Below, in pieces: positions 1 through 64,000 of a stretch of 64,000 nucleotides of DNA. The notes under the pieces were generated by a model. The model made no database searches. It worked only from the letters and a program-made list of their open reading frames with translations, and was not told the DNA's origin. A program made the translations under genes and the position numbers. Position 1 is the first letter of the stretch. Each line of letters opens with the position of its first letter. Source of the stretch: Dissulfurispira thermophila (GTDB lineage Bacteria; Nitrospirota; Thermodesulfovibrionia; Thermodesulfovibrionales; Dissulfurispiraceae); the NCBI RefSeq assembly GCF_014701235.1, contig NZ_AP022873.1:2306876-2370875 (forward strand). Direction: 5' to 3'.

Positions 1-264
1 ATGTAATGTAGTTGATGGATTCTCAAGCTTATTCTGCTTTATCCATGGAAGGGTTTTCTGCTGTCCACAGGTAGTCACTATAGAGAATGGTACAGGTGAC
101 TTAGCCCATTTAATGACACGATATATAATCCCTATAATGAAAATTAAAACAGCAGCATAGGGAACAACCACTCCAAAAAGGGATTGCAGATTAGCCCCAC
201 CCACGCCAATCATGGCAAGAAGAACAAGCACTATTACTGCAAAAAAAGGAAACAATATCTTCAT
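1..264 (-). CDS. dsrM: DsrM, membrane subunit of the DsrMKJOP complex (5' part only)
   Basis: The first 88 codons of a gene that runs off the left edge. The conceptual translation starts MKILFPFFAVIVLVLLAMIG and continues with two hydrophobic segments, then the sequence TTCGQQKTLPWIKQNKLENP, which is a hallmark of the DsrM N-terminus. DsrM is the haem b-containing, NarI-like quinone-interacting subunit of the complex that passes electrons to DsrC via DsrK. The ATG follows the stop codon of the upstream gene directly (TAGATG) and is preceded by a GAGAGGTGAG ribosome site inside that gene, so translation is coupled. dsrK, J, O and P would be expected beyond the window; this is not seen. The identification is strong, but the length and C-terminus are unknown. 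Confidence 0.9.
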   Translation of the reverse strand, partial: MKILFPFFAVIVLVLLAMIGVGGANLQSLFGVVVPYAAVLIFIIGIIYRVIKWAKSPVPFSIVTTCGQQKTLPWIKQNKLENPSTTLH

Positions 265-855
265 CTACTCACCTCTCTCTGTTTTATTACCTTGTGAAAT
301 TATATCTTCAAGGTCAATATCACGATACTTTGCCTCGAATATACGATTTGCCCTTTCCACAAGCTTTGATGTCATATTCCTGAGTTCATTAGCCTTAAGG
401 TCATAAATTTTTTCCCTGCACTCCATGTATATATCAAAAGATAACAATAATAGGCTATCCACCCAGTGCTCAAATGCCGATAATTCATCATTCAATTGCT
501 CCTTGTACATCGCGCCATTTATCTCTCCCCTGACGACTCTTTTCAATTCAACAATAAAGGCAAGGGCATGTGAAGGCAAAAAATCCTGAATCGCCCTTAT
601 CCTTATAATTTCATCGAGGGATTTTTTCATAGTGTCTATCTCTGAACCACTTAAAAATAGATCTAAAACAGACTCCATCCCTCTATAAATAGTGCTTCCT
701 ACAGGGTTGGCAAATTGATCTTTTTGTTTCTTGAGGAATATTGCAGTGTCATGAGGATATGTCTCTAATATCATGTCAAACCATTTGTCTAAAATAACCT
801 GTTTTTTTTCTGACAGGAGTTCATTCAGGCTCGTCATATCCTGCAAAACTGACAC
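265..855 (-). CDS. RsbRD N-terminal-domain protein in the dsr locus
   Basis: A 196-residue, all-alpha-looking soluble protein. It resembles the RsbRD_N (RsbT co-antagonist RsbRD N-terminal, non-haem globin-like) family: an N-terminal stretch LLSEKKQVILDKWFDMIL and a central helix with YRGMESVLDLF. No STAS domain follows, so it is only the sensor-like half of an RsbR protein. The start is GTG, chosen because a GGGAGGAGG ribosome site lies a few bases upstream; an internal ATG at 837 is an alternative. The gene is directly coupled to dsrM and lies 161 bp after dsrC. Its position between dsrC and dsrM suggests a role in assembling or regulating the DsrMKJOP complex, but that is inference only. 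Confidence 0.75.
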   Translation of the reverse strand: MSVLQDMTSLNELLSEKKQVILDKWFDMILETYPHDTAIFLKKQKDQFANPVGSTIYRGMESVLDLFLSGSEIDTMKKSLDEIIRIRAIQDFLPSHALAFIVELKRVVRGEINGAMYKEQLNDELSAFEHWVDSLLLLSFDIYMECREKIYDLKANELRNMTSKLVERANRIFEAKYRDIDLEDIISQGNKTERGE

Positions 856-966
856 CCCTCCTCCCTTTCAAAAGTTATTGAGTTATTACCCAATTACTCA
901 TTTACTTGATTACTTATTTTAGTTACTTAAACTATATTTAGGTTGCATATCATTACAGTTTTGTCC

Positions 967-999
967 AAGGCTGGCACCCCTCAGGGGGTACCAGACCTT
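967..999 (-). terminator. Stable hairpin 3' of dsrC
   Basis: On the minus strand, arms CTGGTACCCC and GGGGTGCCAG close over a very short loop, with one G-U pair, and are extended by AAGG/CCTT outside. It begins 18 bp after the dsrC stop codon. No U-tract follows, so it is more likely a 3' stabiliser or processing site, or a Rho-independent-like pause, than a full terminator. It would help keep dsrC transcripts abundant relative to the downstream RsbRD-dsrM message (inference). Confidence 0.6.
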
Positions 1000-1016
1000 A
1001 AACATTATCCAATTAA

Positions 1017-1352
1017 CTACACGCAACCTGTTGGTTTTGGAAGTCCCGCATATCTACATGCCTGTTTCGCAGGTCCATCAGGAAAGAGTTCGTAAAGGTA
1101 TTTTGTATTACCTTTCTCCGGACCCATAACCTTGGCGATTTCCTTTACGAGGATCTTTATCATTGGAGCGATCTGATATTTTGCATAGTAATCTCTGAGG
1201 AAGTTAATGACTTCCCAGTGTGCCTCTGTAAGCTCGAGACCATCATTTTTTGCCATCTGGATACCAAGCTCCTTTGTCCAGTCATCAAGATTTACAAGAT
1301 AACCATCCTCATCCACCTCGATTTGTTTCCCCTGAAAATCAATTGTTGGCAT
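1017..1352 (-). CDS. dsrC: DsrC, sulfur-carrier protein of dissimilatory sulfite reduction
   Basis: A 111-residue protein of full family length. The flexible C-terminal arm reads CRYAGLPKPTGCV and carries both conserved redox cysteines (Cys99 and the penultimate Cys110, 11 residues apart). In sulfate reducers DsrAB loads sulfite-derived sulfur between these two cysteines to form the DsrC trisulfide, which DsrMKJOP then reduces. Presence of both cysteines separates true DsrC from TusE or regulatory homologues with only one. The start has a strong AAAGGAGGT ribosome site. A consensus-like promoter lies just upstream, so dsrC can be transcribed independently of dsrAB. The protein contains no signal peptide and is cytoplasmic. 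Confidence 0.95.
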   Translation of the reverse strand: MPTIDFQGKQIEVDEDGYLVNLDDWTKELGIQMAKNDGLELTEAHWEVINFLRDYYAKYQIAPMIKILVKEIAKVMGPEKGNTKYLYELFPDGPAKQACRYAGLPKPTGCV

Positions 1353-1394
1353 TGTACTACCTCCTTTCTTTGTTTTAATGTGCTAAAGATTGTA

Positions 1395-1423
1395 ATTATA
1401 CTACTTTGAAGGCTTTTATTCAA
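1395..1423 (-). promoter_or_regulatory. Probable sigma70 promoter of dsrC
   Basis: On the minus strand TTGAAT is followed after exactly 17 bp by TATAAT. The -10 element ends 42 bp upstream of the dsrC ATG, leaving a short leader containing the AGGAGG site. It lies in the 144-bp gap after the HEAT-repeat gene. The match is seen directly; activity is inferred. Confidence 0.7.
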
Positions 1424-1496
1424 AATCAAAAAAACAAAAGTGGTAAGAAAATAATATAGACCCGCAAGCAAGGTCAAATAAAATAATATTATAGTT

Positions 1497-2564
1497 TTAT
1501 TTATTCTGCTTATAAATCATCGATTTCACCGAGTCTATAGCAATTTCAGCAACTGTCTTTTGTGCCAGATCACCGTTTTGATAGAAATGGATGAGGCTCT
1601 TATCAGAAGTTAGTTTATTGATATCCTCTATAAAACTATTCTCATTGAGAATACCTATAGTCCATGCAGCATAGCCCCTGACAGCAGGATTTTTATCTGT
1701 TATCATATGCTGCATATCTTTCAATATAAATCGAACAAGGTCAGGTCTCACAGAAGCTATCCGTCCCATAGCCCAAACTACCCCCGGCCTGAACATCTCC
1801 TCTTCTTTAAAAGACCAGACAATTGGAATAATATCAGCAAATTCGTCAGGATTGCTTCTGATAATCTCTCCAAGCATCTCTGCTGCAGACCATCCGATGC
1901 CGCCTGACTCCTCCCCCATAGACCACAAAAGCCTTCGTATTGTATCTCTCACGACATCCATCTTTTCCTTTGACAGCTCACCTGCTACAACTCCCATTGC
2001 CTCTATAGCCCTCCATGCCGATACCTCATCCTTTTCATACGCAAGTGATATCAGGTGCCGTATTACACCTTTATCGTTCCTTGCCATGTCTGCAATCTCG
2101 GTGTAGGATTGTGATATAAGAGCATCTTTAATTCTTTCTTTTAAATGTCGTTTTAAAGACGATGACGAGTAACGAGTAACAGGTAGCAAGTTTTCTTGGC
2201 TGCTATCTGCTGATAGACGGTTGCTGTCTTTTGTGTTTTGGCTTCCATGTTTTACAAAAATAAGCTTTCTCTTCATTTCACTCACGCCTGCTGAATAAAT
2301 CTTCATATGAGTTTTTAAATCATAATCCATATCTTTTGTCTGATAATCAATATCCTCGCCCATCAATTCTATTTCCCAGTTGCCTCTTGCCAATGCAAGT
2401 GCCTCCATGTATGCCTCACCTGCATTATGCCCTGTAGGGTCACACACATAAACTGCCCCACAGTTACACCTTCCACTTAAGATTTCTCCAAACTCCGTCT
2501 TTGTTGTCTCTGGACGAACAACATATCTTCCACAAAATGGACATTCAGGTGGATATTTATTCAT
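1497..2564 (-). CDS. Zinc-ribbon/HEAT-repeat protein of the dsr locus (DVU0298-like)
   Basis: A 355-residue protein. Residues 1-60 form a small zinc-ribbon-like region with CPFCGRY and GRCNCGAVYVC cysteine pairs. The C-terminal half (about 150-345) consists of HEAT-like helical repeats with motifs such as SAAEMLGEI, PGVVWAMGRIA and RGYAAWTIGIL. Proteins of this kind recur beside dsr genes in sulfate reducers but have no established function. The repeats suggest a scaffold or assembly factor. The start codon overlaps the dsrN stop by 4 bp (translational coupling). Between the two domains (about residues 105-140) is a low-complexity serine-rich stretch encoded by simple-sequence DNA, which looks like an insertion. 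Confidence 0.75.
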   Translation of the reverse strand: MNKYPPECPFCGRYVVRPETTKTEFGEILSGRCNCGAVYVCDPTGHNAGEAYMEALALARGNWEIELMGEDIDYQTKDMDYDLKTHMKIYSAGVSEMKRKLIFVKHGSQNTKDSNRLSADSSQENLLPVTRYSSSSLKRHLKERIKDALISQSYTEIADMARNDKGVIRHLISLAYEKDEVSAWRAIEAMGVVAGELSKEKMDVVRDTIRRLLWSMGEESGGIGWSAAEMLGEIIRSNPDEFADIIPIVWSFKEEEMFRPGVVWAMGRIASVRPDLVRFILKDMQHMITDKNPAVRGYAAWTIGILNENSFIEDINKLTSDKSLIHFYQNGDLAQKTVAEIAIDSVKSMIYKQNK

Positions 2565-4003
2565 TTCGCCTCCTTGAATTCCTTTGCCTTATTTATAAGC
2601 CCTTTCACCCACTCCTCTGCACCAAGGGCATGGACATGAGTATAAGTTGCAAATACATTTTTATAACATATTCCATCCTGCTTATCCTTTATACCATGCC
2701 CTCTCTTCATTTTAAAAGCAAAATATATATGCTCTTTTATTTCATTCACAGCAGAGTAATGAAACTCATGTCCATGCAAAACTGTTCCTATTGGATAAAA
2801 TGGGTTGTCTTTTTCTACTTCAACAATTGTGTAGCCATGCGCCTGCGGTTTTTTCCTCATTTCAAAGGTTATCGGGAAAATCCCTACCATTGGATACCTG
2901 TTATCACCAACTACAATTGACTCTCCAAGAAACATAAGTCCTCCACACTCTGCATATATGGGAAGGCCTTTTTCTGCGGCATTAAAAACAGATTCCCGAA
3001 AATCTTTATTTTTTGCAAGTCTTATAGCATTTGTCTCAGGAAATCCTCCACCTATATAAAGCGCATCAATATCAGGCAGGTGATTATCTTCGAGGGCATT
3101 TACTTCAATAATATCTGCACCATTTTTTTGGAGTTCTTCAATATTTTCAGGATAATAAAACTGAAATGCAGAGTCTCTGATTACACCGATTCTCACCACT
3201 TCTCGAGCATCGGGAGTTCTTCTGCTCTTCTGTCCTCTATCTTCTGTCCTCTGTCCTATGGTATCTAAAGTTTGACGCCTCATACTTGACACCCCATTTA
3301 TATTCAATGGCTCTGCCTGCATTGCTATACTCAAGGTCCTGTCAATATCAATATATTTTTTTGCTATATCTTCTGCAAATAAGACAGCCTTTTTTACATC
3401 ATGATGCTCGTGATATGGTGTTAATCCCATATGCCGTTCAGGAAACTCTTCTGAATTCAATCTCGGTATTGCACCAATCACAGGTACCGAACAGTACCTT
3501 TCTATAGATGCCCGCACTACTGACTCATGACGGCTTCCTGCGACCTGATTTAAAACTATCCCTTTTATGCTTACATCCCTGTCAATGTCTATGCATCCCA
3601 ATACTATTGCTGCTGCTGTCCTCGTCATCTTTGTGCAATCAACAATAAGTATCACAGGAGATTTTAAGAGTTTTGCCAACTCAGCAGTACTGTATGAGCC
3701 TTCTGCATCCATACCATCATATAATCCTCTATTGCCTTCTATAACTGCTATATCGCCCGTAAAATGCATAGTAAAGGAGTTTAGAATATTCTCTTTTGGT
3801 ATAAGAAATGGATCAAGATTATAACATGGATTCTTGGCAGCAACAGAAAGCCATCCTGCGTCTATAAAGTCAGGGCCTTTTTTGAATGGAACGACCTCCA
3901 TGCCTTTTTGAGACCTTAATGCAGCAATCACGCCGAGGGAAAGCGTTGTTTTTCCGCTGCCACCTCTGACACCAGCAATAATCAGCCTTGGGTAATTATT
4001 CAT
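2561..4003 (-). CDS. dsrN: DsrN, cobyrinic acid a,c-diamide synthase-like amidase
   Basis: 480 residues in the CobB/CbiA family. The N-terminal P-loop domain (residues about 1-200) starts with the Walker A sequence GVRGGSGKTT. The C-terminal class I glutamine amidotransferase domain (about 265-450) carries the nucleophile motif YAECGGLMFLG. In dsr loci this gene is called dsrN and is thought to amidate sirohaem to the sirohaem amide used by DsrAB, using glutamine and ATP. It begins 30 bp after a strong terminator hairpin and overlaps the HEAT gene. The linker near residues 240-265 contains a charged, arginine-rich stretch (GQRTEDRGQKSRRTPD) from purine-rich simple sequence. A role in cobalamin synthesis is the alternative, but context favours DsrN. 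Confidence 0.85.
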   Translation of the reverse strand: MNNYPRLIIAGVRGGSGKTTLSLGVIAALRSQKGMEVVPFKKGPDFIDAGWLSVAAKNPCYNLDPFLIPKENILNSFTMHFTGDIAVIEGNRGLYDGMDAEGSYSTAELAKLLKSPVILIVDCTKMTRTAAAIVLGCIDIDRDVSIKGIVLNQVAGSRHESVVRASIERYCSVPVIGAIPRLNSEEFPERHMGLTPYHEHHDVKKAVLFAEDIAKKYIDIDRTLSIAMQAEPLNINGVSSMRRQTLDTIGQRTEDRGQKSRRTPDAREVVRIGVIRDSAFQFYYPENIEELQKNGADIIEVNALEDNHLPDIDALYIGGGFPETNAIRLAKNKDFRESVFNAAEKGLPIYAECGGLMFLGESIVVGDNRYPMVGIFPITFEMRKKPQAHGYTIVEVEKDNPFYPIGTVLHGHEFHYSAVNEIKEHIYFAFKMKRGHGIKDKQDGICYKNVFATYTHVHALGAEEWVKGLINKAKEFKEAK

Positions 4004-4034
4004 AAATAGATTTTATTATACTCCAAACATCCAT

Positions 4035-4074
4035 AAAAACAAAAAGGCAGTCTACCATTTCTTGGTGGACTGCC
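4035..4074 (-). terminator. Intrinsic terminator/attenuator between dsrABD and dsrN
   Basis: In minus-strand RNA the arms GGCAGTCCACCA and TGGTAGACTGCC pair over 12 bp (one G-U) around a 5-nt loop, followed at once by the tract TTTTTGTTTTT. It sits 170 bp after dsrD and about 30 bp before the dsrN start. It should end most dsrABD transcripts and reduce read-through into dsrN and the HEAT gene. Confidence 0.85.
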
Positions 4075-4244
4075 ATATCTAAGACAAAATCTTATCTCTT
4101 ATCCGCTAACTTACTCAATCTTTGAGAGACTATGTCTCTCAAACTCTCTTCGGGCTATTGAAAATTTAAACTTCAAACTTTGAATTTTAAACCTTTAGCT
4201 TTGAATCGTCAAAGCCTGTCTTCAGCCTTCAACTCTATAGCCTA
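4075..4244. other. Spacer between dsrD and dsrN with a second hairpin
   Basis: This 170-bp gap contains a perfect 10-bp inverted repeat at 4121-4143 (TTTGAGAGAC, loop TAT, GTCTCTCAAA). Next to it is an AT-rich stretch (4150-4240) of the TTTGAATTTTAAA and AGCCTTCAACTC type that recurs in other spacers of this window. I see no ORF with a credible ribosome site. Confidence 0.6.
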
Positions 4245-4460
4245 TTATTTGGGCGGTATCTCTACAAAGCTACCACCAAAGTATGTATAAATAAGCTTGC
4301 CCTCATCAATAAGGTCCTTTAATGCATCCTTTACTTCATCCCTTGAGATACCGAGATCTGTTGAGATTGTTTTTTGAATATCACTTGACTTGAGCTTTTT
4401 CTTCCCCATAGACTTTTCTACCAACTCATAAATCTTTTTCTTTACTTCTTCCTTTTCCAT
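4245..4460 (-). CDS. dsrD: DsrD, winged-helix activator of DsrAB
   Basis: A 71-residue basic protein with the predicted winged-helix fold of DsrD: helices around KKIYELVEKS, SSDIQKTISTDLG and SRDEVKDALKDLIDEG, then a beta-hairpin with LIYTYFGGSFVEI. DsrD is characteristic of organisms running the pathway reductively and has been shown to stimulate sulfite reduction by DsrAB. It follows dsrB by 85 bp on the same strand, the classic dsrABD order, and precedes the terminator. It is slightly shorter than the Desulfovibrio protein but complete. Its presence argues against a sulfur-oxidising direction. Confidence 0.92.
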   Translation of the reverse strand: MEKEEVKKKIYELVEKSMGKKKLKSSDIQKTISTDLGISRDEVKDALKDLIDEGKLIYTYFGGSFVEIPPK

Positions 4461-4545
4461 CTCGCACCCCTCTCTTTCGGTTTAGGTTAAGGCTAAGGTC
4501 AAAAATTTTTCTCTACCTCAGCCTCAACCATAACCTGTTAAAATT

Positions 4546-5616
4546 TTACCATTTAAATGTTGCTGCTGTCCTAAATGTCTCCCTTGCGATAACAAAATCA
4601 TCAATATGCTGGAATGTAAATGGCAAACCTGTAACCTTAAAGAATTTTTCCCAGCCTATTCTCTCTATCCATTCGCCTACTCTCTCATGTTTCTTTGCAT
4701 CTGCAACATAGGCATCAAGGATTTTTCTTACTGTTGAAGTAACCTCTGGCCACCTTGGAGGGTTATTCTTAATAAAAGGAACAGCTAACTTTGAAAATTT
4801 CGGATTACTCCTGAGATTACCCACCTTGCCACCTACCACAATTGCAACTCCATCGTACTCAGGGTCATGGATTTCAATAGGAGGACAGACTGTAAAGCAG
4901 TTTCCGCAATACATACACTTATCAGCATTAATCTTAACGCTTTTCTTTGCTGGATCAGGACTTATCGCACCTGTCGGGCATGCAGCAATTGTTGATGGCA
5001 CCTCACACATATTTTTTACCTTATCATGATCAATTGTCGGCACCTTCCTATGAACAGCCACAACAGCTATATCAGAACAGTGAACAGCACCGCACATGTT
5101 AACGCAGCATGCTACTGCCATCCTCACCTTGTTAGGTGTTTCCTTTGTTGTAAAGTAATCAGCAAATTCATCCATCAATACCTTAACAAGTCCTGATGCA
5201 TCTGATGCCGCAGAGTGACAGTGTATCCATCCTTGTGTATGGACAATATTGCTTATCCTGCTTCCAATGCCGCCCATCATGTACTTCTTTTGTTTGAGTT
5301 CATTCTGAAGAGGTTCAAGATTTTTCTCATCAGATACAAGAAACTCAACATTATTTCTCGTTGTCCACCTGATATAGCCTCCACAGTATTTTTCTGCTAT
5401 ATCTGCTAAATCCCTTATTGTATCAGTGCTAAGAAGCCTTGGTGATGCTACCCTCACTGACCATATTTTATCACCGCTATTTGCAACATGAACCATCACA
5501 CCCGGACTCAGGACTTCATGGTACTTCCAGTCTCCATAGTTTTTCTGGATAACTGGAGGCAAGAAATCCTTATAATGAGGTGGACCTATATCTGTTCTTC
5601 TCTGTGGTAATGCCAT
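4546..5616 (-). CDS. dsrB: Dissimilatory sulfite reductase beta subunit
   Basis: 356 residues, full length for the family. Cysteines for the sirohaem-coupled [4Fe-4S] cluster are visible around residues 170-180 ([12 protein letters not shown]), with [10 protein letters not shown] upstream. An inserted ferredoxin domain follows (CPTGAIS near 213, then [13 protein letters not shown] near 234-244). Together with DsrA it makes the cytoplasmic A2B2 enzyme that reduces sulfite. It starts 35 bp after dsrA with an AAGGAGGAA ribosome site and is followed by dsrD. No frameshift or missing cysteine was seen. Confidence 0.97.
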
Positions 5617-5651
5617 AAAAATTCCTCCTTTATTAAAGTATATTTTAAAGC

Positions 5652-6836
5652 TTATTTCTGTAAATCTGCCTCTGTCCAGAAGAAGAATGGGTCTCTTCTT
5701 GGCTCCTTAACCTGTTGAGGCTGCGGTTCAACGCCAATATATTCAAGGAACTCTCTCATGCCCTTTCTGATTATAAGCTCACCAATTCTTTCTCTGTTCT
5801 TTCCATGCTCATCCCAGAACTCCCACATCTTTCTGATGAGGTCCTTGAATTCATCATACGGCGGTTCCATTTTCATAAACGGAACAATTACCCATGAGAG
5901 TGTTGCACCTATAACAAATGGTGCCTTACTACCAATAAGGATTGTTGCACCCTTCTCGCCAGTTGGCTTTAAAGCCTTTGTCATCTTTGCGATACAGTGC
6001 ATACATCTCACACAATCTGCATCATTTATTTTAAGCTCTTTTCCATCATAGCTCATGCACTTACTCGGGCACATATTCACAATCTCTTCCTGAATATTCA
6101 TGCCCTTCTTTGCATAATTAGCAACCTCTGACTGATCAATTGCTATATTACCCTTCCATGTTCCAATTATTGAGCAGTCTGCACGGGCAATAGATGCTAT
6201 ACAGTCAACTGCACATCCTGCTGTCTTGAATTTAAACTTATAAGGAAAAGCAGGTCTATGCATTTCATCCTGCCATTCCTGTGTAATGCTATAAGTAATA
6301 TCAAGTGTATCAATATTAGACCATTCACATCTTGCTGGTCCAACACAGCAACTCGGTGTCCTTAAAGCAGAACCAGAACCACCAAGATCCCATCCACGGG
6401 ATGAGAATTCAGCAAATACCGGCTCGAGATTTTCTGTGTTTGTTCCGAGCAGAACAAGATCGCCTGTAGAACCGTGAAAGTTTGTAAGACCACTTCCATA
6501 TTTATCCCAGATGTCACATGCCTCTTTAAGAAATTTTGATGTGTAGAAAAAACCGGCAATGGAATTGATTCTTACAGTATGAAAGTTTGCAACATTGGGG
6601 AATTCCTCTGGAAGAGATGAATACCTTCCAATAACTCCTGAACCATAACCGCGGACACCAACGATGCCGCCATGCTTCCAATAACCACGTTTGTCCCTGT
6701 ATGACTTTTCAAGCTGGCCAAGCTCATCAGCAGCCATATCATTCTTTGCTGCCGCTTTCTTAATTTCTGTCACGAAGCTTGGAAATGGACCTTTTTCCAG
6801 TTCGTCTAACAGGGGGGTCTCATACTTCTTTGGCAT
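5652..6836 (-). CDS. dsrA: Dissimilatory sulfite reductase alpha subunit
   Basis: 394 residues. The C-x5-C...C-x3-C set that binds the sirohaem-linked cluster is present (CCVGPARC, Cys164/170, and GCAVDC, Cys208/212). The ferredoxin domain follows (CPSKC near 256-260 and CVRCMHC at 275-281). It is first in the dsrABD unit, with a GAGGAGG ribosome site. DsrA binds sulfite at the active sirohaem at the A/B interface. The protein is a little shorter than the Desulfovibrio subunit. It is divergently arranged from smc across a 148-bp AT-rich gap. Confidence 0.97.
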
Positions 6837-6939
6837 AAAATCCTCCTCTTTATTTGATTTTTAAGACTTAAGAATCCACCAAAAAGGCATTACAGGCTAA
6901 TATAGAAAGGCAGAAATCGTCAAATAAAAAAAATTTATC

Positions 6940-6967
6940 ATTATATTAGCTTTATTTTTAATTTTAA
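6940..6967 (-). promoter_or_regulatory. Candidate promoter of dsrABD
   Basis: On the minus strand a perfect TATAAT is preceded after 16 bp by TTAAAA in an A-rich stretch resembling an UP element. Transcription would start about 95 nt before the dsrA ATG. The -10 element is convincing; the -35 is weak. Confidence 0.5.
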
Positions 6968-7008
6968 CTTGACCGTTCTATCACATGGTGCGTAAAATGA
7001 ATAGCATT

Positions 7009-10000
7009 ATGAAAATCAAACAAATCGAGCTTATTGGTTTCAAATCCTTTGCTGACAGGACATTATTTCCTCTGCACAGCGGCATTACATGCATTGTGGG
7101 ACCAAATGGCTGCGGAAAGAGCAATATAGTCGACGCATTCAGATGGGTGCTCGGGGAACAAAGTGCAAAAAGCCTGCGCGGTGAAAAAATGGAAGAAGTT
7201 ATATTTCAAGGTTCCGCTACAAAAAAACAAAAAGGGATGGCAGAGGTCATCCTCACACTTTCACAGTCCAGACAATCATCTTTAAGCAATATAAGCAGCG
7301 GAAATGGTTCAAACGAAGATGCCCATGATGAAATTCATGTTGCCAGAAGGCTGTACAGGTCAGGTGAAAGCGAATATATACTAAACAAAAAACAGTGCAG
7401 ACTTAAGGACATAAGAGATATATTTCTTGACACAGGTCTTGATGTAAAAAGTTATTCAATACTCGACCAGGGCAAAATAGGAGAAATAATTAACACAAGA
7501 CCCCTCGAAAGACGTTTCCTTATAGAAGAAGTTGCGGGGGTAATGAAATACAAGGTCAGAAAAGCAGAGGCCATTTCAAAACTCGAATCATCAAAACAGA
7601 ATTTGCAGAGAATAAATGACATTATATATGAAGTAAAGCGACAGATAAACAGCCTCGACAGACAAGTAAAAAAAGCCGAGCGATACAAAAGATTGGTTAG
7701 CGAACTAAAAGATATTGAACTCAGAACAGCAAAAAGGGAGCACACAAGACTCTCAACAATACTAAAAGAACTCCTGTCAGAGATTGATAAATTAAAAGAA
7801 TCAGATGCATCACAGAGGAGTGAACTCTCCACATTAGAAAACCTCATAGAAGCTAAGCGACTCGAACTTGCAGAAAGGGAGAAGGTCCTATCAGAAATTG
7901 AAAATACCCTGCACGAAAAAGAGCGATCTATATCAGATTCTGAAAAGCGCATAGCGGTGCTAAAAGCAAACATAGAAAACAAAAAGTCAGATATAAACAG
8001 GCTTGCCATCCAGCAAGAAGAGATAAAAAATAAAAAAGAGGAACTCTCCGTGAAGATTTCAGAACTCAATGAGGCAGAAAACACTCTGATGTCTAATATA
8101 GAGAATATATCTATAGAGTTGAGTGAGAAGAAAGATTGGATAACAGACATAGAGACGGAGATTACTAATAAGGAATCTGATATAGAACATCAAAGGAAAG
8201 AGCTTTTCAGTATATCGGAAAAACTCAGCAACAAGAAAAATGAGTTTCACAAACTCCAATCATCTCTTGAAAATATGAAATATCGTGAATCGATTGCCCT
8301 TAAGGACATAGAAACTATAAAATCAGGAATGAATGATCTCGAAATATTAATCAAGGAAGCAGAAGAATCCATAAAAACAAAGACCTATGAATACCAGCAA
8401 CTCAAATCTGAAAAAGACGCTTTAAGCATGCAAATAGTTAGTTTAAAAGAAGACATCGAGAATAAAAAGATACTAATAACACAAGAAAGACAAGATATTG
8501 CCTCAAATATATCACGACTCAATTCATTAAAGGAATTAATAGTAGATAAATCTCTCGCAGATTTTATATCAGAAGGCCACAACAAATATAGAGTTTTATC
8601 AGATATTATCAGTGCGGATAAAGGCTATGAAATAGCTATCGAGGCTGCTATCTCAGAGAAAATCAATGCATTGATAATAGATAATATCGAAGATGCTATT
8701 TCAGTAGTAGATATTATCAAAGAAAAAAATCTTGGCAGGACAGCAATATTATACAGAGGACAGAAGACAGAGACAACAGATAACAAGGGACAGACGATAA
8801 CAAGTATTAATCATGATAACATTATTGGCAAGGCATCAAACTTTGCAACATTCGAGGATAATGAAGTCAAGGAAAAGGTATTTGGCATAACAGATACTAC
8901 TTATATAGTAAAAGACTTACAAACCGCTATAGAAATCCTTTTCACACATTCCCACATTTGCACATTCACCCATCCCGTTCATCTTGTTACACTCGATGGG
9001 GAAATTATAACCAGCGACGGGTGGCTATTTGCAGGGCACGGAAAGGATATTTTAAAGAGAAAAAGAGAGATAAGAGAACTTGAGCAGAAGATTGAAGGGC
9101 AACAGATTAGAATAAAAGATATGGAGTCAGACCTCGAGTCTTACAACAATAATCTGATAAGCAAAAAAGACTCTCTAAAAAATATAGAAGACATGGTCAT
9201 CAAAACAGAAAAACAACTTTCTCTTATAGAACATTCCCTGAGAAATTATAGAGAAGAAATGGACAGAAAACATAGAAAACTCTCCTTCCTGAATACCGAA
9301 TTAACTAATATCTTACAGGAAATGGGATCTTTAAAAGACATTCTCATATCAAAAACAGAAGAAATCAATACACTCGAAAAAGAATTTAATCAGGTCAATG
9401 ATAACATAACAGCCTTACAGGAATCTCTTTCGTCTATAAAAGAGAATTATGAAGATGCAAGAACACACCTTACTGAATTAAAACTTTCTATGGCATCATA
9501 CAGAGAAAAAATAGATGCAATCAAAAAACAAAAGGATGCAATCAGTGACACCTTAATAGAATTTGAAAATAAAAAAGAGCAAGCTATAAAAGAGATTCTT
9601 GATGCAGAAGAAAAAATAAAAGAATCAACTATCGAACTCCAGAGACTTGAAGATGAAATAAAATCTACTGTTATCGAGGTTGATAACATACAGGTTGAGC
9701 GGACAAAATTAAAAGACACCATTAGCTCCGAAAATCAAGAAATAATTTCAAAAAGCAACCTGTTAAGAAATATCAGGGCTCAGATAGATGAAATATCCCA
9801 GCAGATAACTGATATTAACTCAAAGATAGTTGAAAACAGCATCAGGATAGAAAATATCGAAATATCCATAAATCAAAAATATGGGGTTGATATAAAAACG
9901 CTTGCAATAGAAACAGACGAATTCGATGCATTAGAAGATGAAAATAAAATCAATGAACTCAACACAAAGATACGGGAACTCGGGCCTGTAAACTTGGGCA

Positions 10001-10590
10001 CTATAGAAGAATATGAAGAACTCAAAAACCGCTATGATTTTCTGACAAAACAACAACAGGACCTGACCATGTCCATTGCAGAGCTTGAAGAGGCAATAAG
10101 TAGGATAAACACAACAACAAGACGAAAGCTCAGGGAGGCATATGATTTATTAAGGACAAAATTCTCTGATGTCTTCACAAACCTTTTTGGGGGTGGAAAG
10201 GCAGATATCATCCTTACTGATGAAGATAATATCCTCGAATCAGGACTGGACATAATAGCACAGCCTCCGGGCAAAAAACTTCAGAATATTAATCTGCTTT
10301 CAGGCGGCGAAAAGGCTCTGACATCTCTTGCCCTTCTATTTGCAGGATTCTTGATAAAGCCAAGCCCTCTCTGTATTCTCGACGAGGTGGACGCGCCTCT
10401 GGATGAGTCCAATACCGTTAGATTTGCTCAAATGATAAAGGAACTTTCCAGAGAAACACAGTTCATTGTTATCACGCACAACAGGACAACAATGGAAATT
10501 GCTGATTATCTTTATGGAATCACGATGGAAGAGCCGGGTGTATCAAAAGCAATTTCCTTGCAATTTGCTGATGTAGTAAATATAAACTGA
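7009..10590 (+). CDS. smc: Chromosome segregation ATPase SMC
   Basis: A full-length SMC (about 1,193 residues). It has an N-terminal ATPase half with Walker A GPNGCGKSN (residues 31-39), long coiled coils at about 165-490 and 680-1000, a hinge at about 510-660, and a C-terminal half with the ABC signature LLSGGEKALT (about 1096) and Walker B CILDEVDAPLDE. SMC with ScpAB compacts and separates sister chromosomes. The open frame begins at 6985, but MKIKQIELIGFKSF at 7009 matches the usual SMC start; neither site has a clear ribosome-binding sequence. In the hinge (8750-8820) a glutamine/threonine-rich stretch is encoded by purine-rich quasi-repeats and may be an insertion. Confidence 0.95.
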   Translation: MKIKQIELIGFKSFADRTLFPLHSGITCIVGPNGCGKSNIVDAFRWVLGEQSAKSLRGEKMEEVIFQGSATKKQKGMAEVILTLSQSRQSSLSNISSGNGSNEDAHDEIHVARRLYRSGESEYILNKKQCRLKDIRDIFLDTGLDVKSYSILDQGKIGEIINTRPLERRFLIEEVAGVMKYKVRKAEAISKLESSKQNLQRINDIIYEVKRQINSLDRQVKKAERYKRLVSELKDIELRTAKREHTRLSTILKELLSEIDKLKESDASQRSELSTLENLIEAKRLELAEREKVLSEIENTLHEKERSISDSEKRIAVLKANIENKKSDINRLAIQQEEIKNKKEELSVKISELNEAENTLMSNIENISIELSEKKDWITDIETEITNKESDIEHQRKELFSISEKLSNKKNEFHKLQSSLENMKYRESIALKDIETIKSGMNDLEILIKEAEESIKTKTYEYQQLKSEKDALSMQIVSLKEDIENKKILITQERQDIASNISRLNSLKELIVDKSLADFISEGHNKYRVLSDIISADKGYEIAIEAAISEKINALIIDNIEDAISVVDIIKEKNLGRTAILYRGQKTETTDNKGQTITSINHDNIIGKASNFATFEDNEVKEKVFGITDTTYIVKDLQTAIEILFTHSHICTFTHPVHLVTLDGEIITSDGWLFAGHGKDILKRKREIRELEQKIEGQQIRIKDMESDLESYNNNLISKKDSLKNIEDMVIKTEKQLSLIEHSLRNYREEMDRKHRKLSFLNTELTNILQEMGSLKDILISKTEEINTLEKEFNQVNDNITALQESLSSIKENYEDARTHLTELKLSMASYREKIDAIKKQKDAISDTLIEFENKKEQAIKEILDAEEKIKESTIELQRLEDEIKSTVIEVDNIQVERTKLKDTISSENQEIISKSNLLRNIRAQIDEISQQITDINSKIVENSIRIENIEISINQKYGVDIKTLAIETDEFDALEDENKINELNTKIRELGPVNLGTIEEYEELKNRYDFLTKQQQDLTMSIAELEEAISRINTTTRRKLREAYDLLRTKFSDVFTNLFGGGKADIILTDEDNILESGLDIIAQPPGKKLQNINLLSGGEKALTSLALLFAGFLIKPSPLCILDEVDAPLDESNTVRFAQMIKELSRETQFIVITHNRTTMEIADYLYGITMEEPGVSKAISLQFADVVNIN

Positions 10591-10639
10591 AATTTGCCAA
10601 GGCAAATGAAATTGCTGATAAAAATCGGCAATTTTAAAG

Positions 10640-10668
10640 TTTACAAAAAAATAATTTTATCCTATACT
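10640..10668 (+). promoter_or_regulatory. Sigma70-type promoter of the RRM-protein gene
   Basis: TTTACA and TATACT are separated by exactly 17 bp. Transcription would start near 10675, giving a leader of about 80 nt that contains the hairpin described in the next entry. It is the best consensus promoter on the plus strand in this region. Confidence 0.75.
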
Positions 10669-10677
10669 ATAGATAGC

Positions 10678-10730
10678 TTTTTTAAAGTTAGGGATCCCCG
10701 GAGACTTTAAAAGCCCGGGGATTTTTTATT
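10678..10730 (+). promoter_or_regulatory. Leader terminator/antiterminator-like element before the RRM gene
   Basis: A GC-rich hairpin (ATCCCCGG at 10694-10701 pairing with CCGGGGAT at 10715-10722) runs into a T-tract, so it looks like an intrinsic terminator. It lies downstream of the RRM gene promoter, not only downstream of smc. Its loop (ACTTTAAAAG, 10704-10713) is complementary to the leader just upstream (10680-10689). That alternative pairing would trap the 5' arm of the terminator, so the two structures exclude one another. This is typical of an attenuator; the regulator is unknown and may be the encoded protein or temperature. It could alternatively serve only as the smc terminator. 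Confidence 0.6.
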
Positions 10731-10754
10731 CCAGCCAAAAAAAGGGGAAAGACC

Positions 10755-11087
10755 ATGAGTAAAAAGATTTATGTAGGCAACATCTCGTTTAAGGCAACAA
10801 CGGATGACATCAGGGAACTCTTCTCGAAACAGGGGGAAGTAGAGTCAGTTAATATAATAACTGATCAGCATACAGGCCGACCAAAAGGATTTGGCTTTGT
10901 TGAAATGGCATCAGAGGAAGATGCCAAAAAAGCAATAGCAGCACTTAATGGTTCTGTATTTATGGAAAGAACACTTTCTGTTGCTGAAGCAAAACCACAA
11001 CAACCCAGAGAAAGAAGAGGCGGTTTTGAAAAAAGAAGAGGTGGTTTTAGTGGAGGTAGAGGCACAGGGAGAGGCCGTAGGACATAA
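10755..11087 (+). CDS. RRM-domain RNA-binding protein (Rbp type)
   Basis: A 110-residue protein. One RNA-recognition motif spans residues 1-80, with RNP2 IYVGNI at the N-terminus and RNP1 KGFGFVEM at about 42-49. A short glycine/arginine-rich tail (RRGGFEKRRGGFSGGRG) follows. Such bacterial Rbp proteins bind RNA and are often cold- or stress-induced. The ribosome site AAGGGGAAA lies 6 bp upstream. The gene has its own promoter and a structured leader, so post-transcriptional or autogenous control is likely (inference). The monocistronic position is bounded downstream by an inverted-repeat cluster. Confidence 0.92.
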   Translation: MSKKIYVGNISFKATTDDIRELFSKQGEVESVNIITDQHTGRPKGFGFVEMASEEDAKKAIAALNGSVFMERTLSVAEAKPQQPRERRGGFEKRRGGFSGGRGTGRGRRT

Positions 11088-11140
11088 CCCAGAAGTTCGA
11101 AAAAACGAAAGCTTAAAAGAAGTTGAACTATCTTATACAA

Positions 11141-11211
11141 AAAGTTCAACATTGTTTAACATTGTTCAAATAGTTCAATATGGAACAATGTTAAACTATA
11201 TTTGAACAATG
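11141..11211. repeat. Nested inverted-repeat cluster after the RRM gene
   Basis: GTTTAACATTGTTC (11154-11167) and GAACAATGTTAAAC (11183-11196) are perfect 14-bp inverted repeats. A second, overlapping pair, CATTGTTCAAATA (11160-11172) and TATTTGAACAATG (11199-11211), is also perfect over 13 bp. A further AACATTGTT lies at the left. The same 9-mer therefore occurs twice in each orientation. It may act as a terminator-like structure for the RRM gene or as a multi-site operator for the gene downstream. Confidence 0.7.
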
Positions 11212-11272
11212 TCTGTATAGCTCAAAACTTCTGCTCTTTGCCCTTTGTTGTAAGCATGCTGTATAATCTTAT

Positions 11273-12625
11273 ATGAAAAACTCTTTGCTTTCTGGTATCC
11301 AAATATCTACTGATAAAGAAGACCTCATATGTTACAGTTTCGATGCATCCATTGCAGAATCAGCACTTCCAGAGGCAGTTGCATGGCCCAAAAACACTAA
11401 TGAAGTAATAAGGCTTATCAAATATGCTAATGAAAATAATCTTTCCATAATACCTCGAGGGGCAGGTACAGGCATGGCAGGGGCATCTGTTCCTTCTGCA
11501 AATTGCATTGTCTTGAGTTTTGAGAAAATGCGTAAGATACTCGATGTTGACACAAAAAATATGACCGTGGTTGTAGAACCGGGTATCGTGAACAGAAGAC
11601 TTCAGAAAGAAATGGAGTATCTTGGTTATTTTTATCCACCAGACCCTGCAAGTATGAATATATGTACAATCGGAGGAAATGTGGCAACAAATGCAGGAGG
11701 ACCAAGGGCGCTAAAATATGGTGTTACAAGAAATTACATAATGGAAATAGAGGCAGCTATCGCTGACGGAAAACTTATAACTACAGGTGGAAGAACTTAT
11801 AAAAAAGCTGTTGGCTATGATTTAAGAAATCTCCTTATAGGTTCTGAAGGAACTCTTGCTATTTCTACAAAGATATGTCTTAAAATACTCCCCCTTCCTG
11901 AAGATATAATGACCCTCCTTGTGTTTTTCAAAAATATCGAGGCATCAGGGATAGCTATATCAAAGATAATATCAGCAAAGATAATTCCGAGAACAATGGA
12001 ATTTATGGATAGATTTGCAATAGAAGCAATAGAAAATTACAAACCAACAGGACTTCCCCTGGATATTGCAGCACTGCTTCTTATAGAGCTTGATGGATAC
12101 CCTGCTACAATTAAAAAAGAGGCAGAACGGATAGTTGATATATGCCATTCCCTTGGTGGAGAGGCTACAGTTGCAGAGGATGACATGGCAAGGGAAAGGC
12201 TCTGGGAGGCAAGGAGGTCAATATCACCTGCCCTTTATCACATCAAGCCAACAAAGATAAATGAAGATATTGTTGTGCCGAGGGATAAGATCCCATTAAT
12301 ACTCACTGAACTGCAGAGGATTTCAGAAGAAACCAGAATAAAAATCATCAGCTTCGGCCATGCAGGCGACGGCAACATCCATGTGAATGTGATGGTGGAT
12401 AGAGACAACAAAGAAGAATATGCAAAAGGCTGGGAGATCATAAAAAAGATTTTCGAGATAACACTTAAGCTCGGTGGGTCGATTTCAGGAGAGCATGGGA
12501 TAGGCATTACAAAGGCACCTTACATCAATATGGAAATTAAAGAAAAAGAGCTTGAATTAATGAAAGGCATCAAAGGGATATTTGATCCGAGGGGAATAAT
12601 GAATCCAGGAAAGATACTTGGGTAA
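11273..12625 (+). CDS. glcD: FAD-linked oxidase, GlcD/D-lactate dehydrogenase family
   Basis: A 450-residue FAD-dependent 2-hydroxyacid dehydrogenase. The N-terminal PCMH-type FAD domain (about 35-215) has PRGAGTGMAGASVP and CTIGGNVATNAGGPRALKYG. The C-terminal domain carries FGHAGDGNIHVNV and SGEHGIGITKAPY, typical of GlcD and D-lactate dehydrogenases. It would oxidise glycolate or D-lactate at the membrane, usually with GlcE/GlcF or an iron-sulfur partner, neither of which is adjacent. Substrate cannot be decided from sequence. No convincing ribosome site lies before the ATG. It stands alone between the inverted-repeat cluster and gyrA. Confidence 0.88.
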   Translation: MKNSLLSGIQISTDKEDLICYSFDASIAESALPEAVAWPKNTNEVIRLIKYANENNLSIIPRGAGTGMAGASVPSANCIVLSFEKMRKILDVDTKNMTVVVEPGIVNRRLQKEMEYLGYFYPPDPASMNICTIGGNVATNAGGPRALKYGVTRNYIMEIEAAIADGKLITTGGRTYKKAVGYDLRNLLIGSEGTLAISTKICLKILPLPEDIMTLLVFFKNIEASGIAISKIISAKIIPRTMEFMDRFAIEAIENYKPTGLPLDIAALLLIELDGYPATIKKEAERIVDICHSLGGEATVAEDDMARERLWEARRSISPALYHIKPTKINEDIVVPRDKIPLILTELQRISEETRIKIISFGHAGDGNIHVNVMVDRDNKEEYAKGWEIIKKIFEITLKLGGSISGEHGIGITKAPYINMEIKEKELELMKGIKGIFDPRGIMNPGKILG

Positions 12626-12719
12626 GCATGAAAATATGTTAAAATAATTCGAACTATGAGCTATCAGCTAATTCAAATCGTTTGACGCTCAATTACTTAA
12701 AAAGTGAGGTATATCCCAT

Positions 12720-15137
12720 ATGTCGCCACAAAATACATTCATAAGCATAGAAGAAGAGATGAAGTCCAGCTACCTCGATTATGCAATGAGCGTAATTATC
12801 GGCAGGGCATTGCCAGAGGTAAGAGATGGGCTGAAACCTGTACAAAGAAGAATATTGTATGCCATGTTCAGAGAAGGACTCCTTCCCGGTAAGAAGTATT
12901 CAAAATGTGCTGGTGTTGTTGGTGAAGTCTTAAAAAAATACCACCCGCACGGCGATACAGCAGTCTATGATGCACTCGTAAGGCTTGCCCAGGACTTTAA
13001 CATGAGATACCCACTTGTAGATGGACAGGGGAATTTTGGCTCCATAGATGGCGACCCCGCTGCTGCGTACAGATACACAGAGGCAAGGCTTGCAAAGATA
13101 GCAGAGGAACTCCTATCTGATATAGACAAAAAAACAGTAGACTTCACTCCCAATTTTGATGAGACAACAGAAGAGCCTGTTGTCTTGCCAACAAAAATTC
13201 CAAATCTACTCATAAATGGCTCTGCTGGGATAGCCGTTGGGATGGCTACAAATATACCTCCACATAATCTTAAAGAGGTTGTAGATGGACTAATAATGCT
13301 TCTTGAAAATCCTGATATTACAATTAACGACCTGATGGCTGCAATTAAAGGTCCTGATTTTCCAACAGGTGCAATAATTTATGGTACTGGAGGAATAATT
13401 GAAGCCTATACTCACGGCAGGGGATTAATAAAAGTAAGAGCAAAAGTAAGGATTGAGAGGGAAGCAAAAGGAGGAGACAGCATAATAATATCAGAACTTC
13501 CATATCAAGTAAATAAGGCAAGGCTTATAGAAAAAATAGCAGAACTTGTCCGTGAAAAGCGTATAGAAGGAATATCTGATATAAGAGATGAATCAGACAG
13601 AGACGGAATAAGGATAGTCATAGAATTAAAACGAGGGGAGGTTCCGCAAATAATTCTGAATAATCTATATAAACACACCCAGATGGAATCCACATTTGGA
13701 ATAATTATGTTAGCGCTTGTTAACGGACAACCCCATATACTTAATCTGAAAAGGATGCTCGGATATTTCTTACAACACAGAAGAGATGTTATTTTACGGA
13801 GAACAAGGTTTGAATTAAAAAAAGCAGAAGAAAAGGCACACATCCTTGAAGGACTGAAAATTGCCCTCGACCATTTAGACGCAATAATAACCCTCATAAG
13901 AAACTCAAAAACACCAGAGGAAGCAAAAAATGGCATGGTAACAAAATATCCTCTGACAGCAATTCAAGCACAGGCAATACTTGATATGAAACTCCAGAGA
14001 TTAACAGGACTTGAAAGGGAAAAGATTGTAAAAGACTATGAGGATACACTAAAGGAGATAGAGAGATTAAAAGAGATTTTAGGGAGTGAAAAACTCGTCT
14101 CAAAAATTATAAAAGATGAACTGTCAGAAATAAAAAACAAATATGGAGATGAAAGAAAAACAGAAATTTTAGCAGAGACGACAGAATTGACAATAGAAGA
14201 CCTTATCACAGAAGAAGACATGGTCATCACGCTTTCACACAATGGTTATATAAAAAGAAATCCACTCTCTATTTACAGAAGCCAGCGTCGCGGTGGTAAG
14301 GGTTTAACTGGAATGGAAACAAAAGAAGAGGACTATGTAGAGCAATTGTTTATAGGCTCTACGCATGACTATATGCTATTTTTCAGTAACATGGGAAGGC
14401 TTTACTGGAAAAAAATATACGAAATACCGGAAGCAGGAAGGACAGCAAAGGGCAAGGCACTTGTTAATCTGTTACCTATTACAGAAGGGGAAAGGATAAC
14501 AACGGCACTGAATGTCAAAGACTTTAAAGAGGGATTCCTTGTTATGTTCACAAAAAATGGCATAGTCAAGAAAACAGCATTGCACGAATATAGCAATCCA
14601 AGGAGCAAAGGAATAATAGCTGTAACTCTTGATGAAGGAGATGAACTTATTGCTGTAAAAAGGACAACAGGGAAAAATGATTTAATTATAGGCACAAAGA
14701 GCGGACTTGCTGCAAGGTTTAAGGAAGAAGATGTTAGGGATGTTGGAAGAACAGCCAGGGGTGTTATAGGAATAAGGCTGTCAAAGGGAGATGAAGTAGT
14801 GTCTGCTGATGTTATAGAAGAAAACACAAATCTTTTAACTGTTACAGAAAAAGGTCTCGGCAAAAGAACCAAGACAGAAGAATATCCTGTTCACGGTAGG
14901 GGAGGAAAAGGAGTTATATCCATAAAACTCACAGAAAAAAGCGGCAACGCAGTAGGACTCCTTCAGGTAAAGGACGAAGATGAAATAGTCTTGATAACAA
15001 ATTCAGGGAAACTAATAAGAACAAAAGCTAACAGCATCTCTGTTCAGGGCAGAAATACACAAGGGGTCAAACTCATGGATTTAGAGGCTGATGACAGGAT
15101 TGTAAGTGTAGGCAGGGTAGTAGAGGAAGATCAATAA
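12720..15137 (+). CDS. gyrA: DNA gyrase subunit A
   Basis: 805 residues. The catalytic tyrosine is in YRYTEARL (Tyr119), and the quinolone-region sequence [10 protein letters not shown] has threonine at the position equivalent to E. coli Ser83. The C-terminal beta-pinwheel begins with the GyrA box QRRGGKG (residue about 522), which separates gyrase from ParC. Gyrase introduces negative supercoils with GyrB, which is not in the window. The ribosome site is GTGAGGT upstream of the ATG. A small membrane protein gene follows after 14 bp. Confidence 0.96.
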
Positions 15138-15151
15138 TCCCAATAAGATAA

Positions 15152-15219
15152 ATGGAAGATGGAAGATGCAAGATGGAAGATAGAAGATGCAAGATGGAAG
15201 ATGCAAGATGGAAGATGGA
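15152..15219 (+). repeat. Minisatellite of ATGGAAGATG(C)AAG units
   Basis: About 68 bp built of 7-bp words (ATGGAAG, ATGCAAG, ATAGAAG) repeated nine or ten times directly after gyrA. The same word family forms a larger array at 24308-24429. Each word supplies an ATG and an SD-like GGAAG. In one frame it is open and adds about 21 repetitive residues to the following small protein. Confidence 0.85.
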
Positions 15220-15406
15220 AAAAAATGACACCTTAATATTTATATTTATACTCGGCTTGTTTGGACTTAACTGGCCATTTCTGGAGATTTTTCATGTTAA
15301 TATAACTGAATACTTATTTGCATTTTGGCTTATTTTTATAATTCTAATAGCACTTGTAGTCTCCAGGGCAGAGGACAAAAAAGATAAATTTAGAGCAAAT
15401 GGGTAA
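15215..15406 (+). CDS. Small two-helix membrane protein next to the symporter-kinase
   Basis: The frame is open from 15152, but residues 1-21 of that reading are translated minisatellite. The start used here (15215, MEKNDTLIFIFIL) leaves a 63-residue protein with two membrane helices (about residues 5-25 and 30-52) and a short charged tail. It lies 38 bp before the symporter-histidine kinase gene. Small membrane proteins of this size often accompany sodium/solute symporters, so a subunit role is plausible, but I do not recognise the family. The start is uncertain because the repeat supplies several in-frame ATG codons with upstream GGAAG. Confidence 0.6.
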   Translation: MEKNDTLIFIFILGLFGLNWPFLEIFHVNITEYLFAFWLIFIILIALVVSRAEDKKDKFRANG

Positions 15407-15444
15407 ATGGGTATATGAGTTTTTACCCATAACCTGTTTTTAAA

Positions 15445-18400
15445 ATGTTTGCATCGTATAATCTTTTCTTCATAGTCCTGTGTTATCTCCTGCTTCTCTT
15501 TGCGGTTGCATATTATGCAGAAAAAAAAGAGAAAGCTGGAAAAAGCATTGTCAACAACCCCTATATTTACTCCCTTTCACTTGCGGTCTACTGCACCTCA
15601 TGGACATTCTATGGGAGTGTTGGAAAGGCTGCAACATCAGGACTCTCCTTTTTGACTACATATCTGGGTCCTACACTCATAGCTGCTATATGGCTCGTTG
15701 TGTTAAAAAAAGTTGTAAAGATAGCAAAAACAAACAGGATTACAACCATATCTGACTTCATAGGTTCAAGATACGGCAAGTCTCTCTCCCTCTCAGCTAT
15801 TGTAACAATAGTTGCAGTTGTAGGAATCGCTCCATATCTTGGATTACAAATAAAGGCAATCATAAGCACATTCACAATAATATCAGGTGAGGCAAAAGGT
15901 AGTTCTGCTGCTGGGCTGTTCATTACATTAATACTCGGCATTTTTGCAATCATGTTCGGTGCCAGACGACTCGACTCATCAGAAAGGCACGGAGGTCTTG
16001 TCTTTGCCATTGCATTTGAGTCTATTGTAAAACTAATTGCATTTATCATCGTAGGCATTTTTGTTACTTATGGGTTGTTTAAAGGATTTGGTGACATATT
16101 CGACAAGATCAAGGATTCTGAGTACTCTGTTTTGCTCTTCCTCGGAACAGGAACAGGAACAGATTATTCTGAATGGTTTGCCCTCCTTTTTCTCTCAATG
16201 ATGGCTATCATGTTTCTGCCGAGACAATTCCAGATGGCTGTTGTTGAAAACTATGACGAATCCCACATAACAAAAGCTGCTTGGCTATTTCCACTATATC
16301 TTCTTCTGATGAACATATTTGTATTGCCCATTGCTTTTGGGGGCTTACTCCTTGGAGGTGCAGGGAAAGACGCAGATTATTTTGTCCTTACCCTACCCCT
16401 GAATTACGGAAAACAATATCTTTCTCTCTTGGCTTTTATAGGTGGTTTTTCTGCTGCAACGGGTATGATAATTGTTGAGGCATTAGCATTGAGCACAATG
16501 GTGATGAATAGCATAATCACGCCTGCTCTTCTAAATTTCCATAATGCCCCCAAATTTCCTATTATTATTTTGAATATAAAGAGACTTATAATCCTTGGCA
16601 TTATTTTTCTCGGCTACTTTTTTGCCATATCAATTGGGGAATTTTATAGTCTCGTGGATATGGGTCTCAAGTCCTTTGAGGCTGTAACACTATTTGCACC
16701 TGCTTTTCTTCTTGGACTCTATTGGAAAAAAGGCACAAAGGCAGGTGCAATAACAGGCATTACTGTAGGCTTTGTAGTATGGTTCTACACTCTCATAATA
16801 CCTGCTCTCATTAAGGCAGGAATTATAAAAAATATAGGGCTTATTGGATCCATGATTGATTCTAAAATGCTTAATCCCATAAGTCTCTTTGGAATAAAAG
16901 GGCTTGGAAAGTGGGGAAATTCCTTGTTTTGGAGCATGTTGTTTAATTTGATGTTTTATATCGGCATATCTATCTTCACAAAGCAATCAAAGGATGAGGA
17001 AATACAATCCCTCATATTTGTAGAATCTTATGAGAAAGCAAAAACCCTCGCACATAGTAGCTCATATACTGTCTCTGATATAGAAGATATACTCGCCCAA
17101 TATTTGGGTAAGCATGAAGCAAAGGAAGCAATACGAATCTTTTTGCTGAAAAAGAAAAGAAAACAAGATGAGCTAACATCAAAGGAACTCTTTGAGTTAA
17201 GAAATGAAGCAGAAAAAATACTATCAGGAGCGATTGGCTCATCTATAGCAGCTATCATATTCGAAAACAAACTCGTTCTCACAGAAAAGGAAAGAGGTGA
17301 ACTTTCCCAGTCTATAAAGCACATAACTGAAAATCTAAGGCTCTCCCGCCAGGAACTGGCAGATGCAAACAGGGAACTCTCATATCTAAAAGAGTTTAGC
17401 GAGAATATCATAGAAAGTGCACCCATAGGCATTACCACTGTTGATTCATTGCTAAGGGTTAGATACTGGAACAAAGAAATGGAAATAATTACAGGAATTA
17501 AAAAATCAGATGCATTTAACAACTCCCTAATCCTTCTGCTTCCGTGGATTCCTGGCAATGCCCTTTTAGAAAACGAACCAAAAGAAATTGTATTCCATAC
17601 GCCATCGCATCAGATATTTAAGATAAATATCAGTCCGTTTAAAGATCCATCAGGTTATCTTGCTGGCGGATATATAGTCATTCTTGAAGACATAACAGAA
17701 AAGAAAAAAATGGAGGAACAACTATTTCAGACATCTAAATTAGCCAGCATAGGCAAATTAACGGCTGGTATTTCACATGAGATCGGCAATCCACTTGCAT
17801 CAATATCTTCTCTTGTGCAAGAACTCATGTTGCTAAATTTAGACCATACAGCCACTATTCAGTCTTCAATAACTTTAGGAAAAGAATTTGACAATAGCGA
17901 AATAGACTTCATAAATGAATCTCTAAAGACTATAAATAGCCATATAGAGCGCATTGCAAGAATAGTCCGCAGTCTTGGAGATTTCGCAAGAATATCATCA
18001 ACAGAAAAAACCGCTTCAAATATATCAGAAATATTAGATCGCACAATCAACTTAGTAAAATACGACAAAAGGTTCAAAAATATACACCTCGACATAGAAA
18101 TAGGAGATATCCCAAGATTGATAGTTAATCCTGACCAAATACAACAGGTATTCCTGAACCTGATTCTTAATGCACTTGATGCTATGCCAGAAGGCGGAAG
18201 GTTGTACATCAAAATAAAAAAAGCAGGGAATTTTATAGAGCTTATTTTCCATGACACTGGTGTCGGAATAGACGAATCTGTAATGGATAAGATATTCGAC
18301 CCATTCTTTACCACAAAGCCATTTGGGAAAGGCACGGGATTAGGCTTAAGCATCTGCTATGGTATAATCAGAGAGCACAACGGCACAATTACTGCAAAAA

Positions 18401-18447
18401 GCAAAAAGGGAGAGGGAACAACTTTTGTCATAAAGTTGCCAATATAA
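15445..18447 (+). CDS. Sodium/solute symporter-sensor histidine kinase fusion (CbrA-like)
   Basis: 1,000 residues. The first 520 or so form a 13-helix SSS (solute:sodium symporter) domain. A linker and a PAS domain follow (about 650-750; ESAPIGITTVDSLLRVRYWN), then a histidine kinase core: H-box SHEIGNPLASIS (about residue 775), N-box QVFLNLILNALDAMPEGG, G-boxes DTGVGID and GKGTGLGLSICYG. This architecture is that of CbrA/CrbS-type receptors, which couple substrate transport or sensing to an NtrC-type regulator. Its partner regulator starts 4 bp downstream. The sensed solute is unknown; formate is suggested only by the neighbouring formate dehydrogenase genes. Confidence 0.92.
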   Translation: MFASYNLFFIVLCYLLLLFAVAYYAEKKEKAGKSIVNNPYIYSLSLAVYCTSWTFYGSVGKAATSGLSFLTTYLGPTLIAAIWLVVLKKVVKIAKTNRITTISDFIGSRYGKSLSLSAIVTIVAVVGIAPYLGLQIKAIISTFTIISGEAKGSSAAGLFITLILGIFAIMFGARRLDSSERHGGLVFAIAFESIVKLIAFIIVGIFVTYGLFKGFGDIFDKIKDSEYSVLLFLGTGTGTDYSEWFALLFLSMMAIMFLPRQFQMAVVENYDESHITKAAWLFPLYLLLMNIFVLPIAFGGLLLGGAGKDADYFVLTLPLNYGKQYLSLLAFIGGFSAATGMIIVEALALSTMVMNSIITPALLNFHNAPKFPIIILNIKRLIILGIIFLGYFFAISIGEFYSLVDMGLKSFEAVTLFAPAFLLGLYWKKGTKAGAITGITVGFVVWFYTLIIPALIKAGIIKNIGLIGSMIDSKMLNPISLFGIKGLGKWGNSLFWSMLFNLMFYIGISIFTKQSKDEEIQSLIFVESYEKAKTLAHSSSYTVSDIEDILAQYLGKHEAKEAIRIFLLKKKRKQDELTSKELFELRNEAEKILSGAIGSSIAAIIFENKLVLTEKERGELSQSIKHITENLRLSRQELADANRELSYLKEFSENIIESAPIGITTVDSLLRVRYWNKEMEIITGIKKSDAFNNSLILLLPWIPGNALLENEPKEIVFHTPSHQIFKINISPFKDPSGYLAGGYIVILEDITEKKKMEEQLFQTSKLASIGKLTAGISHEIGNPLASISSLVQELMLLNLDHTATIQSSITLGKEFDNSEIDFINESLKTINSHIERIARIVRSLGDFARISSTEKTASNISEILDRTINLVKYDKRFKNIHLDIEIGDIPRLIVNPDQIQQVFLNLILNALDAMPEGGRLYIKIKKAGNFIELIFHDTGVGIDESVMDKIFDPFFTTKPFGKGTGLGLSICYGIIREHNGTITAKSKKGEGTTFVIKLPI

Positions 18448-18451
18448 TCTA

Positions 18452-19798
18452 ATGGCTGAAAGAATACTAATAGTTGAAGACGAAGAGACCTTATGTGCCT
18501 CTTTAAAGAGGGTATTTCTAAGAGATGGTTATGAAGTTGAAACAGCAGATAATGCAGAGTTAGCATTAGAAATCCTCGATAAAGATATATATGATATAGT
18601 AATCACAGACATCATTCTGCCGGGAATCAATGGCATCGAACTCCTCAAAAGAATAAAAGAAAAATTCCCTGAGCATGTTGTAATAATAATCACAGCCTAT
18701 GCCTCCTTAGAAACTGCTGTTGAAGCCCTCAGAGCAGGTGCTTACGATTATGTGGTAAAACCAATCATACATGAAGAGATAAAACAGATTGTAAAAAATG
18801 CACTTAGGCAAAAGTCTCTTCATGTAGAAAACATCTTGCTAAAGAAACAAATAAAAAGACATTATGACTTCAGTAAAATAATAGGTGAAAGCAATATAAT
18901 GCAGCAAATAATCAATGAGGTTAAAAAAATTTCAGATGCGAGAAGCAATGTGCTTTTACTTGGAGAGACAGGCACAGGAAAAGAACTCATTGCAAGGGCA
19001 ATACACTTTAACAGCAATAGGGCAGATAAACCCTTTCTCCCAATAAATTGTAGTGCCATTCCTGAAAATCTTCTTGAATCAGAGCTCTTTGGTCATGTAA
19101 AGGGTGCCTTTACAGGTGCGATAACATCTAAAAAAGGGCTTTTCGAGGAGGCAAATGGAGGCACTATATTTCTTGACGAGATAGGAGATCTAAGCCCAAG
19201 TCTTCAATCAAAACTCCTAAGAGCGATTGAGGACCACGAGATAAGGCCAGTAGGCGGAACACAGGGTATTAAGGTCAATATAAGATTTATATCTGCTACA
19301 AATAAAAATATAGAAGATGCTGTGAAATACGGTAGTTTCAGAGAAGACCTCTTTTATCGGATAAATGTAATTACGATAAAACTTCCTCCTTTGAGAGAAA
19401 GGAGGGAAGACATAGATCTACTGGCAAAATATTTTTTGCAGAAATATTCCAGTGAACTCGGCAAGCCCATTAATAGTATAGATAAAGAAGCACTGGAAAT
19501 GCTCAAGACATATCACTGGCCCGGCAATATCAGAGAACTGCAAAACATAATAGAAAGGGCTATTCTTATAGCAGAAAATGGAATTATAAAGGCAGAGCAT
19601 TTACCCGATGGCATAAAAGCAAAGGACCCATTCACACTTTCAGCTATTAATGATAAACTCTCTATAGAAGACTACACAAAGAAATTTATACAGAGATACC
19701 AAAATGAATTTAATGAGCAGCAACTTGCAGATATGCTCGGGATCACGAGAAAGTCACTCTGGGAAAAGAGGAAGAAATGGGGAATAACGAGGGAATAA
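18452..19798 (+). CDS. NtrC-family sigma54-dependent response regulator
   Basis: 448 residues in three domains. The receiver (1-120) has the phosphoacceptor Asp53 in ITDIILPG. The AAA+ domain (about 140-370) has Walker A GETGTGKE and the sigma54-contacting loop GAFTGA. A C-terminal Fis-type helix-turn-helix (EQQLADMLGITRKSLWEKR) follows. It lies 4 bp after the symporter-kinase and overlaps the formate dehydrogenase gene by 22 bp, so the three are almost certainly one transcript. It should activate sigma54 promoters; I found no clear -24/-12 element in the window. Confidence 0.94.
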   Translation: MAERILIVEDEETLCASLKRVFLRDGYEVETADNAELALEILDKDIYDIVITDIILPGINGIELLKRIKEKFPEHVVIIITAYASLETAVEALRAGAYDYVVKPIIHEEIKQIVKNALRQKSLHVENILLKKQIKRHYDFSKIIGESNIMQQIINEVKKISDARSNVLLLGETGTGKELIARAIHFNSNRADKPFLPINCSAIPENLLESELFGHVKGAFTGAITSKKGLFEEANGGTIFLDEIGDLSPSLQSKLLRAIEDHEIRPVGGTQGIKVNIRFISATNKNIEDAVKYGSFREDLFYRINVITIKLPPLRERREDIDLLAKYFLQKYSSELGKPINSIDKEALEMLKTYHWPGNIRELQNIIERAILIAENGIIKAEHLPDGIKAKDPFTLSAINDKLSIEDYTKKFIQRYQNEFNEQQLADMLGITRKSLWEKRKKWGITRE

Positions 19799-21885
19799 GA
19801 AAAATCCTCACTGTCTGCCCATATTGTGGGTGCGGATGTGGTCTCTACCTCCATGTAGAAAATGGAAAGATTACAGGTGTATCTCCCAGCAGATCCCATC
19901 CTGTAAACAAGGGAAGCCTGTGCGTAAAAGGCTGGAATGCCTATGAGTTCATTGCGCACCCTGACAGACTGAAATATCCGATGATAAAGCAGAATGGAGC
20001 ATTTAAAAGGGCATCATGGGATGATACCCTCAATTTTGTAGCAACGCGCCTTGATGAAATAAAAAAGAAATATGGCCCTGACTCCATAGGCATCCTCAGT
20101 TCAGCAAAATGCACAAATGAAGAAAACTATCTTATGATGAAATTTGCAAGGGCAGTTATAGGAACAAACAACATAGACCACTGTGCAAGACTATGTCATT
20201 CATCAACAGTAGGAGGGCTTGCAGCAGCATTTGGTTCAGGAGCAATGACAAACTCTATAGACGAGATCTCTCATGCAAAAGTACTATTTGTAATAGGTTC
20301 CAATACAACAGAACAGCATCCAATGATAGCAATGCACATGCTCGAAGCTGTTGATAGAGGTGCAACATTAATAGTGGCAGACCCAAGAAGGACAAAAATT
20401 GCAGAATTTGCCCATATACATCTCAGGCAGAAGAGCGGCACAGATGTTGCCCTTCTTATGGGAATAATGAATGTTATAGTAAACGAAGGGCTTGTGGACA
20501 TAGATTTTGTGAGAAGAAGAACAGAAAACTTTGATGCATTTGAAAATGTCCTGAGACGATATCCGCCTTCTGTTGTTGAAGGCATCACAGGTGTCAGGGA
20601 ATACGATATAAGGAGAGTTGCAAGAATATATGCTATGGAAAAACGTTCCATGCTCTTTTATGCAATGGGCATCACACAGCATATAACAGGCACTGATAAT
20701 GTAAGGGCATGTGCCAACCTCGTAATGCTCACGGGACACATAGGATTACCAATGTCAGGCCTCAATCCTTTGAGAGGGCAGAACAATGTTCAGGGTGCAT
20801 GCGACATGGGTGCGCTGCCAAATGTTTATTCAGGCTACCAGACAGTAACGGACCCAAGGGTAAGAAAAAAGTTCCAAATGGCATGGAAACGAAAACTTCC
20901 TCAAAACCCGGGTCTCACATTGATGGAAATGATGGAAAAGGCATATGTCGGCAGCCTAAAGGCAATGTACATAATGGGAGAAAATCCTCTAATCTCAGAC
21001 CCAGACCTTAACCTTTTAAGGAAGGCTCTGGAAAGGCTCGATTTTCTGGTGGTTCAGGATATATTCCCAAATGAGACATCAGAGCATGCAGATGCAATAC
21101 TGCCTGCATCATCTTATGCTGAAAAGGATGGGACATTTACAAATACAGAAAGAAGGGTTCAACTCATCAGAAAGGCCATAGAACCAATAGGGGAATCAAA
21201 GCCAGACTGGGAGATTATCTGCGAACTCTCAAACAAGATGGGATATAAGATGAATTATAGGGGAACTTATGAAATAATGGAAGAAATAGCCCTGCTGACA
21301 CCTTCTTATGGCGGCATACTGCATCACAGGCTATCTGACGGATTTGGTTTGCAATGGCCATGCAATGACATAAAGCATACAGGGACGCAATACCTACACA
21401 GAAAAAAGTTTGCAAGGGGTCTCGGCACATTTATTACAGTGGACTTCATGCCTCCTGATGAGCCTCCAGACAGTGAATACCCATTCCTGCTTACAACAGG
21501 TAGAATCTATTTTCGTTATCACACAGCAACAATGTGCAAAAGAACTGCTGTGCTCGAGAGAGAAGAACCTGAATCCTTTATAGAGATAAATCCTGATGAT
21601 GCTGAAAGATTGGGTATAAGGAATAGATCTATGGTCAAGGTGAGTTCAAGAAGAGGCGAAATTGAGATCAAGGCATGTGTTACCAATAAAACACCAGAAG
21701 GCATTGTCTTTATACCATTCCATTTCAGAGAATCTGCCGCGAATATCCTCACCAATCCAGCAACAGACCCTTCTGCAAAGATACCTGAATATAAGGTGTG
21801 TGCTGTGAAAGTAGAACCCCTTCACAGACCACAAAAAATAAGGAGGATTCCATCTGTAGATCTTGAGGCATTGAGGATTACATGA
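19777..21885 (+). CDS. fdhA: Formate dehydrogenase catalytic subunit (molybdopterin, Cys type)
   Basis: 702 residues of the molybdopterin oxidoreductase superfamily. The N-terminal [4Fe-4S] site is VCPYCGCGCGLYL with a later CVKGW. The metal ligand is Cys140 in ARLCHSSTVGG, so this is a cysteine and not a selenocysteine enzyme. Motifs such as GQNNVQGACDMGALPN and the C-terminal MopB domain (LLTTGRIYFRYHT) are typical of FdhA/FdhF. It oxidises formate to CO2 and passes electrons to the next two subunits. The start lies within the regulator gene (22-bp overlap), and the stop overlaps the next ATG by 4 bp. Confidence 0.9.
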   Translation: MGNNEGIRKILTVCPYCGCGCGLYLHVENGKITGVSPSRSHPVNKGSLCVKGWNAYEFIAHPDRLKYPMIKQNGAFKRASWDDTLNFVATRLDEIKKKYGPDSIGILSSAKCTNEENYLMMKFARAVIGTNNIDHCARLCHSSTVGGLAAAFGSGAMTNSIDEISHAKVLFVIGSNTTEQHPMIAMHMLEAVDRGATLIVADPRRTKIAEFAHIHLRQKSGTDVALLMGIMNVIVNEGLVDIDFVRRRTENFDAFENVLRRYPPSVVEGITGVREYDIRRVARIYAMEKRSMLFYAMGITQHITGTDNVRACANLVMLTGHIGLPMSGLNPLRGQNNVQGACDMGALPNVYSGYQTVTDPRVRKKFQMAWKRKLPQNPGLTLMEMMEKAYVGSLKAMYIMGENPLISDPDLNLLRKALERLDFLVVQDIFPNETSEHADAILPASSYAEKDGTFTNTERRVQLIRKAIEPIGESKPDWEIICELSNKMGYKMNYRGTYEIMEEIALLTPSYGGILHHRLSDGFGLQWPCNDIKHTGTQYLHRKKFARGLGTFITVDFMPPDEPPDSEYPFLLTTGRIYFRYHTATMCKRTAVLEREEPESFIEINPDDAERLGIRNRSMVKVSSRRGEIEIKACVTNKTPEGIVFIPFHFRESAANILTNPATDPSAKIPEYKVCAVKVEPLHRPQKIRRIPSVDLEALRIT

Positions 21886-22937
21886 AAGAAGAATTCATAC
21901 TCAATAAAAATCATCTCTCATATTGGTTGAGACAAATCAGAAAAAATAGAGAACTTATCGGCCCTATGATAAATGGCGGTAATGATATAGTCTTTAAGAG
22001 CGTGGAAAAAATACACGAGATTGCACTTAACTGCACTGCATCTCTGCCATCTCCAAAAGAATTCCTCTTTCCACAATATGAACCAATGCTCAAAATGCAT
22101 CACCCATCAAGTATTAATCGTCAAGAAATAATAGACCTCTCAGACAAAACTAAAAGGGTCATATTCGGCGTGAGGTCATGCGACATCTCTGCACTCGCAT
22201 TATTAGATAAATTCTATCTTGAAGGCTATAAAGACCCTTACTATTCAGAGAGAAGAAAAAACACCATTTTCATATCAATTGTGTGCAATAATCCTGACCC
22301 TACATGTTTCTGCATAGGATTAAAAACAGGGCCTTATTTAGAAAATGGTTTTGACATACAGATCACAGACTTGGGCGATAGATACTTTTTACAGGCAGAC
22401 TCACAAGAAGGCAAAAAAGCAGTAAGGTCAATGTCATTTCTTTTTAGCAGACCTAAAAAAGCAGATTACGAAGATCAGTATGAGGTATTTCTCAGTTCAA
22501 AGGCAAGATTTCATAAAAGAATAAATTTAGAGGGTATAAGGCAGATAATTCTTTCAGGAAAAATAAGAGATGATTTCTGGCAGCATGTCTCGGAAAGGTG
22601 TTTTGAATGTGGGGGCTGTGTATATGAATGCCCTCTTTGCACATGCTTTACTGTAATAGATAGGCAATACAGCGGCAGCACTGAAAGAATAAGGCTGTGG
22701 GATACATGCATGTTCAAAGGGTTTACACGAATGACAGGAGGAGTACTGCCCAACGAAAAAATGGTCAAAAGGACAAAGAGGTGGTATTACCATAAATTGA
22801 TTTATTATCCAGAAACATTGGGCAGTTTTGGATGTGTTGGGTGTGGAAGATGCACTATAACATGCCCTGGAAAAATTGATATGGCATCCACTGCAGCAAA
22901 ATTAAAAAGTCTTGCCATAATAGATGGGGAGTTATAA
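21882..22937 (+). CDS. Iron-sulfur electron-transfer subunit (HydB/AsrA-like) of the formate dehydrogenase
   Basis: 351 residues of the family that contains sulfhydrogenase beta subunits (HydB/ShyB) and anaerobic sulfite reductase subunit A. An N-terminal region has FGVRSCDISALALLDK. C-terminal paired [4Fe-4S] sites read CFECGGCVYECPLC (about 240) and CVGCGRCTITCPG (about 325). It links a catalytic subunit to the flavin/NAD(P) subunit encoded next. ATG overlaps the fdhA stop, and its own stop overlaps the next start (TAATG). In this setting it makes an NAD(P)-coupled formate dehydrogenase likely, not a hydrogenase, since no NiFe subunit is nearby. Confidence 0.85.
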   Translation: MKEEFILNKNHLSYWLRQIRKNRELIGPMINGGNDIVFKSVEKIHEIALNCTASLPSPKEFLFPQYEPMLKMHHPSSINRQEIIDLSDKTKRVIFGVRSCDISALALLDKFYLEGYKDPYYSERRKNTIFISIVCNNPDPTCFCIGLKTGPYLENGFDIQITDLGDRYFLQADSQEGKKAVRSMSFLFSRPKKADYEDQYEVFLSSKARFHKRINLEGIRQIILSGKIRDDFWQHVSERCFECGGCVYECPLCTCFTVIDRQYSGSTERIRLWDTCMFKGFTRMTGGVLPNEKMVKRTKRWYYHKLIYYPETLGSFGCVGCGRCTITCPGKIDMASTAAKLKSLAIIDGEL

Positions 22938-23776
22938 TGAAAAATCATATAACAAACAGAAAGGCAAACAGCAATATATACCTTCCCCTGAACGGAAAAA
23001 TTGAGGAAATTAAAGAACTTACCAATGATGTAAGACTATTAAAAATAAGAACAGAATCAGCAATTGATTATAAACCAGGGCAGTTTTTTATGATCTCTGT
23101 CTGGGGTGCTGGTGAGGTTCCAATATCAGCAACATCACTATACAAAGGAAATACAACAATAGAATTATGCATCAGAAAGACAGGTATTGTAACCACTGCA
23201 ATACATTCTTTAGAAGTAGGCCAATCAATCGGCATAAGAGGACCTTTTGGAAATGGTTTTCCATTAGATATACCAAGAGGTAAAGATGTTATCATAGTTG
23301 CAGGTGGAATAGGAATAGCTCCACTAAGACCCATTATAAAATACCTAATAAACAATAAATACGAGTTAGGTCGAGTAACACTACTTTACGGTTCAAGAAC
23401 TCCTGATGAGATTATATTCAAGGATGAGACAGAACAATGGAAAGAAAGCGGAATATCAGTAATCTTAACAGTAGATAAAGGAAACGATAGCTACAGCGGG
23501 AATGTGGGATTTGTAACAAATCTCTGGCATACGGTACGCGCAGATTTTAAAAATGCAATTGCTTATATATGCGGTCCAGAAGTTATGATCAAAGCTGCCA
23601 TGAGGGACCTTTTCTTTTTCGGCATGTCAGATGAGAAAATAATCACAACATTAGAAGCACACATGAAATGTGGGGTTGGTAAATGTGGTCATTGCTATAC
23701 AGGTCCAAAATACATATGCACAGATGGTCCTGTTTTTTCTTACAAGCAGATCAAAGAACAATCCATTCTAATGTAA
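22937..23776 (+). CDS. FAD/NAD(P)-binding subunit (HydG/AsrB-like) of the formate dehydrogenase
   Basis: 279 residues of the ferredoxin-NADP reductase superfamily, closest in type to sulfhydrogenase gamma (HydG) and AsrB. It has an FAD-binding barrel (residues about 10-105, with YKPGQFFMISV), a nucleotide domain with VAGGIGIAPLRP, YGSRTPDE and CGPEVM, and a C-terminal 2Fe-2S site MKCGVGKCGHCYTG...C. It should exchange electrons between NAD(P) and the iron-sulfur subunit. Last gene of the operon; no terminator is obvious immediately after it. Confidence 0.87.
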   Translation: MKNHITNRKANSNIYLPLNGKIEEIKELTNDVRLLKIRTESAIDYKPGQFFMISVWGAGEVPISATSLYKGNTTIELCIRKTGIVTTAIHSLEVGQSIGIRGPFGNGFPLDIPRGKDVIIVAGGIGIAPLRPIIKYLINNKYELGRVTLLYGSRTPDEIIFKDETEQWKESGISVILTVDKGNDSYSGNVGFVTNLWHTVRADFKNAIAYICGPEVMIKAAMRDLFFFGMSDEKIITTLEAHMKCGVGKCGHCYTGPKYICTDGPVFSYKQIKEQSILM

Positions 23777-23820
23777 GCATTGCATGTATAGCCTGCACTA
23801 ATCATCTTGAAATGCATATA

Positions 23821-23922
23821 TTATTCCAGTTCTATAAACCCAAAAAATGCAGTTGAATTAGGTATACCTGTAAAACCAAGCCAGTCAAGGCATTTTGGAT
23901 TTGTGCTATATTTACCTTGCAT
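23821..23922 (-). CDS. Candidate 33-residue small protein
   Basis: A short frame starting MQGKYSTNPKCLDWLGFTG and ending FGFIELE, preceded at good spacing by AAAGGAGGACAAAAGT. The ribosome site is among the strongest in the window. The peptide is amphipathic, with a tryptophan and many phenylalanine/glycine residues. I do not recognise it. It is convergent with the formate dehydrogenase operon. It might instead be the surviving 5' end of a lost gene. Confidence 0.4.
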   Translation of the reverse strand: MQGKYSTNPKCLDWLGFTGIPNSTAFFGFIELE

Positions 23923-24030
23923 ACTTTTGTCCTCCTTTCGTTTGGTCTCAATTGCTTTGTAATCAGTTGATTCTACTACAAAAGGAGAACATATTTAGTT
24001 GCTAAATTTATTTTGGGACACATCTGTCCA

Positions 24031-24094
24031 AAATAAGAGATGCTTCACTTCGAGATTCTTCAGTCGCTTCGCTCCTTCAGAATGACAGATAGTG
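24031..24094. repeat. 64-nt dispersed repeat, copy 1
   Basis: Identical to 41759-41822 except for one base. It contains GATGCTTCACTTCGAGATTC and CTTCAGAATGACAGATAGTG. Downstream (to about 24215) is a diverged inverted counterpart (TCATTCTGATCGTAGCGAAAAATCT-like, in two pieces), so the left copy belongs to a larger hairpin-forming unit. It is non-coding. Confidence 0.85.
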
Positions 24095-24288
24095 TGTTTG
24101 TCATTCCTTCGTTTCACTCAGGATGGCGTCTGAGCCCTTCGCTTTTTATCATTCTGATCGTAGCGAAAAATCTCGTAGTTCCGCTCAGGGCAGGCTCCGC
24201 GAAGTAATCTAATAAGATTGCCACGCACTTATTACTTCTATCGGCAATTTTAGGTGATATATGGCTTATAGTCCATCACTTTATTTTA

Positions 24289-24297
24289 TGTTATAAT
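24289..24297 (+). promoter_or_regulatory. Extended -10 promoter candidate
   Basis: TGTTATAAT, a perfect TATAAT with an upstream TG at the right distance; no good -35. A start near 24304 would place the minisatellite at the very 5' end of the transcript of the small ORF and perhaps of the dehydrogenase gene. Confidence 0.4.
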
Positions 24298-24307
24298 GAC
24301 ATCAAAT

Positions 24308-24429
24308 AGAAGATGGAAAATGGAAGATGGAAGATGGGAAATAGAAGATGGAAAATGGAAGATGGAAGATGGGAAATGGAAGATGGGAAATGGAAAATGG
24401 AAAATGGAAGATGGAAGATGGGAAATGGA
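24308..24429 (+). repeat. Minisatellite of 7-bp ATGGAAG/ATGGGAA/ATGGAAA words
   Basis: About 120 bp of head-to-tail heptamers with a second-order period of 14-21 bp. It is the same word family as at 15152-15219. With a 7-bp unit, three units make 21 bp, so the array can be read open as a 7-residue protein repeat (MENGRWK, MGNGRWE). No spacer/repeat structure of CRISPR type is present. Confidence 0.9.
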
Positions 24430-24518
24430 GTTTTAGCTTAAGGCCTTTTACTTTTGCCATGACCTTTGCTGCAGTATCTATAATAGGACTTCTTGGAAAG
24501 ATATTCAGGCTTTTTTAA
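24348..24518 (+). CDS. Small ORF: minisatellite-encoded N-terminus plus one membrane helix
   Basis: A 56-codon frame. Its first 26 or so residues are translated minisatellite (repeated M-E-N-G-K-W-K), and its end is SFSLRPFTFAMTFAAVSIIG followed by LLGKIFRLF, a single hydrophobic helix with basic flanks. Alternative in-frame ATGs lie at 24369, 24390 and 24411. The arrangement parallels the small membrane protein at 15215. It may be a real membrane micropeptide, but chance coding is possible. Confidence 0.35.
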   Translation: MENGRWKMGNGRWEMENGKWKMEDGKWSFSLRPFTFAMTFAAVSIIGLLGKIFRLF

Positions 24519-24559
24519 TTTGATTTAAAGATACAAAAGTATAGTGAACGAAATAAAAT

Positions 24560-24627
24560 GTCATTACGAATGAAGCAAAATAATCTCATACCTTGAGATT
24601 GCTTCAGGCTATTGCCATCGCAATGAC
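24560..24627. repeat. 68-bp inverted-repeat element
   Basis: Ends GTCATTACGA (24560-24569) and TCGCAATGAC (24618-24627) are near-perfect inverted repeats. An inner pair, AATCTCA/TGAGATT, gives a long imperfect hairpin. It ends 17 bp before the 2-hydroxyacid dehydrogenase start, so it would form the mRNA leader. It resembles short MITE/REP-type elements. Confidence 0.7.
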
Positions 24628-24644
24628 AACTTTCTAAAGAAAAA

Positions 24645-25613
24645 ATGAAGAAGGTCCTTTATTTTGAAATATTAAATTATAAAAAAGAGAATCTTGAGCT
24701 TTTGAAGAAAAACTTTGAACTGGTTATCCTTAATAATCCATCACAAATAACCCCTGACATCCTGAAGGATATATCTGTGATATTTGCACCATTAGGCTAT
24801 TACTTTGGAGAGGATATTTTTTCCATGTCTCCTGACCTAAAAGTGATTGCAACCAATACAACCGGCGTTCCTCATATTGATGTTGAACTTGCAGCAGCAA
24901 GAGGCATTCATATTATTTCATTAAGGGATGAAAAAGAATTTCTCAATACAATTACACCCACGGCAGAATTAACGATGGGATTGATAATCAATATCACGAG
25001 AAATGTAATCTCTGCAATAAAATCTGTTCTTGATGGCAAGTGGAGCAGATGGGAATTCGGGGGGCAGGCGATGCTTTCAAGGATGTCTATCGGCATCGTA
25101 GGTCTTGGGAGACTTGGCAAGATGGTGGCAAAATATGCAACTGCATTTGGCATGGATATATCTTATTATGACCCTTTTATTACACATGATCTACAATGGA
25201 TATATAAGAGATGTGAGAGTATAGAGGAACTGGTTTCAAATGTTGATATAGTTTCTGTGCATATACCAATGAATAAAGAAAATAGACATTTTTTTAATAG
25301 AGGTGTTTTTTCTAAATTTAAGAAGGGTTCTTATTTTATAAACACTGCGAGAGGTGAGGTAGTGGATTCAGAGGCACTTATTGATGCATTAGAAAAAGGT
25401 ATTATCAAAGGCGCTGCACTGGATGTGTTAGATGGTGAGTTCGAGCCAGACTTTTCTGAAAGGGTGTTATCACATTCTTTAGTAAGATATGCTCAAACGC
25501 ATGATAATCTTATTATCACGCCTCATATTGCAGGCTCAACAGAGGACGCATGGTATCTTACACAGCGATATGTTATAGAACAAACTATTGAGTATGTAAG
25601 GAGATTTCAATGA
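24645..25613 (+). CDS. D-isomer-specific 2-hydroxyacid dehydrogenase
   Basis: 322 residues. The NAD-binding Rossmann motif is GIVGLGRLGKMVAKY (about 147-161). The catalytic Arg lies in NTARGEVVDSEAL, and the catalytic His in TPHIAGSTEDAW. The family interconverts 2-oxoacids and D-2-hydroxyacids with NAD(P)H; the exact substrate is not predictable. The stop overlaps the start of the cytidylyltransferase by 4 bp, so the two act together, probably in making a nonulosonic or related sugar acid for surface glycans (inference). Confidence 0.88.
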   Translation: MKKVLYFEILNYKKENLELLKKNFELVILNNPSQITPDILKDISVIFAPLGYYFGEDIFSMSPDLKVIATNTTGVPHIDVELAAARGIHIISLRDEKEFLNTITPTAELTMGLIINITRNVISAIKSVLDGKWSRWEFGGQAMLSRMSIGIVGLGRLGKMVAKYATAFGMDISYYDPFITHDLQWIYKRCESIEELVSNVDIVSVHIPMNKENRHFFNRGVFSKFKKGSYFINTARGEVVDSEALIDALEKGIIKGAALDVLDGEFEPDFSERVLSHSLVRYAQTHDNLIITPHIAGSTEDAWYLTQRYVIEQTIEYVRRFQ

Positions 25614-26305
25614 AGGTCTTGGGAATAATTCCGGCAAGAGGCGGCTCAAAAAGGATACCTAATAAAAACATCTATCCACTGGGAGGCATTCCCCTTATAT
25701 GCCATTGTCTGAGAATAGCTAAAAAAAGTCCTTCCATTGACAGACTTGTTGTTTCAACAGAAGACTTGGCTATAGCAGAGGTTGCTAAAAAAGAGGGTGT
25801 CGAGATTATCAAGAGACCTGTTGAATTGGCTCAGGATAATACTCCAACACTGCCTGTGATAAAGCATGTGATTAATGAACTGGATAAGACAGGTTTTCAT
25901 GCTGATATTATCCTTACGATTCAGCCTACATATCCTTTTATAACAGTGGATAACATAGAGAAGGCTATAAGAGTTTTTTTTGAAATCGATGATATTGACT
26001 CAGTAACAACAGTTAAAAAGGCACCTTTTCACTATCATCCTTATAATGCAAGAAAGATAAATAAAGACGGTACAATCTCTTTTATGTTTCCTGAAGAAAA
26101 AAAGAGATGCCCCAACAGTCAATCTGCACCACCTGTCTATTTTTTCGGAAACCTCTATGCATCTAAAAGGGCTACGATATTCGAAAAAGACTCTCTTTAT
26201 GGCGAAAGATCTTTTCCTGTAGAAGTTAGTAATATCGAGGGTTTTGATATTGATGATATGTTTGACATGGAAATGGCTGAGTGGCTGTTGACAAGAAAGA
26301 GATAA
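25610..26305 (+). CDS. Acylneuraminate-type cytidylyltransferase
   Basis: 231 residues with the CMP-sugar synthetase signature IPARGGSKRIPNKN at the N-terminus, STEDLAIAEVA and the acidic FDIDDMFDMEMAEWLL near the C-terminus. The family (NeuA, PseF, LegF) activates nonulosonic acids with CTP. It is distinct from KdsB, which is also encoded in this window (59898-60680). It is translationally coupled to the hydroxyacid dehydrogenase. No synthase or epimerase genes are adjacent, so this looks like the end or a fragment of a glycan cluster. Confidence 0.85.
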   Translation: MKVLGIIPARGGSKRIPNKNIYPLGGIPLICHCLRIAKKSPSIDRLVVSTEDLAIAEVAKKEGVEIIKRPVELAQDNTPTLPVIKHVINELDKTGFHADIILTIQPTYPFITVDNIEKAIRVFFEIDDIDSVTTVKKAPFHYHPYNARKINKDGTISFMFPEEKKRCPNSQSAPPVYFFGNLYASKRATIFEKDSLYGERSFPVEVSNIEGFDIDDMFDMEMAEWLLTRKR

Positions 26306-26493
26306 AATTAAAATGGATATCCGGCAAAAAGGCATCTCATATAATTGCGAATATATTAAGCCATCTTGCCGAAAAAGAGCGGGATATTAAGTGCCTTGCC
26401 GAAGAGGCTCTTAATAAATATAAAGAGCTTACAATGTTGTATACCCTTAATGAAAAGATGACTATGTCTTTAGAACATGTAGATTATTTTTGA
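26281..26493 (+). pseudogene. Truncated coiled-coil sensor/phosphatase N-terminus
   Basis: A 70-codon frame (GTG start) overlapping the cytidylyltransferase by 25 bp. The translation KYKELTMLYTLNEKMTMSLE resembles the coiled coil that precedes a GAF or catalytic domain in bacterial signalling proteins, but it stops just where that domain should begin. I read it as the left-over 5' end of a deleted gene. A real short protein is possible. It is followed by tRNA-Lys after 61 bp. Confidence 0.45.
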
Positions 26494-26554
26494 GAAATGC
26501 CGGGTCCTTGACGATTACCGAGTATATTTTGTATTGTAACTATCTATTACTTGT

Positions 26555-26627
<73 letters not shown>

Positions 26628-26646
26628 CTCAAAAAACTCTATAAAA

Positions 26647-27372
26647 TTAAACACCTCTTGTCAATCTTTCAATAAGCGGAAAAGGCAGACCATATATCCT
26701 CATTTTATCCTGAGTCTTTTTTATATTGTATTCTACTCGAAAAAGCTCTACAGATATATCATCAATGATTGCATAACATGCCCTCGGGTCACCATCTCTT
26801 GGTTGACCTACACTTCCTACATTTATGATATATCTTTCTGTCTCTCCGATTCCTACCTTGCTTTTGTATGTCCGCATCTCGCCTGATAATATCCGCTCAA
26901 TTATAAATGGCTGATGGCTATGCCCTAATAGGCATATTTTATTATCAAAATAATGAAAGTTAACCTCTGCATCCCAGAGGGTCAAGAGATAATGCCAACT
27001 TTCAGGTTCTTTTGGTGTCGAATGCACGAGGAATATCTTTTTGTTTTCTATCTCTTTATATATTGGAAATGTCCTCATTATTTCAAGATGTTCTTTGCTT
27101 ATTTTTTCCTTTGTCCATAAGATTGCTGCTTTTGCGTATGGATTAAAAAAATCTATATCTATCAATCCAAGCACTGCATGATCGTGGTTTCCTGCGAGGA
27201 GGATTTGGCATTCGGCATTCAAGATATTTATGCATTCATCAGGATCTGGACCATAACCAACAGCATCACCAAGAAAGACTATGTCAGCAATTTTTTTCTT
27301 TTTAATATCTTTCAGGACAGCCTTGAGTGCCTCGAGATTTCCATGGACATCTGAGATAACAGCATATCTCAT
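26647..27372 (-). CDS. Calcineurin-like metallophosphoesterase
   Basis: 241 residues with the full metal-binding set: SDVHGNLEAL at the N-terminus, GDAVGYGPDP, GNHDHA and GHSHQP. The family is of the YfcE/diadenosine-tetraphosphatase-like phosphoesterases found beside nusB or mre genes; the substrate is unknown. The start overlaps the nusB stop by 4 bp. Confidence 0.85.
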   Translation of the reverse strand: MRYAVISDVHGNLEALKAVLKDIKKKKIADIVFLGDAVGYGPDPDECINILNAECQILLAGNHDHAVLGLIDIDFFNPYAKAAILWTKEKISKEHLEIMRTFPIYKEIENKKIFLVHSTPKEPESWHYLLTLWDAEVNFHYFDNKICLLGHSHQPFIIERILSGEMRTYKSKVGIGETERYIINVGSVGQPRDGDPRACYAIIDDISVELFRVEYNIKKTQDKMRIYGLPFPLIERLTRGV

Positions 27373-27812
27373 TTTTCAAAATGTTCTTTTGCTATCTTAT
27401 CGAGAATGCCATTAATAAATGCTGCTGATTCTGATGTAGAATACTTTTTTGCAATCTCAATCGCCTCGTTAATTGTTACAGCATCAGGGATGTCTTTTCT
27501 AAATAATAATTCATATGTGGCAAATCTCAATATGTTTCTATCAATGCAGTTCATCCTTGAGATTTTCCATTTCTGAGCTGTTTTTTGAATTAGCATATCT
27601 ATTTCTTTAAGGTTTTCAATAGTCCCTGTAATTATGTCTTCTGCAAAGACCTTTGTATCGAGGTCTTTTTCTCCTGTATCTGCCCAAAATTGGTCAAGAT
27701 TATTCCTGACATCAGAAAGGCCTTTTGTCCTATTATTTTTTGCCGATACCTTTATAAAGTCAATTCTGTAAAGAAACTGCAGTGCATATTCTCGTGCCTT
27801 TCTCCTTTTCAT
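27369..27812 (-). CDS. nusB: Transcription antitermination factor NusB
   Basis: 147 residues, all alpha. It starts MKRRKAREYALQFLYRID, the standard NusB N-terminus, and has the conserved C-terminal NEAIEIAKKYSTSESAAFING. NusB with S10 binds boxA in rRNA leaders. Upstream on the same strand is ribH, a very common ribH-nusB pairing. A loop at about residues 22-40 is slightly longer than usual. Confidence 0.95.
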   Translation of the reverse strand: MKRRKAREYALQFLYRIDFIKVSAKNNRTKGLSDVRNNLDQFWADTGEKDLDTKVFAEDIITGTIENLKEIDMLIQKTAQKWKISRMNCIDRNILRFATYELLFRKDIPDAVTINEAIEIAKKYSTSESAAFINGILDKIAKEHFEK

Positions 27813-27839
27813 TATCTCCTCAACCCTATCCTTGACCCC

Positions 27840-28301
27840 CTAAATCTTTCTAATCACCTGTGCCATTTCTATTGCTGTAATTGCTGCATCCCATCCTTTA
27901 TTGCCTGCTTTTGTCCCAGCCCTTTCAACAGCCTGCTCAATGGTATCAGATGTTATTACGCCAAAGGCTATTGGAATTCCTGTTTCCATAGATGCCGCTG
28001 CTATGCCTTTTGATACTTCTGCTGCAACATAATCAAAATGTGGTGTTGCGCCTCTTATAACTGTGCCAAGACAAATAATTGCATTATATATACCTTTTGA
28101 TGCCATTGTCTTTGCAATAAGTGGAATCTCAAATGACCCAGGAACCTTTACTACCTCTATGTCGTCTTCTTTTGCGCCATGTCTTACGAGTGCATCTATA
28201 GCGCCATCAAGAAGTCTTGATGTAATAAAGTCATTAAATCTGCTTACAATAATACCAAATCTTAGACCCTTTGCTTGAAGATCTCCTTCTATTATTTTCA
28301 T
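27840..28301 (-). CDS. ribH: 6,7-dimethyl-8-ribityllumazine synthase
   Basis: 153 residues, full length. It has [24 protein letters not shown], and [17 protein letters not shown] with the catalytic histidine, plus [17 protein letters not shown]. The enzyme condenses the RibBA-derived butanone phosphate with the pyrimidine to form lumazine, the riboflavin precursor. The ribosome site is AGGAGGG. Its partner ribBA is in the window at 37531-38745, but the two are not linked. Confidence 0.96.
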
Positions 28302-28341
28302 AGAAACCCTCCTGATTAAAATTTATGCATATTTTAGCATA

Positions 28342-29469
28342 CTATGGATAAAACAACTCGAATCTCCTTGTCCTGATGCTTATAAGTATGCCTGCTGCAG
28401 CAAAATTACTCAAGAGTGCTGTGCCTCCGTAGCTCATAAAAGGCAAGGGCACTCCTACTACAGGCATTATCCCAAGAGTCATCCCTATATTAACGCAGAA
28501 ATATATGAAGAACATACAAGTTATCCCGAGTGCAGTCAGTCTCCCAAATTCATCTTTTGCCTTTATTGCTGTATCTAACCCTCTTAAAAATAATACCAAG
28601 TAGATTCCAAGTAGCACGATGCTCCCTATAAAGCCCCACTCTTCTGCAAAAACAGAGAATATAAAGTCTGTATGTTTTTCAGGCAAAAACCTCAATGGCC
28701 CCTGTGTCCCTTTCAAGTAGCCTTTTCCAAAAAAACCACCTGAACCTATAGAGACCTTTGACTGGTTGATATGATAACCTATACCAGCAGGGTCTACATC
28801 AGGGTCAATAAATGCTGTGAGTCGATTTTTTTGATAATCTTTCAATCCCTCCCAAAAGATGTGTCCAAGAAATGGAATGGATATTAGACTGATAATTACT
28901 ATCGCTGTTATTATTTTTTTACTTATTCCTTTTGAAAGAGAAAGCACCACGAATAAAGACATAAGGAGAATGGCAGTTCCAAGGTCTGGCTGCTTGATCA
29001 GCAGTATCAATGGCAAAATACCAAATAAAAACAGATTTTTTATAGAAATTTTATCAACATAATTTCTGCTCATATTTGTCAGATAAGATGAAAAAACGAG
29101 TATAAAGAATATTCTGAAGAATTCAGATGGCTGAAATGAGATAGGACCTATGCTCAACCATCTCTGGGCTCCCATACTTGTTCTACCAATGAAGAGGACA
29201 ATCAAAAGGAGGAGAATACCCAGTCCGTATAAGGGATAGGAAAGCCTGTAAAACCATATATAGTCAAAGGATACAATAACAAATAAAACACCTGTACTTA
29301 TAAAAAGCCATAATATCTGCTTTAAATAAAAGTCAGGATGTTCTTCACTCCCAAGTGGAGGTCTTGTTGCACTATAAATAGTCATTATTCCTATAATAGC
29401 AAGGGACATAATGAGTGAGAAGGTTATCCAGTCAAAATTTTTAATCAATCTCCTATCAATTTTCACCAT
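28342..29469 (-). CDS. rodA: Rod-shape-determining peptidoglycan polymerase RodA
   Basis: 375 residues with about ten membrane helices of the SEDS (FtsW/RodA) family. Conserved segments include LIKQPDLGTAI, FLPEKHTDFIFS and PVVGVPLPFMSYGGTALL. It polymerises glycan strands with PBP2 during lateral wall growth. Its start lies inside the 3' end of the PBP2 gene (14-bp overlap), and it is the last gene of the mreBCD-mrdA-rodA operon. Confidence 0.94.
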   Translation of the reverse strand: MVKIDRRLIKNFDWITFSLIMSLAIIGIMTIYSATRPPLGSEEHPDFYLKQILWLFISTGVLFVIVSFDYIWFYRLSYPLYGLGILLLLIVLFIGRTSMGAQRWLSIGPISFQPSEFFRIFFILVFSSYLTNMSRNYVDKISIKNLFLFGILPLILLIKQPDLGTAILLMSLFVVLSLSKGISKKIITAIVIISLISIPFLGHIFWEGLKDYQKNRLTAFIDPDVDPAGIGYHINQSKVSIGSGGFFGKGYLKGTQGPLRFLPEKHTDFIFSVFAEEWGFIGSIVLLGIYLVLFLRGLDTAIKAKDEFGRLTALGITCMFFIYFCVNIGMTLGIMPVVGVPLPFMSYGGTALLSNFAAAGILISIRTRRFELFYP

Positions 29470-31249
29470 GCTGTAACTCCTGATTCCTACTCCTCGGGTC
29501 TTGACTCGTAACTCTTGGCTTTTGACCCTTGAGGTACGCCTCTATTGCCCTCTTTGCTATTGGTGCTGCAACTGCACCTCCACTTCCTCCATGCTCTACA
29601 AAAACAGAAATCGCTATCTCAGGTCTATCAACAGGGGCAAATGCCACGAACCATGCATGGTCCGTAAACCGCTCGCCTGAGAGCCCTTTTTTCTTTCCAA
29701 CAACTTGTGCTGTCCCTGTTTTCCCGGCAACAACAGTTAAAAATGACTTTGCCCCCTGTGCTGTACCATTTGGTTCATTAACAACACCAGACAGGGCTTC
29801 TTTTATTATTTTTATAGTCTCTTGCCTTAGGGGTATTATTCCTTGTAGTGATTGATTATTCTTTATCAATGACGGCTTATATATTTTTCCACCATTGGCA
29901 AAGGTTGCTGTCATTAGAGCCATCTGCATCGGCGTTGCAGTAATAAACCCCTGCCCTATAGATGAAATAAATGTATCTCCAAGATACCATGGGAGATGTT
30001 TCTTTTGTTTTTTCCATTCTGTATTTGGAATCAACCCCCTTTTCTCTTTTACAGGCATGAGATCAATACCTGTCTCTTTCCCGAGACCAAAAGCAGTTGC
30101 ATACTTGTAGATTCTGTCTATTCCAAGCCTTTTACCTAACTCATAAAAATACACATCACATGACTCGACAATAGCCCTATGAAAATCAACAAGCCCATGC
30201 CCACCTTTTTTCCAGCACCCAAATGTCCACCTGCCATAATTTATCCCTCCTGTGCAATTGACCTTTGCATCAAGATTTATGACACCTTCTTCGAGAGCTG
30301 CTATTGCAGTTATTATCTTGAATGTAGAGCCGGGTGGATATTGACTCTGTATTGCCCTATTCAGCATAGGTTTCTTTTTATCTTCCATAAGAGACTTCCA
30401 TGCATTTGCAGTTATCCCCATTGAAAACACGTTGGGGTCAAAAGAAGGGAGGCTTTCAAGAGCAAGTATCTCCCCTGAATCAGGTTTTATTGCTACAAGT
30501 GCACCTGCCTTATCTCCAAAGGCATCTTCAACAGCCTTTTGGATATTTATATCAATGCTGAGATTGATGTCAGTGCCTTTAACAGGAGGTCTTTCCTGTA
30601 TCTTTCTGAGTTCTCTCCCGAGTGCATCCACCTCTATAATCCTTTCTCCCGGAATTCCACGAAGTTGGCTGTCAAAAAGGGCTTCAACTCCCCACTGACC
30701 TATTAATGCATCTGGTGGAAAATGCCTTAATTCAGGGTTATTCAATTGGGACGAGGTTATCTTGCCAAGATAACCGATTATATGTGCCCCTACCTTTCCA
30801 AAAAGGTACTCTCTACCAACATCTGTCTCTACAAAAAGACCAGGAAAATCAGACCTCCTTGCCTCTATGCGGGCTATCTCCTCAAAAGTCAGTCCTTGCT
30901 TGAGTTTTACAGGGACAAACGGACTATTATCTTTTCTGTACAATTTTTCTTCAACCTCTTTTTTGCTAAGACCCAGAATTGCTGAAAGGGAATCTATATC
31001 AATTCCTTTGAAATTGTCAGTAGTTATGGAAACACTAAAAAAGGGGATATTTTTTACGAGAGGTGTCCCGTTTCTATCATATATAATGCCTCTCGGTGCA
31101 GGGGTCTTTAATATACGCAATCTATTGTCTTCTGACAGCCTTTTGTATTTATCGCTGTCAAGTATCTGAAGCTGCCAGAGACGAAAGCACAAGATTAATA
31201 ATATCCCAATAATAATGTAAGAGCCTAATTGTATTCTCTTTACGATCAT
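29456..31249 (-). CDS. mrdA: Penicillin-binding protein 2
   Basis: 597 residues with an N-terminal membrane anchor (about 8-26), a pedestal/dimerisation domain and a class B transpeptidase. The catalytic serine is in PPGSTFKI; SCD is in the SxN-motif position, and the KTG motif is GKTGTAQV. It crosslinks peptidoglycan for elongation with RodA. It follows mreD immediately. The last 18 or so residues (RVTSQDPRSRNQELQHG) come from simple-sequence DNA and extend beyond the normal end of the family. Confidence 0.94.
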   Translation of the reverse strand: MIVKRIQLGSYIIIGILLILCFRLWQLQILDSDKYKRLSEDNRLRILKTPAPRGIIYDRNGTPLVKNIPFFSVSITTDNFKGIDIDSLSAILGLSKKEVEEKLYRKDNSPFVPVKLKQGLTFEEIARIEARRSDFPGLFVETDVGREYLFGKVGAHIIGYLGKITSSQLNNPELRHFPPDALIGQWGVEALFDSQLRGIPGERIIEVDALGRELRKIQERPPVKGTDINLSIDINIQKAVEDAFGDKAGALVAIKPDSGEILALESLPSFDPNVFSMGITANAWKSLMEDKKKPMLNRAIQSQYPPGSTFKIITAIAALEEGVINLDAKVNCTGGINYGRWTFGCWKKGGHGLVDFHRAIVESCDVYFYELGKRLGIDRIYKYATAFGLGKETGIDLMPVKEKRGLIPNTEWKKQKKHLPWYLGDTFISSIGQGFITATPMQMALMTATFANGGKIYKPSLIKNNQSLQGIIPLRQETIKIIKEALSGVVNEPNGTAQGAKSFLTVVAGKTGTAQVVGKKKGLSGERFTDHAWFVAFAPVDRPEIAISVFVEHGGSGGAVAAPIAKRAIEAYLKGQKPRVTSQDPRSRNQELQHGEN

Positions 31250-31250
31250 A

Positions 31251-31760
31251 TTAACTCGTTAGCCTGAATTTTTTAGGCTTCAATATTATACCAAATGGAA
31301 TACTGACAACGATCTGCATAACAGTAGTCTTTAATACATCAATAATATTTATATTCATACCTGTAAAGATAACTCGAAAACCTGCTACAATAATTTCATC
31401 GAGCATTGTAAAAAAGGCAAGGATTATTACGCCAAGAAACAGTGTCCACTTAAAGACAACCTCTGTAAAGATTACAACTGTCAAAAAACCAATTAAACCT
31501 TTGCTGAAAAAATTAGGACCTATAATTGAACCCGTGAGCATATCTTCTACAAGACCGACAAGAGCACCGAAAATCATACTCTTTATCTCTGCTCTATTGC
31601 CAAAATAAATATCTGTCCTGAAGTGGCGAGACAGACTTCGCAGCCCGAAGAAATATACCATCACTACAGATAGATTTAAAGGCCTACCAGCAATAGAAAT
31701 CTGTGTCTGGATAAGAAAAGTTAGAAAAATAAAAAACACAATTTTGAATGTGGATTTCAT
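31251..31760 (-). CDS. mreD: Rod-shape-determining protein MreD
   Basis: 169 residues, hydrophobic, with about five membrane helices. It is located between mreC and the PBP2 gene in the canonical order. The sequence contains EDMLTGSIIGPNFFSKGLIGF, typical of MreD. It is an integral component of the elongasome. Start and stop are separated by only a few bases from the flanking genes, so it is in one operon. Confidence 0.88.
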   Translation of the reverse strand: MKSTFKIVFFIFLTFLIQTQISIAGRPLNLSVVMVYFFGLRSLSRHFRTDIYFGNRAEIKSMIFGALVGLVEDMLTGSIIGPNFFSKGLIGFLTVVIFTEVVFKWTLFLGVIILAFFTMLDEIIVAGFRVIFTGMNINIIDVLKTTVMQIVVSIPFGIILKPKKFRLTS

Positions 31761-31762
31761 AA

Positions 31763-32538
31763 TTAGTTGCTAAGAATAATTACTTCTTCTATTTTTGTAT
31801 CAGCCTGAAATGGCATGACCTTTATATCCTGAAAAAATTCAATTCCTTCCTTTCTAATGCTACTGACAACACCAACGAGCAAACCAGGAGGGAAAATACC
31901 GTCTAATCCTGATGTAACAACCACTTCATCTTTTTCTACCCATTCCTCGGGAGGTATATATTTGAGGATACAGTATCTATGTCCTGTGCCTGATATAACC
32001 CCTTCATACCTGCTTTTTTGCAACCTTACAGCAGCAGAGAAATTAGGGTCACTTAAAAGTAAAACCTCTGAAAAATCATCCCTAACTGAATAAATTTTAC
32101 CGACAAGACCTCTTGGTGTGATAACAGACATATCTTTTTTTATACCATTGTTTTTTCCTTTATCAAGAATTAAGGTGTTGAGCAGCCTGTCATAGCCACG
32201 CGCTACTACCTTTGCAGTAGCTACATAATTAGGCAAATGGTCCTTTAAAGAAAGTAGTTCCTTCAGCCTTCTGTTCTCCTGAACTATCTCTGCAAATCGC
32301 TGCTTCTCCATGAGGGCAGCATTAAGTTCCTTTTTTAGTCTTTTGTTCTCATCAAAGGCATCATAGAGTTCGCGGGATGTCATGATAATATTCATGGTGA
32401 ACCTGTTGAAGACATCATATGGATAAGATATAACCCTGAAAAATACAGAAGGTATCCTGTTGTGCTGATATGTTATCAGTATAAGGGCAATCAGAGAAAA
32501 CAATGTTAGTATAACGATTCTCTTTTTGCCCTTTGACA

Positions 32539-32539
<1 letters not shown>
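31763..32539 (-). CDS. mreC: Rod-shape-determining protein MreC
   Basis: 258 residues from the ATG at 32539, whose A is the last base of the mreB TGA; an in-frame TTG one codon upstream is less likely. It has an N-terminal membrane anchor, then a coiled coil (about 65-100; ENKRLKKELNAALMEK) and a periplasmic beta domain with VTPRGLVGKIY and SDPNFSAAVRL. It links cytoplasmic MreB to periplasmic PBP2. Confidence 0.93.
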
Positions 32540-33570
<1,031 letters not shown>

Positions 33571-33579
33571 TTAAACCTC

Positions 33580-34011
33580 CTATCCTTCCACTACCTTTGT
33601 ATTAGCTATATCATCTCCCAATCTCATACCTTCTTTATTTCCCAGCATTAGAAGGAACTCCAATAAAAAAACAACAATAACAAATAACCATCCGATAAAT
33701 GGCAGCTTATATAACAGCAACGTCACTATTATTGGTATATTCCTCAGCACAGAGTCTCTGAAGTTTCCGGCTCTGCCGGTGGGAAGGGAAATTACTCTCA
33801 ATTTTAATACCTTCTTCCCTATGCTCCTGCCATCAAAAAGGCCATCACTAATAAGAAGATAAATAAGACCGGCGAGATACCCTACCCGAGGTATTGTGCT
33901 GGCTACTGTAGCTATAATAATAAAATCCAATAGTTTTGCTATAACTCTCAGCAGCAAACTTGCCTTTACGCTCTCCTCAGGCATTGTTAATACTATCAGA
34001 TGATATGGCAT
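33580..34011 (-). CDS. RDD-family membrane protein
   Basis: About 143 residues from ATG 34011; the frame can extend to a TTG at 34029. It contains RVIAKLLDFIIIATVAS, the RDD-type first helix, then GRSIGKKVLKLRV before further hydrophobic segments. These small membrane proteins are of unknown or transport-related function. It precedes mreB on the same strand, so it may be first gene of the operon. One of the 166-bp inverted-repeat elements lies just upstream. Confidence 0.75.
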   Translation of the reverse strand: MPYHLIVLTMPEESVKASLLLRVIAKLLDFIIIATVASTIPRVGYLAGLIYLLISDGLFDGRSIGKKVLKLRVISLPTGRAGNFRDSVLRNIPIIVTLLLYKLPFIGWLFVIVVFLLEFLLMLGNKEGMRLGDDIANTKVVEG

Positions 34012-34127
34012 TTTTTCAATAGGCAACAATCCATTTAGCCCATAGTTTAAAGGGAAAAGGTCAATTTAGGGTGAAGGAGTGAATCGCCGAAGGCGGTAGC
34101 CCAATCTTCAGCCTAAAGCCTAATTTT

Positions 34128-34293
34128 ATATGACAGACACTGCTCAAAGTCTTTTAAAAGTGTTGGTTCAAGCGTATATGAGGAGACTATAAATGTATTA
34201 CCCAACAAGTATCCGCTAATAGGTGGTGACGGATTCAAGATAGATGTGGTTGCAAGTGCCAAGTTTAAAGCCTTTTCGCAGCATCTGTCATCT
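34128..34293 (+). mobile_element. 166-bp MITE-like element, copy A
   Basis: Same length as copy B (38822-38987, opposite strand), with 12 differences in 166 bp by hand alignment. Its ends are inverted repeats; in copy B the ends match over 27 of 30 bases beginning AGATGACAGA. An ORF spans the element in both copies, but most differences change the amino acid, so it does not appear to be maintained as protein. No transposase is present. It could be a MITE or a REPIN-like unit moved in trans. Confidence 0.8.
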
Positions 34294-34353
34294 ACTCTGG
34301 CACTTATATTTGAATTTTGAATCTTAAATCGCCGAAGGCGTAAGGCTATTTTT

Positions 34354-34375
34354 AGATGACAGATACTGCGAAAAG
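34354..34375 (+). repeat. Lone terminal-repeat unit beside copy A
   Basis: A 22-bp copy of the element end (AGATGACAGATACTGCGAAA followed by AG) located 60 bp beyond copy A. The equivalent at copy B is 38773-38794. Flanking bases on both sides are also similar at the two loci, so the lone unit moves or duplicates with the element. Confidence 0.75.
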
Positions 34376-34517
34376 ATAGGTTATAGAGTGGTAAATTTTG
34401 TTTTAATATGCTACTATACGCAAAAATACAATATATTATCACCTGAAGTTATTATTGAAAAATTAAATATGCCTATTGGCAGATTTAAGAAAATAGTATA
34501 TATTTACAGATGTTTAT

Positions 34518-34525
34518 GCTATACT
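34518..34525 (+). promoter_or_regulatory. Promoter-like extended -10 before the Ig-repeat gene
   Basis: TGCTATACT spans 34517-34525, with TG one base before TATACT; the -35 is poor. The gene ATG is 50 bp downstream with an AGGGGG ribosome site. Confidence 0.4.
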
Positions 34526-34575
34526 TTTTGTTAATAAACTTAAAATAAATTTATCCTTTTACAGGGGGTTCTATT

Positions 34576-36315
34576 ATGAGAAGATTTGGTATGAGATTTC
34601 TCATTTTTTTGCAATTGATTGCAGCCATAATAGCGGTAATTCCTTCATCTGTGCATTCCGGCGAGATCGTCATAAAACCTGGAAAATTCGACCATTTTAA
34701 TATCTCCATGCCTGATAAAATAATAGCAGGTGAAGATGTTGCAATAAAATTGCAAGCAGTAGACGCCTTTAATAATGTTATCACCAATTTCGGAGAGACA
34801 GGAAAAGAATTTCATGCAACAGTCACTGGCTCTGCCTCAATAAATCCTGCAACATTTAAATCAACAGCCTTTGTGAATGGGACCCTGACGCTAACTGTTT
34901 CAGATAAAGTTGCTGAGACCATTAATCTTTCTGTGAAGGAAAGCGGCATTCCTATTCCTATCATGTCAAAGGATTTAATTATAACCCCAAATAAACTCAG
35001 CTCATTTATGATAAAAGGACCGAGAACTGCCCATGCAGGTGAAAAATTCGATATAAAAATTATTGCAAAGGATTCATTTGGAAATACTGTGTTAGAACCG
35101 ATCTTTGGGAAAAATATGAATCTTATTTTCAAGGGTAATGCTGAACCAAAAGTTGATATGCCTTCAATCCCTGACTTTAAAAATGGTATATGCTCAATCA
35201 CGCTTGTATCACAAAAGGCAGGCACTGCAATAGTTGAGGCAAAGGATTTGATAACAGGGAGTTCAGGAACAAGTGAAAAGATCGAAATAACAAGCGGCCC
35301 TGTAAATTCATTCAGGGTCTTTGTTCCCAAAGAGGTTATCGCGGGTGAGCCCTTTGAGGTATCAGTAGTAGCTGTTGATCGCTTTGGTAATGTTGTATCG
35401 AATTATTCATCAATAGGCAGTGGGATAGCAATTGCATCATCAGGGAAATTAAAACCCTTTCCATCCTCTTTACCCGCCTATGAATTCGTAAACGGACAGG
35501 CCAAATTCGATCTCAGATATGATGCAGCAGAAGATATAACTATAACCATTACAGAGATAGGCAAAGCACAGAAAGGTACAAGCGAAAGCATAAAAGTGAT
35601 CTCTCCTATACCAGAAAGATATGAGATTACAACTCCAGATTCTGCAGTAGCGGGGCAGAAATTCAAGATAAAAATAACAGTTTATAACCAGCTTGGAAAT
35701 GTAATCAGAAATTACAATTTAGTAGGCCCTGATGTTCAGCTTTCCACAACCGGGACAGGAACACTCTTGCCAAACAGGATACCTGCATCTGAGTTTGTGA
35801 ATGGTACAGCAGTAGTCGAGGTGCAGTATAACAAGTCAGAAGCCTTCGCAATTACCGCCGGCCCTGTAAAAACCCCTGCTGTAAAAAAAGTAGCAGCCGC
35901 ACCATCTAAACAGCCCTCAAAGACAGTAACACATGCAAAAGAGACGAAAAAGTCAAAAAAAGATAAAGAAAAGAAAGCAGAGGCAAGGACACTTGAAATT
36001 ACAAATGTATCTCTTGTTGAACCAAAGAAAAAATCTACCATCTCGATACATATCCCAAATCTTGACTCAACAGTAAAATATAGTGCATTTACAGAAACAA
36101 TAGAAGGTAAAAAATGGATTATTGTCAAGATAAAACCAGCCGTTAGTAAAATAGAAAAAACCATAAAGTTCGAGTCATCTTTTGTTGGCAATGTTATGGT
36201 AGAAGAAGACAAAAAAGATAAAGGTGCTGTGCTTGTTAAAATTGAACAATTAAAACCTGCAAGATTTCATGTGGCAAAAGAGAAAAATACCCTTGTCGTT
36301 ACTTTGAAACACTAA
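34576..36315 (+). CDS. Secreted Ig-like repeat protein with C-terminal AMIN-like domain
   Basis: 579 residues. A signal peptide (about 1-32, ending VHSG) is followed by four tandem repeats of about 105 residues, each with A-G-E/Q-x-F-D/K-I-K-I...A-x-D-x-F-G-N-V-V (starting near residues 35, 140, 245 and 345). These are bacterial Ig-like/invasin-type folds. A lysine/alanine-rich linker (about 438-472) precedes a C-terminal beta domain (LEITNVSLVEPKKKSTISIH) resembling AMIN domains, which bind peptidoglycan or sit in PilQ and amidases. Periplasmic or cell-surface location is likely. It is not recognised as a named protein. It has its own promoter-like element and a terminator-like hairpin. Confidence 0.65.
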   Translation: MRRFGMRFLIFLQLIAAIIAVIPSSVHSGEIVIKPGKFDHFNISMPDKIIAGEDVAIKLQAVDAFNNVITNFGETGKEFHATVTGSASINPATFKSTAFVNGTLTLTVSDKVAETINLSVKESGIPIPIMSKDLIITPNKLSSFMIKGPRTAHAGEKFDIKIIAKDSFGNTVLEPIFGKNMNLIFKGNAEPKVDMPSIPDFKNGICSITLVSQKAGTAIVEAKDLITGSSGTSEKIEITSGPVNSFRVFVPKEVIAGEPFEVSVVAVDRFGNVVSNYSSIGSGIAIASSGKLKPFPSSLPAYEFVNGQAKFDLRYDAAEDITITITEIGKAQKGTSESIKVISPIPERYEITTPDSAVAGQKFKIKITVYNQLGNVIRNYNLVGPDVQLSTTGTGTLLPNRIPASEFVNGTAVVEVQYNKSEAFAITAGPVKTPAVKKVAAAPSKQPSKTVTHAKETKKSKKDKEKKAEARTLEITNVSLVEPKKKSTISIHIPNLDSTVKYSAFTETIEGKKWIIVKIKPAVSKIEKTIKFESSFVGNVMVEEDKKDKGAVLVKIEQLKPARFHVAKEKNTLVVTLKH

Positions 36316-36346
36316 TAAAAGACAAGTAACAAAAATAATCAAGAGG

Positions 36347-36380
36347 TTATAGGCTATAGATAAAACTCTATGGCCTATAA
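36347..36380 (+). terminator. Terminator-like hairpin after the Ig-repeat gene
   Basis: TTATAGGCTATAGA (36347-36360) and TCTATGGCCTATAA (36367-36380) pair over 14 bp with one G-U, loop of six. The following TCTGTTTTGC is a weak T-tract. A second small hairpin (CCCTT/AAGGG) lies near 36406-36420. Confidence 0.6.
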
Positions 36381-36449
36381 TCTGTTTTGCTACTTTATCA
36401 GTGAGCCCTTGCTTAAAGGGACTTTGTCTCTCAAGGCTTAAACTTAATT

Positions 36450-37364
36450 ATGGGATTCTTAGACAAACTAAAATCAAGTCTTACAAAGACAAAAAAGAAT
36501 ATTGTTGAAAGGGTTGAGTCAATACTTCTTGGCAGAAGTATTGACGAATCAGTTATTGATGACATTGAAGAAGTTCTCATAACATCAGATGTTGGAACCG
36601 AGGCAACAAACGAAATAATCACTCTTCTCAGAGAAAAAATAAAAGTAGGCGAGATAAAGAATTCGGAAGATGTAAGGTCTTATTTGAAGACTGAGATGGC
36701 TTTATTGCTTGGTAAACCACAGCCTCTTATCCCATTTGGAGAAAAGCCTTTTGTGATTTTAGCTGTTGGCGTTAATGGTGTAGGCAAGACCACAACTATT
36801 GGCAAGCTTGCGTCAAGATTCATATCAGAAGGAAACTCTGTAATCCTTGCTGCAGCAGATACATTCAGGGCTGCTGCAATTGAGCAACTCGAGATATGGG
36901 CAAAGCGATCAGGAGCAGATATAATAAAGCATCAGAGCGGCTCTGACCCTGCTGCTGTTGCCTTTGATGCAGTAGAGGCTGCGAAAGCAAGGGGAGTCGA
37001 TATAGTGATTATTGATACAGCGGGAAGACTCCATACAAAGAGCCAATTAATGGATGAACTTAAAAAGATCAACCGTGTTATAAAAAAATCCATACCTGAT
37101 GCACCACAAGAGATTTTACTTATAGTAGATGCCACCACAGGGCAGAACGCATTAAGACAGGCACAAATATTCAACGAGGCAATAGGAATAACGGGCATTG
37201 CCCTTACAAAACTCGACGGCACTGCAAAAGGTGGGATTATCTTTGCAATAAAAAAGGAGCTTGGCATACCTGTGAGGCTTATAGGTGTTGGTGAAGGAGT
37301 TGATGATCTAAAGGACTTTGACCCAGAGGACTTTGTTGCAGCACTGTTTGACTATAATCAGTAA
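36450..37364 (+). CDS. ftsY: Signal recognition particle receptor FtsY
   Basis: 304 residues with NG domains only. The N domain is helical (1-95); the G domain has GVNGVGKTTTIGKLA, DTFRAAA, DTAGRLHTKSQLMDEL and TKLDGTAKGG. It docks SRP-bound ribosomes at the membrane. It lacks the long acidic N-terminal extension of E. coli FtsY, as usual for many bacteria. No ribosome site is obvious; a terminator-like hairpin precedes it. Confidence 0.95.
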   Translation: MGFLDKLKSSLTKTKKNIVERVESILLGRSIDESVIDDIEEVLITSDVGTEATNEIITLLREKIKVGEIKNSEDVRSYLKTEMALLLGKPQPLIPFGEKPFVILAVGVNGVGKTTTIGKLASRFISEGNSVILAAADTFRAAAIEQLEIWAKRSGADIIKHQSGSDPAAVAFDAVEAAKARGVDIVIIDTAGRLHTKSQLMDELKKINRVIKKSIPDAPQEILLIVDATTGQNALRQAQIFNEAIGITGIALTKLDGTAKGGIIFAIKKELGIPVRLIGVGEGVDDLKDFDPEDFVAALFDYNQ

Positions 37365-37456
37365 TCAAGAAAAACTGACACAGCTAATTGCTAACTTAAA
37401 TGCCTTTTTGCGAATTTAGGTTTGAGTAATGCCTTGTGGTATAATCTATAAGAATA

Positions 37457-37530
37457 GCGCCTGTAGCTCAGTGGATTAGAGCATCGGCCTCCGGAGCCGA
37501 GGGTCGGGGGTTCGAATCCTCTCAGGCGCG
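37457..37530 (+). tRNA. tRNA-Arg (anticodon CCG)
   Basis: A 74-nt cloverleaf. The acceptor stem is GCGCCTG/CAGGCGC, the anticodon stem-loop TCGGCCTCCGGAGCCGA with CCG, and the T-arm CGGGGGTTCGAATCCTCTC-like with a mismatch at its base. The discriminator is G; CCA is not encoded. Its 3' end abuts the convergent ribBA stop codon. Confidence 0.95.
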
Positions 37531-38745
37531 TTAAACATTTTCGAGCATATGCCCTAACTTCTTTTTCTTTGTTTTCAGATAAACAATATTTTTATCATGG
37601 GGTTTTGATTCCACTGATACCCTTTCAACGACCTTAAGACCATAACCTTCGAGTCCTACTATTTTCTTAGGATTATTTGTCATAAGCCTCATTTTTCTGA
37701 CACCAAGATCAACGAGTATCTGTGCACCAATACCGTAGTCGCGAAGATCAGGCTTAAACCCAAGTTTAATATTAGCCTCCACAGTGTCAAGTCCTTTATC
37801 TTGAAGTTCGTAAGCCTTTAGTTTATTGGCAAGCCCTATGCCTCGTCCTTCTTGTCTCATATAAAGAAGCACTCCCTTGCCCTCTTTTCTTATCATATCC
37901 ATTGCCTTGTGCAACTGGTCTCCGCAGTCGCACCTCTTTGAACCAAAGACATCTCCTGTAAGGCATTCAGAATGGACTCTAACAAGGACTTTATCATCGG
38001 GCTTAATCTCTCCTTTTACAAGTGCTATATGAATATTTGGATCAACATCATTTGCATATGCTATGGCTGTAAAGTCACCTCCATACTCTGTTGGCATCTG
38101 GACAGTAGCAATCCTCCTTACAAACCTTTCTGTCCTCATTCTGTACTGGATAAGGTCTTTTACTGTTATTATCTTCATGCGATGCCTTTCTGCAAATTCC
38201 ATCAGTTGCGGAACTCGTGCCATTGTCCCGTCGTCATTCATTATCTCGCATATAACACCTGCAGGATACATCCCCGCAAGTCGGGCAAGGTCAACAGAGC
38301 CCTCGGTCTGGCCTGCCCTCTGCAAGACCCCCCCTGGTTTTGCCCTGAGAGGAAATACATGTCCGGGTCTTGCAAGGTCTTCTGGTTTTGTTTGTGGATT
38401 TATTGCTGTAAGTATAGTAACAGCCCTGTCATATGCAGATATTCCTGTTGAAACACCTTTTTTAGCCTCAATAGATACTGTAAATGCAGTGCCAAATGAA
38501 GATGTATTATCATCTGTCATCATAGGGAGTTTCAGTTCTTCAACTCTTTGAGGGGTAAGAGAAAGGCAAATAAGTCCCCTACCATATTTTGCCATGAAGT
38601 TTATTGCCTCCGGGGTAATCTTTTCAGCAGCCATACACAGGTCACCTTCGTTTTCTCTATCTTCATCATCAACAAGGATAACCATCTTTCCTTTTGCTAT
38701 ATCTTCAATAGCCTCTTCTATAGTATTGAATTTATATTTTTCCAT
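37531..38745 (-). CDS. ribBA: Bifunctional DHBP synthase / GTP cyclohydrolase II
   Basis: 404 residues. The N-terminal RibB half (about 1-203) has [11 protein letters not shown], the acidic metal site, and [16 protein letters not shown]. The C-terminal RibA half (about 204-404) has [17 protein letters not shown] with the three zinc cysteines and [12 protein letters not shown]. It makes butanone phosphate and starts riboflavin synthesis from GTP. The ribosome site is GAGGAA. No FMN riboswitch was recognised upstream; instead a 166-bp inverted-repeat element lies in the 5' region. Confidence 0.96.
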
Positions 38746-38772
38746 TTTTATTCCTCCTCAACCTTAACCTGT

Positions 38773-38794
38773 CTTTTCGCAGTGTCTGTCATCT
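38773..38794 (-). repeat. Lone terminal-repeat unit beside copy B
   Basis: CTTTTCGCAGTGTCTGTCAT followed by CT, the reverse complement of the 22-bp element end, 27 bp from copy B. It corresponds in order and orientation to 34354-34375 at copy A. Confidence 0.75.
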
Positions 38795-38821
38795 AAAATC
38801 AGCTTAATCCAGTTATCAATT

Positions 38822-38987
38822 AGATGACAGATACTGCGAAAAGGCTTTAAACTCCGCACTTGTAACTACATCTATCTTGAATCCGTCACCACCTATTAGT
38901 GAATACTTGTTGAGTAATACATTTATAGTCTCCTCATATACACTTGAACCAACACTTTTTAAAGCCTTTGAGCAGTGTCTGTCATCT
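38822..38987 (-). mobile_element. 166-bp MITE-like element, copy B
   Basis: Inverted ends AGATGACAGATACTGCGAAA and (read from the other side) AGATGACAGACACTGCTCAA extend to 30 bp with three mismatches. It is about 93 percent identical to copy A and exactly as long. Flanking bases T and A make the outer ends read TAGATGACAG...CTGTCATCTA. It is inserted 77 bp upstream of the ribBA start, so it probably affects or lies within the ribBA leader. Confidence 0.8.
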
Positions 38988-39064
38988 AATAACCTCAATA
39001 TCAAAGCCTAAAGGGACCATGTCCCTATTGAGTATAACAAATATGTGGAAAAAACTGAAAGTTC

Positions 39065-39073
39065 TGGTATAAT
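39065..39073 (+). promoter_or_regulatory. Extended -10 promoter immediately before the GAF/PAS gene
   Basis: TG-G-TATAAT (TG at 39065-39066, TATAAT at 39068-39073). The ATG of the gene begins 10 bp after the -10 element, so transcription would start at or within two to three bases of the start codon. That would make a leaderless mRNA. Confidence 0.5.
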
Positions 39074-39082
39074 TAGTTCAAT

Positions 39083-39943
39083 ATGGAACAGCTTTCTTTA
39101 AAACAGGATAAGTTTTTTGACATTCTAAGCACCATACTCTCCACCCTTGATATAGACGAGGTGCTCACAACTGTTGTCAAAGAGATAAAAACACTCCTTA
39201 GTGCTGACAGATGCACCCTTTTTCTTGTTGATAAAGACAATAATGAGCTTTACTCAAAGGTCCTTCAGGCAGACAATCTCGTAGAAATAAGGGTTCCAAT
39301 TACTCGCAGCAGCCTTGCGGGCTATACATCTATGACAGGGAATGTCCTGAATATAAAGGATGCCTATGATAACAAAGAGCTAAAATCTATAGACAGTGAA
39401 TTGTGTTTTGACAAGAGATGGGATGAAAAGAGCGGCTATAGAACAAAAAGTGTCCTTGCAATTCCTGTGAAGGCAAAAGGCGAGATTGTAGGAGTATTTC
39501 AGGCACTCAATAAACCTGATGGTTTTTCTGACATGGATATTCAAATAATGGAGCAACTCGCATTTCTCCTTGGTATTGCTGTTAATAATGCACTCTCATA
39601 TCAGATCATTGAAGAAGAGAAAAAGCTCAGGGAATATATTATTGATGATATAGAAGAAGGCATCTGCATTATTGATGCAAAAAAAAGGATTATATCTTCA
39701 GCAAACAGATTCCTGGAAGTAATGAGCGGCATGCGGTATTTAGTAGATAATATGATCGGGCATGATTTTTTTGAAATATTCCCCCAGCTTTCAGATACAC
39801 AGTTAGAAGAAAAAGTGAATGAGGCAATTAGAGACGGATTCAAAAAAATAGCACTGCTCGAAGTACTAGAGGTAAAAATCATTCCTTATCTGGATGAAAA
39901 AGCAAAGGTCAGGAAATTAATACTCATTTTTACGAGGGTATAG
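39083..39943 (+). CDS. GAF-PAS sensory protein
   Basis: 286 residues. A GAF domain covers about 10-170 (DRCTLFLVDKDNNELYSKV, KSVLAIPVKAKGEIVGVFQALNK). A short coiled coil and a PAS domain follow (about 188-285; IIDDIEEGICIIDAKKRIIS). No output domain is present, so it must act through a partner. Its TAG stop overlaps the GTG start of the PilB/GspE-type ATPase, which suggests it senses a ligand for pilus or secretion control (inference). No ribosome site precedes the ATG, consistent with a leaderless message. Confidence 0.85.
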   Translation: MEQLSLKQDKFFDILSTILSTLDIDEVLTTVVKEIKTLLSADRCTLFLVDKDNNELYSKVLQADNLVEIRVPITRSSLAGYTSMTGNVLNIKDAYDNKELKSIDSELCFDKRWDEKSGYRTKSVLAIPVKAKGEIVGVFQALNKPDGFSDMDIQIMEQLAFLLGIAVNNALSYQIIEEEKKLREYIIDDIEEGICIIDAKKRIISSANRFLEVMSGMRYLVDNMIGHDFFEIFPQLSDTQLEEKVNEAIRDGFKKIALLEVLEVKIIPYLDEKAKVRKLILIFTRV

Positions 39944-41676
39944 TGGCATTTAAAAGACCGACAGGGAAAAGTTTTGAAGAACTGCTCATAGAAAAGGGCA
40001 TCCTGACAAAAGAGAAACTACAGGAACTCCTTACAAAAGTAACAAAAGAAAAAAAGAGCCTTGAACAGCTTTTGTTGGAGTCAGGATTTTCTGAAGAAAA
40101 GATAGCTGCTGTAAAGGCAGAATATCTTGGATATGAATTCATTGACCTTTCATCCTATCCACAGCCGCCTGCTGATTTATTAAAACACATAAAGCCTGCA
40201 TATGCAAAAAACTACAAGGTAATTCCTATAAGATATGAAGATGATGTCCTAACTGTTGCAATGGCTGAGCCAAGAGATTTCATGGCGCTTGAGGAGGTTA
40301 TTCGCCTTTATAAAGATGCAAAGTTCAGGATAAAGGACTCCAGAGTCATTATGACCACAACAAAACAACTCTTTTCTGCCATAGAAAAATTTTATGCCTT
40401 ACCAAAAGAAGAAATAGGGATGGGGAACATATTGTCCCAACTTGCAGAGACTTATAAGCCTGAAATAGAAGTAGCAGAGGTTGCAAGGGAAGATGCCACA
40501 GAAAACAGCGCACCAATTGTAATGCTTGCAAATAAGATAATTGAAGAGGCATTTCAGAAAAGGACAAGCGATATACACCTTGAACCCGCGATAGACCACC
40601 TGCGTGTCAGGTACCGCATAGATGGGGAGCTAACAGAGGTGATGCGTGTGCCAAGATATGCGCAAGATGCACTTATTACAAGATTTAAGATAATGTCTGA
40701 CATGAGGATAGATGAAAGGCGCCAGCCACAGGATGGAAGAATAGACTTTACCAAGTATAATCCAGCAGTTGAGATAGACCTCCGTGTCTCTACTGTTCCA
40801 ACACCTCATGGAGAAGACATAGTAATGAGGATACTCGATAAAAAGAGTTCTATCCTTTCTCTGGATATGCTCGGATTCAATGAACACAACATGAAATTGT
40901 ATAAAGATGCAATAGCCTCTCCATACGGCATTATCCTCCATGTAGGACCCACGGGGAGCGGAAAAACAACAGCGCTTTATGCTGCACTGAAGTCTATGGA
41001 CACGCCTGATGTAAAGATAGTCACTGCTGAAGACCCTGTTGAATATACACTTGGGGGGCAGATTATACAGAGCAATATAAACCCTGCAGCAGGTTATACA
41101 TTTGCAAAGGCAATAAGGGCATTTATGAGGCATGACCCTGACATTATCTTGATAGGAGAAATCAGAGACCTTGAAACAGCAAAGACCGCTGTAGAGGCAT
41201 CATTGACAGGGCATCTTGTTTTTTCCACCCTTCACACAAATGATGCTGTAGGCACTGTCACAAGACTTACAGAGATGGGCATAGAATCATATCTCGTTGC
41301 TGACTCCCTGCTTTTGGTCTGTGCACAGAGGCTTATGAGAAGGATATGCAAGAAGTGCAAGGAATCTTATATTGCAACAGACGAAGAAGAGGAGATCACA
41401 AAAGGAGACATCAAAGCCGGGACAACACTTTACAAAGGAAAAGGCTGTGATGCATGTGAAGGCACAGGATACAAGGGACGCACGGGTGTTTATGAAATAC
41501 TATCTATGAACAGAAAACTCCGAAGCCTTTTGATAAAAGGTGCATCAACAGAGGAATTAAGAAAGGCAGCCATCGAAACAGGTATGAGGACACTCAGACA
41601 AGATGCAATAGAAAAGGCCCTGACAGGTGTCAGCACTGTAGAAGAGGTTGTATCAACTACACTGGCAGAAGCATAA
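39943..41676 (+). CDS. Type IV pilus/type II secretion assembly ATPase (PilB/GspE family)
   Basis: 577 residues with a GTG start. An N-terminal MshEN-type domain is at about 1-150 (FEELLIEKGILTKEKLQELL). The ATPase core has Walker A VGPTGSGKTTALYA, Asp box SDIHLEPA, and Walker B-like HDPDIILIGEIRDLETA. The zinc tetracysteine CKKC...CDACEGTGYKGRTGVYE is present. The MshEN domain of such ATPases can bind c-di-GMP. The other pilus or secretion genes are not nearby, so PilB and GspE cannot be separated. Confidence 0.92.
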   Translation: MAFKRPTGKSFEELLIEKGILTKEKLQELLTKVTKEKKSLEQLLLESGFSEEKIAAVKAEYLGYEFIDLSSYPQPPADLLKHIKPAYAKNYKVIPIRYEDDVLTVAMAEPRDFMALEEVIRLYKDAKFRIKDSRVIMTTTKQLFSAIEKFYALPKEEIGMGNILSQLAETYKPEIEVAEVAREDATENSAPIVMLANKIIEEAFQKRTSDIHLEPAIDHLRVRYRIDGELTEVMRVPRYAQDALITRFKIMSDMRIDERRQPQDGRIDFTKYNPAVEIDLRVSTVPTPHGEDIVMRILDKKSSILSLDMLGFNEHNMKLYKDAIASPYGIILHVGPTGSGKTTALYAALKSMDTPDVKIVTAEDPVEYTLGGQIIQSNINPAAGYTFAKAIRAFMRHDPDIILIGEIRDLETAKTAVEASLTGHLVFSTLHTNDAVGTVTRLTEMGIESYLVADSLLLVCAQRLMRRICKKCKESYIATDEEEEITKGDIKAGTTLYKGKGCDACEGTGYKGRTGVYEILSMNRKLRSLLIKGASTEELRKAAIETGMRTLRQDAIEKALTGVSTVEEVVSTTLAEA

Positions 41677-41758
41677 AATAATTTATAACTGAAAATCGGT
41701 GAAGTGATAAAGAGGTTAGCCATTCGGATTAATTTAAGATTTAAAGTTCAGGCTTTGA

Positions 41759-41822
41759 AAATAAGAGATGCTTCACTTCGAGATTCTTCAGTAGCTTCGC
41801 TCCTTCAGAATGACAGATAGTG
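41759..41822. repeat. 64-nt dispersed repeat, copy 2
   Basis: One mismatch to 24031-24094 over 64 nt, same orientation. It contains CTTCGAGATTCTTCAGTAGC and CAGAATGACAGATAGTG. The near identity across 17.7 kb indicates recent copying. Confidence 0.88.
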
Positions 41823-41848
41823 AAGGGGTGAAGAGGTGAAGGGGATAA

Positions 41849-41968
41849 CGTCTTCGGTGATTCAAAGTTGAAGGTTTAAAGTTTAAGATTTGAGATTTAA
41901 AATTCAAGATTGGATTTTATCTTCAGCTATTTGAATTTTGAATTTTAAATCTTGAATCGCCGAAGACG
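41849..41968. repeat. 120-bp inverted-repeat element ending in CGCCGAAGACG
   Basis: Ends CGTCTTCGGTGATTCAA (41849-41865) and TTGAATCGCCGAAGACG (41952-41968) are inverted repeats with one mismatch in 17. The AT-rich interior (TTTAAGATTTGAGATTTAAA versus AATTTTGAATTTTAAATCTT) continues the pairing. It shares a 35-nt segment with 62422-62456. Single arms of this family occur at 34081, 34329 and 50860. Confidence 0.8.
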
Positions 41969-42013
41969 TAAGAGGGAATGCTCATTAACTCATATATCAT
42001 ATGAACTTTGAGT

Positions 42014-43966
42014 ATGAAAAACAAAACAGCTATTTTCATAGGATTATTCATTACAATTGTTTTTGCTGTATTAATGCTCCTCAAGCTATCCCCTCTTGAA
42101 ACACTCGAAGAAAAGCTCCTTGATTATAGATTTATTACCAGAGGAACCATCAGCCCTCCAGATAATATTGTTATTGCAGCAATTGATGAAAAAAGCATAG
42201 AAAAACTTGGTAGATGGCCATGGGATAGAGACAGGATTGCAATGCTTGTTGACAAACTAAATAATACAGGTGCTGGAATAATAGTCTTTGACATAATATA
42301 TAGCGAGAAAGAGAAAAATGACCTACTGCTTGGCAATGCTATTAACAACGCTGGAAATGTGCTCATGCCCATTGTCTTTGATTTTGAAAGAGACTCTTCA
42401 AAGCCAGAAAACGAGGTGCTTTTAAATTCAGCATTTGTGTCAATAGAAAATCCTGAGATGTTTAATAAATATAATCCAATCATGGCAAAAAGTGCTCTTA
42501 TGCCTGTAGATAATATCATAAAAAATGTGATGGGACTTGGACATATCAACATGTTTCCAGATAGTGACGGCACACTAAGATGGGAATCCCTGATAATTGG
42601 ATATAAAGGTTATCTATATCCATCTATTACGCTACAGGCTGCAGCCTTTTATTTAGGCATTCCTCATGAAAAGATTGTTGTAAAGGCAACAGAAGGCATA
42701 AGATTTGGCAAAAGATTTATTCCAACCGATAGATGGGGGCGGATGCTCATAAATTATTATGGCTCTAATCAAACATTCAAGCACATCTCTATTTCTGACA
42801 TCCTCGAAGACAAAATCAGTCAAGAAGAGATAAGCGGCAAAATAGTGCTTATTGGTGCAACTGCTGTTGGCATTTATGATTTAAGGGTCACACCATTTTC
42901 TCCTGCAATGCCCGGGATAGAAAAGCATGCAAGTGTCATAGCATCGATCCTTGAAAACAGATTTTTAAAGGCATCCTCAAAAACAATAAATCTGATTATT
43001 CTTTTTTTGTCAGGCAGCCTTTTTTCTATTCTCATTCCAAGATTCAAGGCAACGGGGGCATCTGTAGTCACAGGCATTACCATGATGCTCATACTTTTGT
43101 CAGGCTACTACCTTTTTGTTAAGAATGGTCTCTGGATAAACATTTCATATCCTTTAATCAATATACTCTTTACATTCATGGGTGTCACAGCATATAACTA
43201 TGCAGTAGAAGAAAAACATGCAAGGAAAATCAGGGCAATGTTTTCAAGCTATGTAACAGAAAAAGTTGTAAATGAATTGATAAAAAATCCGGACATGGCT
43301 AAACTTGGCGGTGAAAGAAGAGAGGTAACTGTTCTTTTTTCAGATGTCAGGGGGTTCACATCCCTTTCAGAAAAACACTCTCCAGAGGAAGTAGTTGCCA
43401 TACTAAATGAATACCTCGGGGAGATGACCGATATAATATTCAGGTGGGAAGGCACTCTCGATAAATTCATTGGTGATGCAATACTTGCATTCTGGGGGGC
43501 ACCAATGCCGCAGCCAAATCATGCAGAGCTTGCTGTCAAGTGTGCACTGAACATGATAAAAAGGCTTGAAGAACTCCAGCAAAAATGGAAGGCAGAAGGC
43601 AAGCCTGTTTTAGACTGTGGGATTGGCATAAACACAGGTGAGGTGCTTGTGGGAAATATCGGTGCAGAAGGCAAGAAAATGGACTATACTGTTATTGGAG
43701 ACCATGTGAATTTAGGCTCGAGGATCGAAGGTCTCACAAGAAAATATAATGTCCACATATTGATAACAGAATTTACACTCGAGAAAATAAAAGACCTTGT
43801 AGCAGAAGGGCGTCTTTACAGGGCAGCAATAGAAGGGCTTGAAAAGGTTGCAGTCAAAGGAAAGGAGAGACCTGTTGAGATTTATGAGATAAGATCACTC
43901 CAGCAGGGCGAGGAGTCAAAGATTACAGAATGCAGAGAAGAAGTTGTTGTCATGAAAGAGAAATAA
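42014..43966 (+). CDS. CHASE2-domain adenylate/guanylate cyclase
   Basis: About 650 residues from ATG 42014 (an in-frame TTG lies at 42008). There is one N-terminal membrane helix and an extracytoplasmic CHASE2 domain (about 30-320; VIAAIDEKSIEKLGRWPWDR, the typical CHASE2 start). Three membrane helices (about 325-400) are followed by a class III nucleotide cyclase domain (about 430-620) with VLFSDVRGFTSL, DKFIGDAILAFWG and NTGEVLVGNIG. It should make cAMP in response to an envelope signal. CHASE2 cyclases frequently sit beside FecR-domain proteins, and a giant one is encoded 0.9 kb away. It converges with the OmpH gene without a gap. Confidence 0.92.
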   Translation: MKNKTAIFIGLFITIVFAVLMLLKLSPLETLEEKLLDYRFITRGTISPPDNIVIAAIDEKSIEKLGRWPWDRDRIAMLVDKLNNTGAGIIVFDIIYSEKEKNDLLLGNAINNAGNVLMPIVFDFERDSSKPENEVLLNSAFVSIENPEMFNKYNPIMAKSALMPVDNIIKNVMGLGHINMFPDSDGTLRWESLIIGYKGYLYPSITLQAAAFYLGIPHEKIVVKATEGIRFGKRFIPTDRWGRMLINYYGSNQTFKHISISDILEDKISQEEISGKIVLIGATAVGIYDLRVTPFSPAMPGIEKHASVIASILENRFLKASSKTINLIILFLSGSLFSILIPRFKATGASVVTGITMMLILLSGYYLFVKNGLWINISYPLINILFTFMGVTAYNYAVEEKHARKIRAMFSSYVTEKVVNELIKNPDMAKLGGERREVTVLFSDVRGFTSLSEKHSPEEVVAILNEYLGEMTDIIFRWEGTLDKFIGDAILAFWGAPMPQPNHAELAVKCALNMIKRLEELQQKWKAEGKPVLDCGIGINTGEVLVGNIGAEGKKMDYTVIGDHVNLGSRIEGLTRKYNVHILITEFTLEKIKDLVAEGRLYRAAIEGLEKVAVKGKERPVEIYEIRSLQQGEESKITECREEVVVMKEK

Positions 43967-44485
43967 TCACTGCTTGTCATAGAGTTTCATTATTTTTTGT
44001 GTGATGTCAACACTGCCTTTTACATGCACGATGCCTGCTGCATTTTTCTCAAATATAATTGTGTAGCCATCTTTTTCTGCTATCGTCTTTATAATAGCCT
44101 GTATATCAGTGAAAGCCTTTTTTAAGAGTTCAGCATCTTTTTTGCGAAGCTCTATTTCAATGTCTTCATTAAGCCTTCTGAGTTCCTTTATCTCATTAGC
44201 AAGTCTTTCTTCTAAGTTCTTTCTTTCCTCAGGAGGAAGTGTCATGGATTCTTTTTTGAGCCTTTCTTCGACCTGTCGCACAGCTTGTTGTTTTTCAGAG
44301 AGGATCTTCTTTTTTGCATCTACCTCTTGAAGCATCTGTTTGCGATAGACATTTATTGTCTTTGAGTCCCTCATTATTTGCTGAATGTCAAAAACACCGA
44401 TTTTAAGATTTTCAGCAAATAGGTCAAATATAGTGAATAGCAATAAAAAACAAACAGCAGATAATACGAACAAAGACCTTCTCAT
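43967..44485 (-). CDS. OmpH/Skp-family periplasmic chaperone
   Basis: 172 residues. A signal peptide (about 1-25, ending LFAEN) is followed by KIGVFDIQQIMRDSKTINVY and a long coiled coil (about 45-130), then EKDGYTIIFEKNAAG, the conserved OmpH end. Skp keeps outer-membrane proteins soluble in the periplasm. Here it is downstream of a beta-barrel protein and a giant exported protein on the same strand, so it may serve them. It is not next to bamA or lpxD as in many genomes. Confidence 0.85.
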   Translation of the reverse strand: MRRSLFVLSAVCFLLLFTIFDLFAENLKIGVFDIQQIMRDSKTINVYRKQMLQEVDAKKKILSEKQQAVRQVEERLKKESMTLPPEERKNLEERLANEIKELRRLNEDIEIELRKKDAELLKKAFTDIQAIIKTIAEKDGYTIIFEKNAAGIVHVKGSVDITQKIMKLYDKQ

Positions 44486-44859
44486 TATTTTCTCCTTATT
44501 CTGTTTTCACCTACGAAGTTCTGCAAGCATGTACATAATCTGATCTAATCTCGTCTTTTATCTCTTTTGTCCTCTCATCAACCACATCATAAATCAACTC
44601 CAGAGTGACCTTTTTTACTAAATGCTTTATGCTTGACTGCATAACTGCCTCCACAATTTATTGTTAAGTGGGTTTCACGAAATTCGTAATCCTTACCCCT
44701 CACCCTATCCCTCTCCCCAACGGGGAGAGGGAATTTTTTAATTTTGTGAAACCCTATTATTGTTAACCCAAATTTAGCAATACCTTAGAGTCGAACTCTC
44801 CTGCTCTGCTTAAGGGCAACTTCAGTATCACCTTTTGCATTCATTGCCACATCACTACC
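44486..44859. other. Spacer with a broken small ORF and a repeat
   Basis: 374 bp between the giant FecR gene and the OmpH gene. At 44511-44643 (minus strand) two overlapping frames would join, by one base shift near 44580, into a peptide of about 43 residues beginning MQSSIKHLVKKVTLELIYDV; it looks like a decayed short gene. At 44671-44755 lies a hairpin-forming repeat. Confidence 0.55.
44671..44755. repeat. Inverted-repeat element with GGGTTTCACRAAATT ends, copy 1
   Basis: Left end GGGTTTCACGAAATT and right end (reverse-complemented) GGGTTTCACAAAATT match in 14 of 15 positions. The interior contains the perfect hairpin CCCTCTCCCC-AA-CGGGGAGAGGG. A related copy in opposite orientation occupies 62311-62630, where the interior is interrupted. 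It follows the giant FecR gene and could also act as its transcription terminator. Confidence 0.75.
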
Positions 44860-47800
44860 CTATCTTGCCGTTCCTGCTGCTGTGCCTGAGAAGGTGCTTG
44901 TGCCTGTATCATATGTTCCAGCACCTGCACCATTCACAGTCAAGCTATTATTTGGGGAACTGCCAAGATTTATTCCTGTGCCGTTTATTGTTGCCATCCA
45001 CTTGTTATTTGCCCATGCCTGTGGAGTAAAATCAACGCTCCCAGCAGAGCCGCCGCTTAAACTAACCGCTGTTCCGATGGTTGGGGCTGCACTATATGTC
45101 CCGCTTACACTTCCTGTTGCCCACATTGTTGCCTTCTCTCCACTCTGGTTAGCAAGGAAAATCACATCATTCATATTCACTGTTAGATTATTGCCGCTTC
45201 CGCTAAAATTAGCCCTTCCAACTTCTACAACAGGGATATTCAGGTTTTTCAATGCCTGCTGCGCAGCAGTCAGGTTTGTGCCTGTTTGATTACATGTGCC
45301 ATTAGGACATGCCATTGAAAGCAGTTTGTTTGTCTCAATCCACACGCCTGTTGATACTGCCTGCCATGTAGCACTAGTAGCATCAAATGTGCCTTTCAAC
45401 TCTCCAGCATAGATGCCTGTCTTTGGTGTGCCTGTGATATCAGCAAAATATCCCCTCTGTGTTGCAATGAGGTTCTGGTCAGCACTCGGTCCCCATTTTG
45501 TGCCCCATGTCTCGATATTGATAATAGCGTTTCCAGCCTGAACTGCTGAGGTTTGTGGCAAAAGCTCCAATGTCCAATAATTAGTTGTGTAAGCAATATC
45601 CCATGTCCCTGCTAAATACATCTGATAGATTCCCCAGTCCTGTCCTGTTATATTTGCATCCTTCCATTGAGTATTGCCTAATAATACGCTTGCACTGCCA
45701 TATAAATTAGAATAGGTTGCATCACTATAAAAATTTATGTTGCCATTAGGCGATATTGTCTCTCCTGTATCATGAATTGCGAGATAATTTCCTGCAAAAT
45801 TAGCTGGCACTATGTTTGTATCTGAGCCCATCTGTACTGTATAGCCATTGAGGTCTAATGACCAGTAACCCTCGCTGAGAAGGTCGATAGAGTAAACATA
45901 GTAATCGTGAGTGTCAGATTTTGCACCCCTTAGAATACCTATGTTTTTGTCAGGGTCAACATAAAGTGCATAAAATGCAGCGTCTATTCTGCCCATGCCT
46001 GTAGAGGTATCTATAGGTAATTGATACCCTCCTACCCAGCCATAGTATGAGCCTCCATCTGTTGTTGTCATGCCACCCTGGAGATAATTATATGGCTCTA
46101 TTGACCAATACCATACATGAGGATTATTCACACTATCAAGAGGGCTATGCACACCAATAAACTCAAATTCAAATGGATTTGATGCACTTACAGGCAGGTT
46201 CCAGATAGAGAAACTTGCCATTACTCCCCACAGAGTGCCTTCTGATGTCTTATATGTCCCATCCCATCCGGTAAGGTCAATTAAAATCTGACTCAAAGCA
46301 TTTGCAGGTTCTGCAAAGCCTACTGCTGTGCCTGAGAAGGTGCTTGTGCTCGTATCATATGTTCCAGCACTAACTCCAAAAAACCATCCCTGAAGGATAT
46401 TGCTATCAACTGTTCCACCTACAAACTCAATATCAGCAAGATAGTTATTTGATTCCCATCTCTTTATGCTGAAGCTACCAAATAGTGTGTCATTATTATT
46501 TCCGTCATTTCCGCCTTCCAGATATGCCTTTACAGAAGTGTTTATAGTGCCGCTATAGGCCCCTGCCACTTTATTTGCAATCCATATCTTTGGAAACTCA
46601 TTTGCATTGTATGCAAAAAATCTCACGGCATCGGTACTCTCTGGATTAGTCCCGTCTCCTACTTCTAAAGCAATATTATTTCCATTTACCCCTCCACCTC
46701 CAGAAAGTAGCAGTCTTGTGCCAACCTCAATAGAGGGAAATCCAAGACTGCTCAGTTTTTCTCTTCCTCCTCCTGTTGATGTATCATCTACCATCTGACG
46801 AAACACCCCTGTTTTTATCCATGCACCAGTAGTTGCTGCACCAAGAGCTTGTAAATCATCATTATATGCACCATAAGTATCTCCGTGAAGCACTGCTGTA
46901 AATGGACTACCACCCACTACGCCAAAATCCCATGTAGCCCATGCACCATTGCCTCTGCCTGTGAGCTTACCACCTGCCCATGTATCTCCCCTTGTTGCAT
47001 AGGTTATGATGTTTTGCAAATTATTACTACCATCCTTCCAGTATGCCCTCATGCCTAAAAGATAGTTTTTATTTGCAAGAGACGGAGTATATTTAGCCTT
47101 TGAAAGGAAATTAAATGTTCCCCAGTCAAGGATACCACTTTTTTCTTTTAATCCACTGATTTTCAAGTCCCAATCCACCCTGTTACTTGATCCATCCCAA
47201 CTTTCCTGGACATTTAATTTTGTTATCAAGTCATCTGTTGATTTTGCAAAACCTCCCCATGATTCATTATCAAAACCAGAACCAAAACCACTCCAGTAAA
47301 TATCCTGTCCATAAGAAATCTCATTATATATGTTGTCATAAATCGTAGTTCCTGCTAAATCATCTAAAGTCCAGTCAGATGTGCCAAGCCCAACCCTGTT
47401 TATTGTGCCTGATGCATCAAACATATAAATATCAGGATAGTTTGTTCCGCTGAATGAGCCTTTTAATATGCCTGCCCCGGCATCTTTGTCAATATATGCT
47501 GCATAGAGCAAGCCCTGTTTAGAACTATTTGCTATTGTGTCTATGCCAATCATATAACCATAGTATGTGCCATTGTCATATGCTGCCCTGCGATTATTAC
47601 CTGTAGCACTATAGTCTACTGGTTGTATTGGTGTGCTCCAAAAGAGATTGTAGTTTGAGCTTTCAATCTTACCTATCATTGTCAGGGGGATATTAGTGCC
47701 ACTGCCTGACCACAGGCTTGTTGTGTCTCCCATGTAAAAAAAGAGACTATAACTACTATATGGGGAAAAATCACTCCCTATATAATTACTTAAAATGCCT

Positions 47801-50800
47801 GAAGATCCGCCTCCAGACTCAGAATAATCAGTAACATATTTTAGCGGCTCTTCATTATATGTGCCAATGGTTGTGCCTGAATATGTGCTACTTTCAAATA
47901 TACCAAGGAAGTCTCCAGTAAATGAGCCTTTTGCTTGCCTTCCAATGTATGTGCCTGTCACCTGACCTGTAAAAGTGCCATTTGATGCATTCCAAGCAGA
48001 GCCTGACAAATTGCCGATCCAATAACTATCTACATCCCCATTGAGATCAGTTGTATATCCACCTGCTTTTGCTGTATAGTTTGATGTTGGTATAGAAGAG
48101 TATGTGCCAGTAAAATAATTGTAAAAAATACCCCATGGAAGCACATTGCCATTTGCATCTGCGTATATCTTAATATCATGCCCATATAAATCGCCTGCTT
48201 GAATATCTCCGGCGCTGAAATAGCCCATCCATCCTGTTGTATATTCATTTGCTCCATCAAATTTCAATGCACTCCCAGAGTATGCAAAAGTTGTATTAAC
48301 AATGTTGTCAGGTCCATATGTTGTGCTTCCTGTTTTTTGTTGTGATGAGAGTGTGCCGCTTAGTTCGTACATGTTTATGCCTTTATACACATTTCCACTT
48401 AGCAGACTTGATGTTATCATGCCTGTTGATCCATCATTTTTGATATATAGTCCAACTGCCTTTGCAAGCATTGAGCTATAGTCACTTCTACCCACTATGC
48501 CTGATGTAATTAGATAAAACGCCCCATCAGAAGTGTCTGCACTGCTCATTGTCCTGCCATAAAAGTCCATTGTGAATAATCCACTATTATCCTGATACGG
48601 ATAGGTATCGTCTAATTTCCCCATGCTCTTAAAAGATGGAGATGGTAAATACAAGCTATACATACCACCTGCAAGCCCACCGGTAATATTACTATTGATA
48701 GAAATACCATCATCATTATACAAATCAACAATTTCTCCGAATCCACCCTCCTTAAACTTTGCCATATAAAGCATTGGGGAGACATTCTTTGTGCCAGCTC
48801 CTGCCATGTAATAGTTGCCACCTGTCGGGCTACTACTATATATTCCTGTGTATGAAACAGATGTTGTCCCTATTAATCCAAGAGGCTTTCCATCAGGGTT
48901 GCCATCAAAATTTATATCAGCATTTTCTTTTAGTTCCATGTAATTTGCTATTTTACTCAGTGTGAATTTGCCTGATAAATTATCTGTAAAAGAACCATTT
49001 TCTACCTGATAAGACGAAAAACCTGCACTGGTATCAATAATAGCCTGGCCCATTGGTCCTGTTACACTCGTTATAGAATTGGCGTTTGAATAGCCTGAGC
49101 CTACTGCAACATCCTGCCAGAGACCAAGATATGAATTATTTGCAACTGATGGATTGAGATTCCACAATGTAGCGCTATGATTTGAAGAGCCAAATGATAT
49201 ATTTCCATTAGGCGTAAATATAGACCAACTGTCAGGAAATGTAAAATGATTTGACACTATATTTTCACTTATAGCTGAAGGCAGAGGGCTTAAATTTGTG
49301 CCTGTCAATGGTGCCTTTGACCATGAGCCACTGCCTGTGAGGGTATCGCCTGAAAGAGAACCAGAGAGATCAGCCCTTATAAAGCCAATAATATTATCCT
49401 CTATATAAAATCCTGCCAGATGCTCATATGCAAGATTCGCATATGTATCTGCCTGTGTAGTTGTGCCTGCAAAAATGCCATAAAATGCACCATTTTTATC
49501 TGTTGTGCCACTGAATTCTCCGCCCCATAGATTATAGCCACTTGGATTACTGTAACCTGTTAATGTAAAACCGCCAGTCCCAGAAGCTCCATTATATGGG
49601 AAAGAGCCACTCAATGTAGCAGCGCTGTAAGAGCCTGTAACCTTTGCAGGGTTATTGTCAAAAAAATACCTTAACATAGAACCAGTAAAATTAGTTGTAG
49701 TAGTTGTTGTAGTTGTTATAGTTGTTATCTCTGTTATAGGTGGCGGTGGCGGTGGTGGAGGCACATATGTGGTAGTGGTGATGTCGGTAGTAGTTGATGG
49801 TGGAGGAGGGGCAAATGGGTCCATTGTTGGCGGTGGCGGTGCAGCAACAGTTGTTGTTGCATCAGTTGTGGTGGTGGTAGTTGTTGTAGTAGTGCCAGTA
49901 GCTGTATCAGTGGTTGGAGTTGCTGTTATAGCGGTTGTTGATTCTTGCTGTGCTGTAGTAGGTGCAGCCTCCTGAGTCGTTGACTCTGCCTGTGCTGTAG
50001 TAGGTGCAGCCTCCTGAGTCGTTGACTCTGCCTGTGCTGTAGTAGGTGCAGCCTCTTGAGTTGTTGACTCTGCCTGTGCTGTAGTAGGTGCAGCCTCCTG
50101 AGTTGCAGGCTTGCTTTCTTCTGCCTTTGCAGTTTTTGGTGTGTCTTCTTTTTTGTCTTCTGTCCTGTCCTTTGGTTTTTCAGCAATAGTTATATCTTTT
50201 TCGTGTTTTTGTTTTTCTTCTTCTGTCGCTGGCTTTGGTGGTGCTGGGGGTCTGTTTTCTGCTACTGTTGTCATATGTCCTGCTGCTACAACTACCTTTT
50301 GTTCAGGAAATTTTGGGTTATATGTCTCAACCCTGCCTTCTTTTACTAAGACCCCTGTAACTCCTCTTTCATGAAATGTAAAATACTCTGTGCCTCTTAC
50401 TCCAGCAACTGCTACAGGGGTGCGGATTTCAAATTTATTTGCTGTTGGAGACTCAGCAATGCGCTGGGTTACCCTCTTGTCAACCTTTGCCTCTACTTTA
50501 CCCCTCGGCATATCCATTACAGCCTTGCTCTGTCCATCAAGAGAATATTCTGTAATGTCTATTCTACTCCTCTGTGCTATTTTCAGGACATTTCCATCAT
50601 TAAAAACAACCTCTGCCTTTGAGTTGCTTTTTGTCCTTATAATGTCCTTTACATTGATTACATCACCAACCTTAGCTGCTATTGCCGGGAGTTTGCCGTC
50701 TCTCAATATCTCTACCTGTCCTTCCATGCGAGTAATCTTGCCTATTGACGCCTCTGCATTAACAGCAAAAAGAGAGATATAAAAGGCAAAGAGCATAGAG

Positions 50801-50892
50801 CAGAAGGCATAAAAACAGAGGCTTTGAGCCTTAAGCCTTGAACTTTGAACTCTAAACTTTGAATCGCCGAAGGCGTGCGATACCTGACCCAT
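44860..50892 (-). CDS. Giant FecR-domain repetitive envelope protein
   Basis: 2,010 residues from ATG 50892, chosen because TTAGGAGGTATATT precedes it; the frame is open further upstream inside the neighbouring gene. It has a signal segment (about 28-45, LFAFYISLFAVNAEA) and a FecR domain (about 50-200, IGKITRMEGQVEILRDGK, GVRGTEYF). A linker (210-400) has four 14-residue repeats (QEAAPTTAQAESTT), polythreonine and polyproline. About 1,600 residues of Gly/Ser/Thr/aromatic beta-rich sequence follow. These contain at least four modules with A-x-Y-I-D...G-I-L-x-G-S-x-S-G and repeated GTYDTSTSTFSGTA blocks. No autotransporter barrel or LPXTG is seen. Probably secreted or surface attached; function unknown. 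It lies 10 bp after the TPR-barrel gene. Confidence 0.8.
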   Translation of the reverse strand: MGQVSHAFGDSKFRVQSSRLKAQSLCFYAFCSMLFAFYISLFAVNAEASIGKITRMEGQVEILRDGKLPAIAAKVGDVINVKDIIRTKSNSKAEVVFNDGNVLKIAQRSRIDITEYSLDGQSKAVMDMPRGKVEAKVDKRVTQRIAESPTANKFEIRTPVAVAGVRGTEYFTFHERGVTGVLVKEGRVETYNPKFPEQKVVVAAGHMTTVAENRPPAPPKPATEEEKQKHEKDITIAEKPKDRTEDKKEDTPKTAKAEESKPATQEAAPTTAQAESTTQEAAPTTAQAESTTQEAAPTTAQAESTTQEAAPTTAQQESTTAITATPTTDTATGTTTTTTTTTTDATTTVAAPPPPTMDPFAPPPPSTTTDITTTTYVPPPPPPPPITEITTITTTTTTTTNFTGSMLRYFFDNNPAKVTGSYSAATLSGSFPYNGASGTGGFTLTGYSNPSGYNLWGGEFSGTTDKNGAFYGIFAGTTTQADTYANLAYEHLAGFYIEDNIIGFIRADLSGSLSGDTLTGSGSWSKAPLTGTNLSPLPSAISENIVSNHFTFPDSWSIFTPNGNISFGSSNHSATLWNLNPSVANNSYLGLWQDVAVGSGYSNANSITSVTGPMGQAIIDTSAGFSSYQVENGSFTDNLSGKFTLSKIANYMELKENADINFDGNPDGKPLGLIGTTSVSYTGIYSSSPTGGNYYMAGAGTKNVSPMLYMAKFKEGGFGEIVDLYNDDGISINSNITGGLAGGMYSLYLPSPSFKSMGKLDDTYPYQDNSGLFTMDFYGRTMSSADTSDGAFYLITSGIVGRSDYSSMLAKAVGLYIKNDGSTGMITSSLLSGNVYKGINMYELSGTLSSQQKTGSTTYGPDNIVNTTFAYSGSALKFDGANEYTTGWMGYFSAGDIQAGDLYGHDIKIYADANGNVLPWGIFYNYFTGTYSSIPTSNYTAKAGGYTTDLNGDVDSYWIGNLSGSAWNASNGTFTGQVTGTYIGRQAKGSFTGDFLGIFESSTYSGTTIGTYNEEPLKYVTDYSESGGGSSGILSNYIGSDFSPYSSYSLFFYMGDTTSLWSGSGTNIPLTMIGKIESSNYNLFWSTPIQPVDYSATGNNRRAAYDNGTYYGYMIGIDTIANSSKQGLLYAAYIDKDAGAGILKGSFSGTNYPDIYMFDASGTINRVGLGTSDWTLDDLAGTTIYDNIYNEISYGQDIYWSGFGSGFDNESWGGFAKSTDDLITKLNVQESWDGSSNRVDWDLKISGLKEKSGILDWGTFNFLSKAKYTPSLANKNYLLGMRAYWKDGSNNLQNIITYATRGDTWAGGKLTGRGNGAWATWDFGVVGGSPFTAVLHGDTYGAYNDDLQALGAATTGAWIKTGVFRQMVDDTSTGGGREKLSSLGFPSIEVGTRLLLSGGGGVNGNNIALEVGDGTNPESTDAVRFFAYNANEFPKIWIANKVAGAYSGTINTSVKAYLEGGNDGNNNDTLFGSFSIKRWESNNYLADIEFVGGTVDSNILQGWFFGVSAGTYDTSTSTFSGTAVGFAEPANALSQILIDLTGWDGTYKTSEGTLWGVMASFSIWNLPVSASNPFEFEFIGVHSPLDSVNNPHVWYWSIEPYNYLQGGMTTTDGGSYYGWVGGYQLPIDTSTGMGRIDAAFYALYVDPDKNIGILRGAKSDTHDYYVYSIDLLSEGYWSLDLNGYTVQMGSDTNIVPANFAGNYLAIHDTGETISPNGNINFYSDATYSNLYGSASVLLGNTQWKDANITGQDWGIYQMYLAGTWDIAYTTNYWTLELLPQTSAVQAGNAIINIETWGTKWGPSADQNLIATQRGYFADITGTPKTGIYAGELKGTFDATSATWQAVSTGVWIETNKLLSMACPNGTCNQTGTNLTAAQQALKNLNIPVVEVGRANFSGSGNNLTVNMNDVIFLANQSGEKATMWATGSVSGTYSAAPTIGTAVSLSGGSAGSVDFTPQAWANNKWMATINGTGINLGSSPNNSLTVNGAGAGTYDTGTSTFSGTAAGTAR
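49933..50100 (-). repeat. Four tandem 42-bp repeats in the FecR protein linker
   Basis: Each unit encodes QEAAPTTAQ(A/Q)ESTT. The middle units differ by only one to three bases, so the array is young and likely to vary in copy number between strains. A copy-number change keeps the frame. Confidence 0.92.
50803..50878. repeat. CGCCGAAGGCG-family repeat arm inside the FecR gene start
   Basis: TTTGAATCGCCGAAGGCG (50858-50875) and the adjoining TTAAGCCTTGAACTTTGAAC text are of the spacer repeat family seen at 34081, 34329 and 41849-41968. Here it is translated (minus strand) as about residues 6-28 of the giant protein (HAFGDSKFRVQSSRLKAQ). Confidence 0.75.
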
Positions 50893-50902
50893 AATATACC
50901 TC

Positions 50903-52435
50903 CTAAAACTCATAGTTAATACCAAAGCCATATATGTTTTTCCTGTAGTCATATATGGCAAAATTAGAATCAGCCCGAGTGTATGAGTAGTTAAGATTTA
51001 GATTCAGACCCTCCAAGATCTCATAAACAATGCTTGCATTTGCATTATAGAGCTTATCCCTCCTTTTTGTTGGGATAGATGGATAGCCATTTGTGCCTGT
51101 CCCTGAGATTGTGTGGATATTTTTAAACTGCTGCACTGTCATATCGCCTGATATAGAGAGATTTAACTTATTCATCACAGGATAAAGAATGGTTGCGCTG
51201 ACCTTATCACTTTTACTGTCCCAGTTTTTTCCCTGTGTATCATCCTTTGTATATTCATATCTCATATTGAAAAATCCCTTTCCTTCTTTGAATGGATAGA
51301 TAATGCCAATGAGTGTGGTGTATAAGTTACCGTCTCTGTCTTCATCAGGATCAGCTCCTTGTGTATATTTTAGCATTTCTCTTTTGCCATACCCAACAGA
51401 AAACTGTCCAATAAGGCTGTTGAACAACTGGATATTCAATGTTGGCTTCAAAGATGTTATGGTCATATATTCCTGCTCATTAAGCCACACATGCGAATAA
51501 CTCAAAGGTAGGCTTATTGCACTATTCTGGAAATTATAGCCAGGAATAATGGCTATTGAATGAGCCATAGTATCATAGGCATATGAGTGAAAATAGTTTG
51601 TTGCAAAGATGCTGTATTGTGCTGCAAAAGAGTACTGCCCGCTCATCATCGGGGAATAAGTTACTGCAAATGTATTTGTTATAGCACTGTCTCTTTTGCC
51701 TGATATGTTATCAACTGCTGCTATGCCTATAGTGCCAGTAGGTTTTGAAACAACATTATCGTCAAACTGATATGAAGCACCAATATTAAATCTCCAAGCC
51801 TTGTAAGCCTCTATTACGCGTGCTATAGATGCCTCATATTCCTTTGCAAAAGATGCTAATTCAGAAGATGGGTCAATGCTTATCAATGCCTTTAATGCAT
51901 CCTTTGCCTGTTTTAGTTTTCGCTCTTTTGCATAAATCATTGCTATCTGAAAGTCAACTGCTTGTGTCAAATCCTTATTCAAGGTCTTTGCCTTTGTAAA
52001 TGCGTGGATTGCCTCATCATTTTTGCCTTCCTTTGCAAGCACAAGTCCCTTGAGAAAGGCTATATTTGCTAAAAATACACCTGCCTTTTCTGCCTCTGCA
52101 ATCCATTCCTTTGCCTCCTTAAGCTCATTGAGGTTGTAAAGCATTTCTATTATCTCTGGATATGCCTCATTTACGCGGGGTGTAAGGGTGAGGGCATCCC
52201 TGTAATTGCTTAGTGCTTCTCTGTATTTGCCAACCTGTTTGTATGTGAGACCAAGATAAAATGCCGCTATAGAGGATGATGGATACTGCTGCCTTACTTT
52301 CTTGAATGTCTCGAGGGCCTCTTCATAACTTTCTGCCCTGTATTCTATAATGCCCCTTTGCAAAAGATCCTGTGCAAAGGCGGGTTGTGAAAAGATAAAA
52401 AGAAATACCAATAGAATAAATATCCTTTTCTTCAT
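50903..52435 (-). CDS. TPR-domain outer-membrane beta-barrel protein
   Basis: 510 residues from ATG 52435 (MKKRIFILLVFLFIFSQPAFAQ, a clean signal peptide); the upstream in-frame codons are not needed. The N-terminal half (about 25-215) is TPR repeats (RAESYEEALETFKKV, GKYREALSNYRDAL, KNDEAIHAFTKAK). The C-terminal half alternates aromatic beta strands and ends YGFGINYEF, with the terminal phenylalanine expected of a BAM substrate. This arrangement resembles Slam- and PgaA/BcsC-like exporters. It precedes the giant FecR gene by 10 bp, so it is a candidate outer-membrane partner or exporter for it (inference). Confidence 0.8.
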   Translation of the reverse strand: MKKRIFILLVFLFIFSQPAFAQDLLQRGIIEYRAESYEEALETFKKVRQQYPSSSIAAFYLGLTYKQVGKYREALSNYRDALTLTPRVNEAYPEIIEMLYNLNELKEAKEWIAEAEKAGVFLANIAFLKGLVLAKEGKNDEAIHAFTKAKTLNKDLTQAVDFQIAMIYAKERKLKQAKDALKALISIDPSSELASFAKEYEASIARVIEAYKAWRFNIGASYQFDDNVVSKPTGTIGIAAVDNISGKRDSAITNTFAVTYSPMMSGQYSFAAQYSIFATNYFHSYAYDTMAHSIAIIPGYNFQNSAISLPLSYSHVWLNEQEYMTITSLKPTLNIQLFNSLIGQFSVGYGKREMLKYTQGADPDEDRDGNLYTTLIGIIYPFKEGKGFFNMRYEYTKDDTQGKNWDSKSDKVSATILYPVMNKLNLSISGDMTVQQFKNIHTISGTGTNGYPSIPTKRRDKLYNANASIVYEILEGLNLNLNYSYTRADSNFAIYDYRKNIYGFGINYEF

Positions 52436-52478
52436 AAGTAGTGCCCCTATACTTATAGCAAATTTATAGCATATCTTA

Positions 52479-54275
52479 TTACAAATTGCAATATAATGAT
52501 GCAATCACCTTCTCCGCTATCTTCTTATTAAACCCCTTGATCTTAGCAATCTCTTCAACTGTTGCCTCGCGGATGTTATCAATACTGCCAAAATGTCTCA
52601 AGAGTTCAAGTCTCCTCTTTTTGCCGATCCCCGGAATTTTTTCAAGAGGGGATTCTATCAATCTCTTATCCCTTAATTTTCTGTGAAAAGAAATCGCAAA
52701 CCTGTGAACCTCGTCCCTTATCTTCTTCAAAAGAAGAGAGCCTTTGCTTTTGTCCTCGAGGTCAATAATTTCATCATTTACTAAAAATGCCCTATCAGGT
52801 TTTTTTGCAATAGCAATGAGAGCGGTCTTTATATTTAAATCCTCCATAACTTTTCTTGCAACCTCAAGCTGACCTTTCCCTCCATCTATGACTATCAAGT
52901 CTGGCACTAATTCTTCTTTTCTCAATATCCGTTCTACAATCTCTTGCATCATTGCATAATCATCAACTCCCAAAACACCCTTTATTTTCAGATGCCTGTA
53001 ATTGTCCTTTCTAAACTCGCCATTTTCCCAATAAATAAACGCTCCTACTGATTCACTGCCCTGAATCGTTGACACATCAAAAGCACCAATAGATTGAGGA
53101 ACCTTTGCTAAATGTAATTTGTCTTTTAATGTCGTTAATATCTCCTCGCTCTTCATTCTTGAATCCTGACCTTTCATTGCAAAATAAAGTCTTGCATTTT
53201 CATTTGCCATATGTAGAAGCTCGAGTTTTCTCTCATCCAATGGGTGTTCGATATTAACATTCTCCCCTTTCTTTGCCTTAAGCCATGCCTTTAATGCCCT
53301 TACATTATCAGGCATCACATTGACCAGGATAACTTCCGGCGGGATTATCTCTTTTGCATAGAAGATTTCTATAATACTGTGCATCATTTCTGACTCATCT
53401 GTCGCAATAATACTATCTATAAAAAAGTCCTTTGCACCTATCAATACTCCGCTCCTCACAAAAAGGATATTGAATGCAATATTATCCCCTTCTTTGTAAT
53501 AGCCGATAACATCAATGTCTCCAAGCTCGGGAGAGACAACCTTCTGTGATTCAAATGCCCTCTGGAGCTTAAATAATCTATCCCTTATCTCTGCTGCCTC
53601 TTCAAATCGCATCTCTTCAGAAAGTGAGAGCATCTTTTCTTCGAGTCTGTTGAGCAGTTCCTTTTTTTCACCTTTTAGAAAAAGTATCACTTCATCAACT
53701 ATCTTTCTGTAATCCTTTTCACTGATAAGCCCGGCGCATGGAGCAGCACATCTCTTCATCTGATATTGAATACATGGTCTGATAGGTTTATCGAGGGAAT
53801 ATCTACATGTCCTGATTAAAAAATTCCTTCTAATAAAGCTAATCGCCTCCCACATTGCCTGTGAAGGCACATAAGGACCGAAATAGAGATTACCATCTTT
53901 CTTCATTCCTCTTACAACCTCTATCCTTGGCCACTGCTCTCTAATAGTGAGTTTTATATATGGATAGTTTTTGTCATCTCTCAAAATAATGTTGAATCTC
54001 GGCTTGTATTGCTTTATGAGGTTTGCCTCCAATATCAGTGCCTCTAATTCATTGTCAGTGACAATAAAGGAGAAGTCTCTTACCATCTTTACCATTGCTG
54101 CCTTTCGTGCATCGAGATTTGCAGAATCACGAAAATAACTCATCAGACGACTCCTCAGATTCTTTGCCTTGCCAACATAGAGAACCTTTTCTTTCGAGCC
54201 TTTAAAAATATAAACTCCCGGCTTTTTAGGGATGTTTGATAGCTCTTTACCTTTTATTTTTTGCTCTTTATCCAT
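52479..54275 (-). CDS. uvrC: Excinuclease ABC subunit C
   Basis: 598 residues. A GIY-YIG nuclease domain is at the N-terminus (KPGVYIFKGSKEKVLYVGKAKNL). The UVR motif is near 205-240, the RNase H-like second nuclease region has GAFDVSTIQGSESVGAF and VIDGGKGQLE, and tandem helix-hairpin-helix motifs lie at the end (IPGIGKKRRLELLRHFGS). It makes both incisions in nucleotide excision repair with UvrAB. It lies 39 bp from the divergent PBP1A gene and upstream of the TPR-barrel gene. Confidence 0.96.
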   Translation of the reverse strand: MDKEQKIKGKELSNIPKKPGVYIFKGSKEKVLYVGKAKNLRSRLMSYFRDSANLDARKAAMVKMVRDFSFIVTDNELEALILEANLIKQYKPRFNIILRDDKNYPYIKLTIREQWPRIEVVRGMKKDGNLYFGPYVPSQAMWEAISFIRRNFLIRTCRYSLDKPIRPCIQYQMKRCAAPCAGLISEKDYRKIVDEVILFLKGEKKELLNRLEEKMLSLSEEMRFEEAAEIRDRLFKLQRAFESQKVVSPELGDIDVIGYYKEGDNIAFNILFVRSGVLIGAKDFFIDSIIATDESEMMHSIIEIFYAKEIIPPEVILVNVMPDNVRALKAWLKAKKGENVNIEHPLDERKLELLHMANENARLYFAMKGQDSRMKSEEILTTLKDKLHLAKVPQSIGAFDVSTIQGSESVGAFIYWENGEFRKDNYRHLKIKGVLGVDDYAMMQEIVERILRKEELVPDLIVIDGGKGQLEVARKVMEDLNIKTALIAIAKKPDRAFLVNDEIIDLEDKSKGSLLLKKIRDEVHRFAISFHRKLRDKRLIESPLEKIPGIGKKRRLELLRHFGSIDNIREATVEEIAKIKGFNKKIAEKVIASLYCNL

Positions 54276-54314
54276 AGGTTTTATTTTACAGCATATCAGT
54301 TATAATATTTATAT

Positions 54315-56084
54315 ATGCGTTGGCTAAAGATTCTGCTCATTATTCTTCTGTCAGCAGCAATTGGTGCATCAGGAGGATTCGTTTACTGGAGCCTCTCTGA
54401 CCTTCCGGAGATAAAATCCCTCGAAGGCTATACCCCATTTGAGTCGTCTTTTATATATTCTTCTGATGGAAAAGTTCTGGCAGAACTATATCTTGAAAGA
54501 AGAAATTTTATTCCATATTATAACATTCCTGATTTCGTTAAAAAGGCATTTATAGCCATTGAAGACCAGAGATTCTATTCCCACCCTGGAATGGATATAG
54601 TCGGGATCATCAGGGCGTTTTATAAAAATCTCATGGCACATAGCATAGTTGAAGGCGGAAGCACCATTACACAGCAGTTGACAAAGATGCTGTTTTTAAA
54701 ACCAGAAAAGAGCCTGTCGAGAAAGATAAAAGAGGCAATAATAGCTGTACAGATAGAAAAGCGATATACAAAAGACGAGATACTGGGGATGTATCTGAAT
54801 CAGGCATATTTTGGAACAAGGGCATATGGAATCGAGGCTGCTGCCCAGACATACTTCGGGAAATCTGTGACAGAATTATCTATATCAGATGCTGCCTTGC
54901 TCGCGGGATTACAAAAGGCACCTGCATTATATTCCCCATTCAAAAACCCTGAAAAGGCTTTAATGAGAAGACAGCTTGTTCTAAAAAAAATGCTTCAGAG
55001 TGGTTTTATATCGCAAGAACAATACGAAAAGGCAAATGCAGAACCTCTACCAGCAAAACCATTTTATAGAAAATATGAAGCACCCTACTTTGTAGAACAT
55101 CTGAGGCATTATCTTGAATCAAGATATGGAAATGCAATATACACATCAGGGCTTAAAATATATTCTACAATCGATTACAACATGCAAAAAATTGCTGAAG
55201 AAGCTGTTGCAAGAGGTATTGCTTCTATTGAAAAGCGCGTTAAAAAAGGTGTTCAGGCTGCACTTATAGCTATTGATTTGCGAAATGGACATATAAAGGC
55301 ACTTGTTGGCGGCACAGACTTTTGGGAAACGCAATTCAACAGAGCAACCATGGCATTGAGACAGCCCGGCTCTGCATTCAAGCCTTTTGTTTATGCCGCT
55401 GCAATAGAAAACGGGATGTCAGAATCAGATGAAATACTCGACAGCCCGGTATCTTTTCCAGGGGGAAAGCCAAATCAGCTCTGGTCTCCAAAAAATTATG
55501 ATGGCGAATATCACGGATATGTACCACTCAAGACAGCCCTTGCACTTTCACTCAATGCAGCAACAGTTCGTCTGGCAAATGATGTTGGCATACAAAACAT
55601 AATAGACCTCGCCAGACAATGTGGAATTAAAAGCACTCTTCAGCCATATCTGCCAATAGCGCTTGGTGCATCAGATGTCACTCTTTTAGAATTAACATCT
55701 GCATATGGCGTCTTTGCTACAGGCAACAGGATAGAACCTGTTACATATGAAAAAATAGTAAACAGAGACGGTGTGCTTGTAGAGGAGTCCTTTCCATTTT
55801 CAGAAAATGTTCTTGAGCCAGAAACCGTAGATAAAATAAAAGAACTCTTAAGAGCAGTCATTGAGATGGGGACTGCAACAAAGGCAAAAGAGATAAAAAG
55901 GACTGTTTACGGCAAGACAGGAACAACAAATGATTTTTCAGATGCATGGTTTGTAGGGTTTGATGACAGCCTTGTTGTTGGTGTATGGGTTGGAAGAGAT
56001 AATCATAAACCAATTGGACCAAAAGAGGCGGGTGCAAGAGCAGCACTGCCGATATGGATAGAGTTTATGAAAAATATTAAATGA
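54315..56084 (+). CDS. Penicillin-binding protein 1A (bifunctional)
   Basis: 589 residues, compact for PBP1A. It has an N-terminal membrane helix (5-25) and a GT51 glycosyltransferase (about 50-225; AIEDQRFYSHPGMD, GGSTITQQLTKML). The transpeptidase has QPGSAFKPFVYAA (active serine), SLNAAT and GKTGTTND. It polymerises and crosslinks peptidoglycan outside the inner membrane. It diverges from uvrC and is followed by parA after 49 bp of GAGGTGAAG-type simple sequence. Confidence 0.94.
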   Translation: MRWLKILLIILLSAAIGASGGFVYWSLSDLPEIKSLEGYTPFESSFIYSSDGKVLAELYLERRNFIPYYNIPDFVKKAFIAIEDQRFYSHPGMDIVGIIRAFYKNLMAHSIVEGGSTITQQLTKMLFLKPEKSLSRKIKEAIIAVQIEKRYTKDEILGMYLNQAYFGTRAYGIEAAAQTYFGKSVTELSISDAALLAGLQKAPALYSPFKNPEKALMRRQLVLKKMLQSGFISQEQYEKANAEPLPAKPFYRKYEAPYFVEHLRHYLESRYGNAIYTSGLKIYSTIDYNMQKIAEEAVARGIASIEKRVKKGVQAALIAIDLRNGHIKALVGGTDFWETQFNRATMALRQPGSAFKPFVYAAAIENGMSESDEILDSPVSFPGGKPNQLWSPKNYDGEYHGYVPLKTALALSLNAATVRLANDVGIQNIIDLARQCGIKSTLQPYLPIALGASDVTLLELTSAYGVFATGNRIEPVTYEKIVNRDGVLVEESFPFSENVLEPETVDKIKELLRAVIEMGTATKAKEIKRTVYGKTGTTNDFSDAWFVGFDDSLVVGVWVGRDNHKPIGPKEAGARAALPIWIEFMKNIK

Positions 56085-56172
56085 AAATGATACAATAAAA
56101 AGAGACGGTGAAGAGGTAAAGAGAGGTGAAGGGATGAAGAGGTCCATTCACCAATTCATTGATAAAGATTTA

Positions 56173-56931
56173 ATGGGAAAGACAATAGTTATAGCAAATC
56201 AAAAAGGCGGGGTAGGAAAGACAACCACAACCATTAACCTCGCAGCATCTTTAGCCCTTGCAGAAAAGGACATCCTTGTTATAGACACAGACCCGCAAGG
56301 CAATCTAACAAGTGGTCTTGGTGTAAACAGAGATGAACTCCAAAAAAGCCTTTATGACATCTACACAAGCAGATTTCCCATAGAAGATGTAATCATAGAA
56401 ACATCTGTTCCTCACCTCCATATTGTCCCGTCAAATATTGACCTATTAGGAGTAGAAGTAGAACTTGTTCAGAAAGAAGGAAGGGAAAAAATACTTTTAA
56501 ATGCAATTGCAAAAATAAAAAATAACTACCGCTATATATTCATTGATTGTCCACCATCTCTTGGACTGCTTACCCTCAATGGTCTTGTTGCTGCTGACTC
56601 TATTATCGTCCCGGTGCAATGCGAATACTATTCACTCGAAGGACTTGGCCTTTTATCAAGAACCCTCAAACTTGTGCGAGGCTCATTTAATCCCACGCTG
56701 GATATAGAGGGCATACTACTGACAATGTTCGACTCAAGAAACACACTCTCACATCAGGTAGCAGAAGAAGTGAGGAAGTTTTTCAAAGAAAAGGTCTATC
56801 ATACACTTATACCAAGAAATGTTGCTCTTGGTGAGGCACCGAGCCATGGGAAGCCTGCAATCCTCTATGATGCTCGTTCAAAGGGTGCCCAGAGCTACTT
56901 ATCCCTTGCAAAGGAGATACTCTCAAGATGA
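56173..56931 (+). CDS. parA: Chromosome-partitioning ATPase ParA/Soj
   Basis: About 252 residues from ATG 56173. It starts MGKTIVIANQKGGVGKTTTT with the deviant Walker A, then DTDPQGNLTSGLG and DCPPSLGLLTLNGL, as in Soj. The frame is open from an earlier ATG at 56134 that lies in a GAGGTGAAGGG simple repeat resembling a ribosome site, so the start is ambiguous; the family favours 56173. It dimerises on ATP, binds DNA and moves ParB-parS complexes. It overlaps parB by 4 bp. Confidence 0.95.
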   Translation: MGKTIVIANQKGGVGKTTTTINLAASLALAEKDILVIDTDPQGNLTSGLGVNRDELQKSLYDIYTSRFPIEDVIIETSVPHLHIVPSNIDLLGVEVELVQKEGREKILLNAIAKIKNNYRYIFIDCPPSLGLLTLNGLVAADSIIVPVQCEYYSLEGLGLLSRTLKLVRGSFNPTLDIEGILLTMFDSRNTLSHQVAEEVRKFFKEKVYHTLIPRNVALGEAPSHGKPAILYDARSKGAQSYLSLAKEILSR

Positions 56932-57755
56932 AGACAGCATTAGGAAAAGGTCTCGGCTCTCTCCTTCCTGATAAAGGAGAAGAGGTCATCAATATCGAGA
57001 TAGAAAAAATAATACCAAATCAATATCAGCCGCGAAAGATATTCAAAGACGATGCCTTAAAAGAGCTTTCAGCCTCTATAAAAGAAAAAGGCGTGTTGCA
57101 GCCTGTTATTGTATCCCGCTCCGGAGATGGCACATTCAGACTCATTGCTGGCGAGCGCAGATGGAGGGCTGCAACACTGGCGGGTCTTAAAAAAATTCCT
57201 GCCCTTGTAAAAGATGTATCATCTCAGGATGCAATAGAGATTGCCCTTATAGAAAATATCCAACGAGAAGAACTAAATGCAGTAGAAACAGCAGAGGCAT
57301 TCAACAGACTAATAAAAGAATTTAATCTAACACAGGAAAACCTTTCACAAAGGGTTGGCAAAGACAGGGCAACCATAGCAAATTATCTCCGCATTCTGAA
57401 GCTCCCTGATGAAATTAAGTCATTTATAAACAATAACAGCATATCCATTGGTCATGCAAAGACATTACTCACATTAGAAAACAGACAGAAACAGATAGAG
57501 GCTGCAAAAGAGATAATCAAAAAAGGCTTGAGCGTAAGAGAGGCAGAGGCATTATGCAAGAGATTATCCCAACCAATGGTGCCAAAGAAGAAAAAAGACA
57601 AACTCCCTGAAGTTGCAGAACTCGAAAATAAACTCACCCGTTCTTTAGGAACAAGAGTCAAAATCAACCATAAAAACAAAAGAGGGAAAATAGAGATAGA
57701 ATATTACTCCCTCGATGAATTAGACAGATTGCTTGAGATTTTAATGAAGGGATAG
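56928..57755 (+). CDS. parB: Chromosome-partitioning protein ParB/Spo0J
   Basis: 275 residues. It has the N-terminal ParA-binding segment KTALGKGLGSLLPD and the CTPase domain with GERRWRAATLAGL and ALIENIQREELNAVE. A helix-turn-helix (LSQRVGKDRATIANYLRILKL) and a C-terminal dimerisation region follow. It spreads from parS sites; I found no perfect parS in the window. Its end overlaps the convergent SGNH hydrolase gene by 15 bp. Confidence 0.95.
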   Translation: MKTALGKGLGSLLPDKGEEVINIEIEKIIPNQYQPRKIFKDDALKELSASIKEKGVLQPVIVSRSGDGTFRLIAGERRWRAATLAGLKKIPALVKDVSSQDAIEIALIENIQREELNAVETAEAFNRLIKEFNLTQENLSQRVGKDRATIANYLRILKLPDEIKSFINNNSISIGHAKTLLTLENRQKQIEAAKEIIKKGLSVREAEALCKRLSQPMVPKKKKDKLPEVAELENKLTRSLGTRVKINHKNKRGKIEIEYYSLDELDRLLEILMKG

Positions 57756-58277
57756 TTTCAAAAACCCCTCCACCTCTTTTACCCATACATCATATCCTTT
57801 ATCGCTGAGATGAACTCCATCGTCAAGTAAATAATCACCTTTTAACCTTCCTTCTAAGTCAATAAAAAGACAAAACACATCAAGGTATTTTACATTGAAT
57901 TCATCTGCAATCTCTTTGAGCTTCTTGTTTATTGCCTTAATATCGTTGTTATCTATCCAGTGTAAATTCACAGGCAGTATGCTTTGAATAATAATTATTG
58001 CATCTTTAAAGTTAGATGATAGTTTACTCACAATCTTTTTGTATGGGTTAAAAATATCAAAGTCTTCTATTGCGATATTATTAATGCCTGTCATTAAAAA
58101 GATGAAATCAGGATCTTTGATTGATGAAATAATCCTGTCAATTCGTCCAAAGAGCTGCTGGACTGTTTCGCCTGACACACCAAGATTTATTACATCATGT
58201 TCAAGGAAATATCTCTGCCAGTCAAAATATTCTGTCAGGGAATCACCGATAAATACTATGCATTTATTAGCTTTCAT
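57741..58277 (-). CDS. SGNH/GDSL-family hydrolase
   Basis: 178 residues from ATG 58277 ([17 protein letters not shown]), which overlaps the 3' end of pyrG by 11 bp. Block I is GDSLTEY with the serine, the Gly block is [12 protein letters not shown], the Asn block is TGINNI and the Asp/His block is [10 protein letters not shown]. Cytoplasmic, as there is no signal peptide. Substrate unknown (lysophospholipase/acetyl esterase-like). It is probably co-transcribed with kdsB-pyrG. Confidence 0.85.
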
Positions 58278-59919
58278 CAGGATGAAAGAGCTCTCGTCTC
58301 TCTTTGAGAGATGCACTAATGAATGCCTTAAATAATGGATGCGGTTCTATGGGTCTTGATTTAAATTCAGGATGAAATTGACAGCCTAAAAACCAGGGGT
58401 GATCTTTTAACTCTATCATCTCTACTAACTCTCCATCAGGTGATGTGCCGCTGATTATAAGGCCATTCTTGGTGAGGACTTCTCTGTAATTGTTGTTAAA
58501 CTCGTATCTATGCCTGTGTCTTTCTGTTATTTCCTTTGTTTTGTATGCATTAAAGGCGTGAGTTTCTTCTTTTATAACACACGGGTAAGCCCCGAGTCTC
58601 ATGGTGCCACCCATCTGGGAGTCCTTTGAACGTTCCTCTATCTTCCCTGTCCTGTGGTTATACCATCTCTCCATAAGATATATAACGGGGTCTTTTGCAT
58701 CAGGATCAAATTCTGTGCTGTTTGCAGATAGATTACAGACATTTCTGCTAAATTCTATAACAGCGGTCTGCATCCCAAGACAGATGCCAAGGTAAGGTAT
58801 TTTTTTCTCCCTCGCATATCTTATAGCCTCTATCTTTCCCTCGATGCCCCTTGCCCCAAACCCTCCTGGAACAAGTATCCCATCTGCATCTGATAAAAAG
58901 ATCTCTGCACCCCTTCTCTCTATTTCTTCTGCATCAACCCACTGAAGATTTACCCTCGCATTATTGGCAATCCCCCCATGAATGAGCGCCTCTGTAAGAC
59001 TTTTATATGCATCCTTTAGACCAACATATTTTCCAACAATTGCTATGGTTGTTTCAAATTTTGGCTCTTTTATCCTCTTGACAACCTCTACCCAGAGCGA
59101 TATGTCTGGCTCAGGGCGATTGAGTGACAGTTTTTTTTCTATGAGTTTATCAAGTCCTTCTAATTTAAAACAGAGCGGCACTTCATATACAGTCTCTACA
59201 TCTGCTGCTGCAATAACTGCATCAGGCTCAAGGTTGCAGTGCAGTGCTATCTTTCTCTTTACATCCTCAGACAATGGCATCTCTGCCCTGCATATGAGGA
59301 TGTCAGGCTGAATTCCTATTGCCCTCAACTCTTTCACACTATGTTGTGTAGGCTTACTTTTTAGCTCTCCAGCTGCCTTTATATAAGGGACTAAAGTAAG
59401 GTGCATATAAAGGACATTTTCTCTGCCAACATCATATCTAAATTGCCTTATAGCCTCTAAAAATGGCAGACTCTCTATATCGCCAACAGTGCCTCCGATT
59501 TCGACTATTATTACATCATATTTATCTGTTGCAGCTGATTTTATGGCAGTTTTTATCTCATCAGTGATATGAGGAACGACTTGAACAGTATCTCCGAGGT
59601 AGTCACCTCGTCTCTCTTTTGTTATAACATTATGGTATATCTTTCCTGTTGTGTAGTTGTTAAAAACAGATGTCCTTACATGTGTAAATCTTTCATAGTG
59701 CCCTAAGTCAAGGTCTGTTTCACAGCCATCGTCTGTAACAAAGACCTCTCCATGCTCAAATGGACTAAGTGTGCCGGGGTCAACATTGATATACGGGTCA
59801 AGCTTCTGTATTGTTACCTTAAGCCCCTTTGCCTCAAGAAGCGCGCCAGTTGCTGATGCTGCAATACCCTTGCCTAATGCTGATACAACCCCGCCTGTTA
59901 CAAAGATGTATTTAGGCAT
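58267..59919 (-). CDS. pyrG: CTP synthase
   Basis: 550 residues. The synthetase half starts [17 protein letters not shown] and contains [20 protein letters not shown]. The amidotransferase half has the nucleophile GICLGMQ and the C-terminal HPEF. It converts UTP to CTP; the CTP feeds KdsB, whose gene precedes and overlaps it by 22 bp, a common kdsB-pyrG pairing. Confidence 0.97.
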
Positions 59920-60680
59920 TTCTCTACCCTCTCCAGATCCATTGATGTATCTACTCCTATGGTCTCAAATTTTGTTTCTTTTACTTTTATTCTAAAGCCA
60001 TTTTCTAATGCCCTTAATTGTTCGAGTCTTTCTATTTCTTCTAATTTTGTTGGGGGCAGTTTTGAAAGGATTAGCAATACATCTTTTCTATACGCATATA
60101 TGCCGATGTGTTTGAAGAGCGTAAACTGTGAACCATAAACAGTAATCTGTCCCGGGTCTTTCCATTCATTCCTGTGATATGGTATCGGAGACCTCGAAAA
60201 ATAAAGGGCAAAACCTTCTGAATTAAAAACTACCTTTACAATATTTGGGTCAATTACCTCTGTGGTATCCTCTATCCTCTTTGATAGAGTGCCTATAGAT
60301 GCCCTTTCATCATCCATTAGCCTTATAACATCATCTATCATCTGCGGATGAATCAATGGCTCATCTCCTTGGACATTGACAATTATATCTGTAGCCTGAA
60401 ATCTATGTCCTATAGCCTGTAATTTTTCAATAGCTTCTGCAATTCTATCTGTGCCTGATGGATGTGTCTCTGATGTCATTATGGCATTTCCTCCAAAACC
60501 TTCTACGGTGTCATAAATTAGTTTGTTGTCTGTTGCCACAAAAACATCTTGCACAAGACGAGCTCTCCTTGCCCTTTCATACACATGCTGAATCATGGGT
60601 TTTCCTGATAGGAGGCAAAGGGGTTTCCCTGGCAAGCGGGAAGATGCATATCGAGACGGTATAATAACAATAGAAGACAT
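59898..60680 (-). CDS. kdsB: CMP-KDO synthetase
   Basis: 260 residues from ATG 60680 ([21 protein letters not shown]); the longer open frame upstream would overlap lnt and lacks support. Motifs: [19 protein letters not shown] and NVQGDEPLI. It activates KDO for lipopolysaccharide core synthesis, so the organism makes KDO-containing LPS. Translationally coupled to pyrG. Divergent from lnt with only 33 bp between starts. Confidence 0.95.
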
Positions 60681-60713
60681 AATTTCTTTTATGATAACAT
60701 AAGTAAAGCTATT

Positions 60714-62312
60714 ATGAACAATCTCAAAGCAAAATTCAATCAATTTTATGGTCCTGCTATATTATCAGGGCTATTGCTTGTGATGTCTTTTCCAGAAATA
60801 GATCTTTACTTTCTTGCATGGGTTGCACTTATACCACTGCTTGTATTTCTTTACAGCAAAGACAAAAAAACAGCATTTAAGGCTGGGCTGCTCTTTGGTG
60901 TAGTGTATTTCTTTGGCACAACATACTGGATTTACCATTCCATAAACAAGTATGGCAACATACCTTTTGTCCCAAGCATCCTGATAGTTTTATTCCTTTG
61001 CATATATCTGAGCCTTTATCCAGCTCTGTTTTGCCTTTTATACTCATCATTTATCAGAAAAACTCATATGCCTGTATTATTTGTTGCCCCTGTCTTTTGG
61101 ACGGTCCTTGAGTTTGTCCGGGCATATGCCTTGACAGGTTTTCCATGGTCAAGTCTTGGATATAGCCAGTATAAGTTTCTGCCATTCATACAGATTGCTG
61201 ACATAACTGGCATTTATGGCATATCTTTTCTTTTAGTAGCAGTCAATGGTGCATTTGCTGATGCTATTTTATTAAAACAAAGAAAAATAGAAAGACCTCT
61301 CTATTCACTCATGCCGACTATTGTTGGCGGGATAATACTTTTTATAGTCCTTATCGCAACATTTTCCTATGGTCTTTATAGACTCAATCAAAAAAGGCAT
61401 GGAGTAAATATAAGGGCTGCTGTAATTCAGGGTAGTATAGAACAGGACAAAAAATGGGACATTGCTTATCAGAATGCTGTTATAAACACATATCAAGAAC
61501 TTTCCCTTCAAGCCTCGCAAGGACATCCTGATATTATAGTATGGCCTGAGACCTCTGTACCCTTTTATTTTGGAAGAGACAAAGAATTTACAGAAAGTCT
61601 TACATCCTTCCAAAGACAATTAAATTCCTATCTCCTTTTTGGCAGTGTGCTGGCTAAGGAACAAAAGACAAATAGTGCTGACAGTCAAGGATTAAAAGGT
61701 AAGCGCACAGCACATGATACCCAATATCAAATGCAATACACAAACAGCGCTGTATTGCTTAATAAAAATGGAAATGTCACATATGTCTATGATAAAATAC
61801 ATTTAGTTCCTTTTGGGGAGTATGTCCCTTTAAGAAAACTCTTGTTCTTTATTGATAAACTTGTTGTCGGAGTTGGTGATTATACCCCGGGAGACAGTTA
61901 TATAAAGGCTGTAACCCCTTTTGGAAGCTTTGGCACTCATATTTGTTATGAAATCATCTTTCCTGGTCTTGTTAGGAAGTTTTATGTCCGCGGAGGAGAC
62001 TTTATCGCAACAATAACAAATGATGCATGGTTTGGTAAGACCCACGGCCCTTATCAGCATTTCAGCATGGCTGTGTTTAGAGCCATAGAGAATAGAAAAC
62101 CTGTTATAAGGGCTGCAAATACAGGCATATCTGGGTTTATTGATAGTAATGGAAGGATCTTGGCTATAACAAAGCTATTTGAGAGGACTTATTTAACTGA
62201 AGATATAAAAACTGACATGACACTGACTCTGTACACAAGATATGGAGATATATTTTCATATTTATGCATTGTTTGCTTTGTGCTACTAATGATTAAAAAA
62301 GAAAATAGATAG
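60714..62312 (+). CDS. lnt: Apolipoprotein N-acyltransferase
   Basis: 532 residues. About seven membrane helices cover residues 1-220, then a carbon-nitrogen hydrolase domain: catalytic Glu in WPETSVPF, Lys in DKIHLVPFGEYVPL and Cys in HICYEIIFPG. A final helix follows. It adds the third acyl chain to outer-membrane lipoproteins, confirming a diderm envelope. The region near residues 320-345 (SADSQGLKGKRTAHDTQ) is a long variable loop in the hydrolase domain. A repeat element begins at its stop codon. Confidence 0.95.
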   Translation: MNNLKAKFNQFYGPAILSGLLLVMSFPEIDLYFLAWVALIPLLVFLYSKDKKTAFKAGLLFGVVYFFGTTYWIYHSINKYGNIPFVPSILIVLFLCIYLSLYPALFCLLYSSFIRKTHMPVLFVAPVFWTVLEFVRAYALTGFPWSSLGYSQYKFLPFIQIADITGIYGISFLLVAVNGAFADAILLKQRKIERPLYSLMPTIVGGIILFIVLIATFSYGLYRLNQKRHGVNIRAAVIQGSIEQDKKWDIAYQNAVINTYQELSLQASQGHPDIIVWPETSVPFYFGRDKEFTESLTSFQRQLNSYLLFGSVLAKEQKTNSADSQGLKGKRTAHDTQYQMQYTNSAVLLNKNGNVTYVYDKIHLVPFGEYVPLRKLLFFIDKLVVGVGDYTPGDSYIKAVTPFGSFGTHICYEIIFPGLVRKFYVRGGDFIATITNDAWFGKTHGPYQHFSMAVFRAIENRKPVIRAANTGISGFIDSNGRILAITKLFERTYLTEDIKTDMTLTLYTRYGDIFSYLCIVCFVLLMIKKENR

Positions 62313-62630
62313 GGTTTCACAAAATTAAAAAATTCCCTCTCCCTTTTGGGGAGAGGGAAAATAGGCTTAAGGCTTTAGGCGGTAGGCTGTAAATAGGCTT
62401 TAGGCTGAAGGGGATAAATAAGATTTAAAATTCAAGATTGGATTTTATCTTCAGCCTAATCTTTAGCCTTAAGCCTTCAGCCCTCAGCCTATAAAAATGG
62501 GGTGAAAGGGAGATTTTTAGACATATAACTAATTGAAAATAAATGAAAATCTTGACAGGAGGGCAAGCCTAAAAATGCTATATTAAATAAATCAATAAAA
62601 TCAATGGATTACGAATTTCATGAAACTCAC
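62311..62630. repeat. GGGTTTCAC-ended element, copy 2, split by other repeats
   Basis: The left part (62311-62357, AGGGTTTCACAAAATT then CCCTCTCCC-TTTTG-GGGAGAGGG) and right part (62604-62630, GGATTACGAATTTCATGAAA then CTC) match the two halves of 44671-44755 in reverse orientation. Between them are about 245 bp of GGCTTTAGGCTGAAGG-type repeats, including a 35-nt segment (62422-62456) identical to one at 41894-41928. This looks like insertion of one repeat into another. Confidence 0.7.
62552..62584 (+). promoter_or_regulatory. Possible prfB promoter
   Basis: A consensus TTGACA (62552-62557) and an extended -10 TGCTATATT (62576-62584) lie upstream of prfB. The spacing is 21 bp, longer than normal, so the extended -10 may work without the -35. 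Confidence 0.35.
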
Positions 62631-62660
62631 AAGAAAATAGATATTAGGAGGAGAATAAAT

Positions 62661-63762
62661 ATGTTGTTGCAAAATGAACTCAAAGATGACATCTCTGAAT
62701 TAAAAAAGAGAGCAGCCTCTTTAAGAGGTTATCTTTGATGTTGATAGACTCAAGACCAAACTATCCGAAATAGAGAGAGCTATATCATCTGAAGATATAT
62801 GGTCTTATCCAGAAAAACTAAAAGGTCTTCAAAAAGAAAAATCTGATATAGAACAAACCCTTTTACCATTAGAAAATGCAATAAATAGAATTAATTATAT
62901 TGAAGGGTCTATTGCCATTCTAAATGAAGATGAAGGTGATATTTTCTTTGAAGAGATCAAGAGAGAAATTGATGAACTCAAAAAAAATCTGGAAGATATA
63001 GAATTAAAACTACTTCTTTCAGGAGAAGTTGATAAGAATGATGCAATAGTAACAATTCATCCGGGTGCCGGAGGCACAGAAAGCCAGGATTGGGCTCAAA
63101 TGCTAATGAGAATGTACCTGAGATGGGCTGAAACACATGGCTATAAGACAGAGATAGTTGACTTACAGATAGGTGATGAGGCTGGAATTAAAGATGTAAC
63201 TTTTACAGTAAAAGGACCTTATGCTTATGGCTATCTTAAGGCAGAGGCTGGCATACACAGACTTGTGAGAATATCTCCATTTGATGCAAACAAAAGGAGG
63301 CATACATCTTTTTCTGCTGTACTCGTATATCCTGAGATAGAGGATGATATAAAGATAGATATTAGGGATGAGGATCTAAAGATAGATACTTTCAGGGCAT
63401 CAGGCGCTGGCGGACAGCATGTAAATAAGGTATCATCTGCTGTAAGGATTACTCATATCCCTACAGGGATAATTGTTTCCTGTCAAAGTGAAAGGTCTCA
63501 ACATAGAAATAAAGAAGTTGCAATGAAGATATTAAAATCAAGACTCTATGACATGTCTCTTAAAGAAAGAGAAAGAAAGATGGAGGGGATTGTTGGTGAT
63601 AAAAAAGAAATATCATGGGGAAATCAGATAAGGTCTTATGTGCTTCAGCCTTACAGGCTTGTCAAAGATCATAGGACTAATATTGAGATTGGAAATGTAG
63701 ATGCTGTTTTAGATGGAGACATTGATGTCTTTATTAATGGTTATCTAAAAAAAATTAAGTAG
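62661..63762 (+). CDS. prfB: Peptide chain release factor 2, with programmed +1 frameshift
   Basis: The gene is split between two frames. Twenty-five codons from ATG 62661 (ribosome site AGGAGGAG) end at CTT TGA (62733-62738). Shifting +1 there continues as L-D-V-D-R-L-K-T in the frame that runs to the stop at 63762, giving about 366 residues, the normal RF2 length. The stimulatory SD-like AGAGGT lies just upstream of the slippery CTT, as in most bacterial prfB genes. RF2 motifs: SPF (anticodon-like, RISPFDANKRRHTSF) and GGQ (GAGGQHVNK). It releases peptides at UGA and UAA, and low RF2 favours its own frameshift. Confidence 0.96.
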
Positions 63763-64000
63763 TCAGGGGCTATAGACTGATTTTTGATGCTTGATATACT
63801 ACTATCCTTTATTTATATATAAAAGTAGTAGCTTATAGTAGTTGATGTTTATTTGTTAATAACTCATAATAGGTGTTTATTTATCAATGGGTTATTAGTG
63901 TAATAAGTCAGCATTGTTTTTAGCATATAATTGCATTTTATGTTAAAAACATTTTTACTTATAATTAACTAACAGCTTATTGCCCTTGTTTTAACATATA
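63763..64000. other. AT-rich sequence at the right edge
   Basis: 238 bp with no ORF of note. TACTACT (63797-63803) and AGTAGTA (63824-63830) form a hairpin that may end prfB transcription. Two related TGTTTATTTGTTAAT/TGTTTATTTATCAAT stretches lie at about 63846 and 63873. Nothing else is supportable. Confidence 0.5.

Follow-up and report, generated by a model that had tools for sequence, protein, structure and literature searches.

A probable Slam-like secretion locus with a giant FecR protein as its predicted cargo in Dissulfurispira thermophila

The window, that is, the whole stretch of 64,000 nucleotides analyzed here, is the terminal part of a 2.37-Mb single-contig genome. It carries a gene for a predicted outer-membrane protein of 510 aa (50903..52435, minus strand), assigned to the Slam family (SlipAM/DUF560) by PF04575 and an AlphaFold2 (AF2) model and called the pore below. 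Its stop codon lies 10 bp before the start of the ORF for a FecR protein of 2,010 aa (44860..50892, minus strand; delimited by ORF and start), which is the proposed cargo. After a gap of 374 bp, the same strand continues with a second OmpH/Skp gene (43967..44485; PF03938, E 4e-22), proposed to encode a dedicated cargo chaperone, and a gene for a CHASE2 - adenylate/guanylate cyclase (42008..43966, plus strand; CHASE2 E 1e-63, Guanylate_cyc E 3e-25) converges on the OmpH gene with zero gap. An earlier note, made from the sequence of this DNA, had described a TPR-barrel gene 10 bp ahead of a 2,010-residue FecR ORF, and all checked details were right; the OmpH/Skp gene on the same strand and the converging cyclase that it had listed also agree with the gene order and the Pfam matches. 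A single transcript for the giant gene and the OmpH gene is not certain, because a strong terminator-like stem lies between them (44708..44732, no strand assigned; 11 pairs, 8 of them G-C; a match to the consensus only). Among the window neighbors scanned, the flanking genes are housekeeping or unrelated ones, coding for UvrC, a PBP1A-type protein, ParA/ParB, a GAF protein and a PilB/GspE-type ATPase with MshEN.

The pore protein begins with MKKRIFILLVFLFIFSQPAFA, which contains a signal peptide as judged by eye, and ends with Phe. Pfam matched SlipAM (PF04575, DUF560) to it with E 1.1e-15 and 58 bits against a cut-off of 22, covering 278 of the 288 model positions, and TPR_Slam with 31.7 bits, slightly below the cut-off of 35.2. 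The AF2 model, computed from a 69-sequence alignment (pLDDT 93.6), has helices up to residue 210 followed by 14 strands at residues 214-509. The helices belong to the putative periplasmic TPR domain (residues 19-210; 51806..52381, minus strand; TPR_2 E 5e-18), which matches MamA/PilF in structure comparison (Z 19-20). The strands, counted in the model, make up a barrel without a plug (residues 214-510; 50906..51796, minus strand), which matches the 14-strand barrels CymA (Z 21.5) and OmpG (Z 20.0). The barrel-like C-terminus proposed in the earlier note was therefore recovered as a confidently predicted barrel when the alternative of another fold was checked.

A TPR domain joined to a barrel is also what a polysaccharide exporter of the PgaA/BcsC/EpsL type would have, with the giant protein as its accessory factor, and BcsC was the top Foldseek match for the pore, with weak profile matches to EpsL and BBP2_2. 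However, the barrel has 14 strands and not 16, where 14 is the topology expected of T11SS pores and 16 that of PgaA (PMC8406197), and the PF04575 match (1e-15) is far above that of BBP2_2 (8e-4). Furthermore, no glycosyltransferase or synthase was found among the window neighbors scanned, and the conserved partner of the pore is a protein gene. We consider this reading highly improbable and rejected it on the strand number and the missing synthase among those neighbors. Since the pore belongs to Slam/DUF560 by PF04575, the exporter half falls into a named family, type 11 secretion (T11SS), and the earlier suggestion of an undescribed kind of exporter has to be withdrawn. With PF04575, the predicted 14-strand barrel and the TPRs, the pore joins a known family as a new member.

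The giant protein consists of a signal peptide, a FecR domain, a T/P linker and four A-modules (~270 aa) alternating with B-domains (~190 aa); all coordinates in this paragraph are on the minus strand. As read by eye, the signal peptide has an AEA-type end; it lacks a lipobox. The FecR domain, already named in the earlier note, is at residues 84-189 (50326..50643; PF04773, E 4.9e-14), and the linker, recognized as T/P/A-rich by its composition, spans residues 216-401 (49690..50247) with a 42-bp x 4.1 tandem repeat inside it (49934..50105; TRF score 302). After the linker come ~1,600 residues of beta sequence rich in Gly/Ser/Thr/Asn/Tyr. When the giant protein was compared with itself by BLAST, no repeats appeared, the copies being too diverged, but profiles detected them: A-module 1 at residues 384-638 (48979..49743; E 2e-5), A-module 2 at 705-972 (47977..48780; E 4e-16), A-module 3 at 1007-1312 (46957..47874; E 2e-20), an inner B-domain copy at 1315-1527 (46312..46950; E 2e-46), A-module 4 at 1528-1807 (45472..46311; E 1e-59, a value that is not independent since this module is itself in the alignment behind the profile), and the C-terminal B-domain at 1813-2009 (44866..45456; profile, all-beta in AF2), the proposed export signal. 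A third B-domain is weak and partial by profile, so the clear copies are two. In the AF2 model of the last 701 residues (1310-2010), nearly everything is antiparallel beta structure (pLDDT 87.9, pTM 0.89). The repetitive beta-type sequence of the earlier note is thus resolved into A-modules and B-domains. Among homologues of the giant protein, the number of A-modules varies between one and about six, and the length goes up to 2,909 aa.

The FecR domain could also be taken as a regulator of the FecIRA kind, paired with the barrel as in TonB-type cell-surface signaling; the domain is the named one (PF04773), and the FecR domain of E. coli contacts an outer-membrane protein (PMC5498481). Against this, the N-terminus of the giant protein is a signal peptide and a cytoplasmic part is not evident; the window neighbors scanned include no sigma factor gene, and the barrel is 14-stranded and lacks a plug. 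This reading, the least probable of all those considered, was rejected on the N-terminal signal peptide and the lack of a sigma factor gene among the scanned neighbors.

Next to the pore, FecR is the rule. From named genomes, 80 related loci were fetched, 72 of which had a usable pore gene. Where the flank measured 1 kb or more, 59 of 64 loci had a FecR gene on the same strand no further than 3 kb downstream, and with 6 kb or more 43 of 44 did; the gap between the two genes was shorter than 50 bp in 37 of 62. The homologues thus do not usually occur apart, which upholds the conserved adjacency that the earlier note had made a check of its proposal. The pair occurs in Nitrospirota, Desulfobacterota (including Geobacter/Geomonas), Omnitrophota and Nitrospinota, although the named records are mostly Nitrospirota MAGs; because it is conserved across phyla, the pairing is more than chance.

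The C-terminal B-domain follows the pore as well. Across the genome of the window and 100 relatives, the B-domain is accompanied by a strong pore homologue in 23 genomes, 9 have the pore only, 1 has the B-domain only and 68 have neither (Fisher p 2e-14, kinship ignored), and in the single genome with the B-domain only, the contigs break at the locus. PF04575 alone finds the pore in 23 of the 100 relatives, and a profile built from our own sequences gives strong matches in 32 genomes plus a group of weaker barrels; the Pfam count therefore understates the family. In all 32 complete FecR ORFs that carry a B-domain, a copy lies within 15 residues of the C-terminus. Beside the pore, 15 of 47 complete FecR ORFs have no detectable B-domain, which counts against a general role of this domain in export; for at least 3 of these 15 (L116, L098 and L146) the following ORF carries it, but in three others (L092, L095 and L099) the FecR protein is short and no cargo adjoins. 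In locus L177, a B-domain protein without FecR lies 20 bp behind the pore gene (L177:10558-11946), and therefore the B-domain, and not only FecR, tracks the pore.

The B-domain had no convincing relative in Pfam or PDB sequence searches. T11SS cargo is recognized by its C-terminal barrel and may contain several handle-barrel pairs as well as P/T repeats (PMC12282271). None of 51 B-domains matched TbpB_B_D or the lipoprotein C domain, and PF01298 (TbpB_B_D) had no match in the 100 relatives, in a search run without a positive control; Cluster 3 T11SS loci likewise mostly lack TbpB_B_D (PMC12282271). Foldseek with the 701-residue cargo model gave no match at E <= 0.001. In the VIA structural second look at this model, TbpB, which is the cargo classically associated with Slam, ranked first with Z 2.9-4.0, a weak and unsafe range by the calibration of the tool, and the TbpB C-lobe entries 3ve1, 5kkx, 9clt, 4o3z, 9cmg, 9dc4 and 3pqu were placed on model residues 544-701, reaching the C-terminus. 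This weak match of the model to the C-lobe is a hint in the right place and no proof.

The OmpH gene of the locus is an additional one, the other copy in the genome of the window being at G000:C1:70205. In most relatives, just one OmpH exceeds the cut-off, and two or more occur in 20 of the 101 genomes: 12 of the 24 genomes with the B-domain versus 8 of the 77 others (Fisher p 9e-5, kinship ignored). In 11 of the 24, including that of the window, 84-459 bp separate the extra OmpH gene from the B-domain or the pore. Skp of Neisseria binds Slam cargo and increases its translocation into proteoliposomes, and in N. meningitidis it is essential for functional surface TbpB, acting as a holdase (PMC9090332). 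Because Skp serves Slam cargo there, a Skp gene is what a Slam-type system might carry. The role of Skp as an aid to the barrel, as the earlier note had it, is corrected by this precedent: Skp is more likely a holdase that keeps the cargo unfolded than a helper of the barrel. The second Skp encoded in the locus would in turn provide independent genomic support for the Skp-Slam model from Neisseria, although for Skp-dependent export of the giant protein its position is circumstantial evidence.

The cyclase is a less regular companion. Of 44 loci, 14 have a CHASE2 cyclase no more than eight genes away from the pore, and in 9 relatives one lies within 12 kb of the pore or B-domain. In several loci the cyclase is also syntenic with PilB/GspE ATPase and GAF genes, which makes its association with the pore less clear than the one seen for FecR. 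It recurs in a split variant of the locus, with the order pore, small FecR, lipoprotein and often CHASE2 cyclase. The pores of this variant come from the weaker TPR-barrel group (~380-550 aa), and a FecR protein of 256-319 aa lies directly behind them with no gap in 6 of 6 loci (L170-L175). Pfam did not call SlipAM in the two weaker-group barrels scanned, giving TPR and a near-threshold BBP2_2 only, and the kinship of the group accordingly rests on the own-sequence profile. A lipoprotein-like gene with FN3, Big_5, CARDB or DUF3108-like domains follows FecR in 4 of the 6 loci; these lipoproteins have a common N-terminal domain and a variable C-terminus, unlike T11SS cargo. A cyclase 43-48% identical to that of the window is present in 4 of the 6, and a CHASE2 gene lies within 6 kb of 11 of the 24 weaker-group barrels. 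The suggestion of the earlier note that the cyclase reads the state of the envelope is plausible.

These loci also bear on a reading in which signaling comes first and export second: the pore, FecR and the CHASE2 cyclase would form a trans-envelope sensor, as with NsrA-CHASE2 in Sinorhizobium, and the giant part would be a periplasmic or surface ligand-binding extension. Both the split-type loci with their related cyclase and three minimal loci (L092, L095 and L099), where a pore, a FecR protein of 247-274 aa and a CHASE2 cyclase occur with no cargo adjoining, would fit such a sensor. There are precedents too, since a FecR-CHASE2 pairing is known in Burkholderia (PMC5192318) and in S. meliloti, CHASE2 cyclases receive input from NsrA, an outer-membrane barrel (PMC13001267). 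But the cyclase accompanies only those 14 of 44 pores, versus 43 of 44 for FecR, and the second Skp and the C-terminal B-domain better match export. We regard the sensor as unlikely, if far less so than the two rejected readings.

Taken together, the sequence data and the models make it probable that the locus is a Slam-like (type 11) secretion system with a new cargo class, for which surface display of the giant protein is predicted. Export or display of the giant protein by the barrel, as proposed in the earlier note, gains support from the Slam family membership, the predicted barrel and the conserved adjacency. In this scheme, the giant protein would leave the cytoplasm by Sec, Skp would keep its beta-domains unfolded, and the pore would recognize the C-terminal B-domain and pass the chain outward, where the beta-modules could fold into an adhesin- or sensor-like stalk on the long T/P linker. 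The N-terminal FecR domain may stay in the periplasm and tether the giant protein, an outcome about evenly balanced with full release, and, less certainly, the CHASE2 cyclase may read the FecR domain. It is also conceivable, though rather doubtful, that the giant cargo remains in its Slam pore as a threaded chain, or docks on that pore, with FecR in the periplasm, and that the cyclase senses export or ligand contact. If so, export, tethering and second-messenger signaling would be one machine that exists in two versions, fused (FecR-giant) and split (FecR plus surface lipoprotein), with targeting by a previously unrecognized C-terminal domain.

Under the preferred reading of Slam-like secretion, a system described in Proteobacteria probably gains new phyla as well as a new kind of cargo. 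The B-domain, with its strict C-terminal position beside Slam-type pores in several phyla, is a candidate targeting domain, and these phyla comprise uncultured and sediment bacteria. With FecR and CHASE2 in the locus, surface display may be connected to cyclic-nucleotide signaling, a connection that could be approached in cultivable Geomonas or Thermodesulfovibrio.

The locus resembles the Slam/T11SS systems (PMC8406197, PMC12282271, PMC9090332) in its PF04575 14-strand barrel, N-terminal TPRs and adjoining cargo gene, and its giant protein resembles T11SS cargo in the conserved C-terminal beta-domain, duplicated modules, P/T linkers and the link to Skp. The T11SS papers cover Proteobacteria and cargo with TbpB-type barrels, and unknown domains possibly target cargo to the environmental pore cluster (PMC12282271); FecR, Nitrospirota and Geobacter are not mentioned in the main text of the two main T11SS bioinformatic papers. 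The differences are as follows: First, the proteins here have FecR where classical Slam cargo has its lipid anchor. Second, unlike T11SS cargo, the proteins reach up to ~2,900 aa and their C-terminal domain has no TbpB_B_D match. Third, unlike described T11SS, the hosts include phyla outside the Proteobacteria surveys, and the locus contains Skp and often CHASE2 cyclase genes. To our knowledge, FecR has not been known as part of T11SS cargo. We did not find the combination of FecR, a modular giant protein, a second Skp and a CHASE2 cyclase on a Slam pore in the open literature; the pore family is known, and the novelty lies in what accompanies it, namely modular FecR cargo with a C-terminal domain of its own, an additional Skp and, frequently, a cyclase. 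The BiofilmReg operon of Burkholderia likewise has a periplasmic FecR gene beside a CHASE2 signaling gene, but there LysM-FecR goes with a histidine kinase and there is no pore and no giant cargo (PMC5192318). In the NsrA system of Sinorhizobium, compared by description, a barrel is upstream of CHASE2 cyclases and a FecR protein is in the regulon (PMC13001267, PMC5498481), with no Slam-type pore or cargo described. Finally, two-partner secretion (TpsB/TpsA) likewise pairs a very large partner gene with a single outer-membrane pore dedicated to it. TpsB is a 16-strand pore with POTRA domains, and the two-partner signal is N-terminal. Unlike TpsB, the pore here combines TPRs with 14 strands, and the proposed signal is C-terminal.

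Small FecR proteins carrying a strand-like C-terminal tail, such as TPVNINITFP or TDVTINVKF, were found at eight loci with pore homologues in other genomes: L141 (4084-5400), L143 (13059-14423), L147 (11370-12407) and L149 (5281-6279), and the split-variant loci L172 (6972-7745), L173 (4123-4893), L174 (4659-5465) and L175 (5632-6408). A lipoprotein gene comes next after most of these eight genes. The small FecR proteins of the split-variant loci L170 and L171 are without this tail, and the lipoprotein gene is also absent from both loci. Either the lipoprotein or the pore could use the tail as a docking strand.

At L092, L095 and L099, the pore and a CHASE2 cyclase accompany a short FecR gene (11485-12228, 11500-12324 and 11446-12261, respectively) with no adjoining cargo, and the FecR protein stops shortly past the linker motif PPITE. 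These loci may represent either natural loss of the cargo or a purely signalling form. In the window, the cargo linker contains a 42-bp tandem repeat (49934-50105; 4.1 copies, 94% matches), and many MAG contigs break off within P/T linkers of this sort; therefore, linker length may vary among strains.

Large secreted-looking proteins (1,441-1,480 aa) immediately follow the FecR cargo at L063 (11801-16243) and L065 (12419-16744). They lack the B-domain, the conserved beta domain ending the cargo, and are possibly a second cargo.

Elsewhere in the window's genome, the region G000:C1:942532-948205 includes a second FecR gene, encoding 371 aa, and the genome's other CHASE2 gene, roughly 4 kb apart; no Slam-type pore was found at this site, and such FecR-CHASE2 pairs recur among relatives. 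The order GAF, PilB/GspE ATPase (MshEN), CHASE2 cyclase is conserved between the window (39083-43966) and L073, L074, L084 and L085. In Geobacter-type loci, the order is PilB, CHASE2, pore, FecR. These arrangements are possibly tied to type IV pili.
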